From NCBI RefSeq assembly GCF_920984735.1, contig NZ_CAKLBU010000022.1, positions 1 through 64,000 of the forward strand: 64,000 nucleotides of DNA, in the 5' to 3' direction. The notes under the pieces were generated by a model. The model worked only from the letters and a program-made list of their open reading frames with translations. It was not told the DNA's origin and ran no database searches. Below are positions 1 through 64,000 of this stretch, in pieces. Position 1 is the first letter of the stretch. Each line of letters begins with the position of its first letter. Origin of the DNA: Pedobacter sp. Leaf250. GTDB lineage: Bacteria > Bacteroidota > Bacteroidia > Sphingobacteriales > Sphingobacteriaceae. A program made the position numbers and the translations under genes.

Positions 1-119
1 GAAAAATCTACAATTTCACGTATATTTGACATAAGCCTTAGTTTTGAGTATAAAATTATCTTTTTATTGTAGCAAGTTTGACTACTTCTCGAACTAAGGC
101 TCTTATTAATACATGGATA

Positions 120-167
120 CTTTTTGTTGCAGGTCTTCGACAGGCTCAGACTGACCACAACAAAAAG
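120..167. repeat. stem-loop carrying a TTCGACAGGCTCAG repeat
   Basis: The arms CTTTTTGTTG (120-129) and CAACAAAAAG (158-167) are perfectly complementary. The loop holds TCTTCGACAGGCTCAGACTG, a short word I associate with intergenic repeats in many bacterial genomes. It may act as a terminator for an upstream gene. The repeat assignment is from memory of such sequences and was not searched. Confidence 0.5.
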
Positions 168-276
168 ATTGAAGTGAAAGCGGGGCTGCATAAGCCATGA
201 AATATCAAGCTTTCATTTTCAAATTATTAATCCTACACCTTTTGCCTTGTACCTTTTTACCCTCAACCTTTTTGCC

Positions 277-284
277 TATCTTTG
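277..284 (+). promoter_or_regulatory. Bacteroidetes-type -7 element (TATCTTTG)
   Basis: TATCTTTG fits the Bacteroidetes -7 consensus TAnnTTTG and lies 19 bases before the chosen ATG at 304. I see no TTG at the usual -33 distance, so this is only half a promoter. It argues against the upstream start at 247, which would precede the transcription start. Confidence 0.4.
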
Positions 285-303
285 CGGCTTATTTCTATTT
301 AAT

Positions 304-1926
304 ATGATTTCAGTTTCTAATTTATCTTTACGTTACGGTAAACGCACATTATTTGAAGACGTTAACATCAAATTTACCCAAGGCAATTGCTACGGCGTAA
401 TTGGCGCTAACGGTGCAGGTAAATCTACTTTCCTTAAAATTTTATCGGGCGAAGTAAACCAAACTTCTGGTAGCGTTGCTTTTACTCCAGGCGAAAGAAT
501 GGCGGTTTTAAAACAAAACCATTATGAATTCGATGAGTTTTCGGTATTAGAAACCGTTATGATTGGCCATAAAGAACTTTATGCCATTATGAAAGAGAAA
601 GATGCCATTTACATGAAAGAAGATTTTACCGAAAAAGATGGCGAACGTGCCGGAGAATTGGAAAATATCTTTGCTGAAATGGATGGTTGGAACATGGAAA
701 GCAATGCTGCAACCATGTTGAGCAATTTAGGGATTACTGAAGATAACCACCATAAACTATTAAAAGAGCTGGATAACACTCAAAAAGTTCGTGTTTTATT
801 GGCACAGGCATTATTTGGAAATCCTGATATTTTATTGCTGGATGAGCCTACCAACGATTTAGACATTGAAACCATTGCCTGGTTAGAGAATTTCTTGGCT
901 GATTATCAAAACATTGTATTGGTAGTTTCTCATGATAGGCACTTTTTAGATGCGGTTTGTACACACATTGTGGATATCGATTTCGCAAAAATGAGTACCT
1001 ATACGGGTAACTATACTTTCTGGTATGAATCTAGTCAGTTGGCGTTAAAACAACGTAGCGACCAGAACAAGAAAATGGAAGATAAAGTGAAGGAGTTACA
1101 GGAATTTATCCGCAGGTTTAGTGCAAATGCATCGAAATCAAAGCAGGCAACCTCACGTAAAAAAGCTTTAGATAAAATTGATATAACCGAAATTAAAGCG
1201 TCTAGCCGTAAATATCCGGCCATTATTTTCAACAATACAGGTCGCGAAGCTGGCGATCAGATTTTACAGGTTGAGGCTTTAGGCAAATCGGGCAACGATG
1301 GCATTTTGTTCGACAAGGTTACCTTCATGGTAAACAAAGGCGATAAAATTGCAATCTTATCTCAAAACAGTTTAGCTACCGCAGCATTTTATGATGTATT
1401 AACGGATAGAACGCCCGCTGATAGAGGTGAATTTAAATGGGGTGTTACCATCAGCACTGCCGATATTCCGAATGATAACTCTGAATATTTTGCTGGCAAA
1501 GACGAAAATCTGGTTGACTGGTTACGTGAATATTCCGGAACAGATGCCGATGAGCAATTTGTACGTAGCTTTTTAGGCCGTATGCTCTTTTCTGGCGAAG
1601 AGGTTTTAAAGAACGTAAAAGTACTTTCGGGAGGTGAAAAAATGCGTTGTATGTTTTCAAGAATGATGTTGCAACAAGCCAATTTATTGATGTTTGATGA
1701 GCCTACCAACCACTTGGATTTGGAATCTATCGAAGCATTAAACAATGGTATGAAAGATTTTAAAGGTGCAATTTTATTTACTTCGCGAGATCACCAGTTA
1801 ACAGAAACAGTAGCGAATAGAATTATTGAGATTACACCAAAAGGTACTATAGATAAGTTAATGACTTACGACGAGTATATTAATAGTCCTGATGTTGCAA
1901 AACTTCGCGAGGAGATGTACGCTTAA
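304..1926 (+). CDS. ABC-F family ATPase (YbiT-like)
   Basis: 540-residue soluble protein with two ABC ATPase domains and no membrane segment, as in ABC-F translation factors that bind ribosomes. Domain 1 has Walker A GANGAGKST (34-42) and Walker B LLLDEP (177-182). The lysine/glutamine-rich linker (about 245-300) is typical of ABC-F. Domain 2 has signature LSGGEK (441-446) and Walker B with DEPTNHLD. Domain 1's signature is degenerate (LDNTQ, 156-160), and so is domain 2's Walker A (SQNSLATAA, 353-361). Those two motifs would form the same composite ATP site, so only one site looks catalytic. Length and motif layout fit the YbiT subgroup. I chose ATG 304 over the in-frame codon at 247 because homology begins there and a -7 element lies at 277. 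A hairpin terminator follows. Confidence 0.9.
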   Translation: MISVSNLSLRYGKRTLFEDVNIKFTQGNCYGVIGANGAGKSTFLKILSGEVNQTSGSVAFTPGERMAVLKQNHYEFDEFSVLETVMIGHKELYAIMKEKDAIYMKEDFTEKDGERAGELENIFAEMDGWNMESNAATMLSNLGITEDNHHKLLKELDNTQKVRVLLAQALFGNPDILLLDEPTNDLDIETIAWLENFLADYQNIVLVVSHDRHFLDAVCTHIVDIDFAKMSTYTGNYTFWYESSQLALKQRSDQNKKMEDKVKELQEFIRRFSANASKSKQATSRKKALDKIDITEIKASSRKYPAIIFNNTGREAGDQILQVEALGKSGNDGILFDKVTFMVNKGDKIAILSQNSLATAAFYDVLTDRTPADRGEFKWGVTISTADIPNDNSEYFAGKDENLVDWLREYSGTDADEQFVRSFLGRMLFSGEEVLKNVKVLSGGEKMRCMFSRMMLQQANLLMFDEPTNHLDLESIEALNNGMKDFKGAILFTSRDHQLTETVANRIIEITPKGTIDKLMTYDEYINSPDVAKLREEMYA

Positions 1927-1951
1927 AAAGCATATGCTAAAATATATTTTG

Positions 1952-1985
1952 AAAAGGGTTTTGATATTTCATCAAAACCCTTTTT
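1952..1985 (+). terminator. intrinsic terminator after the ABC-F gene
   Basis: Perfect 14-base stem (AAAAGGGTTTTGAT / ATCAAAACCCTTTT) with loop ATTTC, ending in a T run. It separates the ABC-F gene from the next gene, which starts 22 bases later. Confidence 0.85.
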
Positions 1986-2006
1986 CTTTATAAGCAAATT
2001 AACATC

Positions 2007-2663
2007 ATGAAAACGCTCTTCACATTTCTCTTATCTTTCATTTGCTTATTTGCTGTTGCTCAAAAGAGTGATTCGACAAGAACTTATTACCGGATTATCA
2101 GAGGTGGAATGATTGAACATGCCACTGAATTAAAATCAAAAAGGTATGTTAAAAATGGTGAATCAGAGATTAAAAGAGGAAGAGATATACTTGCACGAGG
2201 TTTATACAAGGATGGAAATCGATATGGAAGATGGCGTTTTTTCAAGGGTCCTGATTCGGTAGAGCAAATTTATAACTATACAACTAAACAGCTAGAATAC
2301 AATCATCCAGGTAAAAATATTCTTTACGAAATAGATTCGTTAACGGAAAATGATAAAGTTATTTATCCTGCAAAAATAGGTGGATTTTATACAAGCTTGC
2401 GGTTTCTTATTAAAGAGTTTACTCCATCTAAAGAATTTCGTGCATATGCGGGCGTTCATACTGTTAGTTTGATTTTTCATATCGACCAAACTGGAAAACT
2501 AACAAAATATGAAACTGAAACGGGAGAAAATGAATTAAAAAGAAATGAAGAAATTCCCCTTAAAGAACTTCGCCCAGAAGATTTTGATTTTATCCCCGCT
2601 TACGTAAATGATAAGCCGGTTTCGAGCAAACTCATTTTCAGAAGTAGGCTCACTGTAAACTAA
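2007..2663 (+). CDS. exported protein with MORN-like segment and TonB-C-like end
   Basis: 218 residues starting with a signal peptide (MKTLFTFLLSFICLFAVAQ). The middle holds a MORN-like stretch (about residues 68-84, GLYKDGNRYGRWRFF). The last ~70 residues follow the pattern of the TonB C-terminal fold (IDQTGKL near 155, FIPAYVNDKPV near 195). I know no specific function. Related Bacteroidetes proteins carry MORN repeats joined to TonB-like ends and are probably periplasmic. It lacks the transmembrane, proline-rich energy-transducing arm of a true TonB. It stands alone after a terminator. Confidence 0.6.
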   Translation: MKTLFTFLLSFICLFAVAQKSDSTRTYYRIIRGGMIEHATELKSKRYVKNGESEIKRGRDILARGLYKDGNRYGRWRFFKGPDSVEQIYNYTTKQLEYNHPGKNILYEIDSLTENDKVIYPAKIGGFYTSLRFLIKEFTPSKEFRAYAGVHTVSLIFHIDQTGKLTKYETETGENELKRNEEIPLKELRPEDFDFIPAYVNDKPVSSKLIFRSRLTVN

Positions 2664-2773
2664 AATTTAAAAATATCTACATAGCCCTGTAGCGTTTTCA
2701 ATTCGTTAATCGTTTTATGATAAAAAGTGTTAATGGCCGTTAACCAATTTTGCTTATAAAATTGATTTAAAAC

Positions 2774-3475
2774 ATGAAAACTCATTTGAAAAACTTTAGC
2801 TTAACAACAAAAATTGCACTCTCCCTTCTCGTTATAACTACTATATTTTCTGCCTGTAAAAAAGACTGGAATGATAATCCTATTGAAGCTGCAGGATTAG
2901 GATTTGTCCATGCATCGCCAGGAACAGCAGCGCTCGATTTTATCCTTGATAACCAAAAAATCGGAAGTTTCACCTACACAAACGATCGTGGTTATTATGC
3001 GGCCTACCCAGGAACCAGAATAATTGGTGTTGCTAAAAAAGACTCGTTAAAATACCTAACAAGCGGCAATGGAACTTTAAAACAAGGTGCCTTCTACTCG
3101 GCATTTGTGGTTGATACACTGAAATCGACTAAAATATTATTGGTAGAAGATGATTTAAAAGCACCAGAAACTGATAAAGCCAAAGTGCGCTTTATTAACT
3201 TAAGTCCAGGGTCTGGCGCTTTAGATTTAGCGGTTGAAGGAAATGCTACTGCCCTATTTACTGCAAAAGCATTTAAAGAATATACAAGCTTTTCATCAAT
3301 CAATCCATCAGAAAGCTATACTTTTCAGGTTAAAGATGCTGGATCGGCTACTGTGAAAGCAAGCTTACCCGGAGTAAAAATCGAAAAAGGAAAAATATAC
3401 ACCATTTGGGCGAAGGGCTTAAGCAGCAAAACCGATAGTACCAAATTTGGTATAGCTGTAATGACTAACAAGTAA
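2774..3475 (+). CDS. DUF4397 domain lipoprotein
   Basis: 233 residues. The N-terminus has a hydrophobic segment (15-25) and a lipobox ending at Cys27 (IFSACKKD), so it is probably anchored in the outer membrane. Two tandem DUF4397-type modules follow: GFVHASPGTAALDFILD (about 43-59) and VRFINLSPGSGALDLAVEG (about 138-156), each beginning with the typical V.F.(N/H).(S/A)PG.. .LD pattern. The fold is a predicted beta sandwich whose ligand is unknown. It is monocistronic and ends at a clear terminator. Confidence 0.8.
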   Translation: MKTHLKNFSLTTKIALSLLVITTIFSACKKDWNDNPIEAAGLGFVHASPGTAALDFILDNQKIGSFTYTNDRGYYAAYPGTRIIGVAKKDSLKYLTSGNGTLKQGAFYSAFVVDTLKSTKILLVEDDLKAPETDKAKVRFINLSPGSGALDLAVEGNATALFTAKAFKEYTSFSSINPSESYTFQVKDAGSATVKASLPGVKIEKGKIYTIWAKGLSSKTDSTKFGIAVMTNK

Positions 3476-3494
3476 AATATCTACCTATGAATTT

Positions 3495-3526
3495 AACACC
3501 ATCTTGAAATACGGATGGTGTTATTT
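3495..3526 (+). terminator. intrinsic terminator after the DUF4397 gene
   Basis: AACACCATC (3495-3503) pairs with GATGGTGTT (3514-3522) around a 10-base loop, followed by ATTTC. It lies 20 bases after the stop codon. Confidence 0.75.
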
Positions 3527-3529
3527 CAT

Positions 3530-3537
3530 TAATTTTG
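3530..3537 (+). promoter_or_regulatory. candidate -7 element for the sigma factor operon
   Basis: TAATTTTG matches TAnnTTTG. The best TTG upstream (3504-3506) is 23 bases away, longer than the usual spacing, so the -33 element is uncertain. Confidence 0.35.
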
Positions 3538-3592
3538 CAAACGAGTAAGTAACCGCTTAAAACTAATCAACATAAAATAGTCCTTTCCAGGA

Positions 3593-4177
3593 GTGATAAA
3601 AAAGATACTCAGTTTTGAGGAAATTTTAAAAGGCTGTGTAAAAAACGACAATAGCTGTAAAGAAATGATGTATAAATCGTTCTATGGCTATTTAATGGGT
3701 ATTATTTTGCGTTACACAAAAAATATTTCTGATAGTGAAGAGCTTGTAAACGATACCTTTATCAAAATATTTAAACACGTAGCTAATTTTAAATCTCCAA
3801 AAAACCCTGAAGAATTACAACGCTCGTTTAAAGGCTGGATTGCACAAATTGCATCAAGAACAGCAATAGATAAAATCAGAAGTACAAAAGCCCAATTCTA
3901 TGTTGATGACTTGGGTGAGGATGAACATCCGGTAACACAAGTTTCGATTGCATCTGAACTGCATGTAAACGACATTTTAAACTTACTTAATCATTTACCA
4001 GAAACACAGAGACTGGTTTTTAACCTATACGAAATTGAGGGCTTTGCACATGAAGAAATTTCAAAAATGTTAAGCATTCCAGAAAGTTCCAGTCGGGTTT
4101 ACCTTACCAGATCGAAAAATAAATTGCGCACACTTTACCAAAATACAATGGTTGGATCATACAAAAAAAATGGATAA
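3593..4177 (+). CDS. ECF-type RNA polymerase sigma factor
   Basis: 194 residues with the two-domain layout of extracytoplasmic-function sigma factors. Region 2 lies at about 23-95 (YGYLMGIILRYTKN..SEELVNDTFIKIF), and region 4, with its helix-turn-helix, at about 125-180 (LPETQRLVFNLYEIEGFAHEEISKML). It directs RNA polymerase to a dedicated promoter set in response to an envelope signal. The start is GTG at 3593, preceded by CCAGGAG, a better Shine-Dalgarno than most genes here have. It overlaps the next gene by 8 bases, so the pair is co-translated and the partner probably regulates it. Confidence 0.9.
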   Translation: MIKKILSFEEILKGCVKNDNSCKEMMYKSFYGYLMGIILRYTKNISDSEELVNDTFIKIFKHVANFKSPKNPEELQRSFKGWIAQIASRTAIDKIRSTKAQFYVDDLGEDEHPVTQVSIASELHVNDILNLLNHLPETQRLVFNLYEIEGFAHEEISKMLSIPESSSRVYLTRSKNKLRTLYQNTMVGSYKKNG

Positions 4178-5441
4178 AGAATTAATTGAGCATATCACTA
4201 CGCAACTTCAAAACCACGAGGAATCTTATTCTCCAGGTGCTTGGGAGCGTTTTTCTGAAAAGGAAAATAAGCGAAGCCGTTTCGTTTTATGGCCTTTGTG
4301 GATTGCTGCTGCGCTAATTTTGGCTTTAGGAGGTACGTTTTTAGTGTTGAACAATCAAAACCATAAAAGTGATCTGGTAATTACTCAATCAAAAAAACTT
4401 AATAAAAAAGCTGCTGAGGAAAACAATTTACCTCAAATTGAAACACCACAAACCGAAACTAAAAGTCAATCTAATTTACCTTATACAAATGAAATTGAAG
4501 GTTCAGGTAAATCAATAAATAATGGTAGTTTAACCCTGAAATCTAACGATGGCACTGATGTGGCTACTCCTGATCAAATAGTTAAAATAGAGAACAGCAA
4601 CACCTTAAGTAATTCATTAACAGACATTTCACTCAGTTCATCCAATAATAGGAAGTTCGAAATCACTGATCAAGTTAAAAAAGAGAAACCATTCAAAAAA
4701 CCAACATTTGAGGATTTACTGGCGCATGATAGTAAAGCAAATGAATTAAAAAATACAACTAAAAACCCTTCAAATTCAAAATGGGAGCCTGGTATTTATG
4801 TAGCGCCGGCAATGGGCAACGATAATAAAGTGAACATGAATTATGGTTTTTCTCTTTCTTATAACTTGGCTGATAAACTTTCCATTAGTTCAGGAATTGC
4901 TTATTCTTCAGTAAGTTCAACCAGCAATCCATCAATGCAAAATGGAAGTGCAAGTGATGCTGTTTCCAGTGCAATGCCCAGCGCTAATGTTATGTCAAAT
5001 TACTCTTCAGGGAATGCCAAGAGTTTAGAATCCGTTAATGCCAGTGTGAGGGGAATTAACATCCCGCTGGAGTTAAAATATAATATCAGTAAGAAGTTTT
5101 ATACAGGCGTCGGAGTTTCGGCTTTGGCTATTTTAAACAACAGGCAAGACAATAATTACTTAGTAAGCAGCGGCAGAACTGTTACTGTTGCCAACACAGC
5201 AGGTATGGCAGAACAGAAAATGCTTATTGTTACCGAACGTGTTTCAGAGCCAGAAACTCAATCTCTACAGGTTTCTGATAAATATATCGGCTTTTATAAC
5301 TTCTCATTAGGTTATAAGCAAAAAATATCCAAGAAAACTGATTTCGCTGTTGAGCCCTTTATAAGAATCCCGATGAAAACATTTTCGAATGATAACCTTA
5401 ACCTTACAAACGGTGGGTTAAGGTTAAAAATCGATTTTTAA
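4170..5441 (+). CDS. membrane-anchored anti-sigma-like protein with beta-barrel C-terminus
   Basis: 423 residues. The short cytoplasmic N-terminus (1-42) includes GAWERFSEKENK, as in anti-sigma-type partners of Bacteroidetes ECF factors. One transmembrane helix (about 43-62, WPLWIAAALILALGG) is followed by a long Ser/Asn/Thr-rich linker to about 200. The C-terminal ~210 residues resemble an OmpX-like outer-membrane beta-barrel domain (alternating strands, last residue Phe). A helix joined to a barrel is topologically odd, so the C-terminal part may be a periplasmic beta domain. ATG 4170 overlaps the sigma gene stop by 8 bases and is preferred to a TTG at 4152. The anti-sigma role is inferred from position and the N-terminus. 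Confidence 0.7.
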   Translation: MDKELIEHITTQLQNHEESYSPGAWERFSEKENKRSRFVLWPLWIAAALILALGGTFLVLNNQNHKSDLVITQSKKLNKKAAEENNLPQIETPQTETKSQSNLPYTNEIEGSGKSINNGSLTLKSNDGTDVATPDQIVKIENSNTLSNSLTDISLSSSNNRKFEITDQVKKEKPFKKPTFEDLLAHDSKANELKNTTKNPSNSKWEPGIYVAPAMGNDNKVNMNYGFSLSYNLADKLSISSGIAYSSVSSTSNPSMQNGSASDAVSSAMPSANVMSNYSSGNAKSLESVNASVRGINIPLELKYNISKKFYTGVGVSALAILNNRQDNNYLVSSGRTVTVANTAGMAEQKMLIVTERVSEPETQSLQVSDKYIGFYNFSLGYKQKISKKTDFAVEPFIRIPMKTFSNDNLNLTNGGLRLKIDF

Positions 5442-5635
5442 GATTCAATATTACTGTTTCATGGCTATATATCTTTATCATTCGCCCTGAATTTATTGCA
5501 AGATTACCAATACGAATGCTATTCAAAAAATAACGGATTCAGAAAGTTCTGGACATTATAACCACGGCATAACAATTTTAACTCATCATCTCTGGTTCAT
5601 CAATGTTTAGTGGTTTTGTTATAAACGAATTACAA

Positions 5636-5663
5636 TTGCCATTATACATCTTTATTATATTTG
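5636..5663 (+). promoter_or_regulatory. full Bacteroidetes promoter (TTG-N17-TATATTTG)
   Basis: TTG at 5636-5638, exactly 17 bases, then TATATTTG at 5656-5663. This matches the -33/-7 consensus of the Bacteroidetes housekeeping sigma factor. The predicted start of transcription is about 5667-5670, so the downstream gene has a very short leader. Confidence 0.6.
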
Positions 5664-5684
5664 TAAATGATTAAGATGAACGCA

Positions 5685-6125
5685 ATGATGAAACAATTGA
5701 CAATTATAATTTTACTTTTTATTGGATTTAATGCCAAAGCACAACACGATCCAAGTGATCAGATGGATTCGCCAAACTGGGATGTAATTGGTGGAATTAG
5801 CTTCAAAACTATTAAACCGACTGAAAAATATGCCGTTTATAATTCGACGATTAAAAAACACGAAAACAAGCCATTTGAACTTTCTGGATATATTGTTCCA
5901 ATAAAAGACGGAATGAAGCAAACTAAATTTATGCTCTCTACCCTACCCATTAATCAATGCTTTTATTGCGGAAAAAACGGTATTCCAATAATGGTTTTAG
6001 TGGAAATGGCGGAGCCTATAAAATTTACTTATCAACCCATTACTGTTAAAGGTGTACTGAAGTTGAGTAATGCCAATACAATGGATAACCCTCCTATACT
6101 TTTATCCACATCGAAATTACTATAA
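5685..6125 (+). CDS. small secreted protein, DUF3299-like
   Basis: 146 residues from ATG 5685, with a signal peptide (MMKQLTIIILLFIGFNAKAQ). The core runs FELSGYIVPIKDGMKQTKFML then CFYCGKNGIPIMVLVEM and a KGVLKL strand. This is the pattern of DUF3299-type proteins, small OB-like periplasmic folds with a conserved C-x-x-C-G. In-frame ATGs at 5667 and 5676 exist, but the promoter's predicted start falls at about 5667-5670 and the signal peptide begins at 5685. The function is unknown. Metal or redox chemistry at the Cys pair is possible but not shown. Confidence 0.65.
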   Translation: MMKQLTIIILLFIGFNAKAQHDPSDQMDSPNWDVIGGISFKTIKPTEKYAVYNSTIKKHENKPFELSGYIVPIKDGMKQTKFMLSTLPINQCFYCGKNGIPIMVLVEMAEPIKFTYQPITVKGVLKLSNANTMDNPPILLSTSKLL

Positions 6126-6164
6126 ACCAAAAAATCCCGATTCATCATCGGGATTTTTTGGTTT
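6124..6164. terminator. bidirectional terminator between convergent genes
   Basis: 18-base perfect arms (6124-6141 and 6147-6164) around TCATC, with A runs on one side and T runs on the other, so it works on both strands. It serves the DUF3299-like gene and slyD. Confidence 0.9.
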
Positions 6165-6183
6165 AAGTCAATATATGTTTTTC

Positions 6184-6690
6184 TTAATGACCTGAGTGAC
6201 CATCAGCACCGTGAGCATGACCGTGAGCCAATTCATCCTGTGTCGCTTCGCGAACGTTTAAGATTGTTCCGGCAAATACAAGATTTTTACCAGCCATTGG
6301 GTGGTTCAAATCAACTGCTACAGTTTCGTCATGAACAGCAGTAACACCAGCTCTAAATTGGTTTCCATTGTTATCTTGCAAAGGAATTACATCTCCAACA
6401 GCCGGTACTTCACCACCTGCTTCAGTAAACATGGTTTTAGGCAAATCTGCGAAAGCTCCTGGATCAATTTCTCCGTAACCATCAGCAGCAGATAATTCAA
6501 ATCCGTACTCATCGCCGGTTTTCATGCCAGCCAAGTGCTCTTCAAACTTAGGCAACATCATGCCAACGCCATATAAAAATACTAAAGGATTTTGCTCATC
6601 AGCTTTTTCAACAAAAACTTGTTGTCCTTCTTCGTTAGTAGTGTGCAAATCATAAGTTACTGCGACTACCGTGTTTGGTGAAATATTCAT
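6184..6690 (-). CDS. slyD: FKBP-type peptidyl-prolyl isomerase SlyD
   Basis: 168 residues. The N-terminal FKBP part begins NTVVAVTYDLHT, then the insert-in-flap domain with GMMLPKFEEHLAGMKTGDEYGF and the return strand AVDLNHPMAGKNLVF. The order FKBP, IF insert, FKBP is the SlyD hallmark. The tail is histidine-rich (HGHAHGADGHSGH), as in metal-binding SlyD proteins that deliver nickel. It is cytoplasmic and should catalyse prolyl cis-trans isomerisation with chaperone activity. It starts 10 bases after the DUF255 gene stop on the same strand, so the two are probably co-transcribed. Confidence 0.9.
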   Translation of the reverse strand: MNISPNTVVAVTYDLHTTNEEGQQVFVEKADEQNPLVFLYGVGMMLPKFEEHLAGMKTGDEYGFELSAADGYGEIDPGAFADLPKTMFTEAGGEVPAVGDVIPLQDNNGNQFRAGVTAVHDETVAVDLNHPMAGKNLVFAGTILNVREATQDELAHGHAHGADGHSGH

Positions 6691-6700
6691 TCAAATTGTT

Positions 6701-8722
6701 TTAATGTAAATATGCTAATGCTTCCTCAACAGTGTTAACCGGTAACTGGCATACTTTATTTCGGCAAATATAAACTTTTGTTTCGTTGCTTTGCTTACCT
6801 TTTAACAGTGGCAAGTTACTTTTTGTTCCACCTAATGTAATTTTATTTGGAATATAATGATTGCTTAACTCCAATTTAACCAGGCCACTTTCCAGACCTA
6901 CAATGGCAATTTCATTAATCCCCTCAATCTCGTTTAGCAACTGTATAGCCCAATTTGAATAAGCAGAACCATAGGTTTTAATTTTGGAATAAACTGCTCC
7001 TAACATTTCATCCGCTCTAACGGTATACGTCTCCAAATCGAAAAGCAATCCCAGTTTCTTTAAATTTTGAGCCATCGTAGAATTAGAGGCAGGAATAACA
7101 TTATCCATGATTTCATGCTTGCGGGCTATTAAACTTTCGCCGGCTGCAGAGGTGTAAAAAAACATTGGAGAATCTGGATCACCAAACTGCTCAATCACAT
7201 AATCTGTAAAGTTTTTCGCTTCCCGTAACCATTGCTCATCAAAATCATATTCATACAAAGCAATTAATGCCTCAATAAAAAAAGCATAATCATCAAGAAA
7301 TGCGGTGATGGTCGCTTTTCCATTCTTATAATTTCGGTACAATCCACCATTGCTGGTTTTTAAATTGGCTAAAATAAAGGCAGCCGCCGCTGATGCCTTT
7401 TGATAGTATAAATCATGATTTAAAACAGTCGCCGAATCTGCCAAGGCTTTAATCATCATTCCATTCCAGGCCGTTAAACACTTATCGTCCAATCCCGGTC
7501 TAACCCTTCTATTTCTAACTTCTAAAAGTTTTGCTTTGGCAGATTTTACTCGATCATATAATTTTAATGGCTCAATTTCATATTTGGCAATCAGATCATC
7601 GTCAGCAATTGTTTTACGTAAAATGTTGGTTTGCTCCTCTTCCCAATTACCCTCAGCTGTAACATTATAATATTCGGCCAGCAATGCGGCATCTTCACCT
7701 AAAAGTGAATCGAATTCAGCTTTATCCCACACATAAAATTTACCTTCAACACCCTCACTATCTGCATCAAGCGCAGAGTAAAACAGGCTTTCGGGCGAGG
7801 TCATTTCATTGAAAACCCATTCCAAACTTTCAACCGCTGTTTGTTTAAACGAATCAAATTTGGTGCATTGGTAGGCTTCAATATACAAACTAATCAGCTG
7901 TGCGTTATCATACAGCATTTTTTCGAAGTGTGGCACATGCCATTTATCATCAACCGAATAACGGGCAAAACCGCCGCCAATCTGATCATAAATCCCTCCT
8001 CTACTCATTTCTTCCAAAGTATGACAAACAGCCGTAAAAACCGATTCATCATCTTTTAGAAAACCATAACGCAAAAGAAAAGCCCAATTATTGGGTAATG
8101 GAAATTTTGGCGCACGATTGTAACCGCCAAAACCAATATCAAAATGGTGTTTCCAGGGTGCTATAATTTCTGTTAAATGCGCTTCAGTATAGGTTTCCAG
8201 CGAAGCTGATGGAACAATTTTCTCACTGTTTATTATGCCAGCAGTTAATCTTTCTGCATATTGTATGGCCTTATCAGGTTCATTGGCCCACAAGCCAGCA
8301 ACATTTTCCAGGATATTAATCCAATCATTTTTTCTAAAATAGGTGCCCCCGTAAATTGGACGCTGATCGGGCAAACAGATGCAATTTAACGGCCAACCGC
8401 CACTACCCGTCATCAGCTGAATGGCATACATGTAAATCTGGTCAATATCTGGCCGCTCCTCCCGGTCTACCTTAATGCAAATAAAATGCTGGTTCATCAC
8501 CTCGGCAACCTCATGATTTTCAAAACTCTCCCGTTCCATTACATGGCACCAATGGCAGGCAGAATAGCCTATACTTACCAAAATCAATTTATTTTCTGCT
8601 TTGGCTTTTGCTAAGGCATCATTTCCCCATTCGTACCAATGAACAGGATTATAAGCATGTTGCAATAGATATGGTGATGAAGCGTTGATTAAATTATTCG
8701 GTTCGGAATGGAGATTTGACAT
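6701..8722 (-). CDS. thioredoxin-like DUF255 / YyaL-family protein
   Basis: 673 residues, the usual length of the YyaL/SPATA20 family. The N-terminal thioredoxin-like domain (about 1-165) holds the CxxC motif in [16 protein letters not shown] and [24 protein letters not shown]. The remainder (about 190-620) is an alpha/alpha toroid like those of N-acylglucosamine epimerases, with [17 protein letters not shown] and ALDADSEG. The physiological reaction of the family is not established. No signal peptide, so cytoplasmic. It is upstream of slyD in the same probable operon. Confidence 0.85.
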
Positions 8723-8890
8723 GATTAATTGATTATCGAAATGAAATCGTAAAGCTATTAATTATCTACAAAGCTGTTTCGTTTTAGTTTTGTTTTTATA
8801 CTTTAGATGGAATCAAAATTTAAATTAGAACATTTAACTGGCACTTTGAACTTTCGACTCGCAACTTTCAACCTTTAACTGGCAACCCTC

Positions 8891-9988
8891 ATGAAAATTA
8901 CACATACCGAAATATATCGATTCAGCATCCCAATGGAACCCTTTGTAATTGCAACAGGAACCATGCATTTTGCCCAAAACGTATTAATTAGAATCTATAC
9001 CGATGCAGGCATACATGGTATTGGCGAATGTTCGGCTTTCCCTATGATTGTTGGTGAAACCCAGGAAACCTGTATAGCCATGGCAAAAGATTTTGCTGGA
9101 ATCCTCAAAGGAAAAGACCCGCTAGAAATTCCTGATAGAATGAATGATTTATTGGGCTACGCAGACCATAACAACACCATTAAAAGTGCCTTCGATATGG
9201 CGCTGTTTGATATTTCAGCCAAACATGCTGGTTTGCCGCTATACCAATTTCTTGGCGGCACAAAACGAACCATCGAAACAGACATGACCATCGGCATTGA
9301 TACCCCGGAAGGAATGGCGGCAACTGCATTAAAATATATTGAAAAAGGCTGTCGGATAATTAAAGTTAAACTCGGTAAAAAAGTTCAGGATGATATTGAA
9401 AGGGTAAAACATATCCGCGAAGCAATAGGCGCTGATGTTATTTTGCGTTTAGATGCCAATCAGGGATGGAGTTTTGATGATGCTTTATTTGCTTTAGGCG
9501 AACTCGATAAATACAATATCGAATTCTGCGAACAGCCCATGCGTACTTGGTACGATGATAAATTACCAGAGCTGAATGTAAATTCCCCTATTAAATTAAT
9601 GGCTGACGAAAGTTGTTATAATCACCACGATGCCCGAAAACTCATCAATAGTCAATCAACCACTTATTTAAATATTAAATTCTCCAAATCGGGAGGGATT
9701 TTAGAAGCCCAGAAAATTCATGAAGAAGCCTTACAAACCGGCGTAAAGTGCATGATTGGGAGCATGTTAGAAAGTAGAATTGCTTTGAGTGCCAATTTAC
9801 ACTTTGCCTTGGCAAGTCCGAATGTAGAATTTTTCGATTTAGATACCGCTTTACTTGGTCATCTGGTCGATCCTTGTGTTGGCGGCTTAACCTACAATGG
9901 CTATTTTCTGGATGTACCGGAAGAAATTGGCATTGGTGCAGAAGCGTATGAACTTTTCCTGGAAAAATGCGAAAGTTGGACAGTTTAA
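8891..9988 (+). CDS. dipeptide epimerase, enolase superfamily
   Basis: 365 residues. Enolase-superfamily layout with an N-terminal capping domain and a TIM barrel of the muconate-lactonizing subgroup. Visible catalytic elements are the KxK motif (IKVKLGK, about 158-164), Mg ligands in LRLDANQGW, EFCEQPM and LMADESC, the second lysine in IKFSKSGG, and SMLESRIALSA near the end. This fits Ala-Glu type dipeptide epimerases used in peptidoglycan peptide recycling. Related Cytophaga enzymes epimerise other dipeptides such as D-Ala-D-Ala, so the exact dipeptide is open. It is convergent with a lysozyme gene, consistent with cell-wall turnover. Confidence 0.85.
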   Translation: MKITHTEIYRFSIPMEPFVIATGTMHFAQNVLIRIYTDAGIHGIGECSAFPMIVGETQETCIAMAKDFAGILKGKDPLEIPDRMNDLLGYADHNNTIKSAFDMALFDISAKHAGLPLYQFLGGTKRTIETDMTIGIDTPEGMAATALKYIEKGCRIIKVKLGKKVQDDIERVKHIREAIGADVILRLDANQGWSFDDALFALGELDKYNIEFCEQPMRTWYDDKLPELNVNSPIKLMADESCYNHHDARKLINSQSTTYLNIKFSKSGGILEAQKIHEEALQTGVKCMIGSMLESRIALSANLHFALASPNVEFFDLDTALLGHLVDPCVGGLTYNGYFLDVPEEIGIGAEAYELFLEKCESWTV

Positions 9989-10015
9989 ACCCCCTAGCCC
10001 CCTGAAGGGGGAACT
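9989..10015. repeat. CCCCCTGAAGGGGG hairpin repeat, copy 1
   Basis: CCCCC-TGAA-GGGGG (9998-10011) sits just after the epimerase stop. With flanks it reads as an inverted copy of the element at 10122-10149. It may serve as a terminator. Confidence 0.7.
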
Positions 10016-10121
10016 ACAGGCGAGATGGAAATAGTGAGGAGTATTCAGCATTCCGATAGTTAAAATATCAATATGATTAATAAGTTAGTATTAAAAACGC
10101 TTTACATAAACTATAGAAATT

Positions 10122-10149
10122 CAGTTCCCCTTTAGGGGCGGAGGGGTTC
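10122..10149. repeat. CCCCTTTAGGGG hairpin repeat, copy 2
   Basis: CCCC-TTTA-GGGG (10127-10138) with flanking AGTT and GAGGGGTT, the reverse complement of copy 1 apart from a few changes. It abuts the lysozyme stop codon at 10150. Confidence 0.7.
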
Positions 10150-11016
10150 TTAATGCACCAGCATCTCTGCCAACGCCGTACTATCACCATTAAAGGCATT
10201 AAAATCCACCACGTGTCCAATTCCGCTGATTTTAGCTTTATCAGAATGCTGCCAGAATTTCCAGAGGCTTTTATCCAATCTTAATTTGGGTTGATAATAA
10301 TGCGCAACCCACAATGGATATCCGTCTAGCTTTTCTTCTAAATGATCCTGGTAAAATTTTAATCCTGTGTAAATAATCGGACGAACTTTTGTTTTCATTT
10401 CCACATAAGTCAAAAAATCAGAAAGTTCTAAACGCATCCTCAATGGCGAAACACCATCCAAGGTTTCAATATCCACTACTGGTGGTAAATCTCCTTTTTC
10501 GATATTAACCACCTGTAAAAAGAATTTTGCCTGTGCCTTGCCACTTTTTTTCGGTCTGAAGAAATGATAAGCACCACAAACAATACCCGCTTTAGGAGCT
10601 TCACGCCAATTGCGCTGAAAATAAGGATCAACGGTTAATAAACCTTCAGTGGCTTTAATAAACGCAAAACTTACCTTTACTTCATCCTCTTCCATCGCTT
10701 TAACTTTCTGCCAATTGATCTTTCCCTGATAATAGGATACATCGATCCCATGAATGGAATATTGCTTTGGTATTTTTATGTTGAAGCTTTTATAAGTACG
10801 ATAATTGGGATCTTCACCCCAATCTTTTATCCACCGCCAGGTAGATACAAAACCATTTAAAATGTAGCCATAATAAAAAGGCGACAGCAAAATTAACAGC
10901 AAACCAGCAATGGCCACTTTCCATTGGTTAGGGAAAGGTTTTGATTTCTTTTTACGTACACCAGGTTTTCTTACGGCTGGTTTTCTGGCAACAGGCTTCT
11001 TATTCTCTGGCGGCAT
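10150..11016 (-). CDS. membrane-anchored GH25 lysozyme-like muramidase
   Basis: 288 residues. The strongly basic N-terminus (Lys/Arg/Pro-rich to about 28) is followed by one transmembrane helix (about 31-50, WKVAIAGLLLILLSPFYYGY), then a GH25 barrel. Family motifs are GIDVSYYQGKINW (catalytic Asp at its start), FAFIKATEG, AGIVCGAYHFFRP and PPVVDIET (Asp-Ile-Glu catalytic pair). It should cleave beta-1,4 MurNAc-GlcNAc bonds on the periplasmic face. It ends 2 bases from a hairpin repeat shared with the convergent epimerase gene. Confidence 0.85.
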   Translation of the reverse strand: MPPENKKPVARKPAVRKPGVRKKKSKPFPNQWKVAIAGLLLILLSPFYYGYILNGFVSTWRWIKDWGEDPNYRTYKSFNIKIPKQYSIHGIDVSYYQGKINWQKVKAMEEDEVKVSFAFIKATEGLLTVDPYFQRNWREAPKAGIVCGAYHFFRPKKSGKAQAKFFLQVVNIEKGDLPPVVDIETLDGVSPLRMRLELSDFLTYVEMKTKVRPIIYTGLKFYQDHLEEKLDGYPLWVAHYYQPKLRLDKSLWKFWQHSDKAKISGIGHVVDFNAFNGDSTALAEMLVH

Positions 11017-11225
11017 AATAATTTGATGCCGCTAAGGTGAGGAAAAAGTTGGGGAATAAAAAAGGATTTTGCTGCCTCGATTATCATTGTGCTTACTACC
11101 ATAACCATTTTCACGAGTCCTTATCTGTTGCAAAATTTACTCCTACCGGCTTATACGTACTTTCCCTCTGGCTGGCATCGTCGAATTTAAAGTAAAATAC
11201 TTAAATTTAAACTACATAATAACCA

Positions 11226-12833
11226 ATGATGAGTCAAGACATACAATTCCCAAATCAAAACCCGAACCCTACTCAAAAATTTTTTAAAGTGATGACGTTT
11301 GCCATGATGCTGATGGCATCGGGACAACTTTACGCACAAAAAGTACTGAGTCCACGGCAAACTTATCCTGATTTATTCGAAAAAGTTCAATTAGCAAAAA
11401 TATATTCCGATGGTAAGTCCTTCGTTGATGCCATTCCTAAAAAGAGTCCATCAGCCATTATGAACGCCTATGATACACAAAAAAAAATCTCAGCTTTTAA
11501 CCTAAAAAGTTTTGTGACAGAAAATTTTTCAATGCCTGAGAATCATAACGCGGTTTATCAATCAGATATAAATGCTGGTATTGAAAAACATTTGGATACA
11601 TTATGGACTGTACTGAAAAGAAATCCGGATACCGTTTCAAAGTTTAAAACATCATTATTGCCGCTTCCCCATCCATACATAGTTCCCGGTGGCCGGTTTA
11701 GAGAAATATATTACTGGGATTCTTACTTTACCATGTTGGGTTTGCAAAAGGCAGGAAAAACTCAAATCATGAAGGATATGATTGATAATTTTGCTTTCCT
11801 GATAAATAAATATGGTTTTATCCCCAATGGAAACAGAAGTTATTATTTAACCCGCTCTCAACCACCATTTTTTGCCGCAATGGTGCAGTTGTTAACTCAA
11901 AACAATAGTGATGTTAAGCTCAGTGATTACAAAGATGCGCTGGAAAAAGAATACAATTTCTGGATGAAGGGCGCTGCAGAATTAAAAAAAGGTGAAGCTG
12001 TAAATCATTCGGTAAAGCTTACTGATGGAACGGTTTTAAACCGATATTATGATGCTGGCGACCAGCCTCGTGAAGAATCTTTTAGAGAAGATTTGGAAGC
12101 GGCGAAATTAACCAAACAGCAACCAGCAGTATTTCTGCGTAATATACGCTCTGCGGCAGAATCAGGTTGGGATTTCAGTAGCCGTTGGTTTGCCGATGGA
12201 AAAGACTTCAGTAGAATCATCACGACTGATTTGTTGCCCGTTGATTTAAATACTTTGATGTACAATCTTGAAATTGCAATTGCTGACGCAAATAAGCAAG
12301 CTGGAAATAATTCAAAATCACTCTTATTTACTGCAAAGGCACAAACCCGTAAAACGGCTATCTTAAAATATTTTTGGAATACAGAGCTTAACTTTTTTAC
12401 TGATTATAACTGGAAAACAAAATCAATGTCTAATCAGTTAACCTTGGCCGCTTCATTTCCACTATATTTTAAATTGGCAACTTCAGCTCAAGCAAAATCA
12501 GTTTCGGAAAAAATTGAAAAAGATTTTTTAAAAACTGGCGGATTGATTACCACTTTAACCACAACGAAGGAGCAATGGGATGCGCCAAATGCCTGGGCTC
12601 CATTGCAATACATCAGCATACAAGCTTTGCATCATTATGGTTATGGCAAGCTTGCCGACAACATCACGAACAGATGGATAAACCAGAATATCGCAGTTTT
12701 TAAAGAAACAGGAAAGCTGATGGAAAAGTACAATGTAGTGGAAACGAACAGTAAAGGCGGTGGTGGAGAATATCCACTGCAAGATGGTTTCGGCTGGACA
12801 AATGGTGTGCTTTTAAAACTGATGAAGAAGTAA
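11226..12833 (+). CDS. treA: periplasmic trehalase, GH37
   Basis: 535 residues. Both GH37 signatures are present: PGGRFREIYYWDSYF (about 157-171) and QWDAPNAWAPLQ (about 440-451). The catalytic acid is the Asp in AAESGWDFSSRW, and the base the Glu in GGGGEYPLQDGFGW. It hydrolyses alpha,alpha-trehalose to two glucoses. A hydrophobic stretch ending LYAQ (about 21-38) is a signal peptide preceded by an unusually long polar N-terminus, so an internal start cannot be excluded. It converges on the GH65 gene of the sugar locus and shares a terminator with it. Confidence 0.9.
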   Translation: MMSQDIQFPNQNPNPTQKFFKVMTFAMMLMASGQLYAQKVLSPRQTYPDLFEKVQLAKIYSDGKSFVDAIPKKSPSAIMNAYDTQKKISAFNLKSFVTENFSMPENHNAVYQSDINAGIEKHLDTLWTVLKRNPDTVSKFKTSLLPLPHPYIVPGGRFREIYYWDSYFTMLGLQKAGKTQIMKDMIDNFAFLINKYGFIPNGNRSYYLTRSQPPFFAAMVQLLTQNNSDVKLSDYKDALEKEYNFWMKGAAELKKGEAVNHSVKLTDGTVLNRYYDAGDQPREESFREDLEAAKLTKQQPAVFLRNIRSAAESGWDFSSRWFADGKDFSRIITTDLLPVDLNTLMYNLEIAIADANKQAGNNSKSLLFTAKAQTRKTAILKYFWNTELNFFTDYNWKTKSMSNQLTLAASFPLYFKLATSAQAKSVSEKIEKDFLKTGGLITTLTTTKEQWDAPNAWAPLQYISIQALHHYGYGKLADNITNRWINQNIAVFKETGKLMEKYNVVETNSKGGGGEYPLQDGFGWTNGVLLKLMKK

Positions 12834-12860
12834 GCAGAATAGAAAAGATATTTGAAAATT

Positions 12861-12889
12861 AACGGATTGCAATTAATTTGCAATCCGTT
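12861..12889. terminator. bidirectional terminator between trehalase and GH65 genes
   Basis: AACGGATTGCAA and TTGCAATCCGTT are perfect 12-base arms around TTAAT, located between two convergent stop codons. Confidence 0.8.
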
Positions 12890-12898
12890 GTAAAATCA

Positions 12899-14935
12899 TT
12901 AATTTTTATTAGTAACCGAAAAGGTTTTCTTTTCAGTACCAACACCAGTAATCTTTATAGATTTCCATTTTGATGGTAAAACAGATGGAATTTGAACGAT
13001 GCCTTTATTGGTAATATCCAACCCTCCAAAACCCATCAGCACACTTTGTAAAACGCCGCCTGCGCCAGTAGCAAAATATGGATTAGTGCCACCTTTGGTT
13101 TCTGCAATCACCCTGAATGGTGGGTTCAAGTTTGGCAGGTAGGCTTCATTAAAATATTTATACGCTTTCTCTACATTACCCGTTCTAGCATAAAGCAAAG
13201 CGAAAATTGCATGAGTCATTGCAGGTGTACCTTCATCAGGAATTCTGGTTTCATAATATGCCAAATCATTCAAAATCTGATTTTTATCGGTAATGGTTTT
13301 TAAAGGATAGGCAAGCAAATTAACGTCGCCTTGTTTTATGCCTTCGCCCTTGTAAGTTGCATGTTCTTTGGTTACCCCATCCGGAAATTTTAATACAGGG
13401 ATGTTGTTTTCAACCAAAGTCCAATCTATATTTTGAGGCAATCCTAAAACGGCAGCAGCAAGGTTTGCATTTTTTAGGTTTAGTATAGCAGCTGCATTGG
13501 TAAAGGCATTATTATCTACATTTTCTGCCCATTCGTCTGCTGCAACCACATTTTTAATATCAAATTGATTTGGTCCATTTCGCTCTACCCTGCTTGCCCA
13601 AAATTCGGCTGTTTGTGATAAGATTGGCCATCCCTTTTCTTTAAGCCAAACTTTATCCTGGGTAACGCAATAATAATTCCATGCCGCTAAAGCAACATCT
13701 GCCGAAATGTGGTGTTCAAAAGGTCCGCTTAATGCCCAAACCGGGGTTTCTTCAACTCCTGAATCTGCACTTTCCCATGGGTACATTGCACCCTTGAAAC
13801 CATGAGAGAATGCATTTTTTCTTGCCGGTTCCAATCTTTCGAATCGATACTCAATTAAAGATTTCGCGATTTCAGGATGTAGTACCAATAGTGCCGGGAA
13901 CATCCAGATATCCGTATCCCAGAAAACATGGCCATTATAACCTAATCCAGATAAGCCCATTGGCGATAATGAATACGATGTTCCGGCACGAGAAAATGAG
14001 GTAAGGTGATAAAGCATACTGCGTACGTCTTGTTGTGCTTGCGGATCTCCATCAATAATAATATCCGATTTCCATAAATCATCCCAGGCTGCATTATGGT
14101 ATTTAATTAATCTATCACGTCCCTCAAGTTTAGCATAAATAGTCATGCGCTCAGCCTCATTAAGCGGGTCTGCATGTTGCGCAGAACTTATTGTACTCCC
14201 AACAACCGTGTAAGTATAACTTTCTCCGGCTTTTATGCTTTTACTAAACTTCATCAAATGGCTGTTATTATCCCACATTTCGTGAATAATTTTAGGCTCG
14301 CTTCCATGTTGCTCATTAAATAAAAAACTATTAGAAGCACACAATTGCAGCTTGCCTGTAGGGCTTTTTGCTGTTGATGTTAATAAGCTTAAAGTTATAT
14401 GGGGCCTGTCAATCTCATTGTAATAATTCTCCACATCGCGAAGTGCATCAGGTGTTTCCATAACACTTGCTGCAGTTAATTTCAAATCTTCGCGGGCGAT
14501 AATGGTTACATCCATCAATACGGTAAAAGGCAAATGGCGTAGTGCATAATAGGTATATTTAATCTCCGCTTTTTTTCCATAAGCCAGTTGCGTGGTAAAT
14601 GCTGCATGCTGCATATCAAGCTGTTGCTGCATATCGCTGGTATTCTGATCATCGAGCCGCTTCCCATCAACTTCCAGGTACATGTTAAGCAAATTGAAAC
14701 CATTTAAAAAATTACTCACACGACCACGTCCATAAGTGTCATAGGTGCCGGCCATCACCACATTTTTTACTTTGAATGGCTGAGGAGAAGAAACAATACC
14801 GATGATCCCGTTTCCTACAGTAATTCCGAAATATTTAGTGGGGTCAATTTTATCGTCACTTATTTTCCAGGGGTCTTGTGCGTGTACAGCACAAGAAATA
14901 ATAACGGTTAAAAGGAAAAGTACGATTTTTCTCAT
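12899..14935 (-). CDS. secreted GH65 alpha-glucoside hydrolase
   Basis: 678 residues with a signal peptide (MRKIVLFLLTVIISCAVHAQ). GH65 (alpha/alpha)6-barrel with NGHVFWDTDIWMFPALL near 335 and the catalytic acid region AADEWAENVDNNAFTN (Glu468). Phosphorylases of the family have a phosphate-binding loop where this protein has IAETKGGTNPYFATGAGG (Glu612), a glutamate suitable as a general base. That predicts hydrolysis rather than phosphorolysis, as in Flavobacterium kojibiose hydrolase, whose catalytic glutamates I recall about four residues later in numbering. Likely substrates are kojibiose, trehalose or related alpha-glucosides. It lies downstream of susD on the same strand, after a hairpin. 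Confidence 0.8.
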   Translation of the reverse strand: MRKIVLFLLTVIISCAVHAQDPWKISDDKIDPTKYFGITVGNGIIGIVSSPQPFKVKNVVMAGTYDTYGRGRVSNFLNGFNLLNMYLEVDGKRLDDQNTSDMQQQLDMQHAAFTTQLAYGKKAEIKYTYYALRHLPFTVLMDVTIIAREDLKLTAASVMETPDALRDVENYYNEIDRPHITLSLLTSTAKSPTGKLQLCASNSFLFNEQHGSEPKIIHEMWDNNSHLMKFSKSIKAGESYTYTVVGSTISSAQHADPLNEAERMTIYAKLEGRDRLIKYHNAAWDDLWKSDIIIDGDPQAQQDVRSMLYHLTSFSRAGTSYSLSPMGLSGLGYNGHVFWDTDIWMFPALLVLHPEIAKSLIEYRFERLEPARKNAFSHGFKGAMYPWESADSGVEETPVWALSGPFEHHISADVALAAWNYYCVTQDKVWLKEKGWPILSQTAEFWASRVERNGPNQFDIKNVVAADEWAENVDNNAFTNAAAILNLKNANLAAAVLGLPQNIDWTLVENNIPVLKFPDGVTKEHATYKGEGIKQGDVNLLAYPLKTITDKNQILNDLAYYETRIPDEGTPAMTHAIFALLYARTGNVEKAYKYFNEAYLPNLNPPFRVIAETKGGTNPYFATGAGGVLQSVLMGFGGLDITNKGIVQIPSVLPSKWKSIKITGVGTEKKTFSVTNKN

Positions 14936-14976
14936 AGATGTATGTGTTTGAAATAAATAGAATTAAAATAAACAAA

Positions 14977-15025
14977 AGGCCGAAATGCCATCAAATTTTT
15001 AATAACCTGATGGCAATTTCAGCCT
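14977..15025 (-). terminator. hairpin between susD and GH65 genes
   Basis: AGGC-CGAAATGCCATCA pairs with TGATGGCAATTTC-AGCCT apart from small bulges. On the minus strand it follows the SusD stop, so it probably attenuates or ends the SusCD transcript before GH65. Confidence 0.65.
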
Positions 15026-15044
15026 CTGTTTAAATAAACCTAAA

Positions 15045-16553
15045 TTAGTATCCTGGGTTTTGTACCAAGTTTGGATTACCAAGTTGGTTATCAGGAATAG
15101 GGAAAAGAAGGTATTTTGCTTCACTAGCTGGTTTCTCTTGCCAAGCAGCAAGGAATTTTCCAAAACGAATTAAATCTTGTCTTCTAAAACCCTCCCAGTA
15201 CAGTTCACGTCCACGTTCATCCAGCAATACATCCAAAGTTAAACTCGTTAATGCTGATGCACCTCTCACTGCTCTAAGTGAATTCACTAAAGTTAATGCA
15301 GATGCCGTTTGAGATATCCTCAACTGCGCTTCGGCTTTCATCAACAATACATCAGAATAACGGTAATAAACCCAGTCGTTATCAGGTTTTCTCGAACCTG
15401 AATTGGCATAATCAATAGGATATTTTATTACGCGAATTCCCGCAACCTCCAAGTGGTTAGGGTCGCGTTCGATAATGCTTACTTCTGGAGTAAAAGCTAA
15501 TGGATTGCCTTTTCTATCTTTTAGAGCTGCACCGTTTTGATCAAATTGCTGACCTACTAAAAAACCAACCCTTATTCCAGATACATTGGTTTGACCAGCA
15601 TAAGTTCCGCCTCTTCTTTTATCTGTTGCTTCGAATTTATTATAAAAGTTAGATAATGAAGAGAAGCCATTGTATCCAGCTGGATTTTGATTATAGTGCA
15701 AAGTACACTTCCATTGCCCATCAATATCACTACCATCATTTCCTGCAGTATTTTCTGCAGTAAAAATATTTTCTTTTGATAAAACATTGTTAGTGGGAGC
15801 AAAATTGTCAAAATAATTGGCAGAAAGTACATAACCACCCGTGGCAATTTCATCCGCCAGCGATATAACCTTTGCCATATCGGCGGCATCAAATGTAGGT
15901 GTATTCCGATTTAAGAAAGCACCCTTATTTAAATAAACCTTCATTAACAAAGTTTTTGCAGCATTTTTATTTGCAAAATTTGCTGGCCCATTCGGCAAAT
16001 CAGGGATAATAGCTGTTAATTCATTAATTAGATAAGAGATTTCATCAGCGGCATTTCTAACCTTTGAAGGAAGTGTTACACCTTCACCAGTATCACGATA
16101 AGGAACTTGCCCCCATCCATCTAAAATGGAAAACTGTGCGAAAGCTCTTAAAAAACGTGCTTCGGCTGCTTGTGCTGGAGTAGGGCTAAATCTTAAAACC
16201 GTTGTAGCTGCATAACTTATACTGTTTAGATCTCTAAAAACACCAGATATTCTTCCATCATCTGCTGCCCATTTGTGCAAGTGTAGCGCTCTCCATGCAC
16301 CGTTATCATCCCAATCACCTGCTCTTGTAGGTACTATCGCCTCATCAGAAGTAACTTCCTGCAAAGCAGACCAGTTCCATGGAGCTTGATATGGGCCTCT
16401 CATGGCAATGTACGCCGCAGAAATTAATCCTGGAACATTTCCCTGAGTAAGTGTACCTGAACTTACTTGCCCATTAAGATCTTCATTAAGTTTTGTACAG
16501 GACGAGATCGTAATGGCCATTACTACCAAGCCTAAAATATATTTGTTTTTCAT
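15045..16553 (-). CDS. SusD/RagB family outer-membrane glycan-binding lipoprotein
   Basis: 502 residues. Lipoprotein signal with Cys19 (TISSCTKLNED), then the all-helical SusD fold with TPR-like repeats (LRAFAQFSILDGWGQVPY about 136-153). The C-terminal part has YRYSDVLLMKAEAQLR and RGRELYWEGFRRQDLIRFG, both strongly conserved in SusD proteins. It caps the SusC barrel at the cell surface and binds the oligosaccharide. It follows susC by 15 bases on the same strand. The ligand cannot be read from sequence, but the flanking enzymes suggest a small alpha-glucoside or sucrose-like sugar. Confidence 0.92.
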   Translation of the reverse strand: MKNKYILGLVVMAITISSCTKLNEDLNGQVSSGTLTQGNVPGLISAAYIAMRGPYQAPWNWSALQEVTSDEAIVPTRAGDWDDNGAWRALHLHKWAADDGRISGVFRDLNSISYAATTVLRFSPTPAQAAEARFLRAFAQFSILDGWGQVPYRDTGEGVTLPSKVRNAADEISYLINELTAIIPDLPNGPANFANKNAAKTLLMKVYLNKGAFLNRNTPTFDAADMAKVISLADEIATGGYVLSANYFDNFAPTNNVLSKENIFTAENTAGNDGSDIDGQWKCTLHYNQNPAGYNGFSSLSNFYNKFEATDKRRGGTYAGQTNVSGIRVGFLVGQQFDQNGAALKDRKGNPLAFTPEVSIIERDPNHLEVAGIRVIKYPIDYANSGSRKPDNDWVYYRYSDVLLMKAEAQLRISQTASALTLVNSLRAVRGASALTSLTLDVLLDERGRELYWEGFRRQDLIRFGKFLAAWQEKPASEAKYLLFPIPDNQLGNPNLVQNPGY

Positions 16554-16568
16554 GTCGAAAAAGTTAAG

Positions 16569-19500
16569 TTATAAAGAAAAATTAACGCCAAAATTGAATG
16601 TCCTTGCAGTTGGATATGCGGTATAATCTATCCCTGCTGATGGAACGCCATTTACACTTTTATTTACATTTACTTCTGGATCAAAACCTGTATAGTTTGT
16701 AATTACAAACAGATTTTGTCCATTTACATAAATATTTAATGATTTGATCACTTTTCCAATGTTGCCGATATTATAATTTAAGGTAGCATTAGCCAATTTA
16801 ACATAATCTCCTTTCTCTATGTATCTTGATGAGGCAGCAATTGGATTAGCCAACGATTCTTGAATAGGTAAATCAAGTATACCTGATGAAACGTTTCTAG
16901 AACCCAAGTTAGAGATTGCCAACACTGAATTTGCTGTATTATTATAAATGCTTTGGCCGAATGCACCATTAAAATTAGCACTGAAAGAGAATTTTTTATA
17001 TCTCAAATTTGTGCTTAAACCCAAAATAAATTTTGGATTTGGGTTACCAACGTAGTATTTAGTAAAACCATCATCAGTATAAGAAGAGAAACCATTTGCA
17101 GCTAAACCATTATACTGTCTGGTAAACATGGCAAATAATGGTAAACCGTTTTGAATAACTTCGGTAGTTACATCACTTAAGCCCTGACCACTTAATGAAC
17201 CAGTTTTAATTATACCATCCAGATTTTTAACATTGTTTTTTATGTAGGTTACGTTTCCTCCTAAAGACCATGATAAATTATCTTTTTCGATGATATTGGC
17301 ATTTAAACTCATCTCTACACCTTTATTAACAATTTCACCACTTAAATTCTGCCATGTAACTACATTTCCTTGTTCTGCAGGTACAAATGCTGTTTGAGGA
17401 TATAATAAATCTTTGGTAGTCTTGTTAAAATAATCAATAGATCCGGTCAGTTTATTCCCGAAAAGGCCAAAATCCAAACCAATGTTAGTTTGTTTGTCTT
17501 CTTGCCATTTTAAATTGTCGTTTTGATTATTCAATCCTACTTGTGGGATAGGATCTCCTGCTTTACCTGGTGTTCTATAAACAAAACGTTGTTGAGAAGA
17601 GCCAGATGGGAAATCCTGGTTGCCTGTTTTACCGTAACCTGCCCTAATTTTTAATGTGTTTAACCATTCAACATTAGTAAGAAAACTTTCTTGTTTGATG
17701 TTCCACGCTGCTGCAAATGAAGGAAAATAGCCATATTTGTTATTTGCACCAAATTTTGTAGAACCATCTGCTCTAACTGTTGCTGTTAAAATGTATTTAT
17801 TATCATAATTAAAAATACCTCTGGCAAAATAAGATTGTAGCTCAGTAGTTGGATCGTTACTAGTTACAAAAGTTCTATTCGCCTTTAATGTAGATTCAAA
17901 AGCATCAGTATAGTCTAGCGGCAAATTACCAAATCCTGTTGCAGTATTAACAGCACTTTTGTTTATGAAATTTGAATACTCATAACCAATTACAGCATTA
18001 ACATTTAATTTGGTAGCAATTTCTTTATTGAAGTTTAAGGTATTAGTGAATTGTTGTGTAACCAACTCTGTATTAGAATAACTGGCGTAACCACCTAAGA
18101 AATCACCAGATGGCTGTATTCCCTGTAAATTTAAAGTACTCCTGGTAGATGCTCTTCTAATACCAGTGCTATAATTTACACTTGCTAACATACGGTATTC
18201 TAGCCATGGTGTAATTTTGTAGTAAGGAGATATGCTACCTAAAATAGTAGAAACCTTCGATTTATCGCTGTTTGCGGCTAAAGCTGCTAAAGGATTAATA
18301 GTTGTTGAACCATAATCGATAAATAAGCTTCCATCTGGATTATAGAAAGATTGGGTAGGATTCCAAGCTAATGCCTGGCTAATTAAACTTCCTGTAAAAC
18401 CTGCATCAGTTGTAATAGGGGCAATATTTTCTAAGTACTGATTACTTATCATATTGATATCTAAGCCTAGATTTTTACTCTCCAAGAATTTAAAATTTCC
18501 ATTAAAAGCTGCACTGTACTTTTTAAAATCTGTAGTTTTAACAATACCTTGCTGATCTTGATAACCCATAGAAGCACGGAAAGTATTTCCATTTGCCCCA
18601 CCACTTATACCAATGGAGTAATTTTGATTGTAAGCCGTACGAATAATCTCATCTAAAGCATCAACACTGGTACCAAAATCGCCACTGGTTAAACTATATT
18701 TTCTCAAAGCTGCACGATACTCTTCGCCGGTTAAAACATCCACTCTCTTGGCAATATTACTCACCCCTGCTGATGCGTTAACATCAATTCTCGTATCTCC
18801 AGATTTACCTCTCTTGGTGGTGATTAATACCACGCCATATGCCGCACGTGAACCGTAAATCGCAGTAGCTGACGCGTCTTTTAAAATCTCCATCGATTCA
18901 ATATCTGCCGGATTAATAAAGTTGAGTGGATTACCAGCAGGTGCAGTACCAATACCGGCACTTGTATTTGGTCTGGCAGATCGGCCGTCAAGCGCAACTC
19001 CATCAACTACATAAAGTGGTTGCCCTGTACCTGTAATAGCTGAGTTACCTCTAATTCTTACAGTAGATGCACCGCCTGGTTGGCCACTGTTATTAATCAT
19101 CTGCACACCAGCAACTTTACCTTGTATTAATTGATCAGGCGCAGTCAATGGGCCCTTATTAAAATCTTTTGCAGAGACGGTTGCCGCAGCACCAGTTAGG
19201 TCACTTTTCTTAACCGAACCATAACCAACCACAACAACCCCTTCGAGGTTATTTAATGATGCTAATGTAATGTTGATTAAAGTTTGATTATTAACGTTTA
19301 CTGTTTGGGTTTCGAAGCCAACAAAACTCACAATTAGTTTCGAAGTTGTAGAGGGCACTGTAATTTGGAACTTACCTTCTGCATCACTTTGCGTTCGGGT
19401 ACTTGTACCAGCAACCTGGATAGTTGCACCAGCCATGGGCAGCTTATCATTATCTAAAATCGTTCCTTTAATTACGGTTTGGGCGAAAGCCGTTATACTT

Positions 19501-19601
19501 AAAATGACTAGAAGTAAACTTGGCAGTACAAGTTTCATCAATCTACATAATTTCTGTTTCATAGGTAAAACAGACCAATTACTCGGTAGAGTTAGGTTCA
19601 T
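16569..19601 (-). CDS. SusC/RagA TonB-dependent outer-membrane transporter
   Basis: 1010 residues. The signal peptide is near residues 15-41 (LVLPSLLLVILSITAFAQ), so translation may begin at ATG 19562. A CarboxypepD_reg-like domain (about 43-115, IKGTILDNDKLPMAGATIQVAG) is followed by the plug with VVVVGYGSVKKSDLTGA and the SusC motif IESMEILKDASATAIYGSRAAYGVVLITTK (about 235-264). A 22-strand barrel ends in ARTFNFGVNFSL. It imports oligosaccharides using TonB energy. It sits 95 bases after the kinase gene and may share its transcript, but an ATTTGGTTA half-site at 19616 suggests its own control. Confidence 0.93.
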   Translation of the reverse strand: MNLTLPSNWSVLPMKQKLCRLMKLVLPSLLLVILSITAFAQTVIKGTILDNDKLPMAGATIQVAGTSTRTQSDAEGKFQITVPSTTSKLIVSFVGFETQTVNVNNQTLINITLASLNNLEGVVVVGYGSVKKSDLTGAAATVSAKDFNKGPLTAPDQLIQGKVAGVQMINNSGQPGGASTVRIRGNSAITGTGQPLYVVDGVALDGRSARPNTSAGIGTAPAGNPLNFINPADIESMEILKDASATAIYGSRAAYGVVLITTKRGKSGDTRIDVNASAGVSNIAKRVDVLTGEEYRAALRKYSLTSGDFGTSVDALDEIIRTAYNQNYSIGISGGANGNTFRASMGYQDQQGIVKTTDFKKYSAAFNGNFKFLESKNLGLDINMISNQYLENIAPITTDAGFTGSLISQALAWNPTQSFYNPDGSLFIDYGSTTINPLAALAANSDKSKVSTILGSISPYYKITPWLEYRMLASVNYSTGIRRASTRSTLNLQGIQPSGDFLGGYASYSNTELVTQQFTNTLNFNKEIATKLNVNAVIGYEYSNFINKSAVNTATGFGNLPLDYTDAFESTLKANRTFVTSNDPTTELQSYFARGIFNYDNKYILTATVRADGSTKFGANNKYGYFPSFAAAWNIKQESFLTNVEWLNTLKIRAGYGKTGNQDFPSGSSQQRFVYRTPGKAGDPIPQVGLNNQNDNLKWQEDKQTNIGLDFGLFGNKLTGSIDYFNKTTKDLLYPQTAFVPAEQGNVVTWQNLSGEIVNKGVEMSLNANIIEKDNLSWSLGGNVTYIKNNVKNLDGIIKTGSLSGQGLSDVTTEVIQNGLPLFAMFTRQYNGLAANGFSSYTDDGFTKYYVGNPNPKFILGLSTNLRYKKFSFSANFNGAFGQSIYNNTANSVLAISNLGSRNVSSGILDLPIQESLANPIAASSRYIEKGDYVKLANATLNYNIGNIGKVIKSLNIYVNGQNLFVITNYTGFDPEVNVNKSVNGVPSAGIDYTAYPTARTFNFGVNFSL

Positions 19602-19615
19602 AATGGTTTAATTAA

Positions 19616-19624
19616 ATTTGGTTA
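19616..19624. promoter_or_regulatory. candidate regulator half-site ATTTGGTTA upstream of susC
   Basis: ATTTGGTTA is identical to part of the palindrome at 25141-25160 and to a half-site at 24970. It lies 15 bases before the susC start. Only the half-site is conserved, so binding is a hypothesis. Confidence 0.35.
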
Positions 19625-19696
19625 GAAAATGTATTATTACTTTAGTAAATCATCGGGTTGTTTTTTAGGGTGGTTTAGTCATCATATTTAATTGGT

Positions 19697-20632
19697 TTAG
19701 GGTGATATTGTGTGATTTTCTTTTTTATATAATGGAAATGGCTTTTCAACTTTTAACCGGGCTACTTCTAGTCCTTTATTTACACAATCATCAATAGACA
19801 TTTCGAGAATGAAAGCAGATAAAAACCCAGACCAGAAAGCATCTCCAGCACCGGTAACGCCTCGAATAGTTTCAACCGGAATGGCATTTTTATATCTCCA
19901 ACTTAACTTATTTGTTTTATACCACACCCCATGCTTACCGCAGGTGAGGCAGATTGCCGAAGTATTCAGATGATCTAGCCATTCAACTGATTCTTCTACA
20001 CTGAGAGATTTACCAACATAACGTTCAAGATCATCAACACTAATTTTTAACAGTGGAGTCAGTTGGAGAATTTTTTTAAAAACGTCCTTCCCATCATCAT
20101 CCTGCCAGATTGATGGGGCAAAATTCCAGTCAACCGAAATGGATTTCCCCATTTGATGCGCTTTGGTTAATGCGGTCATAATATTACTTCGGGCAGGCTC
20201 CCTACTTAATGCGAATGCTGTGGTATGGACAATTTCCGCAGCTTGAATGAGCTCATCATCCACCCTTCTTATGGCGAAGTCGGCATTGCGGTAAGGGATA
20301 AAATCCGGACTATGGTTATTTTTAGCTACAAGCACAACGCTGGTTTGCCGGTGTGGTGCCTGGTGTATATAGCGGTCTGATAAACCGATTGCTTTAAGTT
20401 CATTAATCAGGAAAATACCCAGATTATCCTCACCAACGGTTGAAACTAAATCTGCATCTACGCCCAGCCATTTTAGGTTAGCGCAGAGATTCGCTGAGCT
20501 GCCTCCCTGAATAGTAGAAAATTGTGAAGCTACCGCAAGCGATTCGATATTTTCATCTGAAATGATATCGACCAATAATTCGCCCACCACTAAAATTTTT
20601 TTCCCTGAAATATTATTTTCCGAATCCATCAT
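19697..20632 (-). CDS. PfkB-family carbohydrate kinase, probable fructokinase
   Basis: About 311 residues. The ribokinase/PfkB fold is shown by the N-terminal GELLVDII, the glycine-rich QGGSSANLCANLKWLG (about 44-59) and the C-terminal signature TGAGDAFWSGFL (about 260-271), whose Asp is the catalytic base. Its place next to an invertase-like GH100 gene and a sucrose-type permease points to ATP-dependent phosphorylation of fructose released in the cytoplasm. ATG 20632 overlaps the GH100 gene by 20 bases and is preferred to an in-frame TTG at 20641. Other sugars are possible. Confidence 0.82.
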   Translation of the reverse strand: MMDSENNISGKKILVVGELLVDIISDENIESLAVASQFSTIQGGSSANLCANLKWLGVDADLVSTVGEDNLGIFLINELKAIGLSDRYIHQAPHRQTSVVLVAKNNHSPDFIPYRNADFAIRRVDDELIQAAEIVHTTAFALSREPARSNIMTALTKAHQMGKSISVDWNFAPSIWQDDDGKDVFKKILQLTPLLKISVDDLERYVGKSLSVEESVEWLDHLNTSAICLTCGKHGVWYKTNKLSWRYKNAIPVETIRGVTGAGDAFWSGFLSAFILEMSIDDCVNKGLEVARLKVEKPFPLYKKENHTISP

Positions 20633-21818
20633 TTCTATCAAAAGTTAAAATTTTTCTAAAATCATTACTTGTTGCCTGTTCGGCTATAACTGCTCCAGCG
20701 GCACTCCAGGTGCATTTTGGCACACCGCAAGGCTCCAGACTGGTTCCATGAAAACATTCATTGAATAAATCTGCTTTACCATTCGAGCGGTGAATTTCAG
20801 AAAGGACTTCCTGAGCCAGGCTCGTTTTTTGATGAAAATGCAGCGCTGCAACCAGCCAGCCATTCCAAACTGGCCACAAACCACCATTATGAAAATAATG
20901 TGGTTTGTTTCGAAAGGCATAAGCATAATTATCTTTAAGTTCGTTCATATCCGAATCATCATCCAGAATTGTAGGATAAAATGATGGCAATAGCGATTGC
21001 CTTTGTTTGTATGTCTCCTCAATATATTGCAAAACCTTGCGATTTTGATTTTCATCACCTAAGCCTAGAAAAAGAGCGAAGGTATTGGCCTGCAAATCAA
21101 AGTACTTATATATTCTCCCCGGGTTGAAGCCCATTAGCCAGTATTCTTGAGAAAAATCCCTCAACTGATGAATTAAATTGGGAGAATAGGTTTTTTCAGG
21201 ATGATCATTGATCCAGTAATTCGATCGAATTGAATTGGTAATATCGGCGATCTTGGCTTCCCAATCTGCATGGAATGATAATTTGGAAGCTAAGCGCAAT
21301 GCCCAAAGTCTTAACAACTGGTCAAATAGAATATAGCCATGCTGAATGTATTCATCGGCCCAATCACCACTTTGTGGCACATAAATTAAATGTTTTCCAT
21401 TAAACTCCCAGCTGTTTAAAAGGGTAAAACACTTGCCAACTTCATGCTGATATTTATTCCAAAGATGCTCATCATCAGTAAGTAAGGTATATGCACATAA
21501 ACCAATCACTGCCCACGATGGATTATCGGCCCTGCCGGAAGTTCCACCATAACTAACTGCACCGTCTTTCGGTGAAACATTAGAGGGCATGAATCCGTCA
21601 GGATGCTGATGTTCGAAAATTGTGATTAAGGTATTTTTTGTGGTTTCAATAAGCGATTTATCGCCACTCAATAGCGCAGCAATGCCCGTAATAACCCCAT
21701 CTCTGGTCCAAACGCGTTTATAGTTATCTTGCTCCTCTACAGATGCCACAAAACCATATGGGGTAACTGCCTCTCGCAAGAGACCTAATGCATGGTGGTA
21801 TGATTTCGAATCGAACAT
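20613..21818 (-). CDS. GH100-like invertase / glucosidase
   Basis: 401 residues, no signal peptide, so cytoplasmic. An (alpha/alpha)6-barrel protein with NYKRVWTRDGVITGIAALLSG (about 28-48), HPDGFMPSNVSP, SGDWADEY (about 151-158) and the C-terminal GTSLEPCGVPKCTWSAAG (about 360-377). The arrangement resembles GH100 neutral/alkaline invertases and the glycogen-debranching glucosidase group. With a fructokinase-like gene downstream and a sucrose-type permease upstream, hydrolysis of sucrose or a related fructoside or glucoside is the most economical reading. An amylo-1,6-glucosidase-like activity is the alternative. Start and stop overlap both neighbours, so it is translationally coupled. Confidence 0.65.
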   Translation of the reverse strand: MFDSKSYHHALGLLREAVTPYGFVASVEEQDNYKRVWTRDGVITGIAALLSGDKSLIETTKNTLITIFEHQHPDGFMPSNVSPKDGAVSYGGTSGRADNPSWAVIGLCAYTLLTDDEHLWNKYQHEVGKCFTLLNSWEFNGKHLIYVPQSGDWADEYIQHGYILFDQLLRLWALRLASKLSFHADWEAKIADITNSIRSNYWINDHPEKTYSPNLIHQLRDFSQEYWLMGFNPGRIYKYFDLQANTFALFLGLGDENQNRKVLQYIEETYKQRQSLLPSFYPTILDDDSDMNELKDNYAYAFRNKPHYFHNGGLWPVWNGWLVAALHFHQKTSLAQEVLSEIHRSNGKADLFNECFHGTSLEPCGVPKCTWSAAGAVIAEQATSNDFRKILTFDRNDGFGK

Positions 21819-23167
21819 TATATATCGGCTATTTTTTCATTTTTTTTGATCTGCAACACCATCAAAGCGGCGATAACAATCAAAACTCCTGCAAACATGA
21901 TTGCATTTTCCGGGCGATGGCCAAGCAGGTAGCGGTAAACATATTTAAAGGTGATGGTCTCAAGTAACATCGGCAGCACAATGAACATATTCAAGATCCC
22001 CATAAAAATACCGGTCTTTGCTTTCGGAATACTTCCTGCAAGCATGGCATAAGGCGTTCCCATCATGCTGGCCCAGGCCACCCCTAAACCCACGATTGGA
22101 ATGACAAGTAAAAAGGGATGGTGAATCATCGGCAAACAGATCAAACAAAAGCCTCCAAAAAGCAAACTCATCAGATGAACCTTTTTTGCGGTAATTTTCC
22201 TGGCGAAAAATGCCAGTGGAAATGCCACTAAAAAGGTTACCACATTGTAGCCCCCGTTTACCGTTCCGGTAAGCAACTGAGCAGAGGCAAATCCATCAGA
22301 TGCTGCATCGCTGGTATTGTAAATGGTTCTGGCTAAACATAGGGTAATAAATTGCCAGTAAATAAACATGGCGTACCAGTTGAATAGGTAAACAACGCCA
22401 AGTTTTTTCATCATTGTGGGCATTACTTTAAAAGCCGCGATAATATCACTGAATATCCTTCCAATGCCACCTGTTTCCTTTTTTATTTCCTCAATCTCTT
22501 CAACAGACAGCGGCGTCTCCTTTGTGGTTAAACAACTATACATAATAGAGCCGATTGAAACAACGCCACCAATAAAAAAGGCTGCATAAGTGGTATAGGG
22601 TATGTTATTGTCACTTCTTGCATTCATACTGATTAGCCCTGCTGTGATGAGTATGCCCGGGGTAAGGTTAGCCAGGGTAATACCTAAACCGGTAAAAAAG
22701 CTTTGAGTTAAAAACCCAAGAGCATGCTGCTCTGAAGGAAGTTTATCGCTCACAAAAGCCCGGTAAGGTTCCATCGTGATATTATTGCCGGCATCAAGTA
22801 TCCATAAAATCCCAGCAGCCATCCAGATTGAACTGCTGTAAGGCATGGCGAAAAGACAGATACTGCAAATGATAGCGCCAATTAAAAAATATGGCCTGCG
22901 TCTTCCAAACCTGCTGGTGGTTTTATCGCTCATTGCACCAATAATGGGCTGAATGATCAAGCCTGTCATTGGTCCTGCTAAGTTTAACAAAGGAATCTGA
23001 TCGGCATTGGCGCCCAAATAGGAATAAATGGGTGTCATATTGGTTTGCTGCAAACCAAAACTATATTGAATCCCAAAGAAACCAAGATTCATCGCAATGA
23101 TAGCGCTAAAATTTAGTTTCAAACCTGATGAAGGCTGATGAACTTTTTCTGCTTGAGCTACAATCAT
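21818..23167 (-). CDS. MFS sugar permease, SLC45/GPH-like
   Basis: 449 residues with about 12 transmembrane helices. It begins IIAMNLGFFGIQYSFGLQQTNMTP, and the loop between helices 2 and 3 has SDKTTSRFGRRRPYFLIGA, the RxGRRRP pattern of plant-type sucrose and SLC45 proton symporters. It should move a disaccharide across the inner membrane with protons. Its stop overlaps the GH100 start by one base, and its start is 7 bases after the GH13 stop, so the genes form one transcription unit. Confidence 0.85.
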   Translation of the reverse strand: MIVAQAEKVHQPSSGLKLNFSAIIAMNLGFFGIQYSFGLQQTNMTPIYSYLGANADQIPLLNLAGPMTGLIIQPIIGAMSDKTTSRFGRRRPYFLIGAIICSICLFAMPYSSSIWMAAGILWILDAGNNITMEPYRAFVSDKLPSEQHALGFLTQSFFTGLGITLANLTPGILITAGLISMNARSDNNIPYTTYAAFFIGGVVSIGSIMYSCLTTKETPLSVEEIEEIKKETGGIGRIFSDIIAAFKVMPTMMKKLGVVYLFNWYAMFIYWQFITLCLARTIYNTSDAASDGFASAQLLTGTVNGGYNVVTFLVAFPLAFFARKITAKKVHLMSLLFGGFCLICLPMIHHPFLLVIPIVGLGVAWASMMGTPYAMLAGSIPKAKTGIFMGILNMFIVLPMLLETITFKYVYRYLLGHRPENAIMFAGVLIVIAALMVLQIKKNEKIADI

Positions 23168-23174
23168 ATAAAGT

Positions 23175-24911
23175 TTAGTTAAGCTTAAAAACTAAAGCCT
23201 GCCACGGTTTTAGGTTAATTTCTTTATCCGTAAAATTTGGCCCATTGTTATAATTATTCATGAGCACCTTTGCCGCTGAAATTTTAATATTTTGATCCAG
23301 CGGATAAGAGAACGCTTTAGCTGAAAAATTTAAGACGATCAGCATCTTCTCCTGTCCATGTGTTCTGGTGTAGCAGTATACATCTGGGTTTTCAATATCA
23401 AATACCTTATAGTCGCCATATACAAGCACTGGAGATGATTTTCTTAAGGCAACCAACTTTTTGAAATAATTAAGCTCACTTAATAGATTCTTTTCTTCGG
23501 TAACAACATTTACCGTTTTGTAGTTCGGGTTTACTTTTATCCATGGTTTGCCCGATGTAAAACCAGCGTTTAATGATGTATCCCACTGGAATGGTGTACG
23601 GGTATTATCTCTGGAGATAAACTTTTGTTTATCCATAAAAACCTGTACATCAACACCTTTTGCTTTAATGCTTTTGTAAGCGTTAATGGTTGCGATGTCT
23701 CGGTAATCATCAATGTTGTTAAATTTGATGTTCGACATGCCCAATTCATCGCCATTAAAATAAAATGGAGTGCCCCGCATGGTCATAATCAGTGTGGTTA
23801 AAAGTTTTGAAGAATAACTTCTGAACTGTGGGCTATCATTCCCATACTTGCTAACCATCCTGGGTACATCATGATTAGCCAGAAAGATGGCTAACCACCC
23901 CTTCTCAGCAAAGGATTGATCCCACTTTGTGAAGGCTTTTTTCAGATCGGTAAGCTTATATCCTGCGGGATCGTTCCCGATATCCATGATCTCAAAATGA
24001 TAAGCCATATTTAACTCCTGCCTGTCTTCATCAACCAGAGCGTGAGCATCTTCTAATGTACTGCCAGCACCCTCAGCAACAGTCATAATGTTATACTTGC
24101 TGATCACAGTTTTGTTCATCTCCTTTAAATATTGATGAAGATTTGGACCCATGCCGTAATATTTGATAATGTCTTTTTCGTAACCTTCAGGATATTTTTT
24201 CCAAGTAGTATCTTTAGAAACATATTGGAAAGCATCCATCCTCAAACCATCAATGCCTTTGTCGAGCCAAAATTTCATCATATCGTAAACCTCATTACGA
24301 AGTTTTTCATTCTCCCAGTTCAGGTCAGGTTGTTTTTGCGAGAAATAATGTAGGTAGTAAGATTTTGTAGTTGCATCGTACTTCCAGGCATCACTGTTAA
24401 CATCAAAGAAACTATAACGTGGTGTAGGTTTGCCCTTTTCTTCGGGCCACCAATGGTAATAATTTCGGTAAGGATTGGTCCGTGATGATTTAGCTTGCTT
24501 AAACCATTCATGCTCATCACTGCTGTGGTTGAGCACCATATCTAAAATCAATTTAATCTTGCGTTGATGTAAGCCGGCAAGCAACTCATCGAAATCCTTC
24601 ATGGTGCCAAACTCTTTCATGATGTTTCTGTAATCACTGATATCGTAACCATTATCATCATTTGGAGAAGAAAAAATCGGATTCAACCAAACAGCATCTA
24701 TGCCCAGGCTTTTTATGTAATCGAGTTTTGAAATAATACCCTTTATATCACCAATCCCATCTCCATCACTATCTTTAAAACTACGTGGGTAAAGCTGGTA
24801 CACAACAGCTTCTTTCCACCAGGCCGGCTGATTGTTCTGAGCTTGTTGAGAATTGCCCCTCAAAACAAAACATATTAGGAATATAAAAACTAAGCCAATG
24901 GAATTTCTCAT
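23175..24911 (-). CDS. secreted GH13 alpha-glucosidase
   Basis: 578 residues with a signal peptide (about 1-21, LICFVLRGNSQ). GH13 barrel with WWKEAVVYQLYPRSFKDSDG near the start and the metal loop DSDGDGIGD (about 48-56). The nucleophile Asp is in GIDGLRMDAFQY, the acid Glu in TVAEGAGS and the third carboxylate in LANHDVPRM. The closest pattern is oligo-1,6-glucosidase/alpha-glucosidase (subfamily 31 or 23 style). It would cut glucose from imported oligosaccharides in the periplasm. As first gene of the minus-strand operon, divergent from lacI, it is probably under direct repression through the palindromes at 25091-25160. Confidence 0.88.
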   Translation of the reverse strand: MRNSIGLVFIFLICFVLRGNSQQAQNNQPAWWKEAVVYQLYPRSFKDSDGDGIGDIKGIISKLDYIKSLGIDAVWLNPIFSSPNDDNGYDISDYRNIMKEFGTMKDFDELLAGLHQRKIKLILDMVLNHSSDEHEWFKQAKSSRTNPYRNYYHWWPEEKGKPTPRYSFFDVNSDAWKYDATTKSYYLHYFSQKQPDLNWENEKLRNEVYDMMKFWLDKGIDGLRMDAFQYVSKDTTWKKYPEGYEKDIIKYYGMGPNLHQYLKEMNKTVISKYNIMTVAEGAGSTLEDAHALVDEDRQELNMAYHFEIMDIGNDPAGYKLTDLKKAFTKWDQSFAEKGWLAIFLANHDVPRMVSKYGNDSPQFRSYSSKLLTTLIMTMRGTPFYFNGDELGMSNIKFNNIDDYRDIATINAYKSIKAKGVDVQVFMDKQKFISRDNTRTPFQWDTSLNAGFTSGKPWIKVNPNYKTVNVVTEEKNLLSELNYFKKLVALRKSSPVLVYGDYKVFDIENPDVYCYTRTHGQEKMLIVLNFSAKAFSYPLDQNIKISAAKVLMNNYNNGPNFTDKEINLKPWQALVFKLN

Positions 24912-24969
24912 ATTTCTATATTATAACAGGCTTCCTGATCATAGGAAACTAATTGGTTTGTAAAATTTA

Positions 24970-24980
24970 ATATTTGGTTA
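24970..24980. promoter_or_regulatory. candidate half-site ATATTTGGTTA upstream of GH13
   Basis: An 11-base exact match to the left half of the 20-base palindrome at 25141-25160, located 59 bases before the GH13 start codon. Confidence 0.4.
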
Positions 24981-25090
24981 TTTAATGAAATAGCAGCTAG
25001 CCAAATGGTTTGTACTGAGGTTATTTCCTTATTATTATATGAAGATAGCGGTATAAATTATCTAAAAATATAGAAATACATCATTTTTCT

Positions 25091-25128
25091 CCGCAAACGT
25101 TTGCGGTAACATTTGCGGAAATGTTTGC
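25091..25128. promoter_or_regulatory. LacI-type operator pair
   Basis: CCGCAAACGTTTGCGG (25091-25106) is a perfect 16-base palindrome with the central GCAAACGTTTGC typical of LacI/PurR-family operators. GGAAATGTTTGC (25117-25128) matches that core at 10 of 12 positions. The two centres are 24 bases apart, so cooperative binding on nearly one helix face is possible. They lie between the divergent GH13 and lacI genes. Confidence 0.7.
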
Positions 25129-25139
25129 TGTGGAAAACT

Positions 25140-25160
25140 TATATTTGGTTAACCAAATAT
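25140..25160 (+). promoter_or_regulatory. -7 element overlapping a 20-base palindrome
   Basis: TATATTTG (25140-25147) is a perfect -7 element for the lacI gene. It overlaps ATATTTGGTTAACCAAATAT (25141-25160), a perfect 20-base palindrome that ends 6 bases before the start codon at 25167. A protein bound here would block both polymerase and ribosome, suggesting autoregulation. It differs from the GCAAACGTTTGC operator upstream, so a second regulator may be involved. Confidence 0.65.
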
Positions 25161-25166
25161 GTTTAG

Positions 25167-26165
25167 ATGAGACAAAACCCAACTTTAAAAAAAATTGCTG
25201 AGCGGCTCAATGTAAGTATATCCACTGTTTCTAGGGCCTTAAAGGATCATCCGGATATCTCACCTGAAACCGGTCGAAAAGTAAAGGAACTTGCAGAATT
25301 ACTCGAATATGACCCTAACCCATATGCCGTAAATCTTCGTACCCATAGTAGCAAGGAGTTTGCAATAGTTGTACCGAGCTTATCCAACTTTTTTTATCAT
25401 TCCTTTATTAGTTCAATTGAAGAGGAAGCGAGGATTTATGGTTATTCCGTAATGATTTACCGTTCTTCAAACGATCCAACAATTGAACAGGAGATTCTGA
25501 AAAGCTGCAGGCACAAGCGGGTATCAGGAATTTTTATTGCAATTACTTCAGAAACAGATAACATGGAGCCATTTTTGAAAATGGATGTTCATGGTATTCC
25601 TGTTATTTTCTTTGATAAAGTTCCGCAATATGAATCATGCAATAAAATATGTGTAGGCGATGAACATGCTGCCATGCTGGCTGCCGAAGAGATCATAAAA
25701 AAAGAAATTCCAAACGTACTGGGGATATTTGGAGATCAAAACATGTCAATAACTAAAGCCCGTTTAAAGAAGTTCGCCACCGTTCTTCAACAAAATGGAA
25801 ACGATATTAACCTGAAAACGGTACATGCATGTAGTTCTGCAGAAGCCGAACAAATTACTTGGTCATTACTACCAGATTGGGTGGGTAAAAAATTTACGAT
25901 ATTCTGTATGAGCGACGAGATTTTAGCTGGTGTCATGAAAGCGATACAAAGAAAAGGCCTAAGCACACCAACAGATTTAGGCTTGATCGCTATTAGTGAT
26001 GGCATGATTCCACAACTCTTTTATCCGGAAATTACCTATGCAGAAACCAGCGGAAGCAATCTGGGTAAACTGGCATTTAACAGAATGATGCGATGTATTG
26101 CTGGGAGTTCTTTTGCACAAACAATTATAGATGAATCCAAACTCGTTGTTGGCGGTTCAATATAA
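25167..26165 (+). CDS. LacI-family transcriptional regulator
   Basis: 332 residues. The N-terminal LacI helix-turn-helix is TLKKIAERLNVSISTVSRAL (6-25), followed by the hinge helix region (about 45-60). A periplasmic-binding-protein-like effector domain (60-330) includes FAIVVPSLSNFFYHSFI, GIPVIFFDKVP and GLIAISDG. It most likely represses the divergent GH13-permease-GH100-kinase-SusCD operon until a sugar or its derivative binds. Palindromic operators lie directly upstream, including one covering its own -7 element. Confidence 0.9.
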   Translation: MRQNPTLKKIAERLNVSISTVSRALKDHPDISPETGRKVKELAELLEYDPNPYAVNLRTHSSKEFAIVVPSLSNFFYHSFISSIEEEARIYGYSVMIYRSSNDPTIEQEILKSCRHKRVSGIFIAITSETDNMEPFLKMDVHGIPVIFFDKVPQYESCNKICVGDEHAAMLAAEEIIKKEIPNVLGIFGDQNMSITKARLKKFATVLQQNGNDINLKTVHACSSAEAEQITWSLLPDWVGKKFTIFCMSDEILAGVMKAIQRKGLSTPTDLGLIAISDGMIPQLFYPEITYAETSGSNLGKLAFNRMMRCIAGSSFAQTIIDESKLVVGGSI

Positions 26166-26549
26166 AAAAATGTTTTGAGCTTTCAATAAAATTCCAAAAG
26201 CCATTTAGTTTAATGATTAAGCTTCGAACCATAAAATTTAAGTAGCGTTTTTCTGACATCGATTTATTTTTTCTTCACCAAATCAAGGCTAGCAGTCAGA
26301 TAAGTTCTAAATCTTCTTTCTGTTACAGCAAGGCACCAGCAATTTTGATAACAAATGAATATCGATAAACTTAACAGAACCATTGCTGAAATGCAGGTTC
26401 TTGTATAATTGTATATTACTTTCCATGTAATCGAAAACGATTGACACATTTTTGTTTGAAAACAAAACCTTAACCCAGCATTGCTGTTTAAAATTAAATG
26501 TGATTGCTAATCAACCACATATTAACTGTTTTAACCTCAAAACAGCAAC
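26166..26549. other. noncoding spacer between lacI and paoA
   Basis: No gene that I can support. A 61-codon minus-strand frame here has no family resemblance and a Cys- and Tyr-rich composition unlike its neighbours. A small dyad AATCG-AAAA-CGATT sits at 26429-26442 and could be a regulator site for the downstream operon. I found no clear TAnnTTTG element. Confidence 0.5.
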
Positions 26550-27332
26550 ATGAAACAAAACAAAACAAGACTTACCCCTGAAGAACATAGGCTCTTTGGC
26601 GACCTTATGCCAGAAGAATTGGATGAAGTGATCAACTCAGGGTTTAACCGCCGTCATTTTATTAAACTCATGGGATTGGCATCAGCAGGTTTACTGGCCA
26701 GTTATGCGATTGGGGCGGAGCAATTGTTTGCACGAACAGTTGAGATAGAGGAAATTCCAGACCTTATCCCGGAAGCGATCGAAAATGGTGTAGACATTGC
26801 TTTTAACGTTAATGCCACCTCTAGAAAAGTACTTGTTGATTCCAGGATGACCTTGCTCGATACCCTTCGCGAAAGAATTGGTTTAACGGGATCCAAAAAG
26901 GGTTGCGACCACGGTCAATGTGGTGCCTGTACCGTTATTGTTGATGGCCAACGCGTTTTATCTTGTCTTACATTAGCAGCCACTTGTCAAGGAAAATCAG
27001 TTATTACTATAGAGGGCTTGGCCAAAGCAAATGAGCTTAATCCGATGCAAGCTGCCTTTCTTAAACATGATGGTTTTCAATGTGGTTTTTGTACTCCTGG
27101 CCAAATTTGTTCTGCTGTAGCACTAATGAAAGAAGCTAAAGAAGGTCAGGCAAGCTTTGCGACTAAAGATGTGAGAGCAGCTGCCAAATCAATCATGCTT
27201 TCTGATGAGGAAATTGCGGAGCGGATGTCAGGAAATATTTGCCGATGCGGTGCCTACCCTAATATAATAGCTGCAATTAAAGAAGCGCAAACAGGAGAAA
27301 ATATCCCACAAAACTGGCTTTTCACGGATTAA
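26550..27332 (+). CDS. paoA: PaoA-like [2Fe-2S] subunit of Tat-exported aldehyde oxidoreductase
   Basis: 260 residues. A 30-residue polar extension precedes a twin-arginine signal (NRRHFIKLMGLASAG, Arg34-Arg35), so the assembled enzyme should be exported folded. The plant-type ferredoxin domain has Cys119, Cys124, Cys127 and Cys139 (GCDHGQCGACTV), and the helical domain Cys178, Cys181, Cys231 and Cys233 (QCGFCTPG, NICRCG). These bind the two clusters that carry electrons from the molybdenum site. It is first in a tight three-gene operon, with paoB 14 bases downstream. Confidence 0.92.
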   Translation: MKQNKTRLTPEEHRLFGDLMPEELDEVINSGFNRRHFIKLMGLASAGLLASYAIGAEQLFARTVEIEEIPDLIPEAIENGVDIAFNVNATSRKVLVDSRMTLLDTLRERIGLTGSKKGCDHGQCGACTVIVDGQRVLSCLTLAATCQGKSVITIEGLAKANELNPMQAAFLKHDGFQCGFCTPGQICSAVALMKEAKEGQASFATKDVRAAAKSIMLSDEEIAERMSGNICRCGAYPNIIAAIKEAQTGENIPQNWLFTD

Positions 27333-27346
27333 CAACGGACAAAAAG

Positions 27347-28327
27347 ATGAAACCATTTAAATTTATTTCAGCGACTAATCCTGGTGAGGCTATCGATATG
27401 CTCAGTAATAATGCTGAAGCTGCTTTTTTGGGTGGAGGAACGAACATCCTTGATTTAATGAAAGAGCATGTTGCTCTCCCAAATGAGATTATAGATATTG
27501 GTAACCTTAAACTACAAGAAATTAAAGCAACAGCTACTGGGTTTTCACTTGGCGCTCTGGCCAAAAATACAGAAACTGCAAACCACTCTCTAATCCGTTC
27601 AAACTTGCCAATGTTAAGTAAAGCGATATTGGCAGGGGCTTCCGCACAAATCAGAAACATGGCCACTAATGGTGGAAATTTATTACAAAGAACGCGTTGC
27701 AGTTACTTTTACGATATATCTATGCCATGCAATAAAAGAATGCCCGGAAGCGGCTGTTCTGCACTGGAAGGTTTCAACAGGATGCATGCTATTTTTGGAT
27801 GGACTGAAAATTGTGTTGCCGTTTACCCTTCCGATATGGCAGTTGCTTTATCGGCTTTGAATGCAACAGTAAAAGTGCAAAATAACAATGCAGAGCGATA
27901 CATACCATTTAAAGATTTCCATCTCCTTCCAGGCAATCACCCTGAAAAAGACAATAGCCTCACGCATAGCGAATTGGTTACTGCTATAGAAATTCCCAAA
28001 AATAATTTTGCCGCAAACTCAGCATACGTTAAGGTAAGAGATCGCAGTTCTTATGCGTTTGCACTGGTTTCTGTTGCTGCAGGCCTCAATCTGAAAGGAA
28101 ATGTTATTCAATTTGCCAATATCGCCATGGGTGGTGTTGCGCACAAACCATGGAGGGCGCTAAAAGCAGAACAATTTTTAAAGGGTAAACCAGCCACGAC
28201 AGCAAATTTCTTAAAAGCCGCAGAAGCAGAAATGGTGGCTGCGAAAGCTTTATCACATAATAAGTTCAAAATAGAAATGGGTAGAAAAACTTTGGTTAAC
28301 GCTCTTGAGCTGGCACTAAAAGGATAA
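27347..28327 (+). CDS. paoB: PaoB-like FAD subunit with extra 4Fe-4S site
   Basis: 326 residues. A vanillyl-alcohol-oxidase-type FAD domain with AAFLGGGTNILDLMKE (about 25-40) and NMATNGGNLLQRTRC (about 104-118). Cys118, Cys128, Cys137 and Cys156 (RCSYFYD, PCNKR, GSGCSALEG, ENCVAVYPSD) match the four cysteines that hold the additional [4Fe-4S] cluster of E. coli PaoB, separating it from ordinary xanthine dehydrogenase FAD subunits. It has no leader of its own and would be carried out with PaoA. Confidence 0.9.
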   Translation: MKPFKFISATNPGEAIDMLSNNAEAAFLGGGTNILDLMKEHVALPNEIIDIGNLKLQEIKATATGFSLGALAKNTETANHSLIRSNLPMLSKAILAGASAQIRNMATNGGNLLQRTRCSYFYDISMPCNKRMPGSGCSALEGFNRMHAIFGWTENCVAVYPSDMAVALSALNATVKVQNNNAERYIPFKDFHLLPGNHPEKDNSLTHSELVTAIEIPKNNFAANSAYVKVRDRSSYAFALVSVAAGLNLKGNVIQFANIAMGGVAHKPWRALKAEQFLKGKPATTANFLKAAEAEMVAAKALSHNKFKIEMGRKTLVNALELALKG

Positions 28328-28343
28328 CCGTTAATCATTAAAT

Positions 28344-30470
28344 ATGGAAGACAGCAAAAAAAGCATCGGCAAAGGAATAGACCGCATTGACGGAATCTTG
28401 AAGATTACGGGTAAAGCAACTTACGCCACTGATTATCCTGCAAAAAACATGGCTTATGCGGTATTGTTCAAAAGCACCATTGCTGCTGGTCAAATCAAAA
28501 GTATAAATAGTACTGAAGCAGAGCGGTATCCAGGAATATTGAAAATTATTACACATGAAAATGCACCCAAACTTAATACAAAGGGAGGCTTAAGAGGTGG
28601 CGCACTATTACAGGGGCCAGAAATTACCTTTCACGGACAACATATTGGAATAGTGGTGGCAGAAACCTTTGAACAGGCAACCGCTGCTGCCCATCTGATT
28701 AAAATAGAATACAATCAAAAAGAAGAGAAGATAGATTTTGAGAAACTTGCCCAAACACCAATCATGCCTAAGGGTAAAGAGTTGGCGGATTTGGTTCGTG
28801 GTGCAGGAAAATTGGCAATGGAAACTGCCGAGGTTAAGGTGGAAGAGCTATATGAAACACCCATTGAACACCACCATCCTATGGAGCCGCATTCAACCAT
28901 GGCTGTTTGGGAAGGAGATAAACTAATTTTATATAATGGCTCACAAATTATAAACGGTGCCCAAACCGCAGCTGCAGCTACTTTAAATATGAAGCCCGAA
29001 CAGGTAAGAATTATTTCTCCATTTATTGGTGGCGGATTTGGTTCCAAAGGCGGGCAATGGGCCAATCTTGTTCTCACTGCTGTAGCGGCTAAAATGGTTG
29101 GCAGGCCCGTAAAATTAGCCCTTACCAGGCAGCAGATGTTTAATTCTGTAGGCATGAGACAAAGAAACATGCAAAAATTAAGTATAGGTGCAACAAAAGA
29201 AGGTAAGCTAATTGCCTTGGCGCATGAAACGATCTCACATACGGCTGTAGATGATGAATATATTGAGCCTTGTGGCGATTGTACAAAAATAATGTACGAG
29301 GTTCCCAATAGCTTGATCAGTTATCGCGTTGTTCCGATGAACCTCATTTTACCTACCTATACTCGTGGTCCAGGAAAATCAACTGGAAGTTTTGCGCTGG
29401 AATCTGCAATGGATGAACTGGCTTACAAATTAAATATGGATCCAATTGAATTGAGGATAAAAAATGAGCCGTCAAAAGATCCTTCTAATGGAAAACCCTG
29501 GTCATCGAGAACCACAGTGAAATGTTTAAAGGAAGGAGCAAAAGCATTTGGATGGGAAAAACGAAAATCAAAACCAGGCACAAATAAAATAGGTGATGAT
29601 TTAGTAGGTTATGGCGTAGCCTGTGGTACATACCCGGCGAGACAAAGAGACAGTTCGGCAATAATAAAACTTAGCCTGAGAAACAAGTTGGTATATGCGA
29701 CCGTCGAAATTGCAGCATCAGACTTAGGTACTGGAACAAATACAATATTAGCACAAACTGCTGCCGATGGACTTGGACTTCCTATTGCGCAAATTAATGT
29801 TAAACTGGGCGATTCTGAGCTTCCTCCTGCTGCAGGTTCTGTTGGATCTGTTGGCGCTTCAAGTTTTGCGAATGCTGTTAACGATGCATGCATTAAAATT
29901 ACAGATGAATTACTGGCAAAATCGGGAAAACAATTTTTTGTAAGACCAACAGCAGCACAGCTTATGGTTTCAGAAAGCATAACCGATTTTCAAACCCGTT
30001 CCGATTCTAAAGCACCAGCTGAAGCGGAAAAATATTCGGCACATAGTTTTAATGCAAATTTCGCTGAAGTAAGGATAAACAGCATTACCGGAATGATTAA
30101 AGTAACACGATTTTTAGCTGTAACCGGAGCCGGAAAAATCTTAAATCCTAAAACAGCCCGATCTCAGATTATTGGTGGCAATGTATGGGGAATTGGTATG
30201 GCCTTAACAGAAGAATCAATCATCGACCCAAGATATGGTAATTTTGCTACGCGATCTTTTGCTGATTACCATGTTCCAACAAACCTGGATATTGGCAGAT
30301 TGGATGCGATGTTTATCAATGAGAAAGATTTAATTCCAAATAAAATGGGCGTTAAGGGAATTGGTGAAGTAGGTATCGTTGGCGTAGCTGCCGCGGTAGC
30401 TAATGCAGTATTTAATGCGACTGGAAAAAGAGTAAGATCGCTACCAATCACGCCAGATAAACTGCTTTAA
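28344..30470 (+). CDS. paoC: PaoC-like molybdopterin catalytic subunit
   Basis: 708 residues, close to the usual ~730. The aldehyde oxidase/xanthine dehydrogenase hammerhead domain starts near 15 (GIDRIDGILKITGKATYATDY). Molybdenum cofactor contacts include IGGGFGSKGGQW (about 229-240) and AAGSVGSVGASSF. The catalytic base is Glu675 in GVKGIGEVGIVG. It oxidises aldehydes, probably aromatic ones as in E. coli, in the periplasm. No xdhC/paoD-like maturation gene follows, unlike the E. coli operon. It is 16 bases after paoB. Confidence 0.9.
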   Translation: MEDSKKSIGKGIDRIDGILKITGKATYATDYPAKNMAYAVLFKSTIAAGQIKSINSTEAERYPGILKIITHENAPKLNTKGGLRGGALLQGPEITFHGQHIGIVVAETFEQATAAAHLIKIEYNQKEEKIDFEKLAQTPIMPKGKELADLVRGAGKLAMETAEVKVEELYETPIEHHHPMEPHSTMAVWEGDKLILYNGSQIINGAQTAAAATLNMKPEQVRIISPFIGGGFGSKGGQWANLVLTAVAAKMVGRPVKLALTRQQMFNSVGMRQRNMQKLSIGATKEGKLIALAHETISHTAVDDEYIEPCGDCTKIMYEVPNSLISYRVVPMNLILPTYTRGPGKSTGSFALESAMDELAYKLNMDPIELRIKNEPSKDPSNGKPWSSRTTVKCLKEGAKAFGWEKRKSKPGTNKIGDDLVGYGVACGTYPARQRDSSAIIKLSLRNKLVYATVEIAASDLGTGTNTILAQTAADGLGLPIAQINVKLGDSELPPAAGSVGSVGASSFANAVNDACIKITDELLAKSGKQFFVRPTAAQLMVSESITDFQTRSDSKAPAEAEKYSAHSFNANFAEVRINSITGMIKVTRFLAVTGAGKILNPKTARSQIIGGNVWGIGMALTEESIIDPRYGNFATRSFADYHVPTNLDIGRLDAMFINEKDLIPNKMGVKGIGEVGIVGVAAAVANAVFNATGKRVRSLPITPDKLL

Positions 30471-30699
30471 ATTCCGCTGGAGATTAGAAACGAAAGGTTT
30501 TAATAAGTCAATAAACTTAAGTGTTTGTAGGGTTGATAAAACCTTTTCTGGCAAAATTCAACTTTGGAACCCATCAATAGTTAAATTATTTTAATGGCTA
30601 AGGATAAACATATCGCTCAGAATGGCTGCAATTCTCTTCAAACCCTTTATCTCCTTCTTGCTTTACCACATTGCCAGAAGCGCTCGTTCTAACTATAAA
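30471..30699. other. spacer after paoC
   Basis: No gene supported. No strong hairpin follows paoC. A 32-codon frame at 30593 has no recognisable features. The spacer continues beyond the small frame at 30700-30816 to the dehydrogenase at 31048; 30817-31047 is AT-rich with nothing I can identify. Confidence 0.4.
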
Positions 30700-30816
30700 A
30701 TGCAGAAAGATAAAAAATTGAAAGCCAATTTGTTGGTAATAGCATTAGTTTTTATTATTGGATCAGGATTATTGATATACATGCAATTACTTTTAGTAAG
30801 TACTGTGCTTAGATGA
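30700..30816 (+). CDS. possible small single-pass membrane protein
   Basis: 38 residues: a lysine-rich start (MQKDKKLKAN) followed by one hydrophobic helix (LLVIALVFIIGSGLLIYMQL). The frame extends upstream to 30622, but that part looks less protein-like. No family is recognised. The only support is composition and topology, so it could be a chance frame. Confidence 0.3.
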   Translation: MQKDKKLKANLLVIALVFIIGSGLLIYMQLLLVSTVLR

Positions 30817-31047
30817 AAATATTCAAACTGATAAAAAAATACAGTCCATCAGCATTCACTTATATAGAAAACCTTTTTCTTTTATTGAGTGAACTATAGT
30901 TATGTCCCCCTACCAGGTAATCTCCCCTACCATCTTGTTTTCAAGGTTTTAAAATTGAATAAAAGCAAATCCAAAGTTTCCTCATTATTCTCATGAGTAG
31001 TATCTAGGTTAAAACCTTTATCAATTTCCTAATGTTAAAATTCTACT

Positions 31048-32139
31048 ATGGAAAAGATAAAAACATTGGCCTATGGAGCATCAGGCGCTCTCATCGGTGG
31101 TAAAACCCTCGAAAAAATAGAAATTCAAAGAAATGAACCAAAAGAAGATGAAATTTTAATTGATGTACTATACTGTGGTGTATGTCATTCAGATCTACAC
31201 CAAGTGAATAATGATTGGAAAAATACAATATATCCCTGTGTTCCTGGTCACGAAATTATTGGAAAAGTAGTTTCAACGGGTGCCTCAGTAACGAAATTTA
31301 AAACAGGTGATGTAGTTGGTGTAGGCTGCATGATCGATTCTTGTAAAACCTGTTCAGCTTGCCTGGATGATGAAGAACAATTTTGCGAGGGACCTCACGG
31401 CCAAACCATGACCTACAATGGTTATTGGAAACCTGACGAAACAGGATTTAACACGTACGGTGGTTATGCCACAAATATTATCGCTCAGGAAAAGTTTGTA
31501 ATGCGCATTCCTGAAAATTTAGAAATCAGCGCAGTCGCCCCAATATTGTGTGCCGGTGTCACTACTTATACTCCACTAAAAAACTTTGGGGTAAAAGCCG
31601 GGCATCAAGTTGGCATAATTGGTATTGGCGGTTTAGGGCATGTTGCTGTAAAAATTGCTAAGGCAATGGGTGCTACCGTAACTGCCATTACAAGTAAAGA
31701 AGATAAAAGAACAGCGGCGATTGAAATTGGCGCAGATGCTGTGATCATATCAGAAAATAAGGATGAGATGGAGGCAAATGCGATGAAATTCGACTTCCTG
31801 CTTTGTACAATTCCCTATTCATTTGATGTGAATGATTACATCCCCTTATTACGCAGGCATGGTGCTTTAGTCACCGTTGGTCTTTTAGGCCCTTACAAAT
31901 CAGCCACAAATAATATGGAGCTCGCAAAAACTTCTTCAACGGTTGGAGCATCACTAATAGGCGGAACAGCCATCACTCAAGAAGTGCTTGATTTTTGCGC
32001 ACAGCATCAAATTCTACCAGAAGTAGAAATGATAAATATAGATCAGATCAATAAAGCCTTTGACAAACTTAAAGATGAAGAAGTGCGCTTCAGATATGTA
32101 ATTGATATGGCAAGTCTGAAAAATGAAGCTAAAAATTAG
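31048..32139 (+). CDS. zinc-dependent NAD(P) alcohol dehydrogenase (YahK/CAD type)
   Basis: 363 residues. Medium-chain dehydrogenase with catalytic zinc ligands in YCGVCHSDLH (about 47-56) and GHEIIG, four structural zinc cysteines in CKTCSACLDDEEQFC (about 109-123), and a Rossmann fold with GIGGLGHVAVKIAKAMGA (about 193-210). The sequence style matches cinnamyl-alcohol and YahK-like aldehyde reductases that use NADPH. It lies between an aldehyde oxidase operon and an SDR gene, so the three may detoxify aldehydes. The SDR begins 22 bases later, probably on the same transcript. Confidence 0.88.
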   Translation: MEKIKTLAYGASGALIGGKTLEKIEIQRNEPKEDEILIDVLYCGVCHSDLHQVNNDWKNTIYPCVPGHEIIGKVVSTGASVTKFKTGDVVGVGCMIDSCKTCSACLDDEEQFCEGPHGQTMTYNGYWKPDETGFNTYGGYATNIIAQEKFVMRIPENLEISAVAPILCAGVTTYTPLKNFGVKAGHQVGIIGIGGLGHVAVKIAKAMGATVTAITSKEDKRTAAIEIGADAVIISENKDEMEANAMKFDFLLCTIPYSFDVNDYIPLLRRHGALVTVGLLGPYKSATNNMELAKTSSTVGASLIGGTAITQEVLDFCAQHQILPEVEMINIDQINKAFDKLKDEEVRFRYVIDMASLKNEAKN

Positions 32140-32161
32140 TTAACCTAAAAAAATCAGAACG

Positions 32162-33163
32162 ATGAAAAAAGATCATATCACTAGACGCCAGGCAGTTTCA
32201 GGTCTTGGCTTAGGCCTCGCAGGACTTGCCGTTTCTCCTGCTTTTGGTGCTGAGCATTCAACTGCACACAGCCATCTACCAGCCGAACTTCAAGATCCAA
32301 CTACAAAATATCCCAGACCTCCTTTTAAAGCGCAGCAACAGCCGTTTCCAGGTTTAGCCAGTAAAATGGATCCCCGGCCCGACCATGGGGAGTCAAGCTA
32401 TAAAGGTTCTGGCAGATTGGCTGGAAGAAAAGCCTTAATTACTGGAGGTGATTCGGGCATGGGCCGTGCAGCGGCGATCGCTTTTGCCCGAGAAGGTGCA
32501 GACGTAGTAATCAATTACCTGCCTGCTGAAGAAGAAGATGCGAAAGAGGTGATCGATTTAATTACCAAGGCCGGTAGAAAAGGATACGCCATTCCGGGAG
32601 ATCTTCGCGAGGAATCGTTTTGCAAGCGTTTGGTAGACGATAGTGTTAAACGTTTGGGCGGTCTGGATATCGTGGTGAGCAATGCTGCCCGCCAGCAAAC
32701 AAAACCATCTATTTTAGATATTAGCACTGAAGATTTCGATGCCACCATAAAAACTAACATCTACGGTCCTTTCTGGTTATTAAAAGCGTCAATTCCGCAC
32801 CTGAAACCAGGATCAAGTATTATCATTACCACATCGGAACAAGCCAACGACCCATCTCCCGAACTTTTTGATTATGCGCAAACCAAAGCAGCAAATACAA
32901 GTACGGTTCGCTCACTTGCGAAATTCCTTACGCCCAAGGGCGTTCGGGTAAATGGTGTTGCCCCTGGCCCGATTTGGACGCCTTTACAAGTTGGCGGTGG
33001 CGCAACTAATGAAAAACTAACAGAATTTGGTAAGGCTACCCCAATGGGCAGACCAGGGCAACCTGCCGAACTAGCTTCTATATATGTACAATTAGCAGAT
33101 AATAGTGCAAGTTATTCTACAGGACAAATCTACGGAGCAATGGGTGGCGGTGGACAGCCGTAA
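32162..33163 (+). CDS. SDR-family oxidoreductase with Tat leader
   Basis: 333 residues. The leader has a twin-arginine motif (ITRRQAVSGLGLGLAGLAVSPAFGA, Arg8-Arg9) ahead of a YghA/GSP39-like short-chain dehydrogenase. Cofactor motif TGGDSGMGRAAA, catalytic Ser in IITTSEQA, and Tyr/Lys in DYAQTKAANTS are all intact. The family reduces or oxidises small carbonyl compounds with NAD(P). Export by Tat would require the cofactor to be bound before transport. It ends at a strong terminator, closing the dehydrogenase operon. Confidence 0.85.
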   Translation: MKKDHITRRQAVSGLGLGLAGLAVSPAFGAEHSTAHSHLPAELQDPTTKYPRPPFKAQQQPFPGLASKMDPRPDHGESSYKGSGRLAGRKALITGGDSGMGRAAAIAFAREGADVVINYLPAEEEDAKEVIDLITKAGRKGYAIPGDLREESFCKRLVDDSVKRLGGLDIVVSNAARQQTKPSILDISTEDFDATIKTNIYGPFWLLKASIPHLKPGSSIIITTSEQANDPSPELFDYAQTKAANTSTVRSLAKFLTPKGVRVNGVAPGPIWTPLQVGGGATNEKLTEFGKATPMGRPGQPAELASIYVQLADNSASYSTGQIYGAMGGGGQP

Positions 33164-33204
33164 TTTTCAAAATAAAAATTTAGTTTATTAACCTGAATTG
33201 GAAT

Positions 33205-33242
33205 AAAAAATAGATATGCTGAAAATGCATATCTATTTTTTT
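33205..33242 (+). terminator. intrinsic terminator after the SDR gene
   Basis: AAAAAATAGATATGC and GCATATCTATTTTTT form a perfect 15-base stem around TGAAAAT, followed by more T. Confidence 0.9.
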
Positions 33243-34058
33243 GCTGTTATTTATCAATGTAAAAGTCATGGTGCTCATTTTTAATAGCCTATCCATCAAA
33301 AACCTTTCATATTGAATAAAACCTATGCCTCATTAGTTATGAAAAGATTCTTTAGTCTAAGCCCATGAAAAAGATTTTCAGTAACAAAACGCTTTTTTAA
33401 CTTCTTTGTGTGAAGAAGGTGTTTTAGTATTAGAGCTTTGATAAAGACGATAATTACGATCGCCACCCCATTGGGGTTCCATTGCATGCCTAAGGCATGA
33501 TGATTGCATTTTAAGGCATATTAAAATTTCACCAAAAATTTTGAGTAAAGTACGCTTACTAGGTCATCGATAAAGTGATAGAAAAAATCCCTAGTTTGAA
33601 GATGATATAACTCTAGTGTTTTAAGATCCCCGCCTTCGCGAGGATGACGATAACCGATTGGGTTTCTGCGTCTCGCTACCCGGCCTAGCGAATTTTGGAA
33701 GCAGAAAGAAGTGGAAAATAATCAGAAAAATTCAAACACAATTTACCAGGATAATTGTAGCTTGAAGAAAAAGCGTTTGGGCTGGCCTCAAATTAACGCT
33801 AGAAGTTTTCCGCTAGCTTCATGCAACAAAAGAGCCAAGCTTCGTTCATTTGTTTCATTTCTATCAAAAGAAAAAAAAGAGGCCGACGCTCGTGAGGTAA
33901 AAAAAAAATTAAATAAGTTGTGACATTGCCCCTTGATTCTACTGCCATGATTTGCCCTACACAACAGCAAGCTTATTTCAACTTTTCAACTGTAGCTGAC
34001 CCCATTGATTATAGAGGTTTTAATCATCATTAGATCCCCACTTAAATAAAAAGATCAC
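33243..34058. other. repeat-rich noncoding region
   Basis: About 800 bases without a supported gene. It contains CCCCGCCTTCGCGAGGATGACG-like DNA near 33630-33650 of a kind I have seen scattered in many genomes, and a copy of an AAAAGAAA-dyad element at 33849-33876. A 70-codon frame at 33711 translates this repeat DNA and has no family resemblance. Confidence 0.55.
33849..33876. repeat. TTTGTTTC...TATCAAAAGAAA repeat, copy 1
   Basis: Shares TTTGTTTC and TATCAAAAGAAAAAA, with a spacer of 5 instead of 6 bases, with the copy at 61900-61928. GCCGAC follows here and precedes there. Confidence 0.5.
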
Positions 34059-34066
34059 TACTTTTG
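34059..34066 (+). promoter_or_regulatory. -7 element (TACTTTTG) for the MFS gene
   Basis: TACTTTTG followed by C, the same word as upstream of tgt. It lies 17 bases before the ATG at 34083. No clear -33 TTG. Confidence 0.4.
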
Positions 34067-34082
34067 CGCACCAGATAAACTC

Positions 34083-35300
34083 ATGTTCAAGCTCATATTT
34101 GATACCTATAAAACGTCTTTCAGAGGTCTAAGTCGCGAAACCTGGTTGTTAAGCATTGTGATGATGTTTAATCGATGTGGAAGTATGGCCGTTCCTTTTA
34201 TGGGCTTATACGTAACGCAAAGTTTGCACCGTTCGGAAATGGATGCTGGATTAATTATTACTTTGTTCGGTGTGGGCTCAATTTTAGGTTCGGCAACCGG
34301 CGGTAAATTAACAGATATGATTGGGTTTCGCCCCGTGCAAATCCTGTCATCTATTATTGGAGGATTGCTGTTTATCCTGTTTTCTACCATTACCCATTTT
34401 TCTACCTTGTGTATTTTGGCTGTGGTCATCAGTTTTTTTTCAGAAGCCTTTCGCCCTGCCAACTTTACCGCAGTTGCACATTACGCCACTGAAGGCACCA
34501 TTACGAGGTCGTATTCCTTAAACAGACTGGCGGTAAACATTGGCTGGTCGGTAGGAATAAGTTTGGCAGGTATTATTGCCTCCATCAATTACAAACTATT
34601 GTTTATTGTAGAAGGAGGAGTGAGCATTATTGTTGGGTTACTCATCTTGTCGTTTCTTCCACAGGTAAAGGGTTTTATTAAAAAAGCGAAAGAAAATGCA
34701 TTAAATATGGTCATTACAAAGCCTTGGCGGGATATATTTTACGTAAAATTCATTCTACTCACCACCGTTTTTATCACTTGTGCTTTCTTAATGTTTAGGG
34801 TGGTTCCGGTATTTTTTAAAGAGCAGTGGCATATTGATGAATTTGCTATCGGGATAATTATAGGCATTAATGGGGCGGTAATTGCACTCTTTGAAATGAT
34901 TATGATTAATAAAATTGAAGCCAAAAGGCCTCCAATGTTTTTCATTATCATTGGTGCAATTTTCTTTGCGGTCTCTTACCTGATGTTAAGCGCACTAATA
35001 GGATTACATATTGTTGGAGCAGTAATTGTGATTATTATTTTTACGGGTGGCGAAATGTTTTCTTTGCCTTTTATCAACACCATTGTAATCAGCAGAAGTA
35101 ACGAGCACAACAGAGGTTTATATGCTGCCGGCTACACGCTTAGCTGGTCTTGCGCACAGGTTATTGGCCCATTGTTCGGGTTTTATATCGCCAAAAATTT
35201 AAGTTACAACTGGCTTTGGTTTGGACTCGCCTGCATGTTGTTATTATGTGCCTGGGGATTTAGCAGACTGGAAAAAGCAAGTGTTAAAAGTGGAATTTAA
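34083..35300 (+). CDS. MFS transporter, DHA1-like
   Basis: 405 residues with about 12 transmembrane helices. The loop 2-3 motif is GGKLTDMIGFRPVQILSSIIGG (about 74-95), and helix 5 has RLAVNIGWSVGISLAGI. The layout fits drug-type proton antiporters such as the MdtH/YceL group. The substrate is unknown. It is monocistronic between repeat-rich DNA and a terminator. Confidence 0.8.
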   Translation: MFKLIFDTYKTSFRGLSRETWLLSIVMMFNRCGSMAVPFMGLYVTQSLHRSEMDAGLIITLFGVGSILGSATGGKLTDMIGFRPVQILSSIIGGLLFILFSTITHFSTLCILAVVISFFSEAFRPANFTAVAHYATEGTITRSYSLNRLAVNIGWSVGISLAGIIASINYKLLFIVEGGVSIIVGLLILSFLPQVKGFIKKAKENALNMVITKPWRDIFYVKFILLTTVFITCAFLMFRVVPVFFKEQWHIDEFAIGIIIGINGAVIALFEMIMINKIEAKRPPMFFIIIGAIFFAVSYLMLSALIGLHIVGAVIVIIIFTGGEMFSLPFINTIVISRSNEHNRGLYAAGYTLSWSCAQVIGPLFGFYIAKNLSYNWLWFGLACMLLLCAWGFSRLEKASVKSGI

Positions 35301-35313
35301 ATATGGGATGTTA

Positions 35314-35357
35314 AAAGTTCAAATTGGAAAGATGTATACCCCTCCAATTTGAACTTT
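35314..35357. terminator. hairpin after the MFS gene
   Basis: AAAGTTCAAATTGGA and TCCAATTTGAACTTT form a perfect 15-base stem with a 14-base loop. The T run after it is short. It also fits the purine-to-pyrimidine spacer pattern. Confidence 0.7.
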
Positions 35358-35461
35358 CTACTATAATTTATAATGGGTTATGCCCTTCAAAATGATAATC
35401 GCTGTAAACAGCTAATTGTAAATCAGCAGCCATAATCATACTTATAACTGCCATTAGAGAG

Positions 35462-36442
35462 CTACTTAACCTTCTGCGCTTTCACTCCCTCATTCGTAAT
35501 TTTTACTGGAAGAATTTTTCCATCAGCATCAAATTTCATTTCATCTATACAGGTAACACGATGATTACCATCAGTTTCGCTCAATGGGCGGCGGTGATAA
35601 ACAATATGGTAAGTACCTTTTTTCTCGTTGATAAACAAAGAGTGATGTCCGGCTCCTCTTGCTACTTCAGGATCTTGCTTTAAAATTTTATCTACCCTTT
35701 TAAATGGTCCAAAAGGCGAATCTGCAATGGCATAAGCTACAGAATAATCTGGCCCTGTCCAGCCACCTTCGCTCCACATAAAGTAATATTTTCCATCCTT
35801 AATAAACATATAAGGGCCCTCCACATAATTTTCTGGCGTAATTTCTTTAAAGGTAGTTCCGTCTTCAAAAGGTATAAAACCAGTGAAATCGTTATTTAAC
35901 TTAGCAATATTACAGTGTTTCCAGCCACCATAAATCAAATAGTATTGGCCATCCTTATCCTTGAACACAAACTGATCTATGGGTTGTGCACCATTGTAAA
36001 ATTTATCAACTAAAGGCTTACCCAAATGATCCTTATAGGGTCCTTCTGGTTTATTGGCAACTGCAACACCAATTCCTCCAACCTCATTATCACTCTGAAT
36101 ATCATTGGCACCGAAAAACAGATAGTATTTTTTATCCTTTTGAACAATTGCCGGTGCCCACATGGCTTTATTAGCCCATTTTACCGCAGCCGTATCTAAA
36201 ACGCGGGGATGCTTTTTCCATTTTACCAGGTCGTCTGACGAGAAAGCATCAAGAAAAACCTGCTCTCTGTACTTTGCCGAATAGGTAGGATAAACCCAGT
36301 ATTTATTATTGAAAATTGCAGCTTCCGGATCGGCATACCAACCCTGAAAAATTGGATTTCCAGACTGCTTAATCGTTTTAGTACTTTGAGCAAAAGAAGT
36401 GATTCCAGCTAAAAGTAGAAGTGATGAGAATAAGTATTTCAT
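35462..36442 (-). CDS. secreted GH43 family glycosidase
   Basis: 326 residues with a signal peptide (MKYLFSSLLLLAGITSFAQ). Five-bladed propeller of GH43: the base Asp is in QGWYADPEAAIFNNKYWVYP (about 34-53), WAPAIVQKDKKYYLFFGAND follows at about 94-113, and the acid Glu is in ENYVEGPYMFIKDGKYYFMWS (about 204-224). The family cleaves arabinose or xylose side chains, or galactans. It is a single gene without a SusCD pair, so the polysaccharide target is not evident. A 17-base-arm hairpin lies upstream of its start. Confidence 0.85.
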   Translation of the reverse strand: MKYLFSSLLLLAGITSFAQSTKTIKQSGNPIFQGWYADPEAAIFNNKYWVYPTYSAKYREQVFLDAFSSDDLVKWKKHPRVLDTAAVKWANKAMWAPAIVQKDKKYYLFFGANDIQSDNEVGGIGVAVANKPEGPYKDHLGKPLVDKFYNGAQPIDQFVFKDKDGQYYLIYGGWKHCNIAKLNNDFTGFIPFEDGTTFKEITPENYVEGPYMFIKDGKYYFMWSEGGWTGPDYSVAYAIADSPFGPFKRVDKILKQDPEVARGAGHHSLFINEKKGTYHIVYHRRPLSETDGNHRVTCIDEMKFDADGKILPVKITNEGVKAQKVK

Positions 36443-36506
36443 GAGCGTAATTTATAAAAAAATTCGTTTGTTAGAAAATTTAGAAAAGTTGATGATTTTA
36501 ATTAAT

Positions 36507-36553
36507 AGTCATCCGATGAATATAGACGGTATGCAGATATTCATCGGATGACT
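36507..36553. promoter_or_regulatory. long perfect inverted repeat upstream of GH43
   Basis: AGTCATCCGATGAATAT (36507-36523) and ATATTCATCGGATGACT (36537-36553) are perfect 17-base arms with a 13-base loop. No T run follows on either strand. It begins 65 bases upstream of the GH43 start. It could be an operator for a dimeric regulator, an RNA hairpin in the leader, or a palindromic repeat. Confidence 0.55.
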
Positions 36554-36602
36554 ACATTACATTAAAAATACCACAGCATCTATTAAATACACTGATCAAT
36601 TT

Positions 36603-36638
36603 CCAAAAAAAAATCTCTGCTTATTAAACAGAGATTTT
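36603..36638 (-). terminator. intrinsic terminator after the M20 peptidase gene
   Basis: On the minus strand, AAAATCTCTG and CAGAGATTTT form a 10-base stem followed by a run of nine T. Confidence 0.85.
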
Positions 36639-36665
36639 AGATGTATAGCTTAAATGTTTTGCCTT

Positions 36666-38036
36666 CTATTTACTTAATTCAGCAAAATATTTATGAAACA
36701 ATGGTAAGGTCTCAATGCCTTTGTAGTAATTGTAAATATCATATTTCTCATTTGGTGAGTGCAATGCATCGCTATCTAAACCAAAACCAAAAAGTACCGA
36801 TTTGATACCCAAAACATCTTCAAATAAAGCAACGATTGGAATACTACCGCCACCACGGGTTGGGATGGCTTTTTTACCAAAGCTATCTTCAATGGCCTTT
36901 TCGGCGGCCTGGTAAGCAATGCTATCAGTAGGGGTAACCACAGGCTCTCCACCATGGTGAGGCGTAACCTTCACTTTCACATTTTTAGGCGCAATGCTTT
37001 CAAAATGTTTGGTAAAGATTTCTGAAATCTCCTCCGAACTTTGATTCGGCACCAAACGCATCGAAATTTTTGCATTTGCTTTACTTGGCAATACGGTTTT
37101 TGCACCTTCGCCAATATAACCGCTCCAAATTCCGTTAACTTCCAAAGTAGGGCGAGTACCTGTACGCTCTAAAGTAGAATAGCCCTTCTCACCCCAAACT
37201 TCTTCAATATCAAGATCTTTAGTGTATTCTGCCTCATCATAAGGAGCAGAATTTAAAGCTTTTTTTTCTTCATCACTCAGCTCCACTACTTTATCGTAAA
37301 AAGCAGGAATGGTAATGTGATTATTTTCATCATGTAAAGAAGCAATCATTTTACATAGAATAGTTGCAGGGTTTGCTACCGCACCACCATACACACCCGA
37401 GTGTAAATCACGGTTCGGACCAACAACCTCAACTTCCATGTATGCCAAACCACGCAAACCAGTTTCAATTGAAGGATGTTCCATGCTGATCATAGAGGTA
37501 TCAGAAATTAGCACCACATCGGCCTTTAAACGTTCAGCATTTGCTTTAACAAAAATGCCAAGATTTGCTGAACCTACTTCCTCTTCACCTTCGATCATAA
37601 ACTTTACGTTACATGCCAAAGTATTGGTTTGCATCATTAATTCAAATGCCTTAACATGCATGTAAAACTGACCTTTATCATCACAGGCGCCACGGGCATA
37701 AATTTTACCGTCGCGAACTGTGGGCTCAAATGGCGGTGTATGCCATAATTCCAACGGATCTGCTGGTTGCACATCATAGTGTCCGTATACGAGAACTGTT
37801 GGCAAAGAACTATCTATAATTTTTTCGCCATAAACAATTGGATATCCAGCCGTTTGACATATTTCAACCTGATCTGCACCTGCATCTTTCAGTTTTTGTG
37901 CTACATAATCAGCTGTTTTTAAAACATCAGCCTTATATTTTGGATCAGCACTTACTGATGGAAAACGCAATAACTCGAACAACTCATCTAAAAAGCGTTG
38001 TTTGTGCGTTTCAACATAATTTTTAATCTCTTGCAT
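36666..38036 (-). CDS. M20-family dipeptidase
   Basis: 456 residues, typical for the CNDP/DapE-like dipeptidase group. Zinc ligands are in YGHYDVQPADP (about 83-93) and ARGACDDKGQ. The catalytic base pair is in MIEGEEEVGSAN (about 148-159), and a later histidine in DALHSPNEKYD near the C-terminus. The dimerisation domain lies at about 205-360. It is cytoplasmic (no leader) and hydrolyses dipeptides. It has its own terminator. Confidence 0.9.
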   Translation of the reverse strand: MQEIKNYVETHKQRFLDELFELLRFPSVSADPKYKADVLKTADYVAQKLKDAGADQVEICQTAGYPIVYGEKIIDSSLPTVLVYGHYDVQPADPLELWHTPPFEPTVRDGKIYARGACDDKGQFYMHVKAFELMMQTNTLACNVKFMIEGEEEVGSANLGIFVKANAERLKADVVLISDTSMISMEHPSIETGLRGLAYMEVEVVGPNRDLHSGVYGGAVANPATILCKMIASLHDENNHITIPAFYDKVVELSDEEKKALNSAPYDEAEYTKDLDIEEVWGEKGYSTLERTGTRPTLEVNGIWSGYIGEGAKTVLPSKANAKISMRLVPNQSSEEISEIFTKHFESIAPKNVKVKVTPHHGGEPVVTPTDSIAYQAAEKAIEDSFGKKAIPTRGGGSIPIVALFEDVLGIKSVLFGFGLDSDALHSPNEKYDIYNYYKGIETLPLFHKYFAELSK

Positions 38037-38291
38037 AACAAAATGAATTTGGGCAAATATAGGGTTTTAGGATAAAAGCTATTGGTTAATCGGGTGTATT
38101 TTACTTTTACCGGGAATGTTTTTTTTAATGAATAATAAATTAAGTTTTATAAATTCAATAATCGGATCGGGTTTGTTAAAAAATTGTTGTTTTTAAATAA
38201 AATTCAACTTTATGAAATATTTTTTAAACCATTTTTTCGTAAATTGCACCTTTTAAATATTCTTAATAAAACCCGAAATGAATCGTTCATA

Positions 38292-39266
38292 ATGAAGATT
38301 GGCATACAAACAATTATTTTTTTCGTATTGCTATTTTCCATCAGTATTTCTGGTTTTTCGCAAACTACAACGCCACCACGGATAAGTTGTCCCGAGGCAG
38401 CTCAGTTTTATGCCAAAGACAGTATCAATATCGTAACTTTTGGGGCCAGTACAGTCGAAGGTGTTAATGGAGCAGGGTTTCAAACCATGTTGAGAAACAA
38501 TTTTTTAAATTGTTATCCAAACAAAGTTGTTGATATTACCAATCATGGTATTGGCGGCCAAACCACATTCCAGGGATTATTAAGGATAGACAACGCGATA
38601 AAAGATAGGACAGGTTTCATTGTGATTTCAATGGGCATTAATGATGCCCTGGCCATGGGCGCTGGAAGAGGAAGCATTGCCGAAACTGAAGCCAATATGC
38701 GTTCATTAATTACTACAAGCCTGAAACAAAATCTGGTTCCAATTTTGTGCACCCTGCAAAATGTTGATGATCGAAATAATCCGCCATTGGTGCAAGCAAA
38801 CGCAACCATTAGGGCTTTAAATGTTATTTACAGAAGGTTAGCCATTGAATATAAAATTTATTTAGCTGATGTGAATGCAGCCATGCGCCGAGATTTCACC
38901 CTTTATCAAGATGCCTTTCACCCCAATGCAAGAGGTTACAGATTAATTAGTTATGTAATTTTCGATGCCATTAACAAGGCCATTTTTGATAAGTTCCTTA
39001 TGTTTGTTGTTTCACAAAACTACCCCAACCCTGCTGGTACACAAACATATCTGGATGTAGTTTTACCAGAAACAGATAAACTAACCATTCAGGTTTTTGA
39101 TATGATGGGCAGATTAGTGAAAACAGTTCTGAATGAGTACATCAATACAGGCAAACATACTTTGGAAATAAATACTTCAACCTTTGTTCCGGGGATTTAC
39201 TTTTTTAAGCTTACTTCAGATTCTGGTCAATTTAATGCTGCTAAAAAGTTCATCGTAGCGAGGTAA
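38292..39266 (+). CDS. secreted SGNH/GDSL hydrolase with T9SS sorting domain
   Basis: 324 residues. Signal peptide 1-25 (IIFFVLLFSISISGFSQ). The SGNH hydrolase has the nucleophile Ser in FGASTVEGVNG (about 53-63), the Asn in SMGINDA and the Asp/His pair in DAFHPNARGY (about 213-222). The last ~80 residues form a type IX secretion sorting domain (QNYPNPAG, KLTIQVFDMMGRLV, PGIYFFKL, KKFIVAR). It should be exported to the surface or medium as an esterase, possibly a carbohydrate deacetylase. Start 38292 was chosen because the signal peptide begins there; the frame is open back to 38184. Confidence 0.88.
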   Translation: MKIGIQTIIFFVLLFSISISGFSQTTTPPRISCPEAAQFYAKDSINIVTFGASTVEGVNGAGFQTMLRNNFLNCYPNKVVDITNHGIGGQTTFQGLLRIDNAIKDRTGFIVISMGINDALAMGAGRGSIAETEANMRSLITTSLKQNLVPILCTLQNVDDRNNPPLVQANATIRALNVIYRRLAIEYKIYLADVNAAMRRDFTLYQDAFHPNARGYRLISYVIFDAINKAIFDKFLMFVVSQNYPNPAGTQTYLDVVLPETDKLTIQVFDMMGRLVKTVLNEYINTGKHTLEINTSTFVPGIYFFKLTSDSGQFNAAKKFIVAR

Positions 39267-39323
39267 CAAAAGATAATAACATTAGTCTTAAAACAGATTA
39301 ATTAGTTTTTATATCTTTAAAAA

Positions 39324-39863
39324 ATGCCTACAGAAACTTTCACAAACGATGCAATCGACATTGATGCATTACCGAAATATGAAGAAATTCCGTTAAGGAA
39401 ACCAGATACCAATTATTGGAAAATCATCTGCATTAACTTAATTATTACCTTTTTATTAATCGGAGTTTCGGCTGGTCTGCTAATTTTTTTCAATGAGAAA
39501 ATACAGCCACATGCTATACTAATCAGTATAACTTATATAACCATTGCAATTTTTTCAATTTTATTGTTCTATGTAAGTTTTAAAAAACGCGGTTATGCCA
39601 TCAGAACAAAAGATGTTATTTATAAAAGTGGTATTATAGCAGAATCAACCACTATTGTTCCGCTTAACAGAATTCAGCATATTGAATTAAACGAGGGATT
39701 TTTCTCTAGGATGTTTAAATTAGGTTCGCTTCAAATATTTACCGCCGGCGGTCAAACAGGTCATATTCACATTGCAGGAATACCAATTGATGAGGCAAAA
39801 AGCATAAGAGATTTGCTGCTGAACAAACTCGAATTAGTTGAAACTCCTGAAACCGAAATATAA
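39324..39863 (+). CDS. bacterial PH-domain membrane protein, YdbS-like
   Basis: 179 residues. Two transmembrane helices (about 34-56 and 64-84) are followed by a DUF304-type PH domain (about 90-165) with RGYAIRTKDVIYKSGI and NRIQHIELNEGFFSRMF. The family pairs YdbS and YdbT in the membrane; its function is uncertain, although Bacillus members have been linked to bacteriocin resistance. The stop overlaps the next start by one base, so the pair is translationally coupled. Confidence 0.8.
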   Translation: MPTETFTNDAIDIDALPKYEEIPLRKPDTNYWKIICINLIITFLLIGVSAGLLIFFNEKIQPHAILISITYITIAIFSILLFYVSFKKRGYAIRTKDVIYKSGIIAESTTIVPLNRIQHIELNEGFFSRMFKLGSLQIFTAGGQTGHIHIAGIPIDEAKSIRDLLLNKLELVETPETEI

Positions 39864-41371
39864 TGAACAGCGATTTCAGTAAGCCGCAAAGAGAATCGGC
39901 ATTTGGTATCATTGTAATGGCAGCCCATACCGCATTTAAAATTGGCAAGGCAACATTTTTCTTTATTGTTTATGCTTTCATAAAAATGGGCCCGGCCTAT
40001 ACCACTTATGCCCTATTAGGCATTGGTATAATTATAGTGCTTTGTATTATCTTTTCTTATTTATGGTATTTAAAGTTTACATTTTTTTTAGATAAAGAAA
40101 AGCAGGAATTTGTAGTTAATAAAGGTATTCTAAATCGCGACCAGGTTATCATTCAGCTGGATAAAATTCAGCAAGTGAATATTAACCAGAACCTTTTACA
40201 AAAAATGATTGGCGTTTACGGACTTAAAATTGATACCGCAGGTGCCAGCGGAGAAGAAGTAAGCATTAAAGCCATTGATGAAGTTTCTGCATATAATTTA
40301 AAAGAGCACTTACTTAAAGGTAAAGCTGCTGCAATTGATCAATCTGATATCTTGATTGAAAAAGATGCATTAATTGAACAAATTCCATTCTTAAAAATCA
40401 GTTCCTGGACATTATTCAAAGTAGGATTAACCTCCAACTATGGCCAAAGTTTAACGGTAATCCTTGTATTTTTTATGTACACCGTACAGGAAGCCAGGCA
40501 CATTATGGATATTTTCGAACTTGATAAGGGTTATGTTAAAAGTACCGTTTTAGGTTTAGCAACATTGTTTTCTGTTGCTGTAATAGTTGTTATTTTTTTA
40601 ATGGTGCTTTTATTCATTAATCTGATCAGAACTTTTTATAAATATTTTCAATTGGAAGTAAGTCATCACAAAAACTCTTTGTTACTATCTTCTGGCGTGA
40701 TTGCTAAAAAGAATACATTAATCAATCCAAATAAAGTTCAAATAACTAAGCATAGCCAGAATTATTTTCAAAAGAAACTTAATCTATTAAACATAAGCCT
40801 TAAGCAGGCGCATTTTGGAGAAAGCAAGAAGGGAAAGGAAATGCAGGGAAATACACTTGAAATTGTTGGTTGCGATGCTATTGAAAGAGATCAGCTTTTA
40901 AAGATGATACTTGGGCAGGTTCCAATTTCAGGGAAAACCTTCGCTCCCGATTGGCGCTTTTTGAACTTACCCATATTCTTTAAGCTAGTTTTACCTGTGG
41001 CTATATTTCTGATTGTTGCTTTTAATGTTCAAGAAGTAAAACCATATATTGGCTTTGCCGCTGCATATTTTCTTATTGGCATTTTTATGATTTCTATCAG
41101 TTACCGCCGACATCGGATTGCTGTTGATCAAGATTTTATCATCAAAACGAGCGGAATTTGGGATATTTCAAAAGAAGTAATTGTTCCACATAAAATCCAG
41201 GCCATTACCGCTTCGCAATATCCATGGCATAAAAGCGTGGATGTAGGTCATTTATGTTTACACACGGCCGCCGGACAAATCCGTTTTAAATATGGTAATT
41301 ATAGCGAGATAAAGAAATTGGTTAATTTTTGGCTATACCAGCTTGAAAGTGGAAATGAGGATTGGATGTAG
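39863..41371 (+). CDS. bacterial PH-domain membrane protein, YdbT-like
   Basis: 502 residues with three DUF304-type PH modules (about 80-150, 260-340 and 415-495) separated by transmembrane pairs (near 22-65, 180-250 and 370-410). Each module has the family pattern of a strand, NRxQ-like turn and helix, for example LDKIQQVNINQNLLQKMIG. It is the larger half of the YdbS/YdbT pair. It converges on the DUF493 gene with a shared terminator. Confidence 0.8.
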   Translation: MNSDFSKPQRESAFGIIVMAAHTAFKIGKATFFFIVYAFIKMGPAYTTYALLGIGIIIVLCIIFSYLWYLKFTFFLDKEKQEFVVNKGILNRDQVIIQLDKIQQVNINQNLLQKMIGVYGLKIDTAGASGEEVSIKAIDEVSAYNLKEHLLKGKAAAIDQSDILIEKDALIEQIPFLKISSWTLFKVGLTSNYGQSLTVILVFFMYTVQEARHIMDIFELDKGYVKSTVLGLATLFSVAVIVVIFLMVLLFINLIRTFYKYFQLEVSHHKNSLLLSSGVIAKKNTLINPNKVQITKHSQNYFQKKLNLLNISLKQAHFGESKKGKEMQGNTLEIVGCDAIERDQLLKMILGQVPISGKTFAPDWRFLNLPIFFKLVLPVAIFLIVAFNVQEVKPYIGFAAAYFLIGIFMISISYRRHRIAVDQDFIIKTSGIWDISKEVIVPHKIQAITASQYPWHKSVDVGHLCLHTAAGQIRFKYGNYSEIKKLVNFWLYQLESGNEDWM

Positions 41372-41377
41372 CTGAAT

Positions 41378-41448
41378 AATTTTTTCCGCAAATGAAACAG
41401 ATTATTTCAGATTTCTCTTCGAAAATCAATTCTTTTGCGGGAAAAATT
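41378..41448. terminator. long-loop hairpin between convergent genes
   Basis: AATTTTTTCCGCAAA (41378-41392) and TTTGCGGGAAAAATT (41434-41448) match at 14 of 15 positions, with T runs on both strands. The right arm overlaps the DUF493 stop codon. Confidence 0.65.
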
Positions 41449-41770
41449 ATAATGTCATAATGCCTTTAATAGTTGCAGTTTGCTTATAAATAGCAATCAC
41501 TTCATCTGCATTTTCTACTTGTTTTTTTACAGTAATCGATACATACTTACCAGTTTTCGATGGCTGTTCAATGAATTCATCACTCGGTAAAACCTTTCTT
41601 AATTCTTCTACTTTATCTAATCCACCAGTAATAATAAATTTGAAATTATATAAGCCCGGAAATTTCTCAACGCTTTCTAATTTCTCTTTTAAATTGGCAT
41701 AAATATCAGTACTATTTCCTTCTGGAATATCAATAAATTCGATGTCTTTATTTATTTTTTTCTCTTCCAT
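41447..41770 (-). CDS. DUF493 / YbeD-like protein
   Basis: 107 residues. ACT-like small fold of the DUF493 family with FKIIGG-type core (NFKFIITGG), VEELRKVLP and SKTGKYVSITVKKQVENADEVIAIYK. YbeD of E. coli is a structural relative whose role is not settled. Cytoplasmic, monocistronic. The family call rests on length and the C-terminal KYVSITV pattern. Confidence 0.75.
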   Translation of the reverse strand: MEEKKINKDIEFIDIPEGNSTDIYANLKEKLESVEKFPGLYNFKFIITGGLDKVEELRKVLPSDEFIEQPSKTGKYVSITVKKQVENADEVIAIYKQTATIKGIMTL

Positions 41771-42121
41771 GATTGCAATATATCAAATTCTATTCCTAAA
41801 TAATTGGTATGCAATTTTGGCATAAATGCAACTTTCTACCAACTAAATGCAACAAATAATAAGGCTAGCAGATTCTTTACCCGTAAGATAAGAGCTATGT
41901 TTTTAACTTTGAGAAAGATTAAAAGATTGGGTTTTATCTCTAATAGAACCACAAACCTGATTGATCTAAACCTTGGCGTAGCGGATACCGGCCAAGCGCC
42001 TAAGGCCTGAAGGCGTATGAGCAAAGCAAAGGACTGCCATTCTACTTATACTCAGGATTTGCTTTTCAAAAAAATCAGCCCGCTATTTCTCCACAAATTC
42101 AATAAAAAACTTTTGAATTGT
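41771..42121. other. noncoding spacer before the helicase gene
   Basis: No gene supported. Around 41985-42015 there is a CGCCTAAGGCCTGAAGGCG dyad within repeat-like DNA. A 68-codon frame here (41804) translates this DNA and has no family resemblance. Confidence 0.45.
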
Positions 42122-42129
42122 TATTTTTG
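42122..42129 (+). promoter_or_regulatory. -7 element (TATTTTTG) for the helicase gene
   Basis: TATTTTTG fits TAnnTTTG. The predicted transcription start is near 42133, so translation cannot begin at 42118. This supports the TTG start at 42154, preceded by AGGAG at 42144-42148. Confidence 0.45.
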
Positions 42130-42153
42130 AACCTCAAAAAAACAGGAGCCGAT

Positions 42154-44451
42154 TTGGATTATTTAGAAGGATTAAACCCACAACAAAGAGCAGCAGTAGA
42201 GAATACAAAAGGACCAGTAATGATTGTTGCGGGTGCTGGTTCTGGCAAAACACGTGTAATAACCTACCGTGTAGCGCATTTAATTCAAACTGGCAACGAC
42301 CCATTTAATATTTTGGTTTTAACTTTTACCAACAAGGCAAGTAAGGATATGCGTGAGCGTATTTCGAAAGTGGTTGGTGCCGAAGCTAAAAACATTTGGA
42401 TGGGTACTTTTCACTCTGTTTTCGCTAAAATTCTACGTGTTGAAGCGGAGAAAATTGGCTACCCAAGCAATTTTACCATTTACGATACCGACGATAGCAA
42501 AAGTGTAATCCGTGCTATTTTGAAAGAAATGCAGCTCGACGATAAATTGTATGCAGCAAATTTCGTTTTTGGCCGCATTTCATCGGCAAAAAATAATTTA
42601 ATTTCATGGGGAGAATATCAATCTAACGACAAGATTCAGGCAGAAGATATTCAGAACAAACGCCCGTTAATTGGGCAGATTTACGAACAATATGCAAAAC
42701 GTTGCTTTCGTGCTGGCGCAATGGATTTTGATGATTTATTGTTCAAAACCAATATCCTATTGAAAGAACATCCGGATGTTTTAAATAAATACCAGCAAAA
42801 ATTCAGGTATTTAATGGTTGATGAGTATCAGGATACCAACTTTTCGCAATATACCATTGTAAAAAAATTGGCTGCCGCTTACCAGAATATTTGTGTGGTG
42901 GGTGATGATGCACAGAGTATTTATGCTTTCCGTGGGGCAAATATTCAAAACATTTTGAATTTTGAACGCGATTATCCTGATTTAAAAGTTTACAAACTGG
43001 AGCAAAATTACCGCTCTACCCAAAATATTGTTGATGCAGCCAGTAGCATTATTGCCAACAACAAAAATCAACTGGAAAAGAATGTTTTTTCTGAAAATGT
43101 TGAGGGGGATAGAATTAAAGTTTCGCGTGCTTTTACCGACAATGAGGAAGGAAAATTAGTAGCTGAATCCATTATCCAGGAACGTGGTTTAAAAGGTTAT
43201 CAATACCACGATTTTGCCATTTTGTACCGTACAAATGCGCAAAGTAGAGCAATGGAGGAAGGTTTACGAAAGCTGAATGTTCCTTATAAAATTTATGGAG
43301 GTACCTCATTTTATCAACGCAAAGAGATTAAGGATTTAATTGCCTATTTCCGCCTGACTTTCAATCCGAAAGATGAAGAAGCGATAAAAAGGGTTATTAA
43401 TTATCCCAAACGCGGAATTGGAGATACTTCTATAGATAAAATTATTGTTGCTGCCGACCAAAACAACATCACCATGTGGGATGTAATTTCAAATGCGCAT
43501 CAGTATGTGGATGGTCGTTTAGCAAACCAATTGAACGATTTTTCGATGATGGTTCAAAGCTTTCAGGCTGAAGCAAAAAAGCTTGATGCTTACGATTCGG
43601 CATTATTTATAGCTCAACACGCAGGGATTTTGAAAGAATTGTATACCGATGATAGTGTTGAAGGAAGAGCGAGATACGAAAATATTCAGGAGTTATTAAA
43701 TGGTATAAAGGAGTTTGCAGAGCGTGAGGATATCGAAGAAAAAGGCTTGGATATTTTTATGCAGGATGTTGCCCTTTTAACGAATGATGACAAGGATGGC
43801 GATAAAAACAAAGATACGGTTTCGTTAATGACGATTCACTCGGCTAAAGGTTTGGAGTTTAAAAACGTGTTTATTGTAGGTTTGGAGGAGAACCTTTTCC
43901 CATCGCAGATGTCGGTTAATTCGAGAGCAGATTTAGAAGAGGAACGTAGATTGTTTTACGTAGCCATTACCCGTGCTGAAATAAAATTAACGATTACTTA
44001 TGCTACTTCACGTTACCGTTGGGGTACATTAACCAATTGCGAACCTAGTCGTTTTATTAATGAAATTAATCCGAGGTTTTTAGAATTAGATGTTAAGCCG
44101 GCAAAAAGCAATGTTTTTGAAGGCAATTTTGATGATGAACGTAAAACCTGGACTTCGCAACCTCGTGATTTCTTTAGCAAGCCAAAACCTGCAGGCACAA
44201 CTTCTGCCCCACCGCCTCGACCAAAAACCACTTCATTGCTGGCCAAAGCGCACATTCCAACTCCTGGTTTTGCACCATCACAACCCCATGAATTTCAAGG
44301 TGGTATGGAAGTAGAACACGAAAAATTTGGCTTCGGAAAAATTATCAGTTTGGAAGGCAATTTACCTGATGTTAAAGCAACAGTATTTTTTCAAGGTTTA
44401 GGTAACAAGCAGCTATTGTTGAAGTTTGCGAAACTGATGATTGTGAAGTAA
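42154..44451 (+). CDS. pcrA: PcrA/UvrD-type 3'-5' DNA helicase
   Basis: 765 residues from TTG 42154. Superfamily 1A helicase with the Q motif LNPQQRAAV, Walker A AGAGSGKTRVITYR, motif II MVDEYQDTN, motif III GDDAQSIYAFRGA, motif IV LEQNYRST, motif V SLMTIHSAKGLEFKNVF and motif VI RRLFYVAITRAE. The C-terminal ~50 residues (VEHEKFGFGKIISLEG) match the Tudor-like tail by which PcrA/UvrD binds RNA polymerase. It acts in nucleotide excision repair and clears replication obstacles. The TTG start has a good AGGAG 5 bases upstream. Confidence 0.92.
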   Translation: MDYLEGLNPQQRAAVENTKGPVMIVAGAGSGKTRVITYRVAHLIQTGNDPFNILVLTFTNKASKDMRERISKVVGAEAKNIWMGTFHSVFAKILRVEAEKIGYPSNFTIYDTDDSKSVIRAILKEMQLDDKLYAANFVFGRISSAKNNLISWGEYQSNDKIQAEDIQNKRPLIGQIYEQYAKRCFRAGAMDFDDLLFKTNILLKEHPDVLNKYQQKFRYLMVDEYQDTNFSQYTIVKKLAAAYQNICVVGDDAQSIYAFRGANIQNILNFERDYPDLKVYKLEQNYRSTQNIVDAASSIIANNKNQLEKNVFSENVEGDRIKVSRAFTDNEEGKLVAESIIQERGLKGYQYHDFAILYRTNAQSRAMEEGLRKLNVPYKIYGGTSFYQRKEIKDLIAYFRLTFNPKDEEAIKRVINYPKRGIGDTSIDKIIVAADQNNITMWDVISNAHQYVDGRLANQLNDFSMMVQSFQAEAKKLDAYDSALFIAQHAGILKELYTDDSVEGRARYENIQELLNGIKEFAEREDIEEKGLDIFMQDVALLTNDDKDGDKNKDTVSLMTIHSAKGLEFKNVFIVGLEENLFPSQMSVNSRADLEEERRLFYVAITRAEIKLTITYATSRYRWGTLTNCEPSRFINEINPRFLELDVKPAKSNVFEGNFDDERKTWTSQPRDFFSKPKPAGTTSAPPPRPKTTSLLAKAHIPTPGFAPSQPHEFQGGMEVEHEKFGFGKIISLEGNLPDVKATVFFQGLGNKQLLLKFAKLMIVK

Positions 44452-44457
44452 AGGCCT

Positions 44458-44737
44458 CACCCTATCAATGGTTGTAGTTTATCTTCTTTTAGTGCAGTCC
44501 CTCTCCTGAAAGAGAGGGAAACGAAGATTGTACTACGAACCTTTGGTTGTTAGCAATATCTCTAAAAACCCTCTCTTTCAGGAGAGGGCGGTTAAAATAT
44601 TCGCCCAAGCTCAAACTTTCAATGGGTGAGGTTATTAGCCTTTGGTTAAAAGCACCACCTCTGAAAATCCTCTCTTTTGAAGAGGGCGGTTACAGCTTTT
44701 GCCAAAATGCAAACTTTCAAAGGGTGAGGCTTCTCTG
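44458..44737. repeat. tandem ~99-base repeats plus an inverted copy
   Basis: Unit A (44540-44638) and unit B (44639-44737) both start CCTTTGGTT. Each carries a CCTCTCTTT..GAGGGCGGTT hairpin and ends CAAACTTTCAA-GGGTGAGG. The segment 44458-44530 is a diverged inverted copy that shares a 20-base hairpin sequence with unit A exactly in reverse complement. No protein is encoded. Confidence 0.7.
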
Positions 44738-44801
44738 TGTACTCTGTGGTAAATCCCTTTGCATTCTTTGCGAAAAACTCTGTGGCCTTTGCGGTTAAAA
44801 A
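44734..44801. repeat. CTCTGTG/CTTTGCG low-complexity repeat
   Basis: Alternating words CTCTGTG, CTCTGTGG, CTTTGCA, CTTTGCG, CTCTGTGG and CTTTGCGG. This type of sequence is frequent between genes of Bacteroidetes as far as I recall. It directly precedes smc by about 56 bases. Confidence 0.5.
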
Positions 44802-44857
44802 CTTGAAAAAGCCCAAAATTATCCTTATTATTGAGTTCGGTTCTCCCGTAAAAAACC

Positions 44858-47800
44858 ATGCAACTTACCCGATTAGAAATTAAAGGATTTAAAAGCTTTG
44901 GCGACAAAGTGACCATCAATTTTAATGAAGGAGTTACAGCTATTGTGGGTCCGAACGGTTGTGGAAAATCGAATGTTATTGATGCCATGCGTTGGGTTTT
45001 AGGTGAGCAAAGTACCAAAGCGCTACGCTCTGAAAAGATGGAGAACATCATTTTCAATGGCACTAAAAACCGTAAACAGGCGCAATTGGCTGAGGTTTCC
45101 TTAAGCTTCGATAACACTAAAAACATTCTTCCCACAGCTTACTCGCAAGTTACGATTACCCGAAAATTATATAGAAATGGCGATAGCGAATATCGATTGA
45201 ATGATGTTCAATGTCGTTTAAAAGATATTACCGATTTATTTCTTGATACGGGAATTGGCTCAGATAGTTATTCGATCATTGAGCTGAAAATGGTAGATGA
45301 AATCATTACCAATAAAGAACATAGTCGCCGCTCATTGTTTGAAGAAGCTTCGGGAATATCGAAATACAAGCTTCGTAAGAAACAAACTTTTAACAAATTA
45401 AAAGATACAGAAGCTGATTTAGAACGTGTTGAAGATTTGCTTTTTGAAATTGAAAAGAATTTAAAAACCCTTGAAAATCAAGCCCGTAAAGCTGAACGCT
45501 ACTATAAACTGAAAGAACAATATCGCGAATTGAGCGTTCAATTGGCTACACACAGAATCGCCTTTTTCCGTACCGATTTAAATGCACTAGAAAGCCAGGA
45601 ACAGAGTCAGCAAGTTTTAAAAACGGAATTAAGCACCAAAATCGATACCCGGGAAGCTGAACTTCAAAAGCTTAAACTCGAGAGCATTAATCAGGAGAAA
45701 AACCTTTCCGTTCAGCAGAAAACTACAAATGAATTGGTTTCGAAAATTCGTGCTTACGAAAGTGAAAAGAAAGTAAAAAACGAGCAAATGCGTTTCTTGC
45801 AGGAAAAAGAAACGCGTTTATCAGGTGAACTTGAAAAGGATAAAAATCAGGTTAACCACATTAAATATAACATTAAGCGCTTAAACGAAGAAGTGCTAAT
45901 AGAAACCGAAGTTTTTAATAAAATAGAATCTGATTTAAAACTTTTAAAATCGTCTCTCGATACATTACGTGAACAACAGCAGATAGAGAAAAATCGGATT
46001 GACAACCTGATTAAATCGGTTAACGATCTACAAAATCAAGTTTATCAATCGCAAAAAGAAATCGATATTTTAAACATCCAAAAAGATGCTTTAGTACAGG
46101 AAACCAGCAGAAATGTTGATGATACGGAAACCAAAACATCAGAATTAAAAGCATTCGACCATGCTTTGGCAGAATTGGATGTTCAGGTTGCTAAAAAGCA
46201 AATCAATATCAAACAACTTAAAGAAGCTGAAGAAATTTTAAAAGAAAAATTGCTCGAATCGGAAATTAACTTAAGCGCTAACAAAGAGAAACTAACTGCC
46301 GAAAATCGTAAAAAAGATGCAAAACAGAACGAATATAACCTTACAAAATCACTTGTAGATAGTTTAGAGGGTTTTCCAGAATCCATTCGCTTCCTTAAAA
46401 AGAATAGTGCATTTGCAAAAAGTGCCTTACTCCTATCAGATATTTTATTCTGTGATGAGGATTACCGCATCGCTATTGAAAATTATTTGGAGCCGGTGAT
46501 GAATCATTACGTGGTTGATAAATATGCTGATGCTGTTCAGGCGATCAATTTATTAACCGATGCCAGTCGCGGGCGGGCAAACTTTTTTATTTTAGAGAAC
46601 ATTCCTGATAAAAACCCAACGCTTGCCACACATGATGGCTTAATTTCAGCCTTATCTGTAATTGAGGTTGATAAAAAGTACCAGCAACTTTGCAATTTGC
46701 TCTTGCAAAATGTATATATCGCCATTACAGAACATGAAAATATCTTCAAAGAAACACCAACTGAAAGTATAACCATTTTGGCCAAAAACGGAAAATATGC
46801 GCAGACTAAGTTTACTTTGGGGGGCGGTTCCGTTGGCTTATTCGAAGGAAAAAGAATTGGGCGTGCTAAAAACCTGGAGAATTTAGCAAAAGAAATTAAA
46901 GCATCAGAATCGCTGATAAATCAATACAATACCACGATTACTACTGAAACTGATAATATCTTTAACCTCAAAAACGCCTCAAAAATTAATCAGATTAATA
47001 CTTTGCAGCAGGAATTGAATCGTTTTATAAATGAGCAAATCTCTGTCCAAACGCGTCGAGACCAATACCAGGAATTTATCACGACCAGCGAAAACCGCAA
47101 AACGGATATTGCACAAAAGATAGTTTCGATACAAAAATCGCTTTCAGAAAAGTTGCCTGCATTGGTTGAATTACAGAAAAAGCAACAACAAGACCATCTA
47201 AACCTCCAAGAACAGCAATTGAATTACCAGGAAGTGGCCGATCAGGTAAATGAATCTGCAGGAAAATATAATCAGGATAATATTCGTTTTCATCAACAGC
47301 AAAATAAATTATCAGGCTTAGAGAAAGATTTGGATTATCGATTTGTGCAAGAGGAAGCTTTGAACAAAAGAATTGCGCAAAATGATAAAGAACTTCAGGA
47401 AACTTTAACTCAAATTACGGCAACTTTACAACATACCGATTTAAGTGATGATACGCTTTTGGAGATGTATCAGCAGCGTGAAGAGCTGGAAAAAGGTCTT
47501 GCCGAAGTTGAAAAAGAGTATTTTGACAATAAGGGCAATATTAATGAGCTGGAAAATAACATGGCAATCATTCGTAAAAACCGTGAGAAAACCGATTTTC
47601 TGTTAACCGAAATTAAGGACAAAAAGAATACGCTTAAAATAGATTTAAATTCGCTTAAAGAACGCTTGGCAGTGGAATTTAATATCGATATCAACGACTT
47701 ATTAGAAACGGAAAGCGAAGTTGAAATTACTGAGAGTGAGTTTGAAATTCGCCAGAAAGTAGAGAAAATGAAACGCCAGTTAGATGAATTTGGTGCCATA

Positions 47801-48397
47801 AACTCAATGGCAATGGAGGCTTTTAAAGAAATGGAAGAGCGATATACCTTTATTCAAAATCAGAAAAAAGACCTTAACGCAGCTAAGACGGACCTTTTGC
47901 AAACCATCAAAGAAATTGACGATACTGCGAAAGATAAATTTATGCAAGCCTTTACACAAGCTCGGGAGCATTTCATTGTTGTTTTTCGTTCATTATTTAA
48001 TGAAGAAGATAGTTGCGATCTGATTTTATCTGATGTAAACAATCCTTTAGAAGCTGATATTGATATCATTGCCCGTCCGAAAGGTAAAAGACCATTGTCT
48101 ATCAATCAGTTATCTGGTGGAGAAAAAACGTTAACGGCTACAGCCTTATTGTTTTCACTTTACCTTTTAAAACCTGCCCCATTCTGTATTTTCGATGAGG
48201 TTGACGCACCATTGGATGATACAAACATTGATAAATTCAACAATATTATCCGCAAATTCTCTGATCAGTCTCAGTTTATTATCGTTTCCCACAACAAACG
48301 AACCATTGCCAGTACCGATATTATTTATGGTGTTACGATGGTAGAACAAGGCGTTTCGAGGGTTGTGGCGGTAGATTTGAGGGAAGTAGCGGCATAA
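44858..48397 (+). CDS. smc: chromosome segregation ATPase Smc
   Basis: 1179 residues, the normal Smc length. Walker A IVGPNGCGKSNVIDAMRWVLGE (about 29-50) at the N-terminus. Coiled coil from about 170 to 490, hinge about 510-660 and second coil about 680-1030. The C-terminal signature is QLSGGEKTLTATALLFSLYL (about 1084-1103) with Walker B CIFDEVDAPLDD (about 1111-1122). It works in chromosome condensation and segregation, normally with ScpA and ScpB, which are not in this window. It is followed by a purine-rich spacer. Confidence 0.95.
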   Translation: MQLTRLEIKGFKSFGDKVTINFNEGVTAIVGPNGCGKSNVIDAMRWVLGEQSTKALRSEKMENIIFNGTKNRKQAQLAEVSLSFDNTKNILPTAYSQVTITRKLYRNGDSEYRLNDVQCRLKDITDLFLDTGIGSDSYSIIELKMVDEIITNKEHSRRSLFEEASGISKYKLRKKQTFNKLKDTEADLERVEDLLFEIEKNLKTLENQARKAERYYKLKEQYRELSVQLATHRIAFFRTDLNALESQEQSQQVLKTELSTKIDTREAELQKLKLESINQEKNLSVQQKTTNELVSKIRAYESEKKVKNEQMRFLQEKETRLSGELEKDKNQVNHIKYNIKRLNEEVLIETEVFNKIESDLKLLKSSLDTLREQQQIEKNRIDNLIKSVNDLQNQVYQSQKEIDILNIQKDALVQETSRNVDDTETKTSELKAFDHALAELDVQVAKKQINIKQLKEAEEILKEKLLESEINLSANKEKLTAENRKKDAKQNEYNLTKSLVDSLEGFPESIRFLKKNSAFAKSALLLSDILFCDEDYRIAIENYLEPVMNHYVVDKYADAVQAINLLTDASRGRANFFILENIPDKNPTLATHDGLISALSVIEVDKKYQQLCNLLLQNVYIAITEHENIFKETPTESITILAKNGKYAQTKFTLGGGSVGLFEGKRIGRAKNLENLAKEIKASESLINQYNTTITTETDNIFNLKNASKINQINTLQQELNRFINEQISVQTRRDQYQEFITTSENRKTDIAQKIVSIQKSLSEKLPALVELQKKQQQDHLNLQEQQLNYQEVADQVNESAGKYNQDNIRFHQQQNKLSGLEKDLDYRFVQEEALNKRIAQNDKELQETLTQITATLQHTDLSDDTLLEMYQQREELEKGLAEVEKEYFDNKGNINELENNMAIIRKNREKTDFLLTEIKDKKNTLKIDLNSLKERLAVEFNIDINDLLETESEVEITESEFEIRQKVEKMKRQLDEFGAINSMAMEAFKEMEERYTFIQNQKKDLNAAKTDLLQTIKEIDDTAKDKFMQAFTQAREHFIVVFRSLFNEEDSCDLILSDVNNPLEADIDIIARPKGKRPLSINQLSGGEKTLTATALLFSLYLLKPAPFCIFDEVDAPLDDTNIDKFNNIIRKFSDQSQFIIVSHNKRTIASTDIIYGVTMVEQGVSRVVAVDLREVAA

Positions 48398-48702
48398 AGT
48401 TGGGAGCTGAAAGTTTAAAGCTCAAAGAAGAAAGATTAAAGCAAAAAGTATAACGCTCGAATACCGTCTTCGCCAGGAGGCTTTTTCAGCCGAAGAATCA
48501 ATCTCATTCGAAATATTATTTTAGCAAAAAAAGGGTTGCTTCGTACCTCAAAATGACGACTGCTACAAAATGTTATCCATATTTATTGTTATAAAATAAA
48601 TTAATCCCCGGCATGACAATTCCTCAGCTGTGTAATACAGCATCAAAAACAGCGTTTGAATAACATACTGAAAAACGTATATTTGTTTAAGAAGTTAAAA
48701 TT
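48398..48702. other. noncoding spacer between smc and the toxin-antitoxin pair
   Basis: The first ~55 bases are purine-rich degenerate repeats (GAAAGTTTAAAGCTC-like). Near 48460-48560 comes repeat-like DNA ending CCTCAAAATGACG, of the kind also seen near 33640. No gene supported. Confidence 0.5.
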
Positions 48703-48912
48703 ATGTTAGCAACTTTTAAAGGATATTACGAAAAAGGGAAAATTATATTAGAAGAAAATGCACCTGTTCAAACAAAAACAGATGTTATTGTCACATTTTT
48801 AACAGAAGAAAAACCTCATTTTCCAAAAAGAATTCCTGGTGCTTTTAAAGGAAAGGTGACTTTGCCTGATGATTTTGACGAACCGCTAGACGATTTAAAG
48901 GAATATATGTAA
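48703..48912 (+). CDS. antitoxin of a VapBC-like pair
   Basis: 69 residues. N-terminal beta-rich segment ATFKGYYEKGKIILEENAPV and ADVIV-like strand TKTDVIVTFLTEE, typical of short antitoxins found before Sll0205-type PIN toxins. The acidic C-terminal tail (DDFDEPLDDLKEYM) would wrap the toxin. It overlaps the toxin start by one base. The antitoxin probably represses the operon, although its DNA-binding fold is not obvious. Confidence 0.75.
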   Translation: MLATFKGYYEKGKIILEENAPVQTKTDVIVTFLTEEKPHFPKRIPGAFKGKVTLPDDFDEPLDDLKEYM

Positions 48913-49304
48913 TGGCATCTAATTATTACATTTTAGATACTCATTGCTTAATCTGGTTTCAAGAGGATAATCCAAAAATACCTCGAGAGGTTATGGATCT
49001 CATTCAGAATACAAATAATATTATATTTTTTAGTCAAATAAGTCTTTTTGAGATTTCAATAAAGCAATCAATTGGCAAATTACCTCATTTTAACATTACA
49101 TCAGAAGACATTTACAATCAGGCTTTGGCTGATGGATTTACCTTTCTTCCCATAGAAAATTCCGCAATATTTAGTTATCGAACTATCCCTTTAATAAATG
49201 AACACAGAGACCCATTTGATAGATTGTTGATTTCTTCAGCACTGCAAAAGGATGCTACTTTATTGTCGGCTGATGAAAAATTAAACATTACACAGATATT
49301 TTAA
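48912..49304 (+). CDS. PIN-domain toxin, VapC-like
   Basis: 130 residues. PIN fold with acidic residues in YILDTHCLIWF (Asp9), LFEISIKQSIGK (Glu near 52), HRDPFDRLLISSA (Asp near 100-104) and the SADEKL end. The set is complete, so the nuclease should be active, cutting an RNA target unless bound by the antitoxin. It belongs to the Sll0205-like group. The pair sits in repeat-laden DNA between smc and a peptidase gene, suggesting insertion. Confidence 0.82.
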   Translation: MASNYYILDTHCLIWFQEDNPKIPREVMDLIQNTNNIIFFSQISLFEISIKQSIGKLPHFNITSEDIYNQALADGFTFLPIENSAIFSYRTIPLINEHRDPFDRLLISSALQKDATLLSADEKLNITQIF

Positions 49305-49363
49305 AATTGTACTGGAGTTAATAAAAATACAATTGCAGGATATTTTACAATTAAGAAAAAAAC

Positions 49364-50338
49364 ATGAAAATCCTATATATCATTCCCTTGGCTATTATGC
49401 TAAGCTGCTGTTCATCAGTTAAAAACCAAACTTCAACTGGCGCTGAAAAATTAGATAATCAACTTTTAAAAGATGTTGAAGTATTATCTTCTGATGCCTA
49501 TCAAGGTAGAAAAACCGGAACTAAGGGTGCTGAGATGGCCAGAGCCTATATTATTGACCGTTTCCAAAAACTAGGTTTAAAATCTTATCCTCAACATGTA
49601 AACTATGCACAGGAATTTACTTTTAATTCAAGAGGGGGTACAAAAGTTAACGGCACAAATATTATTGGCTATATTCCTGGCAAAGGAACGAATGTTATTG
49701 TTGTTTCAGCCCACTACGATCATTTAGGCGTAGTAAAGGATGATGTATTTAATGGAGCCGACGACAATGCATCCGGTACGGCTGGACTTTTAAAAATTGC
49801 CACCTACTTTGCAAAGAACAAACCAAATAACACCATAATCTTTGCTTCTTTTGATGCTGAAGAAATGGGCTTACAAGGCGCAAAGGCATTTGTTGCCAAT
49901 CCGCCTGTAAATATTAATACCATAGCTATCAACTTAAATATGGATATGATTGGCCACAGCGACAAGAGTGAGCTTTATGTAGCTGGCACGTTCAAATATC
50001 CAGAATTAAAAAAGTATGTTGATACCACAAGAAAAGAAATAAAGGTTATTTTAGGTCACGATGATCCTAAGCTTGGTCATGATGATTGGACAAACCAAAG
50101 CGACCAAGGTGCTTTTAATGCTAAAAATATCCCATTCTTGTACTTTGGGGTTGAAGACCATAAAGATTACCATAAAGCCACCGATGAATATTCTACCATT
50201 ACAAAACAGTTCTTTAGCGATGCAGCTAATGCAGTGTTAGAAGTTGTTAAAAGTGTAGACAAACAGTCCAGTTTACAACAATCGCTAAAGGATAAGATGC
50301 GAATGACTGACAATCCTCAGAAAATGAATAAGTTTTAG
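49364..50338 (+). CDS. M28-family aminopeptidase lipoprotein
   Basis: 324 residues. Lipoprotein-like signal (MKILYIIPLAIMLSCCSS). M28 zinc site: VVSAHYDHLG (about 124-133), NGADDNASGTAGLL (about 140-153), FDAEEMGLQGA (about 175-185), NMDMIGHSD and a late His in FGVEDHKDYHKATDEY. It removes N-terminal amino acids in the periplasm or at the surface. It is convergent with rsmG, with just 2 bases between the stop codons. Confidence 0.88.
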   Translation: MKILYIIPLAIMLSCCSSVKNQTSTGAEKLDNQLLKDVEVLSSDAYQGRKTGTKGAEMARAYIIDRFQKLGLKSYPQHVNYAQEFTFNSRGGTKVNGTNIIGYIPGKGTNVIVVSAHYDHLGVVKDDVFNGADDNASGTAGLLKIATYFAKNKPNNTIIFASFDAEEMGLQGAKAFVANPPVNINTIAINLNMDMIGHSDKSELYVAGTFKYPELKKYVDTTRKEIKVILGHDDPKLGHDDWTNQSDQGAFNAKNIPFLYFGVEDHKDYHKATDEYSTITKQFFSDAANAVLEVVKSVDKQSSLQQSLKDKMRMTDNPQKMNKF

Positions 50339-50340
50339 GC

Positions 50341-50976
50341 TTACTGCGGTACATAAACCACATATTTGGTTTCAAAAAAATCTTCCTCAAACAATTCTGA
50401 AAGTGGATATAATTCTGCTTTCAGTTTTGATTCCTTTATTTCTTCAGCCAAATCGCCACCTTTTAAATACAAAATTCCATTAGGAATGGCATTAATTGAA
50501 TCTTTTTTGAATTTTCCTTGTATCCATGGGTAAAATTCGCCCAAGCGAGTTACCGCTCTTGAAACCACAAAATTGAACTTTTCTTTCACTTGCTCTGCCC
50601 TTAAATGATCAGCTTTTAAATTATCCAATCCCAAAGCAGAAGCTACTTCTTTAACAACCTTTATTTTTTTTCCTATAGAATCAACCAAATAAAACTGCGT
50701 ATCAGGAAAAAGTATGGCCAACGGAATACCAGGAAAACCTCCGCCTGTACCTACATCCAATACAGATTCGCCAGCTTTAAAAGTGCAGATTTTTGCTATA
50801 CCTAATGAATGTAAAACATGGCGTTCATATAATTCTTCGATGTCTTTCCTAGAAATCACATTGATTTGTGCATTCCAATAGCTATACAAATCAAATAGTT
50901 GTGAAAACTGGTCTATTTGTTTCGCAGTCAAATCAGGAAAATATTTTAAAATGATATCTGGTTTTATATCAGCCAT
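50341..50976 (-). CDS. rsmG: 16S rRNA (guanine527-N7)-methyltransferase RsmG
   Basis: 211 residues. The SAM-binding motif LDVGTGGGFPGIPLAILFP (about 69-87) and SRKDIEELYERHVLHSLG are diagnostic of RsmG/GidB. NFVVSRAVTRL (about 128-138) matches the family's SRA motif. It methylates G527 of 16S rRNA; loss gives low-level streptomycin resistance in other bacteria. Upstream lies a spacer with the purine-to-pyrimidine pattern. Confidence 0.93.
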   Translation of the reverse strand: MADIKPDIILKYFPDLTAKQIDQFSQLFDLYSYWNAQINVISRKDIEELYERHVLHSLGIAKICTFKAGESVLDVGTGGGFPGIPLAILFPDTQFYLVDSIGKKIKVVKEVASALGLDNLKADHLRAEQVKEKFNFVVSRAVTRLGEFYPWIQGKFKKDSINAIPNGILYLKGGDLAEEIKESKLKAELYPLSELFEEDFFETKYVVYVPQ

Positions 50977-51082
50977 ATTTATAAATTAAAATTAGAAAGT
51001 TAAGGTTCAAAGTCAAATACGCTAAGTTCTATCCTATTCTAATTAGTCTAAACTCTCAATATTTTTCAATTGTAAATCTGTT

Positions 51083-52210
51083 TTATTTCCAATTCACTTT
51101 TTTCTTACCAAACATGGCTAGAAATCCATTGATGGTTAAAAACAGAAACAAAAGTATATCTAAAATCGGGAACCACCAACGCAAATCGCCATAGTTTAAA
51201 CGTTTCAGTAACCTTGGATAAACAAAACATTTAATGATGATGCTCAATAAAAGAATTCCACCTGCGGTAAATTGTGCTTCCCGACTTAAAAACATACATC
51301 CAATAAAGAATCCGTAAAACAGAAATTGCATCACAATTTGCAGACTTAAAATAAATTTATGCTTTGATTTATATAATTTTCCGGCACCAAAATGACGCTT
51401 TTTTTGTCGAAGGTAACCCGCCCAGGTATGATTAGGCTCACTCCAAACATGGCTTTCCTGGTTTAACCTTATTTCGGTATTGTGTTTATTTGCATGTGCA
51501 TTTACGAATAAATCATCATCGCCAGATGGAATATGCATGTGCGATGCAAAACCCTTATTTTTAAAAAATAACGATTTTTTATAAGCCATATTTCTGCCCA
51601 CTCCCATATATGGCATGCCTTTTAAAGCAAATCCTAAATAGTTTACAGCAGTAAAAAATGTTTCGAAACGAATAAGTGCATTTAATAAACCTTTACGTTT
51701 AAGGTATGGCGAATAACCCAAAACAATATCGATTTCTTCATTTGCAGGTTGTTGCATATCAAATAACCAATTATTAGCAGCAGGTGTACAATCCGCATCG
51801 GTAAATACTAACCAATCGTATTTAGCGGCTTTAATCCCCATTGTTACCGCGAACTTTTTCCCTGCCAGGAATTTATCATTATCTAAAATCTTAACCACTT
51901 TTAGATGATCATATTTTTTCTCCCAAGCTTCTAAAAATTCTTCCGTACCATCCCACGAACGGTCATTTACTACCACGACCTCAAATTCAGGGTAATTCTG
52001 ATGGAGAACCGAAGGAAGGTATTGTTCGAGATTTCTGATTTCATTTCTTGCACAAATAATGACACTTATTGGCTTGAGAGCTATTTCCGGCATTTGTTCA
52101 ACATTGGTATTGGCTAATTTTAAGTGTACGAAAAGAACATAGTATAATTGAACAATTAAGCAAAATGCTAAAAAGGAAAGCAGTATAATTTCTGGCAGGG
52201 TTAATATCAC
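51083..52210 (-). CDS. family 2 glycosyltransferase with membrane segments
   Basis: 375 residues. N-terminal helix (about 4-25), then a GT-A domain with ISVIICARNEIRNLEQYLPS (about 48-67), VVVVNDRSWDGT, the metal-binding FTDADCTPA (about 131-139) and HVWSEPNHTWAGYLRQKKRHFGAGK, the QxxRW-like region. Two to three helices follow at about 285-365. It adds a sugar to a lipid or polysaccharide on the membrane. The product is unknown. It is divergent from tgt. Confidence 0.85.
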   Translation of the reverse strand: MILTLPEIILLSFLAFCLIVQLYYVLFVHLKLANTNVEQMPEIALKPISVIICARNEIRNLEQYLPSVLHQNYPEFEVVVVNDRSWDGTEEFLEAWEKKYDHLKVVKILDNDKFLAGKKFAVTMGIKAAKYDWLVFTDADCTPAANNWLFDMQQPANEEIDIVLGYSPYLKRKGLLNALIRFETFFTAVNYLGFALKGMPYMGVGRNMAYKKSLFFKNKGFASHMHIPSGDDDLFVNAHANKHNTEIRLNQESHVWSEPNHTWAGYLRQKKRHFGAGKLYKSKHKFILSLQIVMQFLFYGFFIGCMFLSREAQFTAGGILLLSIIIKCFVYPRLLKRLNYGDLRWWFPILDILLFLFLTINGFLAMFGKKKVNWK

Positions 52211-52389
52211 GATGGTAAGATAAATAGGCGCAAATTTCTCATTTTTAATCTGTAATATGCCTGATGTTGAAAAAAATAAGAAGGATTAATGTAATAAACT
52301 GATTTTGGGAAGCAATCTACATCGGCCTATATCCTAATTTCTTCTCCCATTAAACTCATTAACAATATATATAGGTGTTTTAAATTTGT

Positions 52390-52397
52390 TACTTTTG
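52390..52397 (+). promoter_or_regulatory. tgt: -7 element (TACTTTTG) for tgt
   Basis: TACTTTTG followed by CATAC. The start codon is at 52406, so the message would have a leader of only a few bases. I see no -33 TTG at the standard distance. Confidence 0.45.
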
Positions 52398-52405
52398 CAT
52401 ACTAT

Positions 52406-53536
52406 ATGAAATTTACTTTACAGGCAAACGATCCTTTATCAAAAGCCAGAGCAGGAACCGTAACAACGGCTCGCGGAGAAATACAAACCCCTATTTTTAT
52501 GCCTGTGGGCACAGCTGGAACGGTTAAAGCTGTTCATCAGCGTGAGCTTAAAGAAGATATTGATGCGCAAATTATCCTTGGAAATACTTACCATTTATAT
52601 TTAAGACCAGGGTTGGACATTTTAGAAAGCGCCGGGGGATTACACAAGTTTATAGGCTGGGATCGTCCGATTTTAACTGATAGTGGTGGTTATCAGGTTT
52701 ATTCCCTAAGTAAGGTTCGAAAAATTAAGGAAGAAGGCGTAACCTTCCATTCACATATTGATGGTTCAAAACACCTTTTTACGCCAGAATATGCGATGGA
52801 TATTCAGCGAACCATTGGAGCCGATATTATTATGGCTTTCGATGAGTGCACACCCTATCCCTGCGATTATACCTACGCAGCGCAATCTATTAAAATGACA
52901 CACCGTTGGTTAAAACGTTGTTGTACACATTTCGATAATACAGAACCAAAATATGGTTTCGATCAAACCTTATTTCCTATTGTTCAGGGTTCGGTTTACA
53001 AAGATTTACGTATAAAATCGGCAGAATTTATTGCCAGCATGAACCGTGAAGGGAATGCAATCGGCGGTTTATCGGTTGGTGAACCTGCTGAAGAAATGTA
53101 CGCCATGACCGAAGTGGTTTGTGATATATTACCTTATGAAAAACCGCGTTATTTAATGGGTGTTGGTACACCGATCAATATTTTAGAAAATATTGCGCTC
53201 GGAGTAGATATGTTTGATTGTGTAATGCCAACAAGGAATGCACGAAACGGGATGCTTTTTACCCGAAACGGGATCATCAACATTAGAAATAAAAAGTGGG
53301 AAAATGATTTTTCTCCATTGGATGCCGAAAGTGATTTACATGCCGACCAAGTAACCAGCAAAGCCTATTTAAGGCATTTGGTACACAGCAAAGAAATGCT
53401 TGGCGCTCAAATTGCAACACTGCATAATTTACATTTCTATTTGTGGCTGGTTAAGCAAGCCCGTGAGAAAATAATTTCTGGAGAATTCTATGAATGGAAA
53501 AACAAAATGGTAAAAATTTTAGGCAACAAATTATAA
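52406..53536 (+). CDS. tgt: tRNA-guanine transglycosylase Tgt, lacking zinc cysteines
   Basis: 376 residues. Exchanges guanine for a queuine precursor at the wobble position of certain tRNAs. Catalytic Asp in ILTDSGGYQVYS (about 89-100) and nucleophile Asp in GVDMFDCVMPTRNARNG (about 265-281). In zinc-containing Tgt, three cysteines follow PLDAE; here the positions are Ser309, Leu311 and Asp314 (PLDAESDLHAD), though His340 (TLHNLHFYL) remains. The fold around it (TSKAYLRHLVHSKEMLGAQ) is otherwise normal, so this is probably a natural zinc-free variant, not a dead gene. First gene of an operon with an LptF/G permease and an EamA transporter. Confidence 0.92.
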   Translation: MKFTLQANDPLSKARAGTVTTARGEIQTPIFMPVGTAGTVKAVHQRELKEDIDAQIILGNTYHLYLRPGLDILESAGGLHKFIGWDRPILTDSGGYQVYSLSKVRKIKEEGVTFHSHIDGSKHLFTPEYAMDIQRTIGADIIMAFDECTPYPCDYTYAAQSIKMTHRWLKRCCTHFDNTEPKYGFDQTLFPIVQGSVYKDLRIKSAEFIASMNREGNAIGGLSVGEPAEEMYAMTEVVCDILPYEKPRYLMGVGTPINILENIALGVDMFDCVMPTRNARNGMLFTRNGIINIRNKKWENDFSPLDAESDLHADQVTSKAYLRHLVHSKEMLGAQIATLHNLHFYLWLVKQAREKIISGEFYEWKNKMVKILGNKL

Positions 53537-53537
53537 A

Positions 53538-54641
53538 ATGAGTCTAATAAAAGGGAGAATAAAAATTATTGATCAATATATCATTGGCAAATACCTGGGT
53601 ACCTTTATATATACCTTAGCTATTTTCGTGATCATTATTGTCGTTTTCGATCTGTCGGAAAAAATGGATGATTTTATGAAGAGCGGACTAAGTTTTTGGG
53701 GCGTACTCACCAAATACTATGCTGGCTCAATCCCTTTTTATGTGAATATGCTTTCCCCGTTGATCAACTTTATTGCGGTTATCTTTTTTACAGCAAAAAT
53801 GGCTGATCAAACTGAAATTGTGCCCATACTAAGTGGAGGCGTGAGTTTTAATCGTTTCCTTTTCCCTTACTTCGTATCTGCAACTATAATTTTTTCTGCC
53901 AATTTAGTTTCCAATCTTTACATTTTACCTTACACAAATACGCTTAAAAATAGTTTTGAGAATACTTTTGTAAAGCGTAACGATCCATCAACTAAATCCA
54001 ATATCCACATGAAATTGGATAACAAAACCTATATTTATATTGAAAGCTTTGATAATAAAACCAATTACGGATATCGCTTTACGCTAGATAATTTCAACGG
54101 CGATGTGATGGTTAAAAAGATTGTTGCTGACAATATTAAATGGGATTCATTAAAGCGCAAATGGCAACTCAGTAACTACTCCATCAGGAAAATTGATGGC
54201 TTAAAAGAAAGTATGGTTTATGGAAGTGGCAAAGTAAAAGATACCATTTTAGATATGCGTCCAGATGACTTTTCTGCTTACGATAATGTGGTGCAAAATC
54301 TATCAACCAAGGAGCTTTCAGAGAAGATCAGCAAGGAAAAAATTCGTGGTACGGGAATTATGAACGACCTGGAATTTGAAAAGTTTAAACGTTACTTACA
54401 TCCGCTTTCAGCTTACATTTTAACGCTTATAGGAGTAGCCCTGTCATCACGTAAAGTTCGTGGCGGTGTTGGCGTTTCTTTGGGTATTGGCATCTTCATT
54501 AGTTTTGCCTACATAGTATTCAATCAATTTACGCAGATGTTTTCTACCAAAGGCGGATTACCTCCTTTTATCGCAGTGATATTGCCTACAATTGTATTCG
54601 GCGTCTTGGGCATTTACCTACTGCAGAGAGCTCCAAAATAG
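53538..54641 (+). CDS. LptF/LptG family lipopolysaccharide permease
   Basis: 367 residues of the YjgP/YjgQ family. Six transmembrane helices, three before and three after a periplasmic beta-jellyroll domain (about 145-280). Family features are DQYIIGKYLGTFIYTLAIF at the N-terminus and FKRYLHPLSAYILTLIGVALSSRK (about 278-301). Two such proteins normally form the ABC core LptFG that lifts lipopolysaccharide to the Lpt bridge. The other copy is outside this window. It follows tgt by one base. Confidence 0.9.
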   Translation: MSLIKGRIKIIDQYIIGKYLGTFIYTLAIFVIIIVVFDLSEKMDDFMKSGLSFWGVLTKYYAGSIPFYVNMLSPLINFIAVIFFTAKMADQTEIVPILSGGVSFNRFLFPYFVSATIIFSANLVSNLYILPYTNTLKNSFENTFVKRNDPSTKSNIHMKLDNKTYIYIESFDNKTNYGYRFTLDNFNGDVMVKKIVADNIKWDSLKRKWQLSNYSIRKIDGLKESMVYGSGKVKDTILDMRPDDFSAYDNVVQNLSTKELSEKISKEKIRGTGIMNDLEFEKFKRYLHPLSAYILTLIGVALSSRKVRGGVGVSLGIGIFISFAYIVFNQFTQMFSTKGGLPPFIAVILPTIVFGVLGIYLLQRAPK

Positions 54642-54643
54642 CA

Positions 54644-55522
54644 ATGGATATCAACAAAAAAAACTTAATAATCCTTCATATTACTGTTTTAATTTGGGGC
54701 TTCACCGGTGTGCTTGGAAAGGTAATTTCTATTGATGCAGTACCGCTTGTGTGGTATCGGGTTTTGATTGCAACGTCGACACTTTTTTTGTGGTTTCTGA
54801 TTACTAAAAAAAACATTAAGGTCACTCAAAAACAATTTTTCCAGTTCTTTTTAACCGGTGGAATAGTGGCCATTCACTGGATCTTTTTTTTCCATGCCAT
54901 TAAGGTTTCTACCGTTTCTGTTACCCTGGTTTGCTTATCATCTTTTACTTTATTTACAGCAATTTTAGAGCCCCTGATAAAAAAACAGCCTATTGAAATT
55001 GGCGATATTTTAGTTGGGTTATTGATCATACTGGGAATTTACATGATTTTCAAATTTGAAAGTCAATATACTCTTGGTATCATTTTCGGACTCCTGGCTG
55101 CAGTAGCTTCGAGTTTATTTTCTACCATAAATTCTACTCTAGTACAAAAAAGCGAACCCTCAATCATCGGATTTTACGAGTTAATTGGCGGCCTTTTTTG
55201 GATTACTTTATATCGATTTTACGATGGCTCTTTACTTAGTTCTCCATTTAATTTGAGTACAACTGACTGGTTTTACATTGGTATTTTAGGTACACTTTGC
55301 ACATCAGTTGCGTATGTTGCTGGAGTATCAGTGATGAGAACTTTATCAGCTTTTCGCGTTGCTTTAGTAACCAATCTTGAGCCAGTATATGGCATCATTC
55401 TGGCTTATTTTTTCTTTAAAGATAAAGAACAAATGACAGGCGGGTTTTACATTGGAGCACTGATTATTTTAGGCTCAATATTTCTTTACCCTATCTATAA
55501 AAAGAGACAAAATAAACATTAA
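54644..55522 (+). CDS. EamA/DMT-family transporter
   Basis: 292 residues, ten transmembrane helices in two repeated EamA halves (about 1-145 and 150-285). HITVLIWGFTGVLGK opens the first half and GILAAVASSLFSTINSTLVQK-like sequence the second. Drug/metabolite transporter, exact substrate unknown. It follows the permease stop by two bases and ends the operon at the edge of a long AT-rich stretch. Confidence 0.85.
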   Translation: MDINKKNLIILHITVLIWGFTGVLGKVISIDAVPLVWYRVLIATSTLFLWFLITKKNIKVTQKQFFQFFLTGGIVAIHWIFFFHAIKVSTVSVTLVCLSSFTLFTAILEPLIKKQPIEIGDILVGLLIILGIYMIFKFESQYTLGIIFGLLAAVASSLFSTINSTLVQKSEPSIIGFYELIGGLFWITLYRFYDGSLLSSPFNLSTTDWFYIGILGTLCTSVAYVAGVSVMRTLSAFRVALVTNLEPVYGIILAYFFFKDKEQMTGGFYIGALIILGSIFLYPIYKKRQNKH

Positions 55523-56872
55523 AAAATCGGCACTTTTATTGGCTGCTTAGTCATATTAATAGTTAAATAAATCGAGTGTTGAAGTGTATTGGCTCAGGAT
55601 TTAAATACGCCGAATTCGAGTGTAAACCGAGACCATAATACATCTAATTTTACACTCAATAGATAGCCTTAATTCGAAGGATAGAACCCATAATCATAGG
55701 TTCAAAAATGAGGTAATTAATTAACATCACATATCCATAAACTACACGAAATAAACCCGAAGTTTTAAAAGATAATCGAACCGTTTATTAAAAATACGAA
55801 GATGGAAAAAGCTATTCTTAAATTAATATTTAAGCGAAATTAGCATTAATTTCTTCTTAAATCATCAAAAAAAAAGAGTTCCTAAGCGCTAAATTTCTTT
55901 GACTAGGCCTAAATGAAATATACTTAAATCAAATAAATATTTACTAATATATCATTGATAATCAATTACTTATAAAAGTATTCGAATTTCTGACATAAAA
56001 TTAAAAAATCTAATCCTTTAAGCCAAATATGCTAAGGAAATGCGATTACAGTCTCCTATTCTAGGGTTTTCTTGAGGTATAAATTAATAATTCACATACA
56101 TTTTAGCAAAAAATCACAATCTAATAATCTTAAGATACAGTCAGATTTTATTCGAAAACTATGTTATTTATTAAATATTAACATATGATTCACTAGTTTA
56201 ATCGATCACAATAATCCATTTTTTGTAAAAATACGAATCTGTTCGTTAAATCAGGTATTGATTTAGGAGTTAATACAACGAGTATAATCAGACATTTAGT
56301 CAGTTATTTTTAATTTTTAAAGGCTGAAAATAGGATTAAAACCTGAGTTTAAAACGCCATAAGAAAGCATTTAATAACTAAATAATCATCTGCCAAATCA
56401 TATTAAATCTGAAATTAAAACAGTAGACATTTGTTAAATACGATTAGATAAATACTATTTAATTAAGAAGGAAAACTAACTAAAATCTAAATGAAAAAGA
56501 TTTAAATAAGAGTGCAAATTTAGACTGTTAGTGAGAAATATAGATCAAAATTCAAGCGTATTATAGCATACAAAATCTTGAACTGTTAGATTTTTTTTCG
56601 AGGAAAATCGATTAATTAGTGTAAATTAAGAGTATAAAATTTAATGGCAAAAAATATTTAGTGAAACTTCAATTTTATAAAGAATCATTCTTATAAATAT
56701 AGAATATTGATAACTAAAACATAATTACATAAAAATTACAATGTTATTAAAATCAAATACTTATGTAATTTCAAGTAAATTAAAAATGAAAATAAAACAG
56801 TAACCAATATTACAATAAAACTAAATATTTTAGCATTCAAAATAGATGACCTTAATAAGAGAAAATAAAAAT
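55523..56872. other. 1.35-kb AT-rich gene desert
   Basis: No open frame of useful length on either strand and no family resemblance. Two sixty-base rows counted by hand (56281 and 56461) are 20-22% G+C, far below neighbouring genes. Near the left end, GAGTGTAAA (55618) and TTTACACTC (55649) form a 9-base stem that may terminate the tgt operon. The rest could be a long leader, an uncharacterised RNA or decayed DNA. Confidence 0.6.
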
Positions 56873-59650
56873 ATGATTATCAGATACTTAATCACATTTA
56901 TATTCAGTTTAATTTCACTATCAGTTTTTGGGCAGATTTTCAGCTCCGCACAGAACCCACTTAGTGTAAGATGGAACTATATTCAATCAGGAGGCTTTAG
57001 AATCATCTATCCTCAAGAACTGGAAGATGATGCACAAAGAATGGCCAATACCCTACCCTTTATTTATCCTAAAATTGGTATGGGTTTGAGACAGCAAAAA
57101 ACCTCCATTCCCCTCCTATTACAGAACCGAGGAACTATTGCAAATGGCTTTGTTCAGTTAGGCCCGAAGAAGTCGGAATTCTATACAACACCACCACAAT
57201 ATTTTGATAGTCAGGATTGGTTAAATAATCTTGCCGTACATGAGTTAAGGCACATTGCACAGTTTGACAAATTGACAGGAACGCAATCACATCCGTTTCC
57301 CGAGTTGGCTTACTTCGCCTATTTTGGAGCAGGCATACCTACCTGGTTTTTTGAGGGAGATGCGGTTGTGAATGAGACTGCTTTAACTGAGTCGGGTCGC
57401 GGCCGGCAACCAAATTGGATCATGCCTTTTCGAACATCGGTTTTGGAAGGTAGAAAATTCTCTTACAGCAAAGCATACTTTGGGTCAAACAAAGTCGTAA
57501 CTCCAGGCTATTACCAAACAGGTTATTTGATGGTGGCCGACATGAAAGAAAAATACGGACAATTCTTTTCAGACAGTTTGCTTGGCGACATCAGAAAAAG
57601 GCCGATAAGGCTTTATCCGTTTTCACAAAGCCTTAAAAAATTCACAGGAAAAAACACCAGAAAATACTTTCTTTCTACTCAGGAAAAATTAGCACAAAAC
57701 TGGAAAGCACAAAGCGACAAAATTGACACAGAGAATTACGAAAGTGTGAAAGGCAAAACATCATTAGCAACCAACTATTTTCTACCTGTTCGCTTAAACA
57801 AAAATCAAATTTTAGCACTTAAAGAAAGTAAGCAAGATGCCCGATATTTTGTGATCATAAACGAAGATAAATCGGAGCTAAAATTATTCGGAATCGGATA
57901 CCAGGAACAGCCATGGTTTAGCTATAAAAATGACGTTTTAGTTTGGGATGAAATTCGTTATGATCCACGATACAAACAGAGAAGCTACAGCGTAATTTGT
58001 TCCTACAATTTTAAGACGAAAAAATTTAAAAAACTAAGCAGCCAAAGTCGACTCTTCTCTCCTGCCCTTTCAGAAGATGGGAAGAAAATCATTGCTTCAA
58101 AAGTTGAACTTAACAATCAATTCAACCTTGTAGAAATCGATGCCTCGTCAGGTAATATTTTAAAAACTTACCCCAATCCTGAAAACGAAATTTTACAAAC
58201 GCCAAGTTTCGATAAAACTGGAAATCGGATTGCCTACATCAGTGTAAGCGAAAAAGGAAAAAGTTTATGGTTGTTAAATGATGATAAAAAAACAAAGCTC
58301 ATTTCGAACAGCAGGCAACAGTTAAGCCGTCCACTTTTTATTGGCAATAAAATAGCTTTTAATGCACACTTTAACGGCATTGATAATATTTACAGTGTCG
58401 ACATCGAATCGAAAGAAATCAGTGCTTTGAGCAGCTCAAAATATGGCGCTTTTAATCCCACAGAAACCGAGGATGGTAAAATTATTTTTAACGATTATAA
58501 AATTAATGGGTACGAAATTGCTGAGAAAACAATTACAGAAAAACCAGTCGGCGACAACACATTTGTCGATTTTTCTTCCGCAGCCGAAAAGCAGGAAAAT
58601 ACAGGTAATGTTTTTGAAAATATTCCAGACAGCACCTACCAATCTAAGCGCTTTCATCAAGCTTTAAATCTTTTTAGTTTTCACAGCATTATTCCTGTTA
58701 TTGATAACGAATATGTTTTCGGTCTTGAGCTGCAATCGAACAATTTGCTAAACACCATGGACTTTTACACTGGGGCAAAATACCATCGTGATTTAAAGCG
58801 TTTTGAATACACAGCAGATATTAGCTATAAAGCACTTTATCCCATTTTTAGTGTCTTGTATCGCAATAGACCTAAAAGAACGTTCTATCGAGCTAAAAAT
58901 GTTTCACAGCAGGGCGATTGGCGAGAGAACTTTGTTAAACTTAATGCGTCCGTTCCTTTATCGTTTAACGCAAGGAATCAAAATTATTCTTTCACACTTA
59001 ATGCGGCTACCAGTTTTACACAGCGTTACATGGCAGAGAATATGCCAACCAATTTCATTCGGGAGCTTAAATTTCCGATGGAATATAATTTCACATTTAA
59101 CCACAGCGTGAGAACCACAGAAAGAGATATCGCTCCAAAATGGGCGCAGGTTTTCAGAGCAACTTACAACCATCAACCTTTTGATAAAAATCTGGGTGGT
59201 GAAATTATGGCTTTAGAAAGTTTCTTCTATTTTCCTGGCTTTGCAAAGAACCATTCTTTTCTGGCAAGTTTTAATTACCAAAAAGCAAGTGGCGTAAATC
59301 AATATGCCACAGAAATTGCAACGGTTTATGGCTACAACAATATTTTAGCTAAAAGCAGACTACAAAACAGCATGCTTTTTAATTATCGTTTTCCGTTTGC
59401 ATTTCCCGATTGGGAGCTAAGCTCATTGGCTTATGTTCGCAATTTCAGAGCTGGCCTATTTTGCCATTACGAAAACATTGGTGTAGATACCAATATCGGT
59501 CAGCCGAAAACTTACGGCGTAGAATTAAATAGTAGTTTAAACATTTTGAGGTATCAACCTGTTGTTGATGTTGGAGCAAGATTGGTTTTTGTTAATAAGA
59601 TTTACAATCAAAATCCGATATTAGAATTTTCATTTAATTATAGCTTTTAA
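56873..59650 (+). CDS. large envelope protein: gluzincin-like domain, beta-propeller, beta-barrel
   Basis: 925 residues from ATG 56873, with a signal peptide (FIFSLISLSVFGQ). Residues ~115-175 hold a zinc-peptidase-like HELRH (123-127) and a downstream Glu161 in PTWFFEGDA, as in the peptidase-MA group. Residues ~270-560 carry repeated WD/TolB-like blades (SEDGKKIIASKV, DKTGNRIAYIS, ETEDGKIIFND). The last ~320 residues look like outer-membrane beta strands ending in Phe (NPILEFSFNYSF). Possibly a surface or periplasmic protease tied to a barrel. An in-frame codon at 56846 exists, but the signal peptide favours 56873. Confidence 0.7.
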   Translation: MIIRYLITFIFSLISLSVFGQIFSSAQNPLSVRWNYIQSGGFRIIYPQELEDDAQRMANTLPFIYPKIGMGLRQQKTSIPLLLQNRGTIANGFVQLGPKKSEFYTTPPQYFDSQDWLNNLAVHELRHIAQFDKLTGTQSHPFPELAYFAYFGAGIPTWFFEGDAVVNETALTESGRGRQPNWIMPFRTSVLEGRKFSYSKAYFGSNKVVTPGYYQTGYLMVADMKEKYGQFFSDSLLGDIRKRPIRLYPFSQSLKKFTGKNTRKYFLSTQEKLAQNWKAQSDKIDTENYESVKGKTSLATNYFLPVRLNKNQILALKESKQDARYFVIINEDKSELKLFGIGYQEQPWFSYKNDVLVWDEIRYDPRYKQRSYSVICSYNFKTKKFKKLSSQSRLFSPALSEDGKKIIASKVELNNQFNLVEIDASSGNILKTYPNPENEILQTPSFDKTGNRIAYISVSEKGKSLWLLNDDKKTKLISNSRQQLSRPLFIGNKIAFNAHFNGIDNIYSVDIESKEISALSSSKYGAFNPTETEDGKIIFNDYKINGYEIAEKTITEKPVGDNTFVDFSSAAEKQENTGNVFENIPDSTYQSKRFHQALNLFSFHSIIPVIDNEYVFGLELQSNNLLNTMDFYTGAKYHRDLKRFEYTADISYKALYPIFSVLYRNRPKRTFYRAKNVSQQGDWRENFVKLNASVPLSFNARNQNYSFTLNAATSFTQRYMAENMPTNFIRELKFPMEYNFTFNHSVRTTERDIAPKWAQVFRATYNHQPFDKNLGGEIMALESFFYFPGFAKNHSFLASFNYQKASGVNQYATEIATVYGYNNILAKSRLQNSMLFNYRFPFAFPDWELSSLAYVRNFRAGLFCHYENIGVDTNIGQPKTYGVELNSSLNILRYQPVVDVGARLVFVNKIYNQNPILEFSFNYSF

Positions 59651-59654
59651 ACTC

Positions 59655-59936
59655 ATGAAAGGAAAAACCATCTTCATTATCATCCTAACAGCATTATTAA
59701 CAGCATTTCTATTTTTAAATAGCGATGAAGTGCCATTCAATTTTATAGTAGTTAACGATATCCTTGTATCTAAACTCCTTGTAATAGGCGTATGCGTATT
59801 AATCGGCTTTATTATTGGCTTTGTTGTAGGCCGACCAAGGAAAACAGTAAGCAGTTATGATAGTGAAATTGAAAGAAATCAACCCATTTCAAATAAAAAA
59901 GAATTGAGTGATGAAGACAGGGATTATATCAGTTAA
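59655..59936 (+). CDS. LapA/DUF1049-like two-helix membrane protein
   Basis: 93 residues with helices at about 5-22 and 37-58 and a charged cytoplasmic tail (VVGRPRKTVSSYDSE). Resembles LapA/DUF1049 proteins such as LapA of enterobacteria, linked to lipopolysaccharide assembly control. It starts 4 bases after the barrel gene stop and is probably co-transcribed. Confidence 0.7.
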   Translation: MKGKTIFIIILTALLTAFLFLNSDEVPFNFIVVNDILVSKLLVIGVCVLIGFIIGFVVGRPRKTVSSYDSEIERNQPISNKKELSDEDRDYIS

Positions 59937-59964
59937 GAACAAACATATTTACCAGGATGTTCAG

Positions 59965-60452
59965 GATTAAATGATTTTAGGATTTGAGTGCTCTCGAATC
60001 AAGATTTCAAATTTATATTTAAGCTAAATTTCAAAGTTTCATGCCTGTAAATAATTTTGTGGCGAATTGCAATTGATTAGAAATTTAGTCGATATTAGAT
60101 TATCCCTATTTCTAAAAAGTAAAATCAATTCTACTAAAATGAAAATGGAAATGACAATCTTTTACGATGACATTCAAATCGGTATAAGAAGAGTAGATTT
60201 CTTTGTAGAAGATATGATTATGGTTGAGTTGAAGGCGGTTTCCGAGTTGAATGACTCACATTTAAATCAAGCAATAAATTATTTGGAGGCATATAATCTT
60301 TCCATTGGTTTACTCATAAATTTTGGAAGCAAAAGCTTAACTTTTAAAAGAGTTTACAACACCAATCATCCTGACAACAAAAACCAAAATTAATGGGATT
60401 ATATTATTTCAGGATTTAATTTGGAAAATCAAAATCCTAAAATCAATTAATC
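59965..60452. mobile_element. GxxExxY-type element bounded by inverted repeats
   Basis: GATTAAATGATTTTAGGATTT (written as 59965-59985) and its reverse complement at 60432-60452 agree at 20 of 21 positions and enclose the truncated GxxExxY frame. Similar GGATTTTAGGATTAGAGG words occur alone at 61650-61712. The layout suggests a small non-autonomous or RNA-structured element. No target duplication could be confirmed by eye. Confidence 0.6.
60139..60393 (+). pseudogene. truncated GxxExxY-family gene
   Basis: 84 residues (about 60% of the normal ~125-135). The C-terminal half of the GxxExxY family is well kept: MTIFYDDIQIGIRRVDFFVED, MVELKAVSELNDSHLNQAINYLEAY and GLLINFGSKSLTFKRVYN. The GxxExxY motif and first ~45 residues are missing, and the frame upstream to 60067 is not similar. 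Family members occur in spirochaete 23S rRNA intervening sequences and have an unknown, nuclease-like proposed role. It is most likely a remnant within an inverted-repeat element. Confidence 0.7.
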
Positions 60453-60474
60453 TTAAGAATCTTGGTCAAGACAA

Positions 60475-60771
60475 CTAACCCAAAGCAGTCATTATTTCCC
60501 CATACAATAACCCACTTCCACCGCCATAGTGCTGAATAATCTTAGTACCAGGTTTAAACTTGTTTATATCCTCTCTAAGCGCTTTTTCGCACTCAGGATT
60601 AATACCATTACCCAAAAGCACCAAATCAACATCTTGTGCTTTTAAAATCGATAGTGCTTCTTCATCAGTGCAAACACAAATCCCTTTCCATTCTGGTCGG
60701 GCATTAAGCAAGCGGTTCATCACAATAGTAATTTCTGGATCTCGTCCAATATAAAGTATGGTGGTTTGCAT
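60475..60771 (-). CDS. short receiver-like protein without phosphoacceptor Asp
   Basis: 98 residues from ATG 60771. Beta-alpha pattern of a CheY-like domain: TTILYIGRDPEI, VDLVLLGNGI, GTKIIQHYGGGSGLLYG. The position of the phosphorylated Asp (LVLLD in ordinary receivers) reads LLGNG here, so it is unlikely to be phosphorylated. It might be an adaptor or just a Rossmann-like fold. An ORF start 9 bases upstream exists (60780). Its upstream spacer has the purine-to-pyrimidine pattern. Confidence 0.5.
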   Translation of the reverse strand: MQTTILYIGRDPEITIVMNRLLNARPEWKGICVCTDEEALSILKAQDVDLVLLGNGINPECEKALREDINKFKPGTKIIQHYGGGSGLLYGEIMTALG

Positions 60772-60856
60772 TATAATCAAGTTGAAAGTAAAAAGTCAAA
60801 AGTTGCGAGTTTAACCCTGAGGCCTATAACTCGTAACCTTTAACATGTAACTAAAT

Positions 60857-61576
60857 TTAAAATTCCATCGGAATATCCATTAACAATACTTCCGCATCTG
60901 CGGTATTTGCTTTAAAGCTGATGCCATCGTTATCCCAAATACCTAAACCATCTCTTTTGCTTAAAGTTTGGCCATTAATGGTAACTTCTCCGTTGATTAC
61001 AAAAGCATAAACACCGTTTCCAGCTTTTTTGATTTTATATTCAGTTTCAAATCCGGTATCAAATTTACCTAAAGAGAACCAGGCATCCTGTTGAATCCAA
61101 ACACCAGCATCATCAGCACTTGGTGATAAAATCTGTTGGAAATTGTTGTGCATAGCTTCCACATCTAAAGTTTGTTGATCGTAACGTGGTGTAACATTTT
61201 TCTTGTTTGGGAATAACCAAATTTGTAATAAATTCAATTGTTCATCCGCAAGTGCATTGTATTCACTATGACTAACGCCTGTACCAGCGCTCATTACCTG
61301 AATTTCTCCAGCGGTAATAGTTGCCGAATTGCCCATGCTATCTTTGTGTGCAATGGCTCCTGCTAATGGAATCGTAATGATTTCCATATTATCATGTGGA
61401 TGAGTTCCAAAACCCATTCCACCATCAATCAAGTCATCATTTAAAACCCGCAAAACTCCAAAGTGCATTCTTTCAGGATTGTAATAGTTAGCAAAACTGA
61501 ATGAGTGGTGAGCATTTAACCAACCATGATTTGCATGGCCTCTGGTATTTTCTTTGTGCAAAATAAACTGTGACAT
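60857..61576 (-). CDS. pirin-family protein
   Basis: 239 residues, normal for bacterial pirin/YhhW. Double cupin with metal ligands in FGTHPHDNMEIITIPLAG (about 55-72) and GTGVSHSEYNALADEQLN (about 103-120). Relatives act as quercetin 2,3-dioxygenases; the natural substrate is unknown. ATG 61576 is preceded by AAGGAAA and is preferred to the in-frame codon at 61603. Confidence 0.88.
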   Translation of the reverse strand: MSQFILHKENTRGHANHGWLNAHHSFSFANYYNPERMHFGVLRVLNDDLIDGGMGFGTHPHDNMEIITIPLAGAIAHKDSMGNSATITAGEIQVMSAGTGVSHSEYNALADEQLNLLQIWLFPNKKNVTPRYDQQTLDVEAMHNNFQQILSPSADDAGVWIQQDAWFSLGKFDTGFETEYKIKKAGNGVYAFVINGEVTINGQTLSKRDGLGIWDNDGISFKANTADAEVLLMDIPMEF

Positions 61577-61649
61577 AAATTTCCTTTCTTGTTTATGATA
61601 CAAATTTACTGCAGGTTTTAAACCTGTGCATTGATGTAGGGTAAGTAAT

Positions 61650-61712
61650 ACCAGGATGATAAGATTATAGGATTTTAGAGCAGGATTTTAAGGATTAGAG
61701 GATTTTCCGGAT
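61650..61712. repeat. solitary GGATTTTAAGGATTAGAGGATTTT repeat
   Basis: Begins ACCAGGATG like the flank left of the GxxExxY element (59951-59959) and continues with three imperfect AGGATTTT words. Probably a remnant of the same element family. Confidence 0.5.
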
Positions 61713-61899
61713 TATTATTCAGAACCAGAATAGCTTATGTTTTGCTAAAATGGCATTATTGTTATGGAGACGAGTATTTCCTTTACAAAAGGCCTAAGTA
61801 CTGTTTCTCCGTTTCACTTAAATCGGCCTAACAAATTTTTGGGGATGCAATACCAAAGCTTCATCACTTGCTTTAATACAAAAATTTTCAGCCGACATT

Positions 61900-61928
61900 T
61901 TTGTTTCTTTTGGTATCAAAAGAAAAAA
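61900..61928. repeat. TTTGTTTC...TATCAAAAGAAA repeat, copy 2
   Basis: Contains the dyad TTTCTTTTG-GTAT-CAAAAGAAA with a 9-base stem (61904-61925 approximately). Sister copy at 33849-33876. Confidence 0.5.
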
Positions 61929-62023
61929 GCCTGTCTGGCTGAGACAAATAAACACCCCGCCTTGCAGCCACCTCTCTAAAAGAGGGGAATTGCAAATCGC
62001 CTAATCTAAAATCAAAACACAAT

Positions 62024-62056
62024 AACAAAAAGCGGGGCTATCGTAACCGATGCCCC
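62024..62056 (-). terminator. intrinsic terminator after metZ
   Basis: On the minus strand GGGGCATCG pairs with CGATAGCCCC with one bulged base, followed by GCTTTTTTG. It lies about 55 bases after the metZ stop. Confidence 0.65.
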
Positions 62057-62111
62057 ACTGTTATTCCTTTACTAATTAAGATTCTGAAATAAATTCAGAA
62101 TGACGGCTAAC

Positions 62112-63278
62112 TTACGAAAGCGCCTGCTCAATATCAGCCAAAATATCATTTATATGCTCCAAACCGATTGATAAACGAATCGAGCCTTGCTCAATACCTA
62201 CAATATTGCGCTCCTCTTCGGTTAATTTACTATGTGTGCTTGTAGCAGGATGCGTAGCGATAGAGCGTGTATCGGCCAAGTTCGCAGAAATAGAAAACAT
62301 TTTTAAGCCATCCATAAATTTGCTGGCACCAGCCACTCCGCCTTCCACAACAACAGTTACCACACCGCCACCTTGTTTCATTTGTTTTTTAGCAATCTCA
62401 TATTGCGGATGTGATGGTAAGAATGGATATTTTACCAGTTTAATTTTCGGGTGCTTCTCCAGGTATTCGGCAACTTTCAATGCATTTTCACAATGGCGAT
62501 CCATACGAACAGCCAATGTTTCTAAGCTTTTTGATAAAATCCATGCATTAAATGGCGATAAAGATGGTCCGCTGTGACGGGCAAAATTCATTACTTCGGT
62601 AATTAACTCCTTTGTACCTAAAATTACTCCACCCAAAACGCGACCTTGTCCGTCGATGTATTTAGTAGCCGAATGGATAGAAATATGAGCGCCCAATGCT
62701 ATTGGCTGCTGCAAATACGGTGTTGCGAAACAGTTATCAACCACCAAAAGCTGATTGTGTTTTTTAGCCAAATCGCCCAAAAATTCCAAATCTATAATGT
62801 CGATGCCAGGGTTTGATGGCGTTTCTACGAAAATCATTTTGGTATTTGGCTTAATTAAACCTTCCCAATCTTCCGGTTTATCCAAATCGGCATAATCAAA
62901 AGTTACGCCCCATTTAGAAAAAACATTGGTTAATAATTGGTGAGTAGAACCAAAAACCGAACGACTTGAAATAATATGGTCGCCATTTTTTAAGAAAGCA
63001 CCAAAGGTTGTAAAAATAGCAGCCATACCTGTTGCGGTAGCAAAACCGTCTTCAGCGCCTTCCAGCAGGCACATTTTCTCAATAAATTCTGATGTACTTG
63101 GATTTGCATAACGGCTGTAAACATTCCCCTCTTTCTCATTTGCAAAAAGCGCCCGCATTTCTTCCGCATCATCAAACTTATAACTCGAGGTTAAATAAAT
63201 TGGCGATGAGTGTTCTTTGTGCAAACTGCGTTCAACTTGAGTGCGTATCGCTATGGTTTCAAAATTTTCGGATTTCAT
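62112..63278 (-). CDS. metZ: O-succinylhomoserine sulfhydrylase (MetZ)
   Basis: 388 residues, PLP-dependent Cys/Met metabolism family. The PLP lysine is in SIHSATKYIDGQGRVLGG (about 205-222); the IDGQGRV continuation is typical of MetZ rather than cystathionine gamma-synthase. Other landmarks are VYSRYANPST (about 53-62), GSTHQL and FVETPSNPG. It makes homocysteine from O-succinyl- or O-acetylhomoserine and sulfide. It appears monocistronic; I saw no SAM riboswitch in the 100-base spacer upstream. Confidence 0.9.
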   Translation of the reverse strand: MKSENFETIAIRTQVERSLHKEHSSPIYLTSSYKFDDAEEMRALFANEKEGNVYSRYANPSTSEFIEKMCLLEGAEDGFATATGMAAIFTTFGAFLKNGDHIISSRSVFGSTHQLLTNVFSKWGVTFDYADLDKPEDWEGLIKPNTKMIFVETPSNPGIDIIDLEFLGDLAKKHNQLLVVDNCFATPYLQQPIALGAHISIHSATKYIDGQGRVLGGVILGTKELITEVMNFARHSGPSLSPFNAWILSKSLETLAVRMDRHCENALKVAEYLEKHPKIKLVKYPFLPSHPQYEIAKKQMKQGGGVVTVVVEGGVAGASKFMDGLKMFSISANLADTRSIATHPATSTHSKLTEEERNIVGIEQGSIRLSIGLEHINDILADIEQALS

Positions 63279-63293
63279 TCTATAATGTTGTAA

Positions 63294-63378
63294 GTTTTAG
63301 GTTATAAGTAATAAGTTTAAAGAGCATATTTCAGGTATGTATTAAGTTAGTAGGCTTGTGCTACTTATAACTTAAAAC
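63294..63378. repeat. imperfect palindromic spacer between metZ and osmC
   Basis: GTTTTAGGTTATAAG (63294-63308) and CTTATAACTTAAAAC (63364-63378) match at 14 of 15 positions. Adjacent TAAGTAATAAG and TATTACTTATTA extend the symmetry. It is an example of the purine-to-pyrimidine spacer pattern. Confidence 0.6.
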
Positions 63379-63381
63379 GTA

Positions 63382-63804
63382 TTACTTATTACCCTTAATT
63401 TCATATGTAAAGTTAATTTTTGCAGATCGGCCTAAAATATTCGACACGGAGCAGTATTTATCAAAGGTCATGGCTAAGGCACGTTCTACTTTTGTTGGGT
63501 TTAAATCGCCAGTTAACTCGAAGTGAATATCAATTTCATCGAAAATCGGCGGCATTTCTTCATCCCTACGTGTAGCATTAATGGCAATTTTAATATCATC
63601 CAAAGGTTCTTTTTGTTTAGTCAGCACGTTTACCATATCAATGCCGCTACAACCACCTAGCCCAATCAGAAGCATTTCCATTGGCCTAAACCCTTTCCCC
63701 TCGCCACCGATAGCAGCTTTTGCATCCAACTCTACGGTAAAACCGCCTTCATTCTCTGCCTCAAAGTTAAACTTCCCGCTTTTGCGGATGAGATTTATAT
63801 TCAT
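63382..63804 (-). CDS. OsmC-family peroxiredoxin-like protein
   Basis: 140 residues. Both redox cysteines are present: GLGGCSGIDMVNVL (about 52) and DKYCSVSNILGRSAKI (about 115). It resembles the YhfA/OsmC group that reduces organic hydroperoxides or carries thiol chemistry. Cytoplasmic. Its start is preceded by short repeats. Confidence 0.88.
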   Translation of the reverse strand: MNINLIRKSGKFNFEAENEGGFTVELDAKAAIGGEGKGFRPMEMLLIGLGGCSGIDMVNVLTKQKEPLDDIKIAINATRRDEEMPPIFDEIDIHFELTGDLNPTKVERALAMTFDKYCSVSNILGRSAKINFTYEIKGNK

Positions 63805-63876
63805 GTTGTTAGTATAAAGTATTAAGTATCGAGTATCAAGACCTTATGCCCTCTACCCTACAACCTTCTACCTTTG

Positions 63877-64000
63877 TTAAATATTATAATAAACTAAATT
63901 GTCTTTTTCCAGTTCGGGCAGTTTAACGGGTTCGTTAAAAATTGCAAAAACCGACGAACCGCTACCACTCATTAAAGCGAATGTTGCGCCTGCATCGTAT
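63877..64000 (-). CDS. ispE: IspE C-terminus, partial
   Basis: The last 40 codons of 4-diphosphocytidyl-2-C-methyl-D-erythritol kinase; the 5' part lies beyond the window. ATFALMSGSGSSVFAIF matches the conserved ALMSGSGSxxFG(I/L)F motif of GHMP kinases of this type. Its role is the ATP-dependent fourth step of the MEP isoprenoid pathway. Confidence 0.85.
   Translation of the reverse strand, partial: YDAGATFALMSGSGSSVFAIFNEPVKLPELEKDNLVYYNI

Follow-up and report, generated by a model that had tools for sequence, protein, structure and literature searches.

Members of the LacI family of transcription factors are mostly repressors, and operators of the PurR/CcpA type within this family are palindromes with a CAAACGTTTG core and a central CpG. 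Control through an arrest peptide is exemplified by TnaC. In the Bacteroidota, Shine-Dalgarno sequences are little used and A-rich leaders are favoured.

Control by small RNAs (sRNAs) has been described in Bacteroides, where FopS sRNAs are reported to block translation of susC genes and PUL glycoside hydrolase genes by pairing with their initiation regions, an activity antagonised by the RRM protein RbpB (PMC11697453), and GibS of Bacteroides thetaiotaomicron represses a GH13 gene (PMC7366714). CutF, a complete exported protein whose end is rich in prolines, is a further case of arrest-peptide control (PMC9973294). Another candidate RNA of Pedobacter, Pedo-repair (RF01715), has been tabulated (PMC2864571).

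The window analysed here is a stretch of 64,000 nucleotides from Pedobacter sp. Leaf250 (contig NZ_CAKLBU010000022.1, positions 1 to 64,000). It contains a control region dividing lacI on the plus strand from a minus-strand row of genes in the order GH13-MFS-GH100-like-PfkB-SusC-SusD-GH65:

25167..26165, plus strand: LacI-family regulator (HTH PF00356, 44.6 bits; Peripla_BP_1, 63.5 bits)
23175..24911, minus strand: GH13 hydrolase, first gene of the row divergent from lacI
21818..23167, minus strand: MFS transporter; best NCBIfam resemblance to a sucrose/proton symporter, below cut-off
20613..21818, minus strand: GH100-like (invertase-type) protein; Pfam above cut-off, no NCBIfam match
19697..20641, minus strand: PfkB sugar kinase; best NCBIfam resemblance to fructokinase, below cut-off
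16569..19601, minus strand: SusC TonB-dependent transporter
15045..16553, minus strand: SusD-like lipoprotein
12899..14935, minus strand: GH65; NCBIfam kojibiose hydrolase, 1184.5 bits against a cut-off of 800

The kojibiose hydrolase assignment, together with the sucrose-symporter and fructokinase resemblances, suggests that this is probably an alpha-glucoside/sucrose-type uptake locus. It can be observed separately that a GH65 enzyme of the kojibiose hydrolase type sits within a sucrose-type uptake locus. The regulator, in which the recognition-helix stretch reads STVSRAL, has matches at E<=1e-40 in 57 of 251 family genomes, with 25 (its own included) at a minimum of 52% identity. Eighteen orthologous loci were aligned, comprising the window and the 17 closest of 22 retrieved loci (L032-L047 and L052); sixteen are from Pedobacter and one from a Sphingobacteriaceae MAG (same-genus G182). 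Five distant loci, L048-L051 and L053, all lacking TAACCAAAT, were left out of this alignment. The observations cover the anatomy of the region, its conservation, spacing and orientation bias, and its complementarity to a candidate RNA relative to controls. Scanning the window with Rfam gave no match at gathering scores.

The palindromes described in the initial annotation are all present in the control region: the perfect 16-base LacI-like palindrome CCGCAAACGTTTGCGG at 25091-25106, a second match GGAAATGTTTGC at 25117-25128 that agrees with GCAAACGTTTGC at 10 of 12 positions with the centres 24 bp apart, and the perfect 20-base palindrome ATATTTGGTTAACCAAATAT at 25141-25160, which does overlap the lacI -7 element, its left half being the -7 box at 25140-25147. 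The recurring half-sites were likewise correctly placed, as ATATTTGGTTA before GH13 (24970-24980) and ATTTGGTTA before susC (19616-19624). A third LacI-like site, lying between the two that had been named, was overlooked. Palindromes are not rare by length alone, with seven of at least 16 bp in a 400-kb sample, two of them at least 20 bp, and four of at least 16 bp in the window itself. Near matches to the 20-bp palindrome with up to three mismatches are not commoner than those to its reversed control (131 vs 178), and the corresponding numbers for the LacI palindrome are 13 and 12; the 16-mers ATTTGGTTAACCAAAT and CCGCAAACGTTTGCGG each have a single exact occurrence in the 4.8-Mb genome. What exceeds chance is the conservation across the 18 orthologous loci.

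This conservation takes the form of a 70-bp island amid divergent DNA, containing or adjoining the following elements:

25091..25106, unstranded: LacI-type site 1, CCGCAAACGTTTGCGG; perfect palindrome around a central CpG, near-invariant over the 18 loci
25104..25117, unstranded: LacI-type site 2, CGGTAACATTTGCG; overlaps site 1, 12 bp on, 2-5 mismatches to the site-1 consensus
25116..25129, unstranded: LacI-type site 3, CGGAAATGTTTGCT; 12 bp past site 2 and shortly before the lacI -7 box, 3-4 mismatches
25035..25047, minus strand: putative -7-like box of the GH13 operon, TATCTTC at 25047-25041, in near-invariant columns; promoter predicted
25140..25147, plus strand: lacI -7 box TATATTTG, present in 18/18 loci; left half of the 20-bp palindrome
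25150..25160, plus strand: lacI leader element TAACCAAATAT, which makes up the right half of the 20-bp palindrome; predicted to pair with an sRNA

Taken as 14-base units, the three LacI-type sites start at 25092, 25104 and 25116, and their 12-bp pitch is kept in all 18 Pedobacter loci. The same step is found in L048, L049, L050, L051, L053, L015, L016, L018, L022 and L023, where the arrays consist of two or three sites, some of them weak. Other copies of the CAAACGTTTG core were listed in the genome search; a two-site array with at most one mismatch is confined to this locus, and two more places in the genome have one at two mismatches. Measured from the GCAAACG of site 1, the distance from this site to the lacI -7 box (start to start) is 47 bp in every one of the 18 loci. 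The equivalent distance to the GH13 -7-like box is 52 bp in 17 loci and 51 bp in one, and the neighbouring intervals vary (63-74 and 47-127). A scan for sigma-70 type promoters found nothing, and TATCTTC is an imperfect -7; an A at 25035, invariant in the alignment, fits the predicted start of the GH13 operon, which would place the centre of site 1 at about -63. Sites 2 and 3 fall within the lacI core promoter.

It is very likely that the 16-bp palindrome and the site next to it serve as LacI-family operators for the regulator encoded alongside. Features shared with autoregulated operators of this family are an adjacent gene with HTH and sugar-binding domains and a palindromic site conserved upstream of its orthologues. 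The palindrome with its CAAACGTTTG core and central CpG, the adjacent cognate gene and the STVSRAL helix all resemble the PurR/CcpA-type arrangement, from which the locus differs in having three overlapping sites at a fixed 12-bp pitch that is kept in more distant relatives. The array is of a known kind, and its pitch is unusual; no paper on this locus was found in the literature on LacI operators in Bacteroidetes. If the protein made at 25167 binds this compact array, neighbouring sites are unlikely to be filled simultaneously, because at a 12-bp step adjacent sites have two bases in common and two recognition helices would come to lie in one groove; occupancy of sites 1 and 3 together, or of site 2 alone, would be expected instead. 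Bound protein would sit at the core promoter of lacI, leading to autorepression, and at a constant phase approximately 63 bp upstream of the predicted GH13-operon start, leading to activation or at least phased control. Autorepression combined with phased, probably positive control of the GH13 operon is the favoured reading of this arrangement. As a side observation, the mutual exclusion of overlapping LacI sites at a 12-bp pitch may make a switch.

The 20-bp palindrome falls into two parts. Its left half contains TATATTTG, which we take to be a -7 box on the TAnnTTTG consensus; TAACCAAAT follows after two free bases and is exact in 14 of the 18 loci. The inner left bases, 25148 and 25149, are nearly free (0.62 and 0.46 bits), whereas their mirror bases are conserved (C25153, 2.00 bits; A25152, 1.39 bits), and the right half is altered beside an intact left half in L034, L039, L045 and L052, with the element broken outright in two of these (L034 and L052). 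A palindromic operator needs mirror-image conservation of both half-sites, and this is absent; the palindrome is perfect in only two of the 18 loci, the window and one other species. As the two halves vary independently over the 18 loci, the palindrome would not be an operator, and it is best read as the lacI -7 box abutting an oriented leader element. Against this, the lacI element touches the -7 box and could itself be core promoter. The initial annotation had proposed two regulators, or a LacI protein with two classes of site; the part of this that stands is a second regulatory layer marked by the recurring half-site, and the part that lacks support is a second palindromic DNA operator, rejected on the unequal conservation of the halves, or a second LacI site class. 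Reading the GH13-side half-site as a -7 box was also rejected, the TA of TAnnTTTG not being conserved there.

The right half of the palindrome recurs at two further places in the locus:

24970..24980, minus strand: GH13 leader element TAACCAAATAT, about 59 nt upstream of the start codon; 5' UTR site predicted to pair with the sRNA
19616..19625, minus strand: susC leader element CTAACCAAAT, separated from the ATG by 14 nt; likewise predicted to pair with the sRNA

At lacI, GH13 and susC alike, it has the sense orientation of the downstream gene. On the GH13 side, 16 of the 18 loci have an exact TATTTGGTTA, which reads TAACCAAATA in the transcript. The element lies 47-127 nt before the start codon, outside the normal initiation region; the 10-bp block found about 59 nt before GH13 in the window is conserved despite its distance from the start codon. 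The susC leader has CTAACCA in 16 loci and CTTACCA in the other two (L046 and L047). Among same-genus SusC orthologues the element was present in 17/20, the remainder being L224 and L225, which lack it, and L226, which is a truncated frame. None of the ten leaders fetched for SusC orthologues of other genera contains CTAACCA, although ATAACCAT occurs near the start in L228 and L229, and TTAACCAC far from the start in L227.

The level of enrichment of this element across the genome was also studied. The initial annotation had named a random frequency of the half-sites before unrelated genes as a refuting outcome. In this check, TAACCAA is present in 14 of 50 susC leaders of 60 nt; among 277 other genes it precedes 2, and among the 192 of these with a free leader it precedes none (Fisher 5e-11). 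The background was drawn from 20 stretches, six of which (C7, C8, C10-C13) had been chosen for pattern hits, which can only raise the count for other genes. The 50 SusC genes are those over the family cut-off among 58 matches, with the start codon taken as the first ATG of the longest ORF. TAACCAA is the top-ranked 7-mer of these leaders (1.07 expected) and the best of its 105 permutations, and it occurs 14 times in the sense and once in the antisense orientation. The remaining 36 leaders lack it, and the related words AAACTAA and TAACTAA are likewise enriched. A general leader motif was considered and rejected, TAACCAA not being enriched before ordinary genes in a 400-kb sample.

Thirty of the 49 genomic copies of CTAACCAAAT were inspected. 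Sorted as copies of ATTTGGTTAG, the thirty divide into 14 inside ORFs, ten sense leaders and six other intergenic copies. Outside ORFs, six inspected copies of CTAACCAAAT precede the start of an ORF by 3-20 nt, the ORFs encoding two SusC proteins, a GH2, a pectinesterase, a DUF2961 protein and a fatty-acid-hydroxylase-like protein; three copies close to an ATG but inside ORFs (L157 and L179 sense, L158 antisense) were not counted. The six other intergenic copies are L152, L161, L167, L171, L172 and L181, of which L161 is the sRNA gene described below. L167 and L181 have ATTTGGTTAGAAAAAA directly before an intrinsic-terminator-like hairpin (around position 1500), one of them following a gene judged SusD-like by eye; these may possibly be 3'-UTR-derived RNAs with the same seed. 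A literature search for TAACCAAA found no paper on this locus.

One of the inspected copies, read on the opposite strand, lies in a predicted RNA gene:

G000 contig C4:239624-239715 (L187, L257), outside the window, minus strand: predicted sRNA gene of about 80 nt, between convergent genes and followed by an intrinsic terminator

The 241-nt region around it has matches in 113 of the 119 genus genomes, often two to five times, and the matches listed overlap the RNA. Alignment of 40 copies reveals a conserved core with divergent flanks, preceded by a predicted promoter in which the A and the TTTG of a -7-type box are invariant. In this genome the core is AUAAAUAUUUGGUUAGUAUUUAU-AAAGUUUAGGUUAGUUGAU, and the transcript would start near AUAAAUAUUUGG. 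Among 38 distinct rows of the alignment, TGGTT and TTAGTTGAT are present in all 38 and TTGGTTAG in 35, and the second AGGTTAG (GGUUAG in the RNA) is exact in 28. In the RNAalifold consensus, UUGGUUA occupies the loop of a 5' hairpin, which is followed by an unpaired stretch with the second GGUUAG and then by a terminator stem. Changes on both sides of a pair are found in 6 of 16 pairs, all of them in the terminator stem (6 of its 8), and two of these six are broken in 5/38 rows each. The single fold has a z of -3.59; in it, the AUAUU part of the seed is held in the 5' hairpin stem, so that pairing must open this structure, and a weak hairpin of 4 bp takes up the second GGUUAG. Upstream of most copies, TAAY/TTAAY words can be seen by eye about 11 bp apart before the -7 box, and are possibly a helically phased activator site.

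A covariance model of this RNA has matches in 51 of 52 own-or-same-genus genomes (the exception being G050), a count that rests on the order of listing, in which same-genus genomes came first; there are 1-5 copies per genome, with one in this genome. Outside the genus, the model detected one match among 199 other family genomes (G051, 47.6 bits), unconvincing on reading, and its four matches in a sample of 395 genomes from the phylum are three Pedobacter and the same weak match in G051. Absence outside Pedobacter is weakly tested by these searches, because 10-17 candidates were scored per genome. A comparison of 19 copies with 4227 Rfam models, of which FopS may not be one, found nothing near a gathering score; there were several sub-threshold matches to unrelated families (best E=0.0008, 29.5 of 97 bits), and RF01715 was not among the matches listed. 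Searching the listings of CC-licensed PubMed Central papers for Pedobacter or Sphingobacteria sRNAs turned up no description of this RNA.

The complementarity between the RNA and the leaders is partly circular, because the RNA was picked for carrying the complement (one of the 30 copies inspected among 49); the non-circular part of the evidence is its conservation as an RNA gene. The GH13 elements, in segments chosen by motif, pair with the sRNA over 10-15 consecutive nucleotides in all 18 loci, and the 20-nt lacI leaders over 6-16 nt (mean 11.3); in 16 loci, a paired run of 8-16 nt passes through the lacI element. Single-base shuffling of the sRNA, repeated 200 times, gave maximum means of 9.4 for GH13 and 9.3 for lacI, while random 20-nt places in the same regions paired over a mean of 7.5 nt, with 7.4% of 540 reaching 11 nt or more. 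The two loci that deviate at the GH13 element, L033 and L042, keep their pairing with the sRNA through G-U. Over the genome, pairing energies of susC leaders differ from those of other leaders by -3.39 kcal/mol, a gap that dinucleotide shuffles of the sRNA (-0.12 +/- 0.73) did not reach in any of 200 cases. In a second genome, of which 1.2 of 5.4 Mb supplied 21 SusC genes, TAACCAA is in 4 of 21 susC leaders (1 antisense) against 15 of 578 others (p=0.003). The energy gap there, computed on 150 of the 578 other leaders, is -2.79, against -0.26 +/- 0.74 for shuffles, with 0/150 reaching it. Counting against this, L034 and L052 have a broken lacI element, the genome of L034 (G185) has the sRNA nonetheless, and the susC element is weaker in L046 and L047. 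The conserved seed is complementary to target initiation regions, apart from GH13, where the site is not at the initiation region.

Taken together, these patterns make an RNA complementary to the half-site better supported as the second regulator than a second DNA-binding protein. The reading we consider probable has LacI controlling transcription and a FopS-like sRNA controlling translation of the regulator, the enzyme and the transporter. The right half TAACCAAATAT, at the predicted start of the lacI transcript, would be a target of this sRNA, encoded elsewhere in the genome, with the GH13 and susC elements as further targets. Pairing would then impede ribosomes from entering the mRNAs of regulator, enzyme and transporter at once, along with those of many further susC genes. 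At GH13, effects on mRNA stability or leader structure may matter more, because some 59 nt separate the site from the start codon.

Alternatively, TAACCAAATA may be a DNA half-site, or asymmetric operator, for a second transcription factor acting as a roadblock just downstream of the start at lacI, GH13 and susC. Its position adjoining the lacI -7 box, its near-perfect conservation as DNA and the perfect palindrome in the window and one other species could all be so explained. Such a factor seems unlikely, though, given the sense orientation of the element, its proximity to the start codons of many susC genes, the lack of palindromy in 16 of 18 species, the GH13 deviants that retain only RNA G-U pairing, and the existence of a conserved RNA gene carrying the complement. 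It is very improbable that the 25167 protein itself recognises two classes of site, the CGCAAACGTTTGCG array and the ATTTGGTTA half-sites: both do lie in one conserved block upstream of its own gene, but the half-sites differ in sequence and symmetry, and the element stands before many susC genes while the array, at up to one mismatch, is limited to this locus. A further possibility is that TAACCAAAT belongs to a translation-friendly, A-rich type of leader common before susC, its match to the conserved RNA being coincidental. The leader preferences of the Bacteroidota and the enrichment of AAACTAA and TAACTAA accord with this; it is nevertheless distinctly unlikely, as TAACCAA is missing from all 192 other free leaders, susC leaders outpair others with the real sRNA and not with shuffled ones, and the GH13 block is conserved far from a start codon.

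With respect to transcription, the competing account is that LacI simply represses the two divergent promoters and that the constant spacing reflects no more than a compact shared control region. This would be typical of the family and is a quite possible, if somewhat doubtful, explanation: site 1, some 63 bp ahead of where the GH13 transcript is predicted to start, is distant for simple repression, and the 52-bp spacing has been maintained through divergent sequence. Phased control from the overlapping operators, with the sRNA as a second layer, is the interpretation retained here.

The Pedobacter RNA resembles FopS in being multicopy and conserved, in having a -7-type promoter and a Rho-independent terminator, and in its complementarity to the leaders of susC and PUL glycoside hydrolase genes (PMC11697453). 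The genome also encodes one RRM_1 protein, as the FopS system has the RRM protein RbpB. FopS differs in having 12-15 copies, as opposed to the 1-5 per genome (one here) of the Pedobacter RNA, and a single-stranded 5' seed stretch followed by a terminator, in place of a seed in a 5' hairpin loop plus a second unpaired stretch; furthermore, the Pedobacter RNA is confined to Pedobacter in the samples searched, and its predicted targets include the PUL's own LacI regulator. GibS is described with seed regions R1 and R2, pairing around start codons and a GH13 target, to which the Pedobacter RNA, with its seed UUGGUUAG, can be likened by description rather than by sequence comparison; GibS is, however, a single sRNA of another class of Bacteroidota (PMC7366714). 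By analogy, the Pedobacter RNA may work like FopS and GibS, which is distinct from membership of either group, copy number and consensus structure being different.

An additional feature precedes susC:

19665..19685, minus strand: mini-ORF ATGATGACTAAACCACCCTAA (MMTKPP-stop) in the PfkB-susC gap, 63 nt before the susC start

Across the 18 loci this mini-ORF varies in length, sequence, last proline codon and stop codon, with the stop 53-63 nt before susC, yet in 14 loci it ends in Pro-Pro-stop (MMTKPP, MKYYPP, MEHLPP, MNPFKPAPP and others). The exceptions are Ser-Pro-stop in L041, PPS-stop in L052 and the lack of a mini-ORF in L036 and L039. Among 215 mini-ORFs in background leaders none ends in PP, and no mini-ORF ending in Pro-Pro was seen before the SusC orthologues from other genera (L227-L236). 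The retention of this ending amid an otherwise variable mini-ORF, and its absence from these background and other-genus leaders, suggests a ribosome-stalling leader peptide. Similar to CutF (PMC9973294) and to TnaC, an upstream ORF with C-terminal prolines precedes a gene whose translation would be controlled; in contrast to CutF, the peptide is of 5-10 residues and ends in Pro-Pro-stop before susC, with stalling predicted. No paper on this locus was found in the literature on susC leader peptides or Pro-Pro-stop.

As a broader and more tentative proposition, which we rate as possible rather than probable, a genus-wide family of Pedobacter sRNAs, most with two GGUUAG seeds, may set the translation of a large share of the SusC proteins and, at this locus, of LacI, the first enzyme and the transporter, with the Pro-Pro-stop peptide as an added check. 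The concrete seed, orthologue set and target list make this idea testable at once. The locus also serves as a caution that perfect palindromes at promoters may consist of a -7 box beside an RNA target. If the interpretation is true, one RNA closes a sugar-uptake system whose transcription LacI controls through overlapping operators, and a separate Pedobacter sRNA family would make RNA control of SusC a recurring solution across the Bacteroidota.
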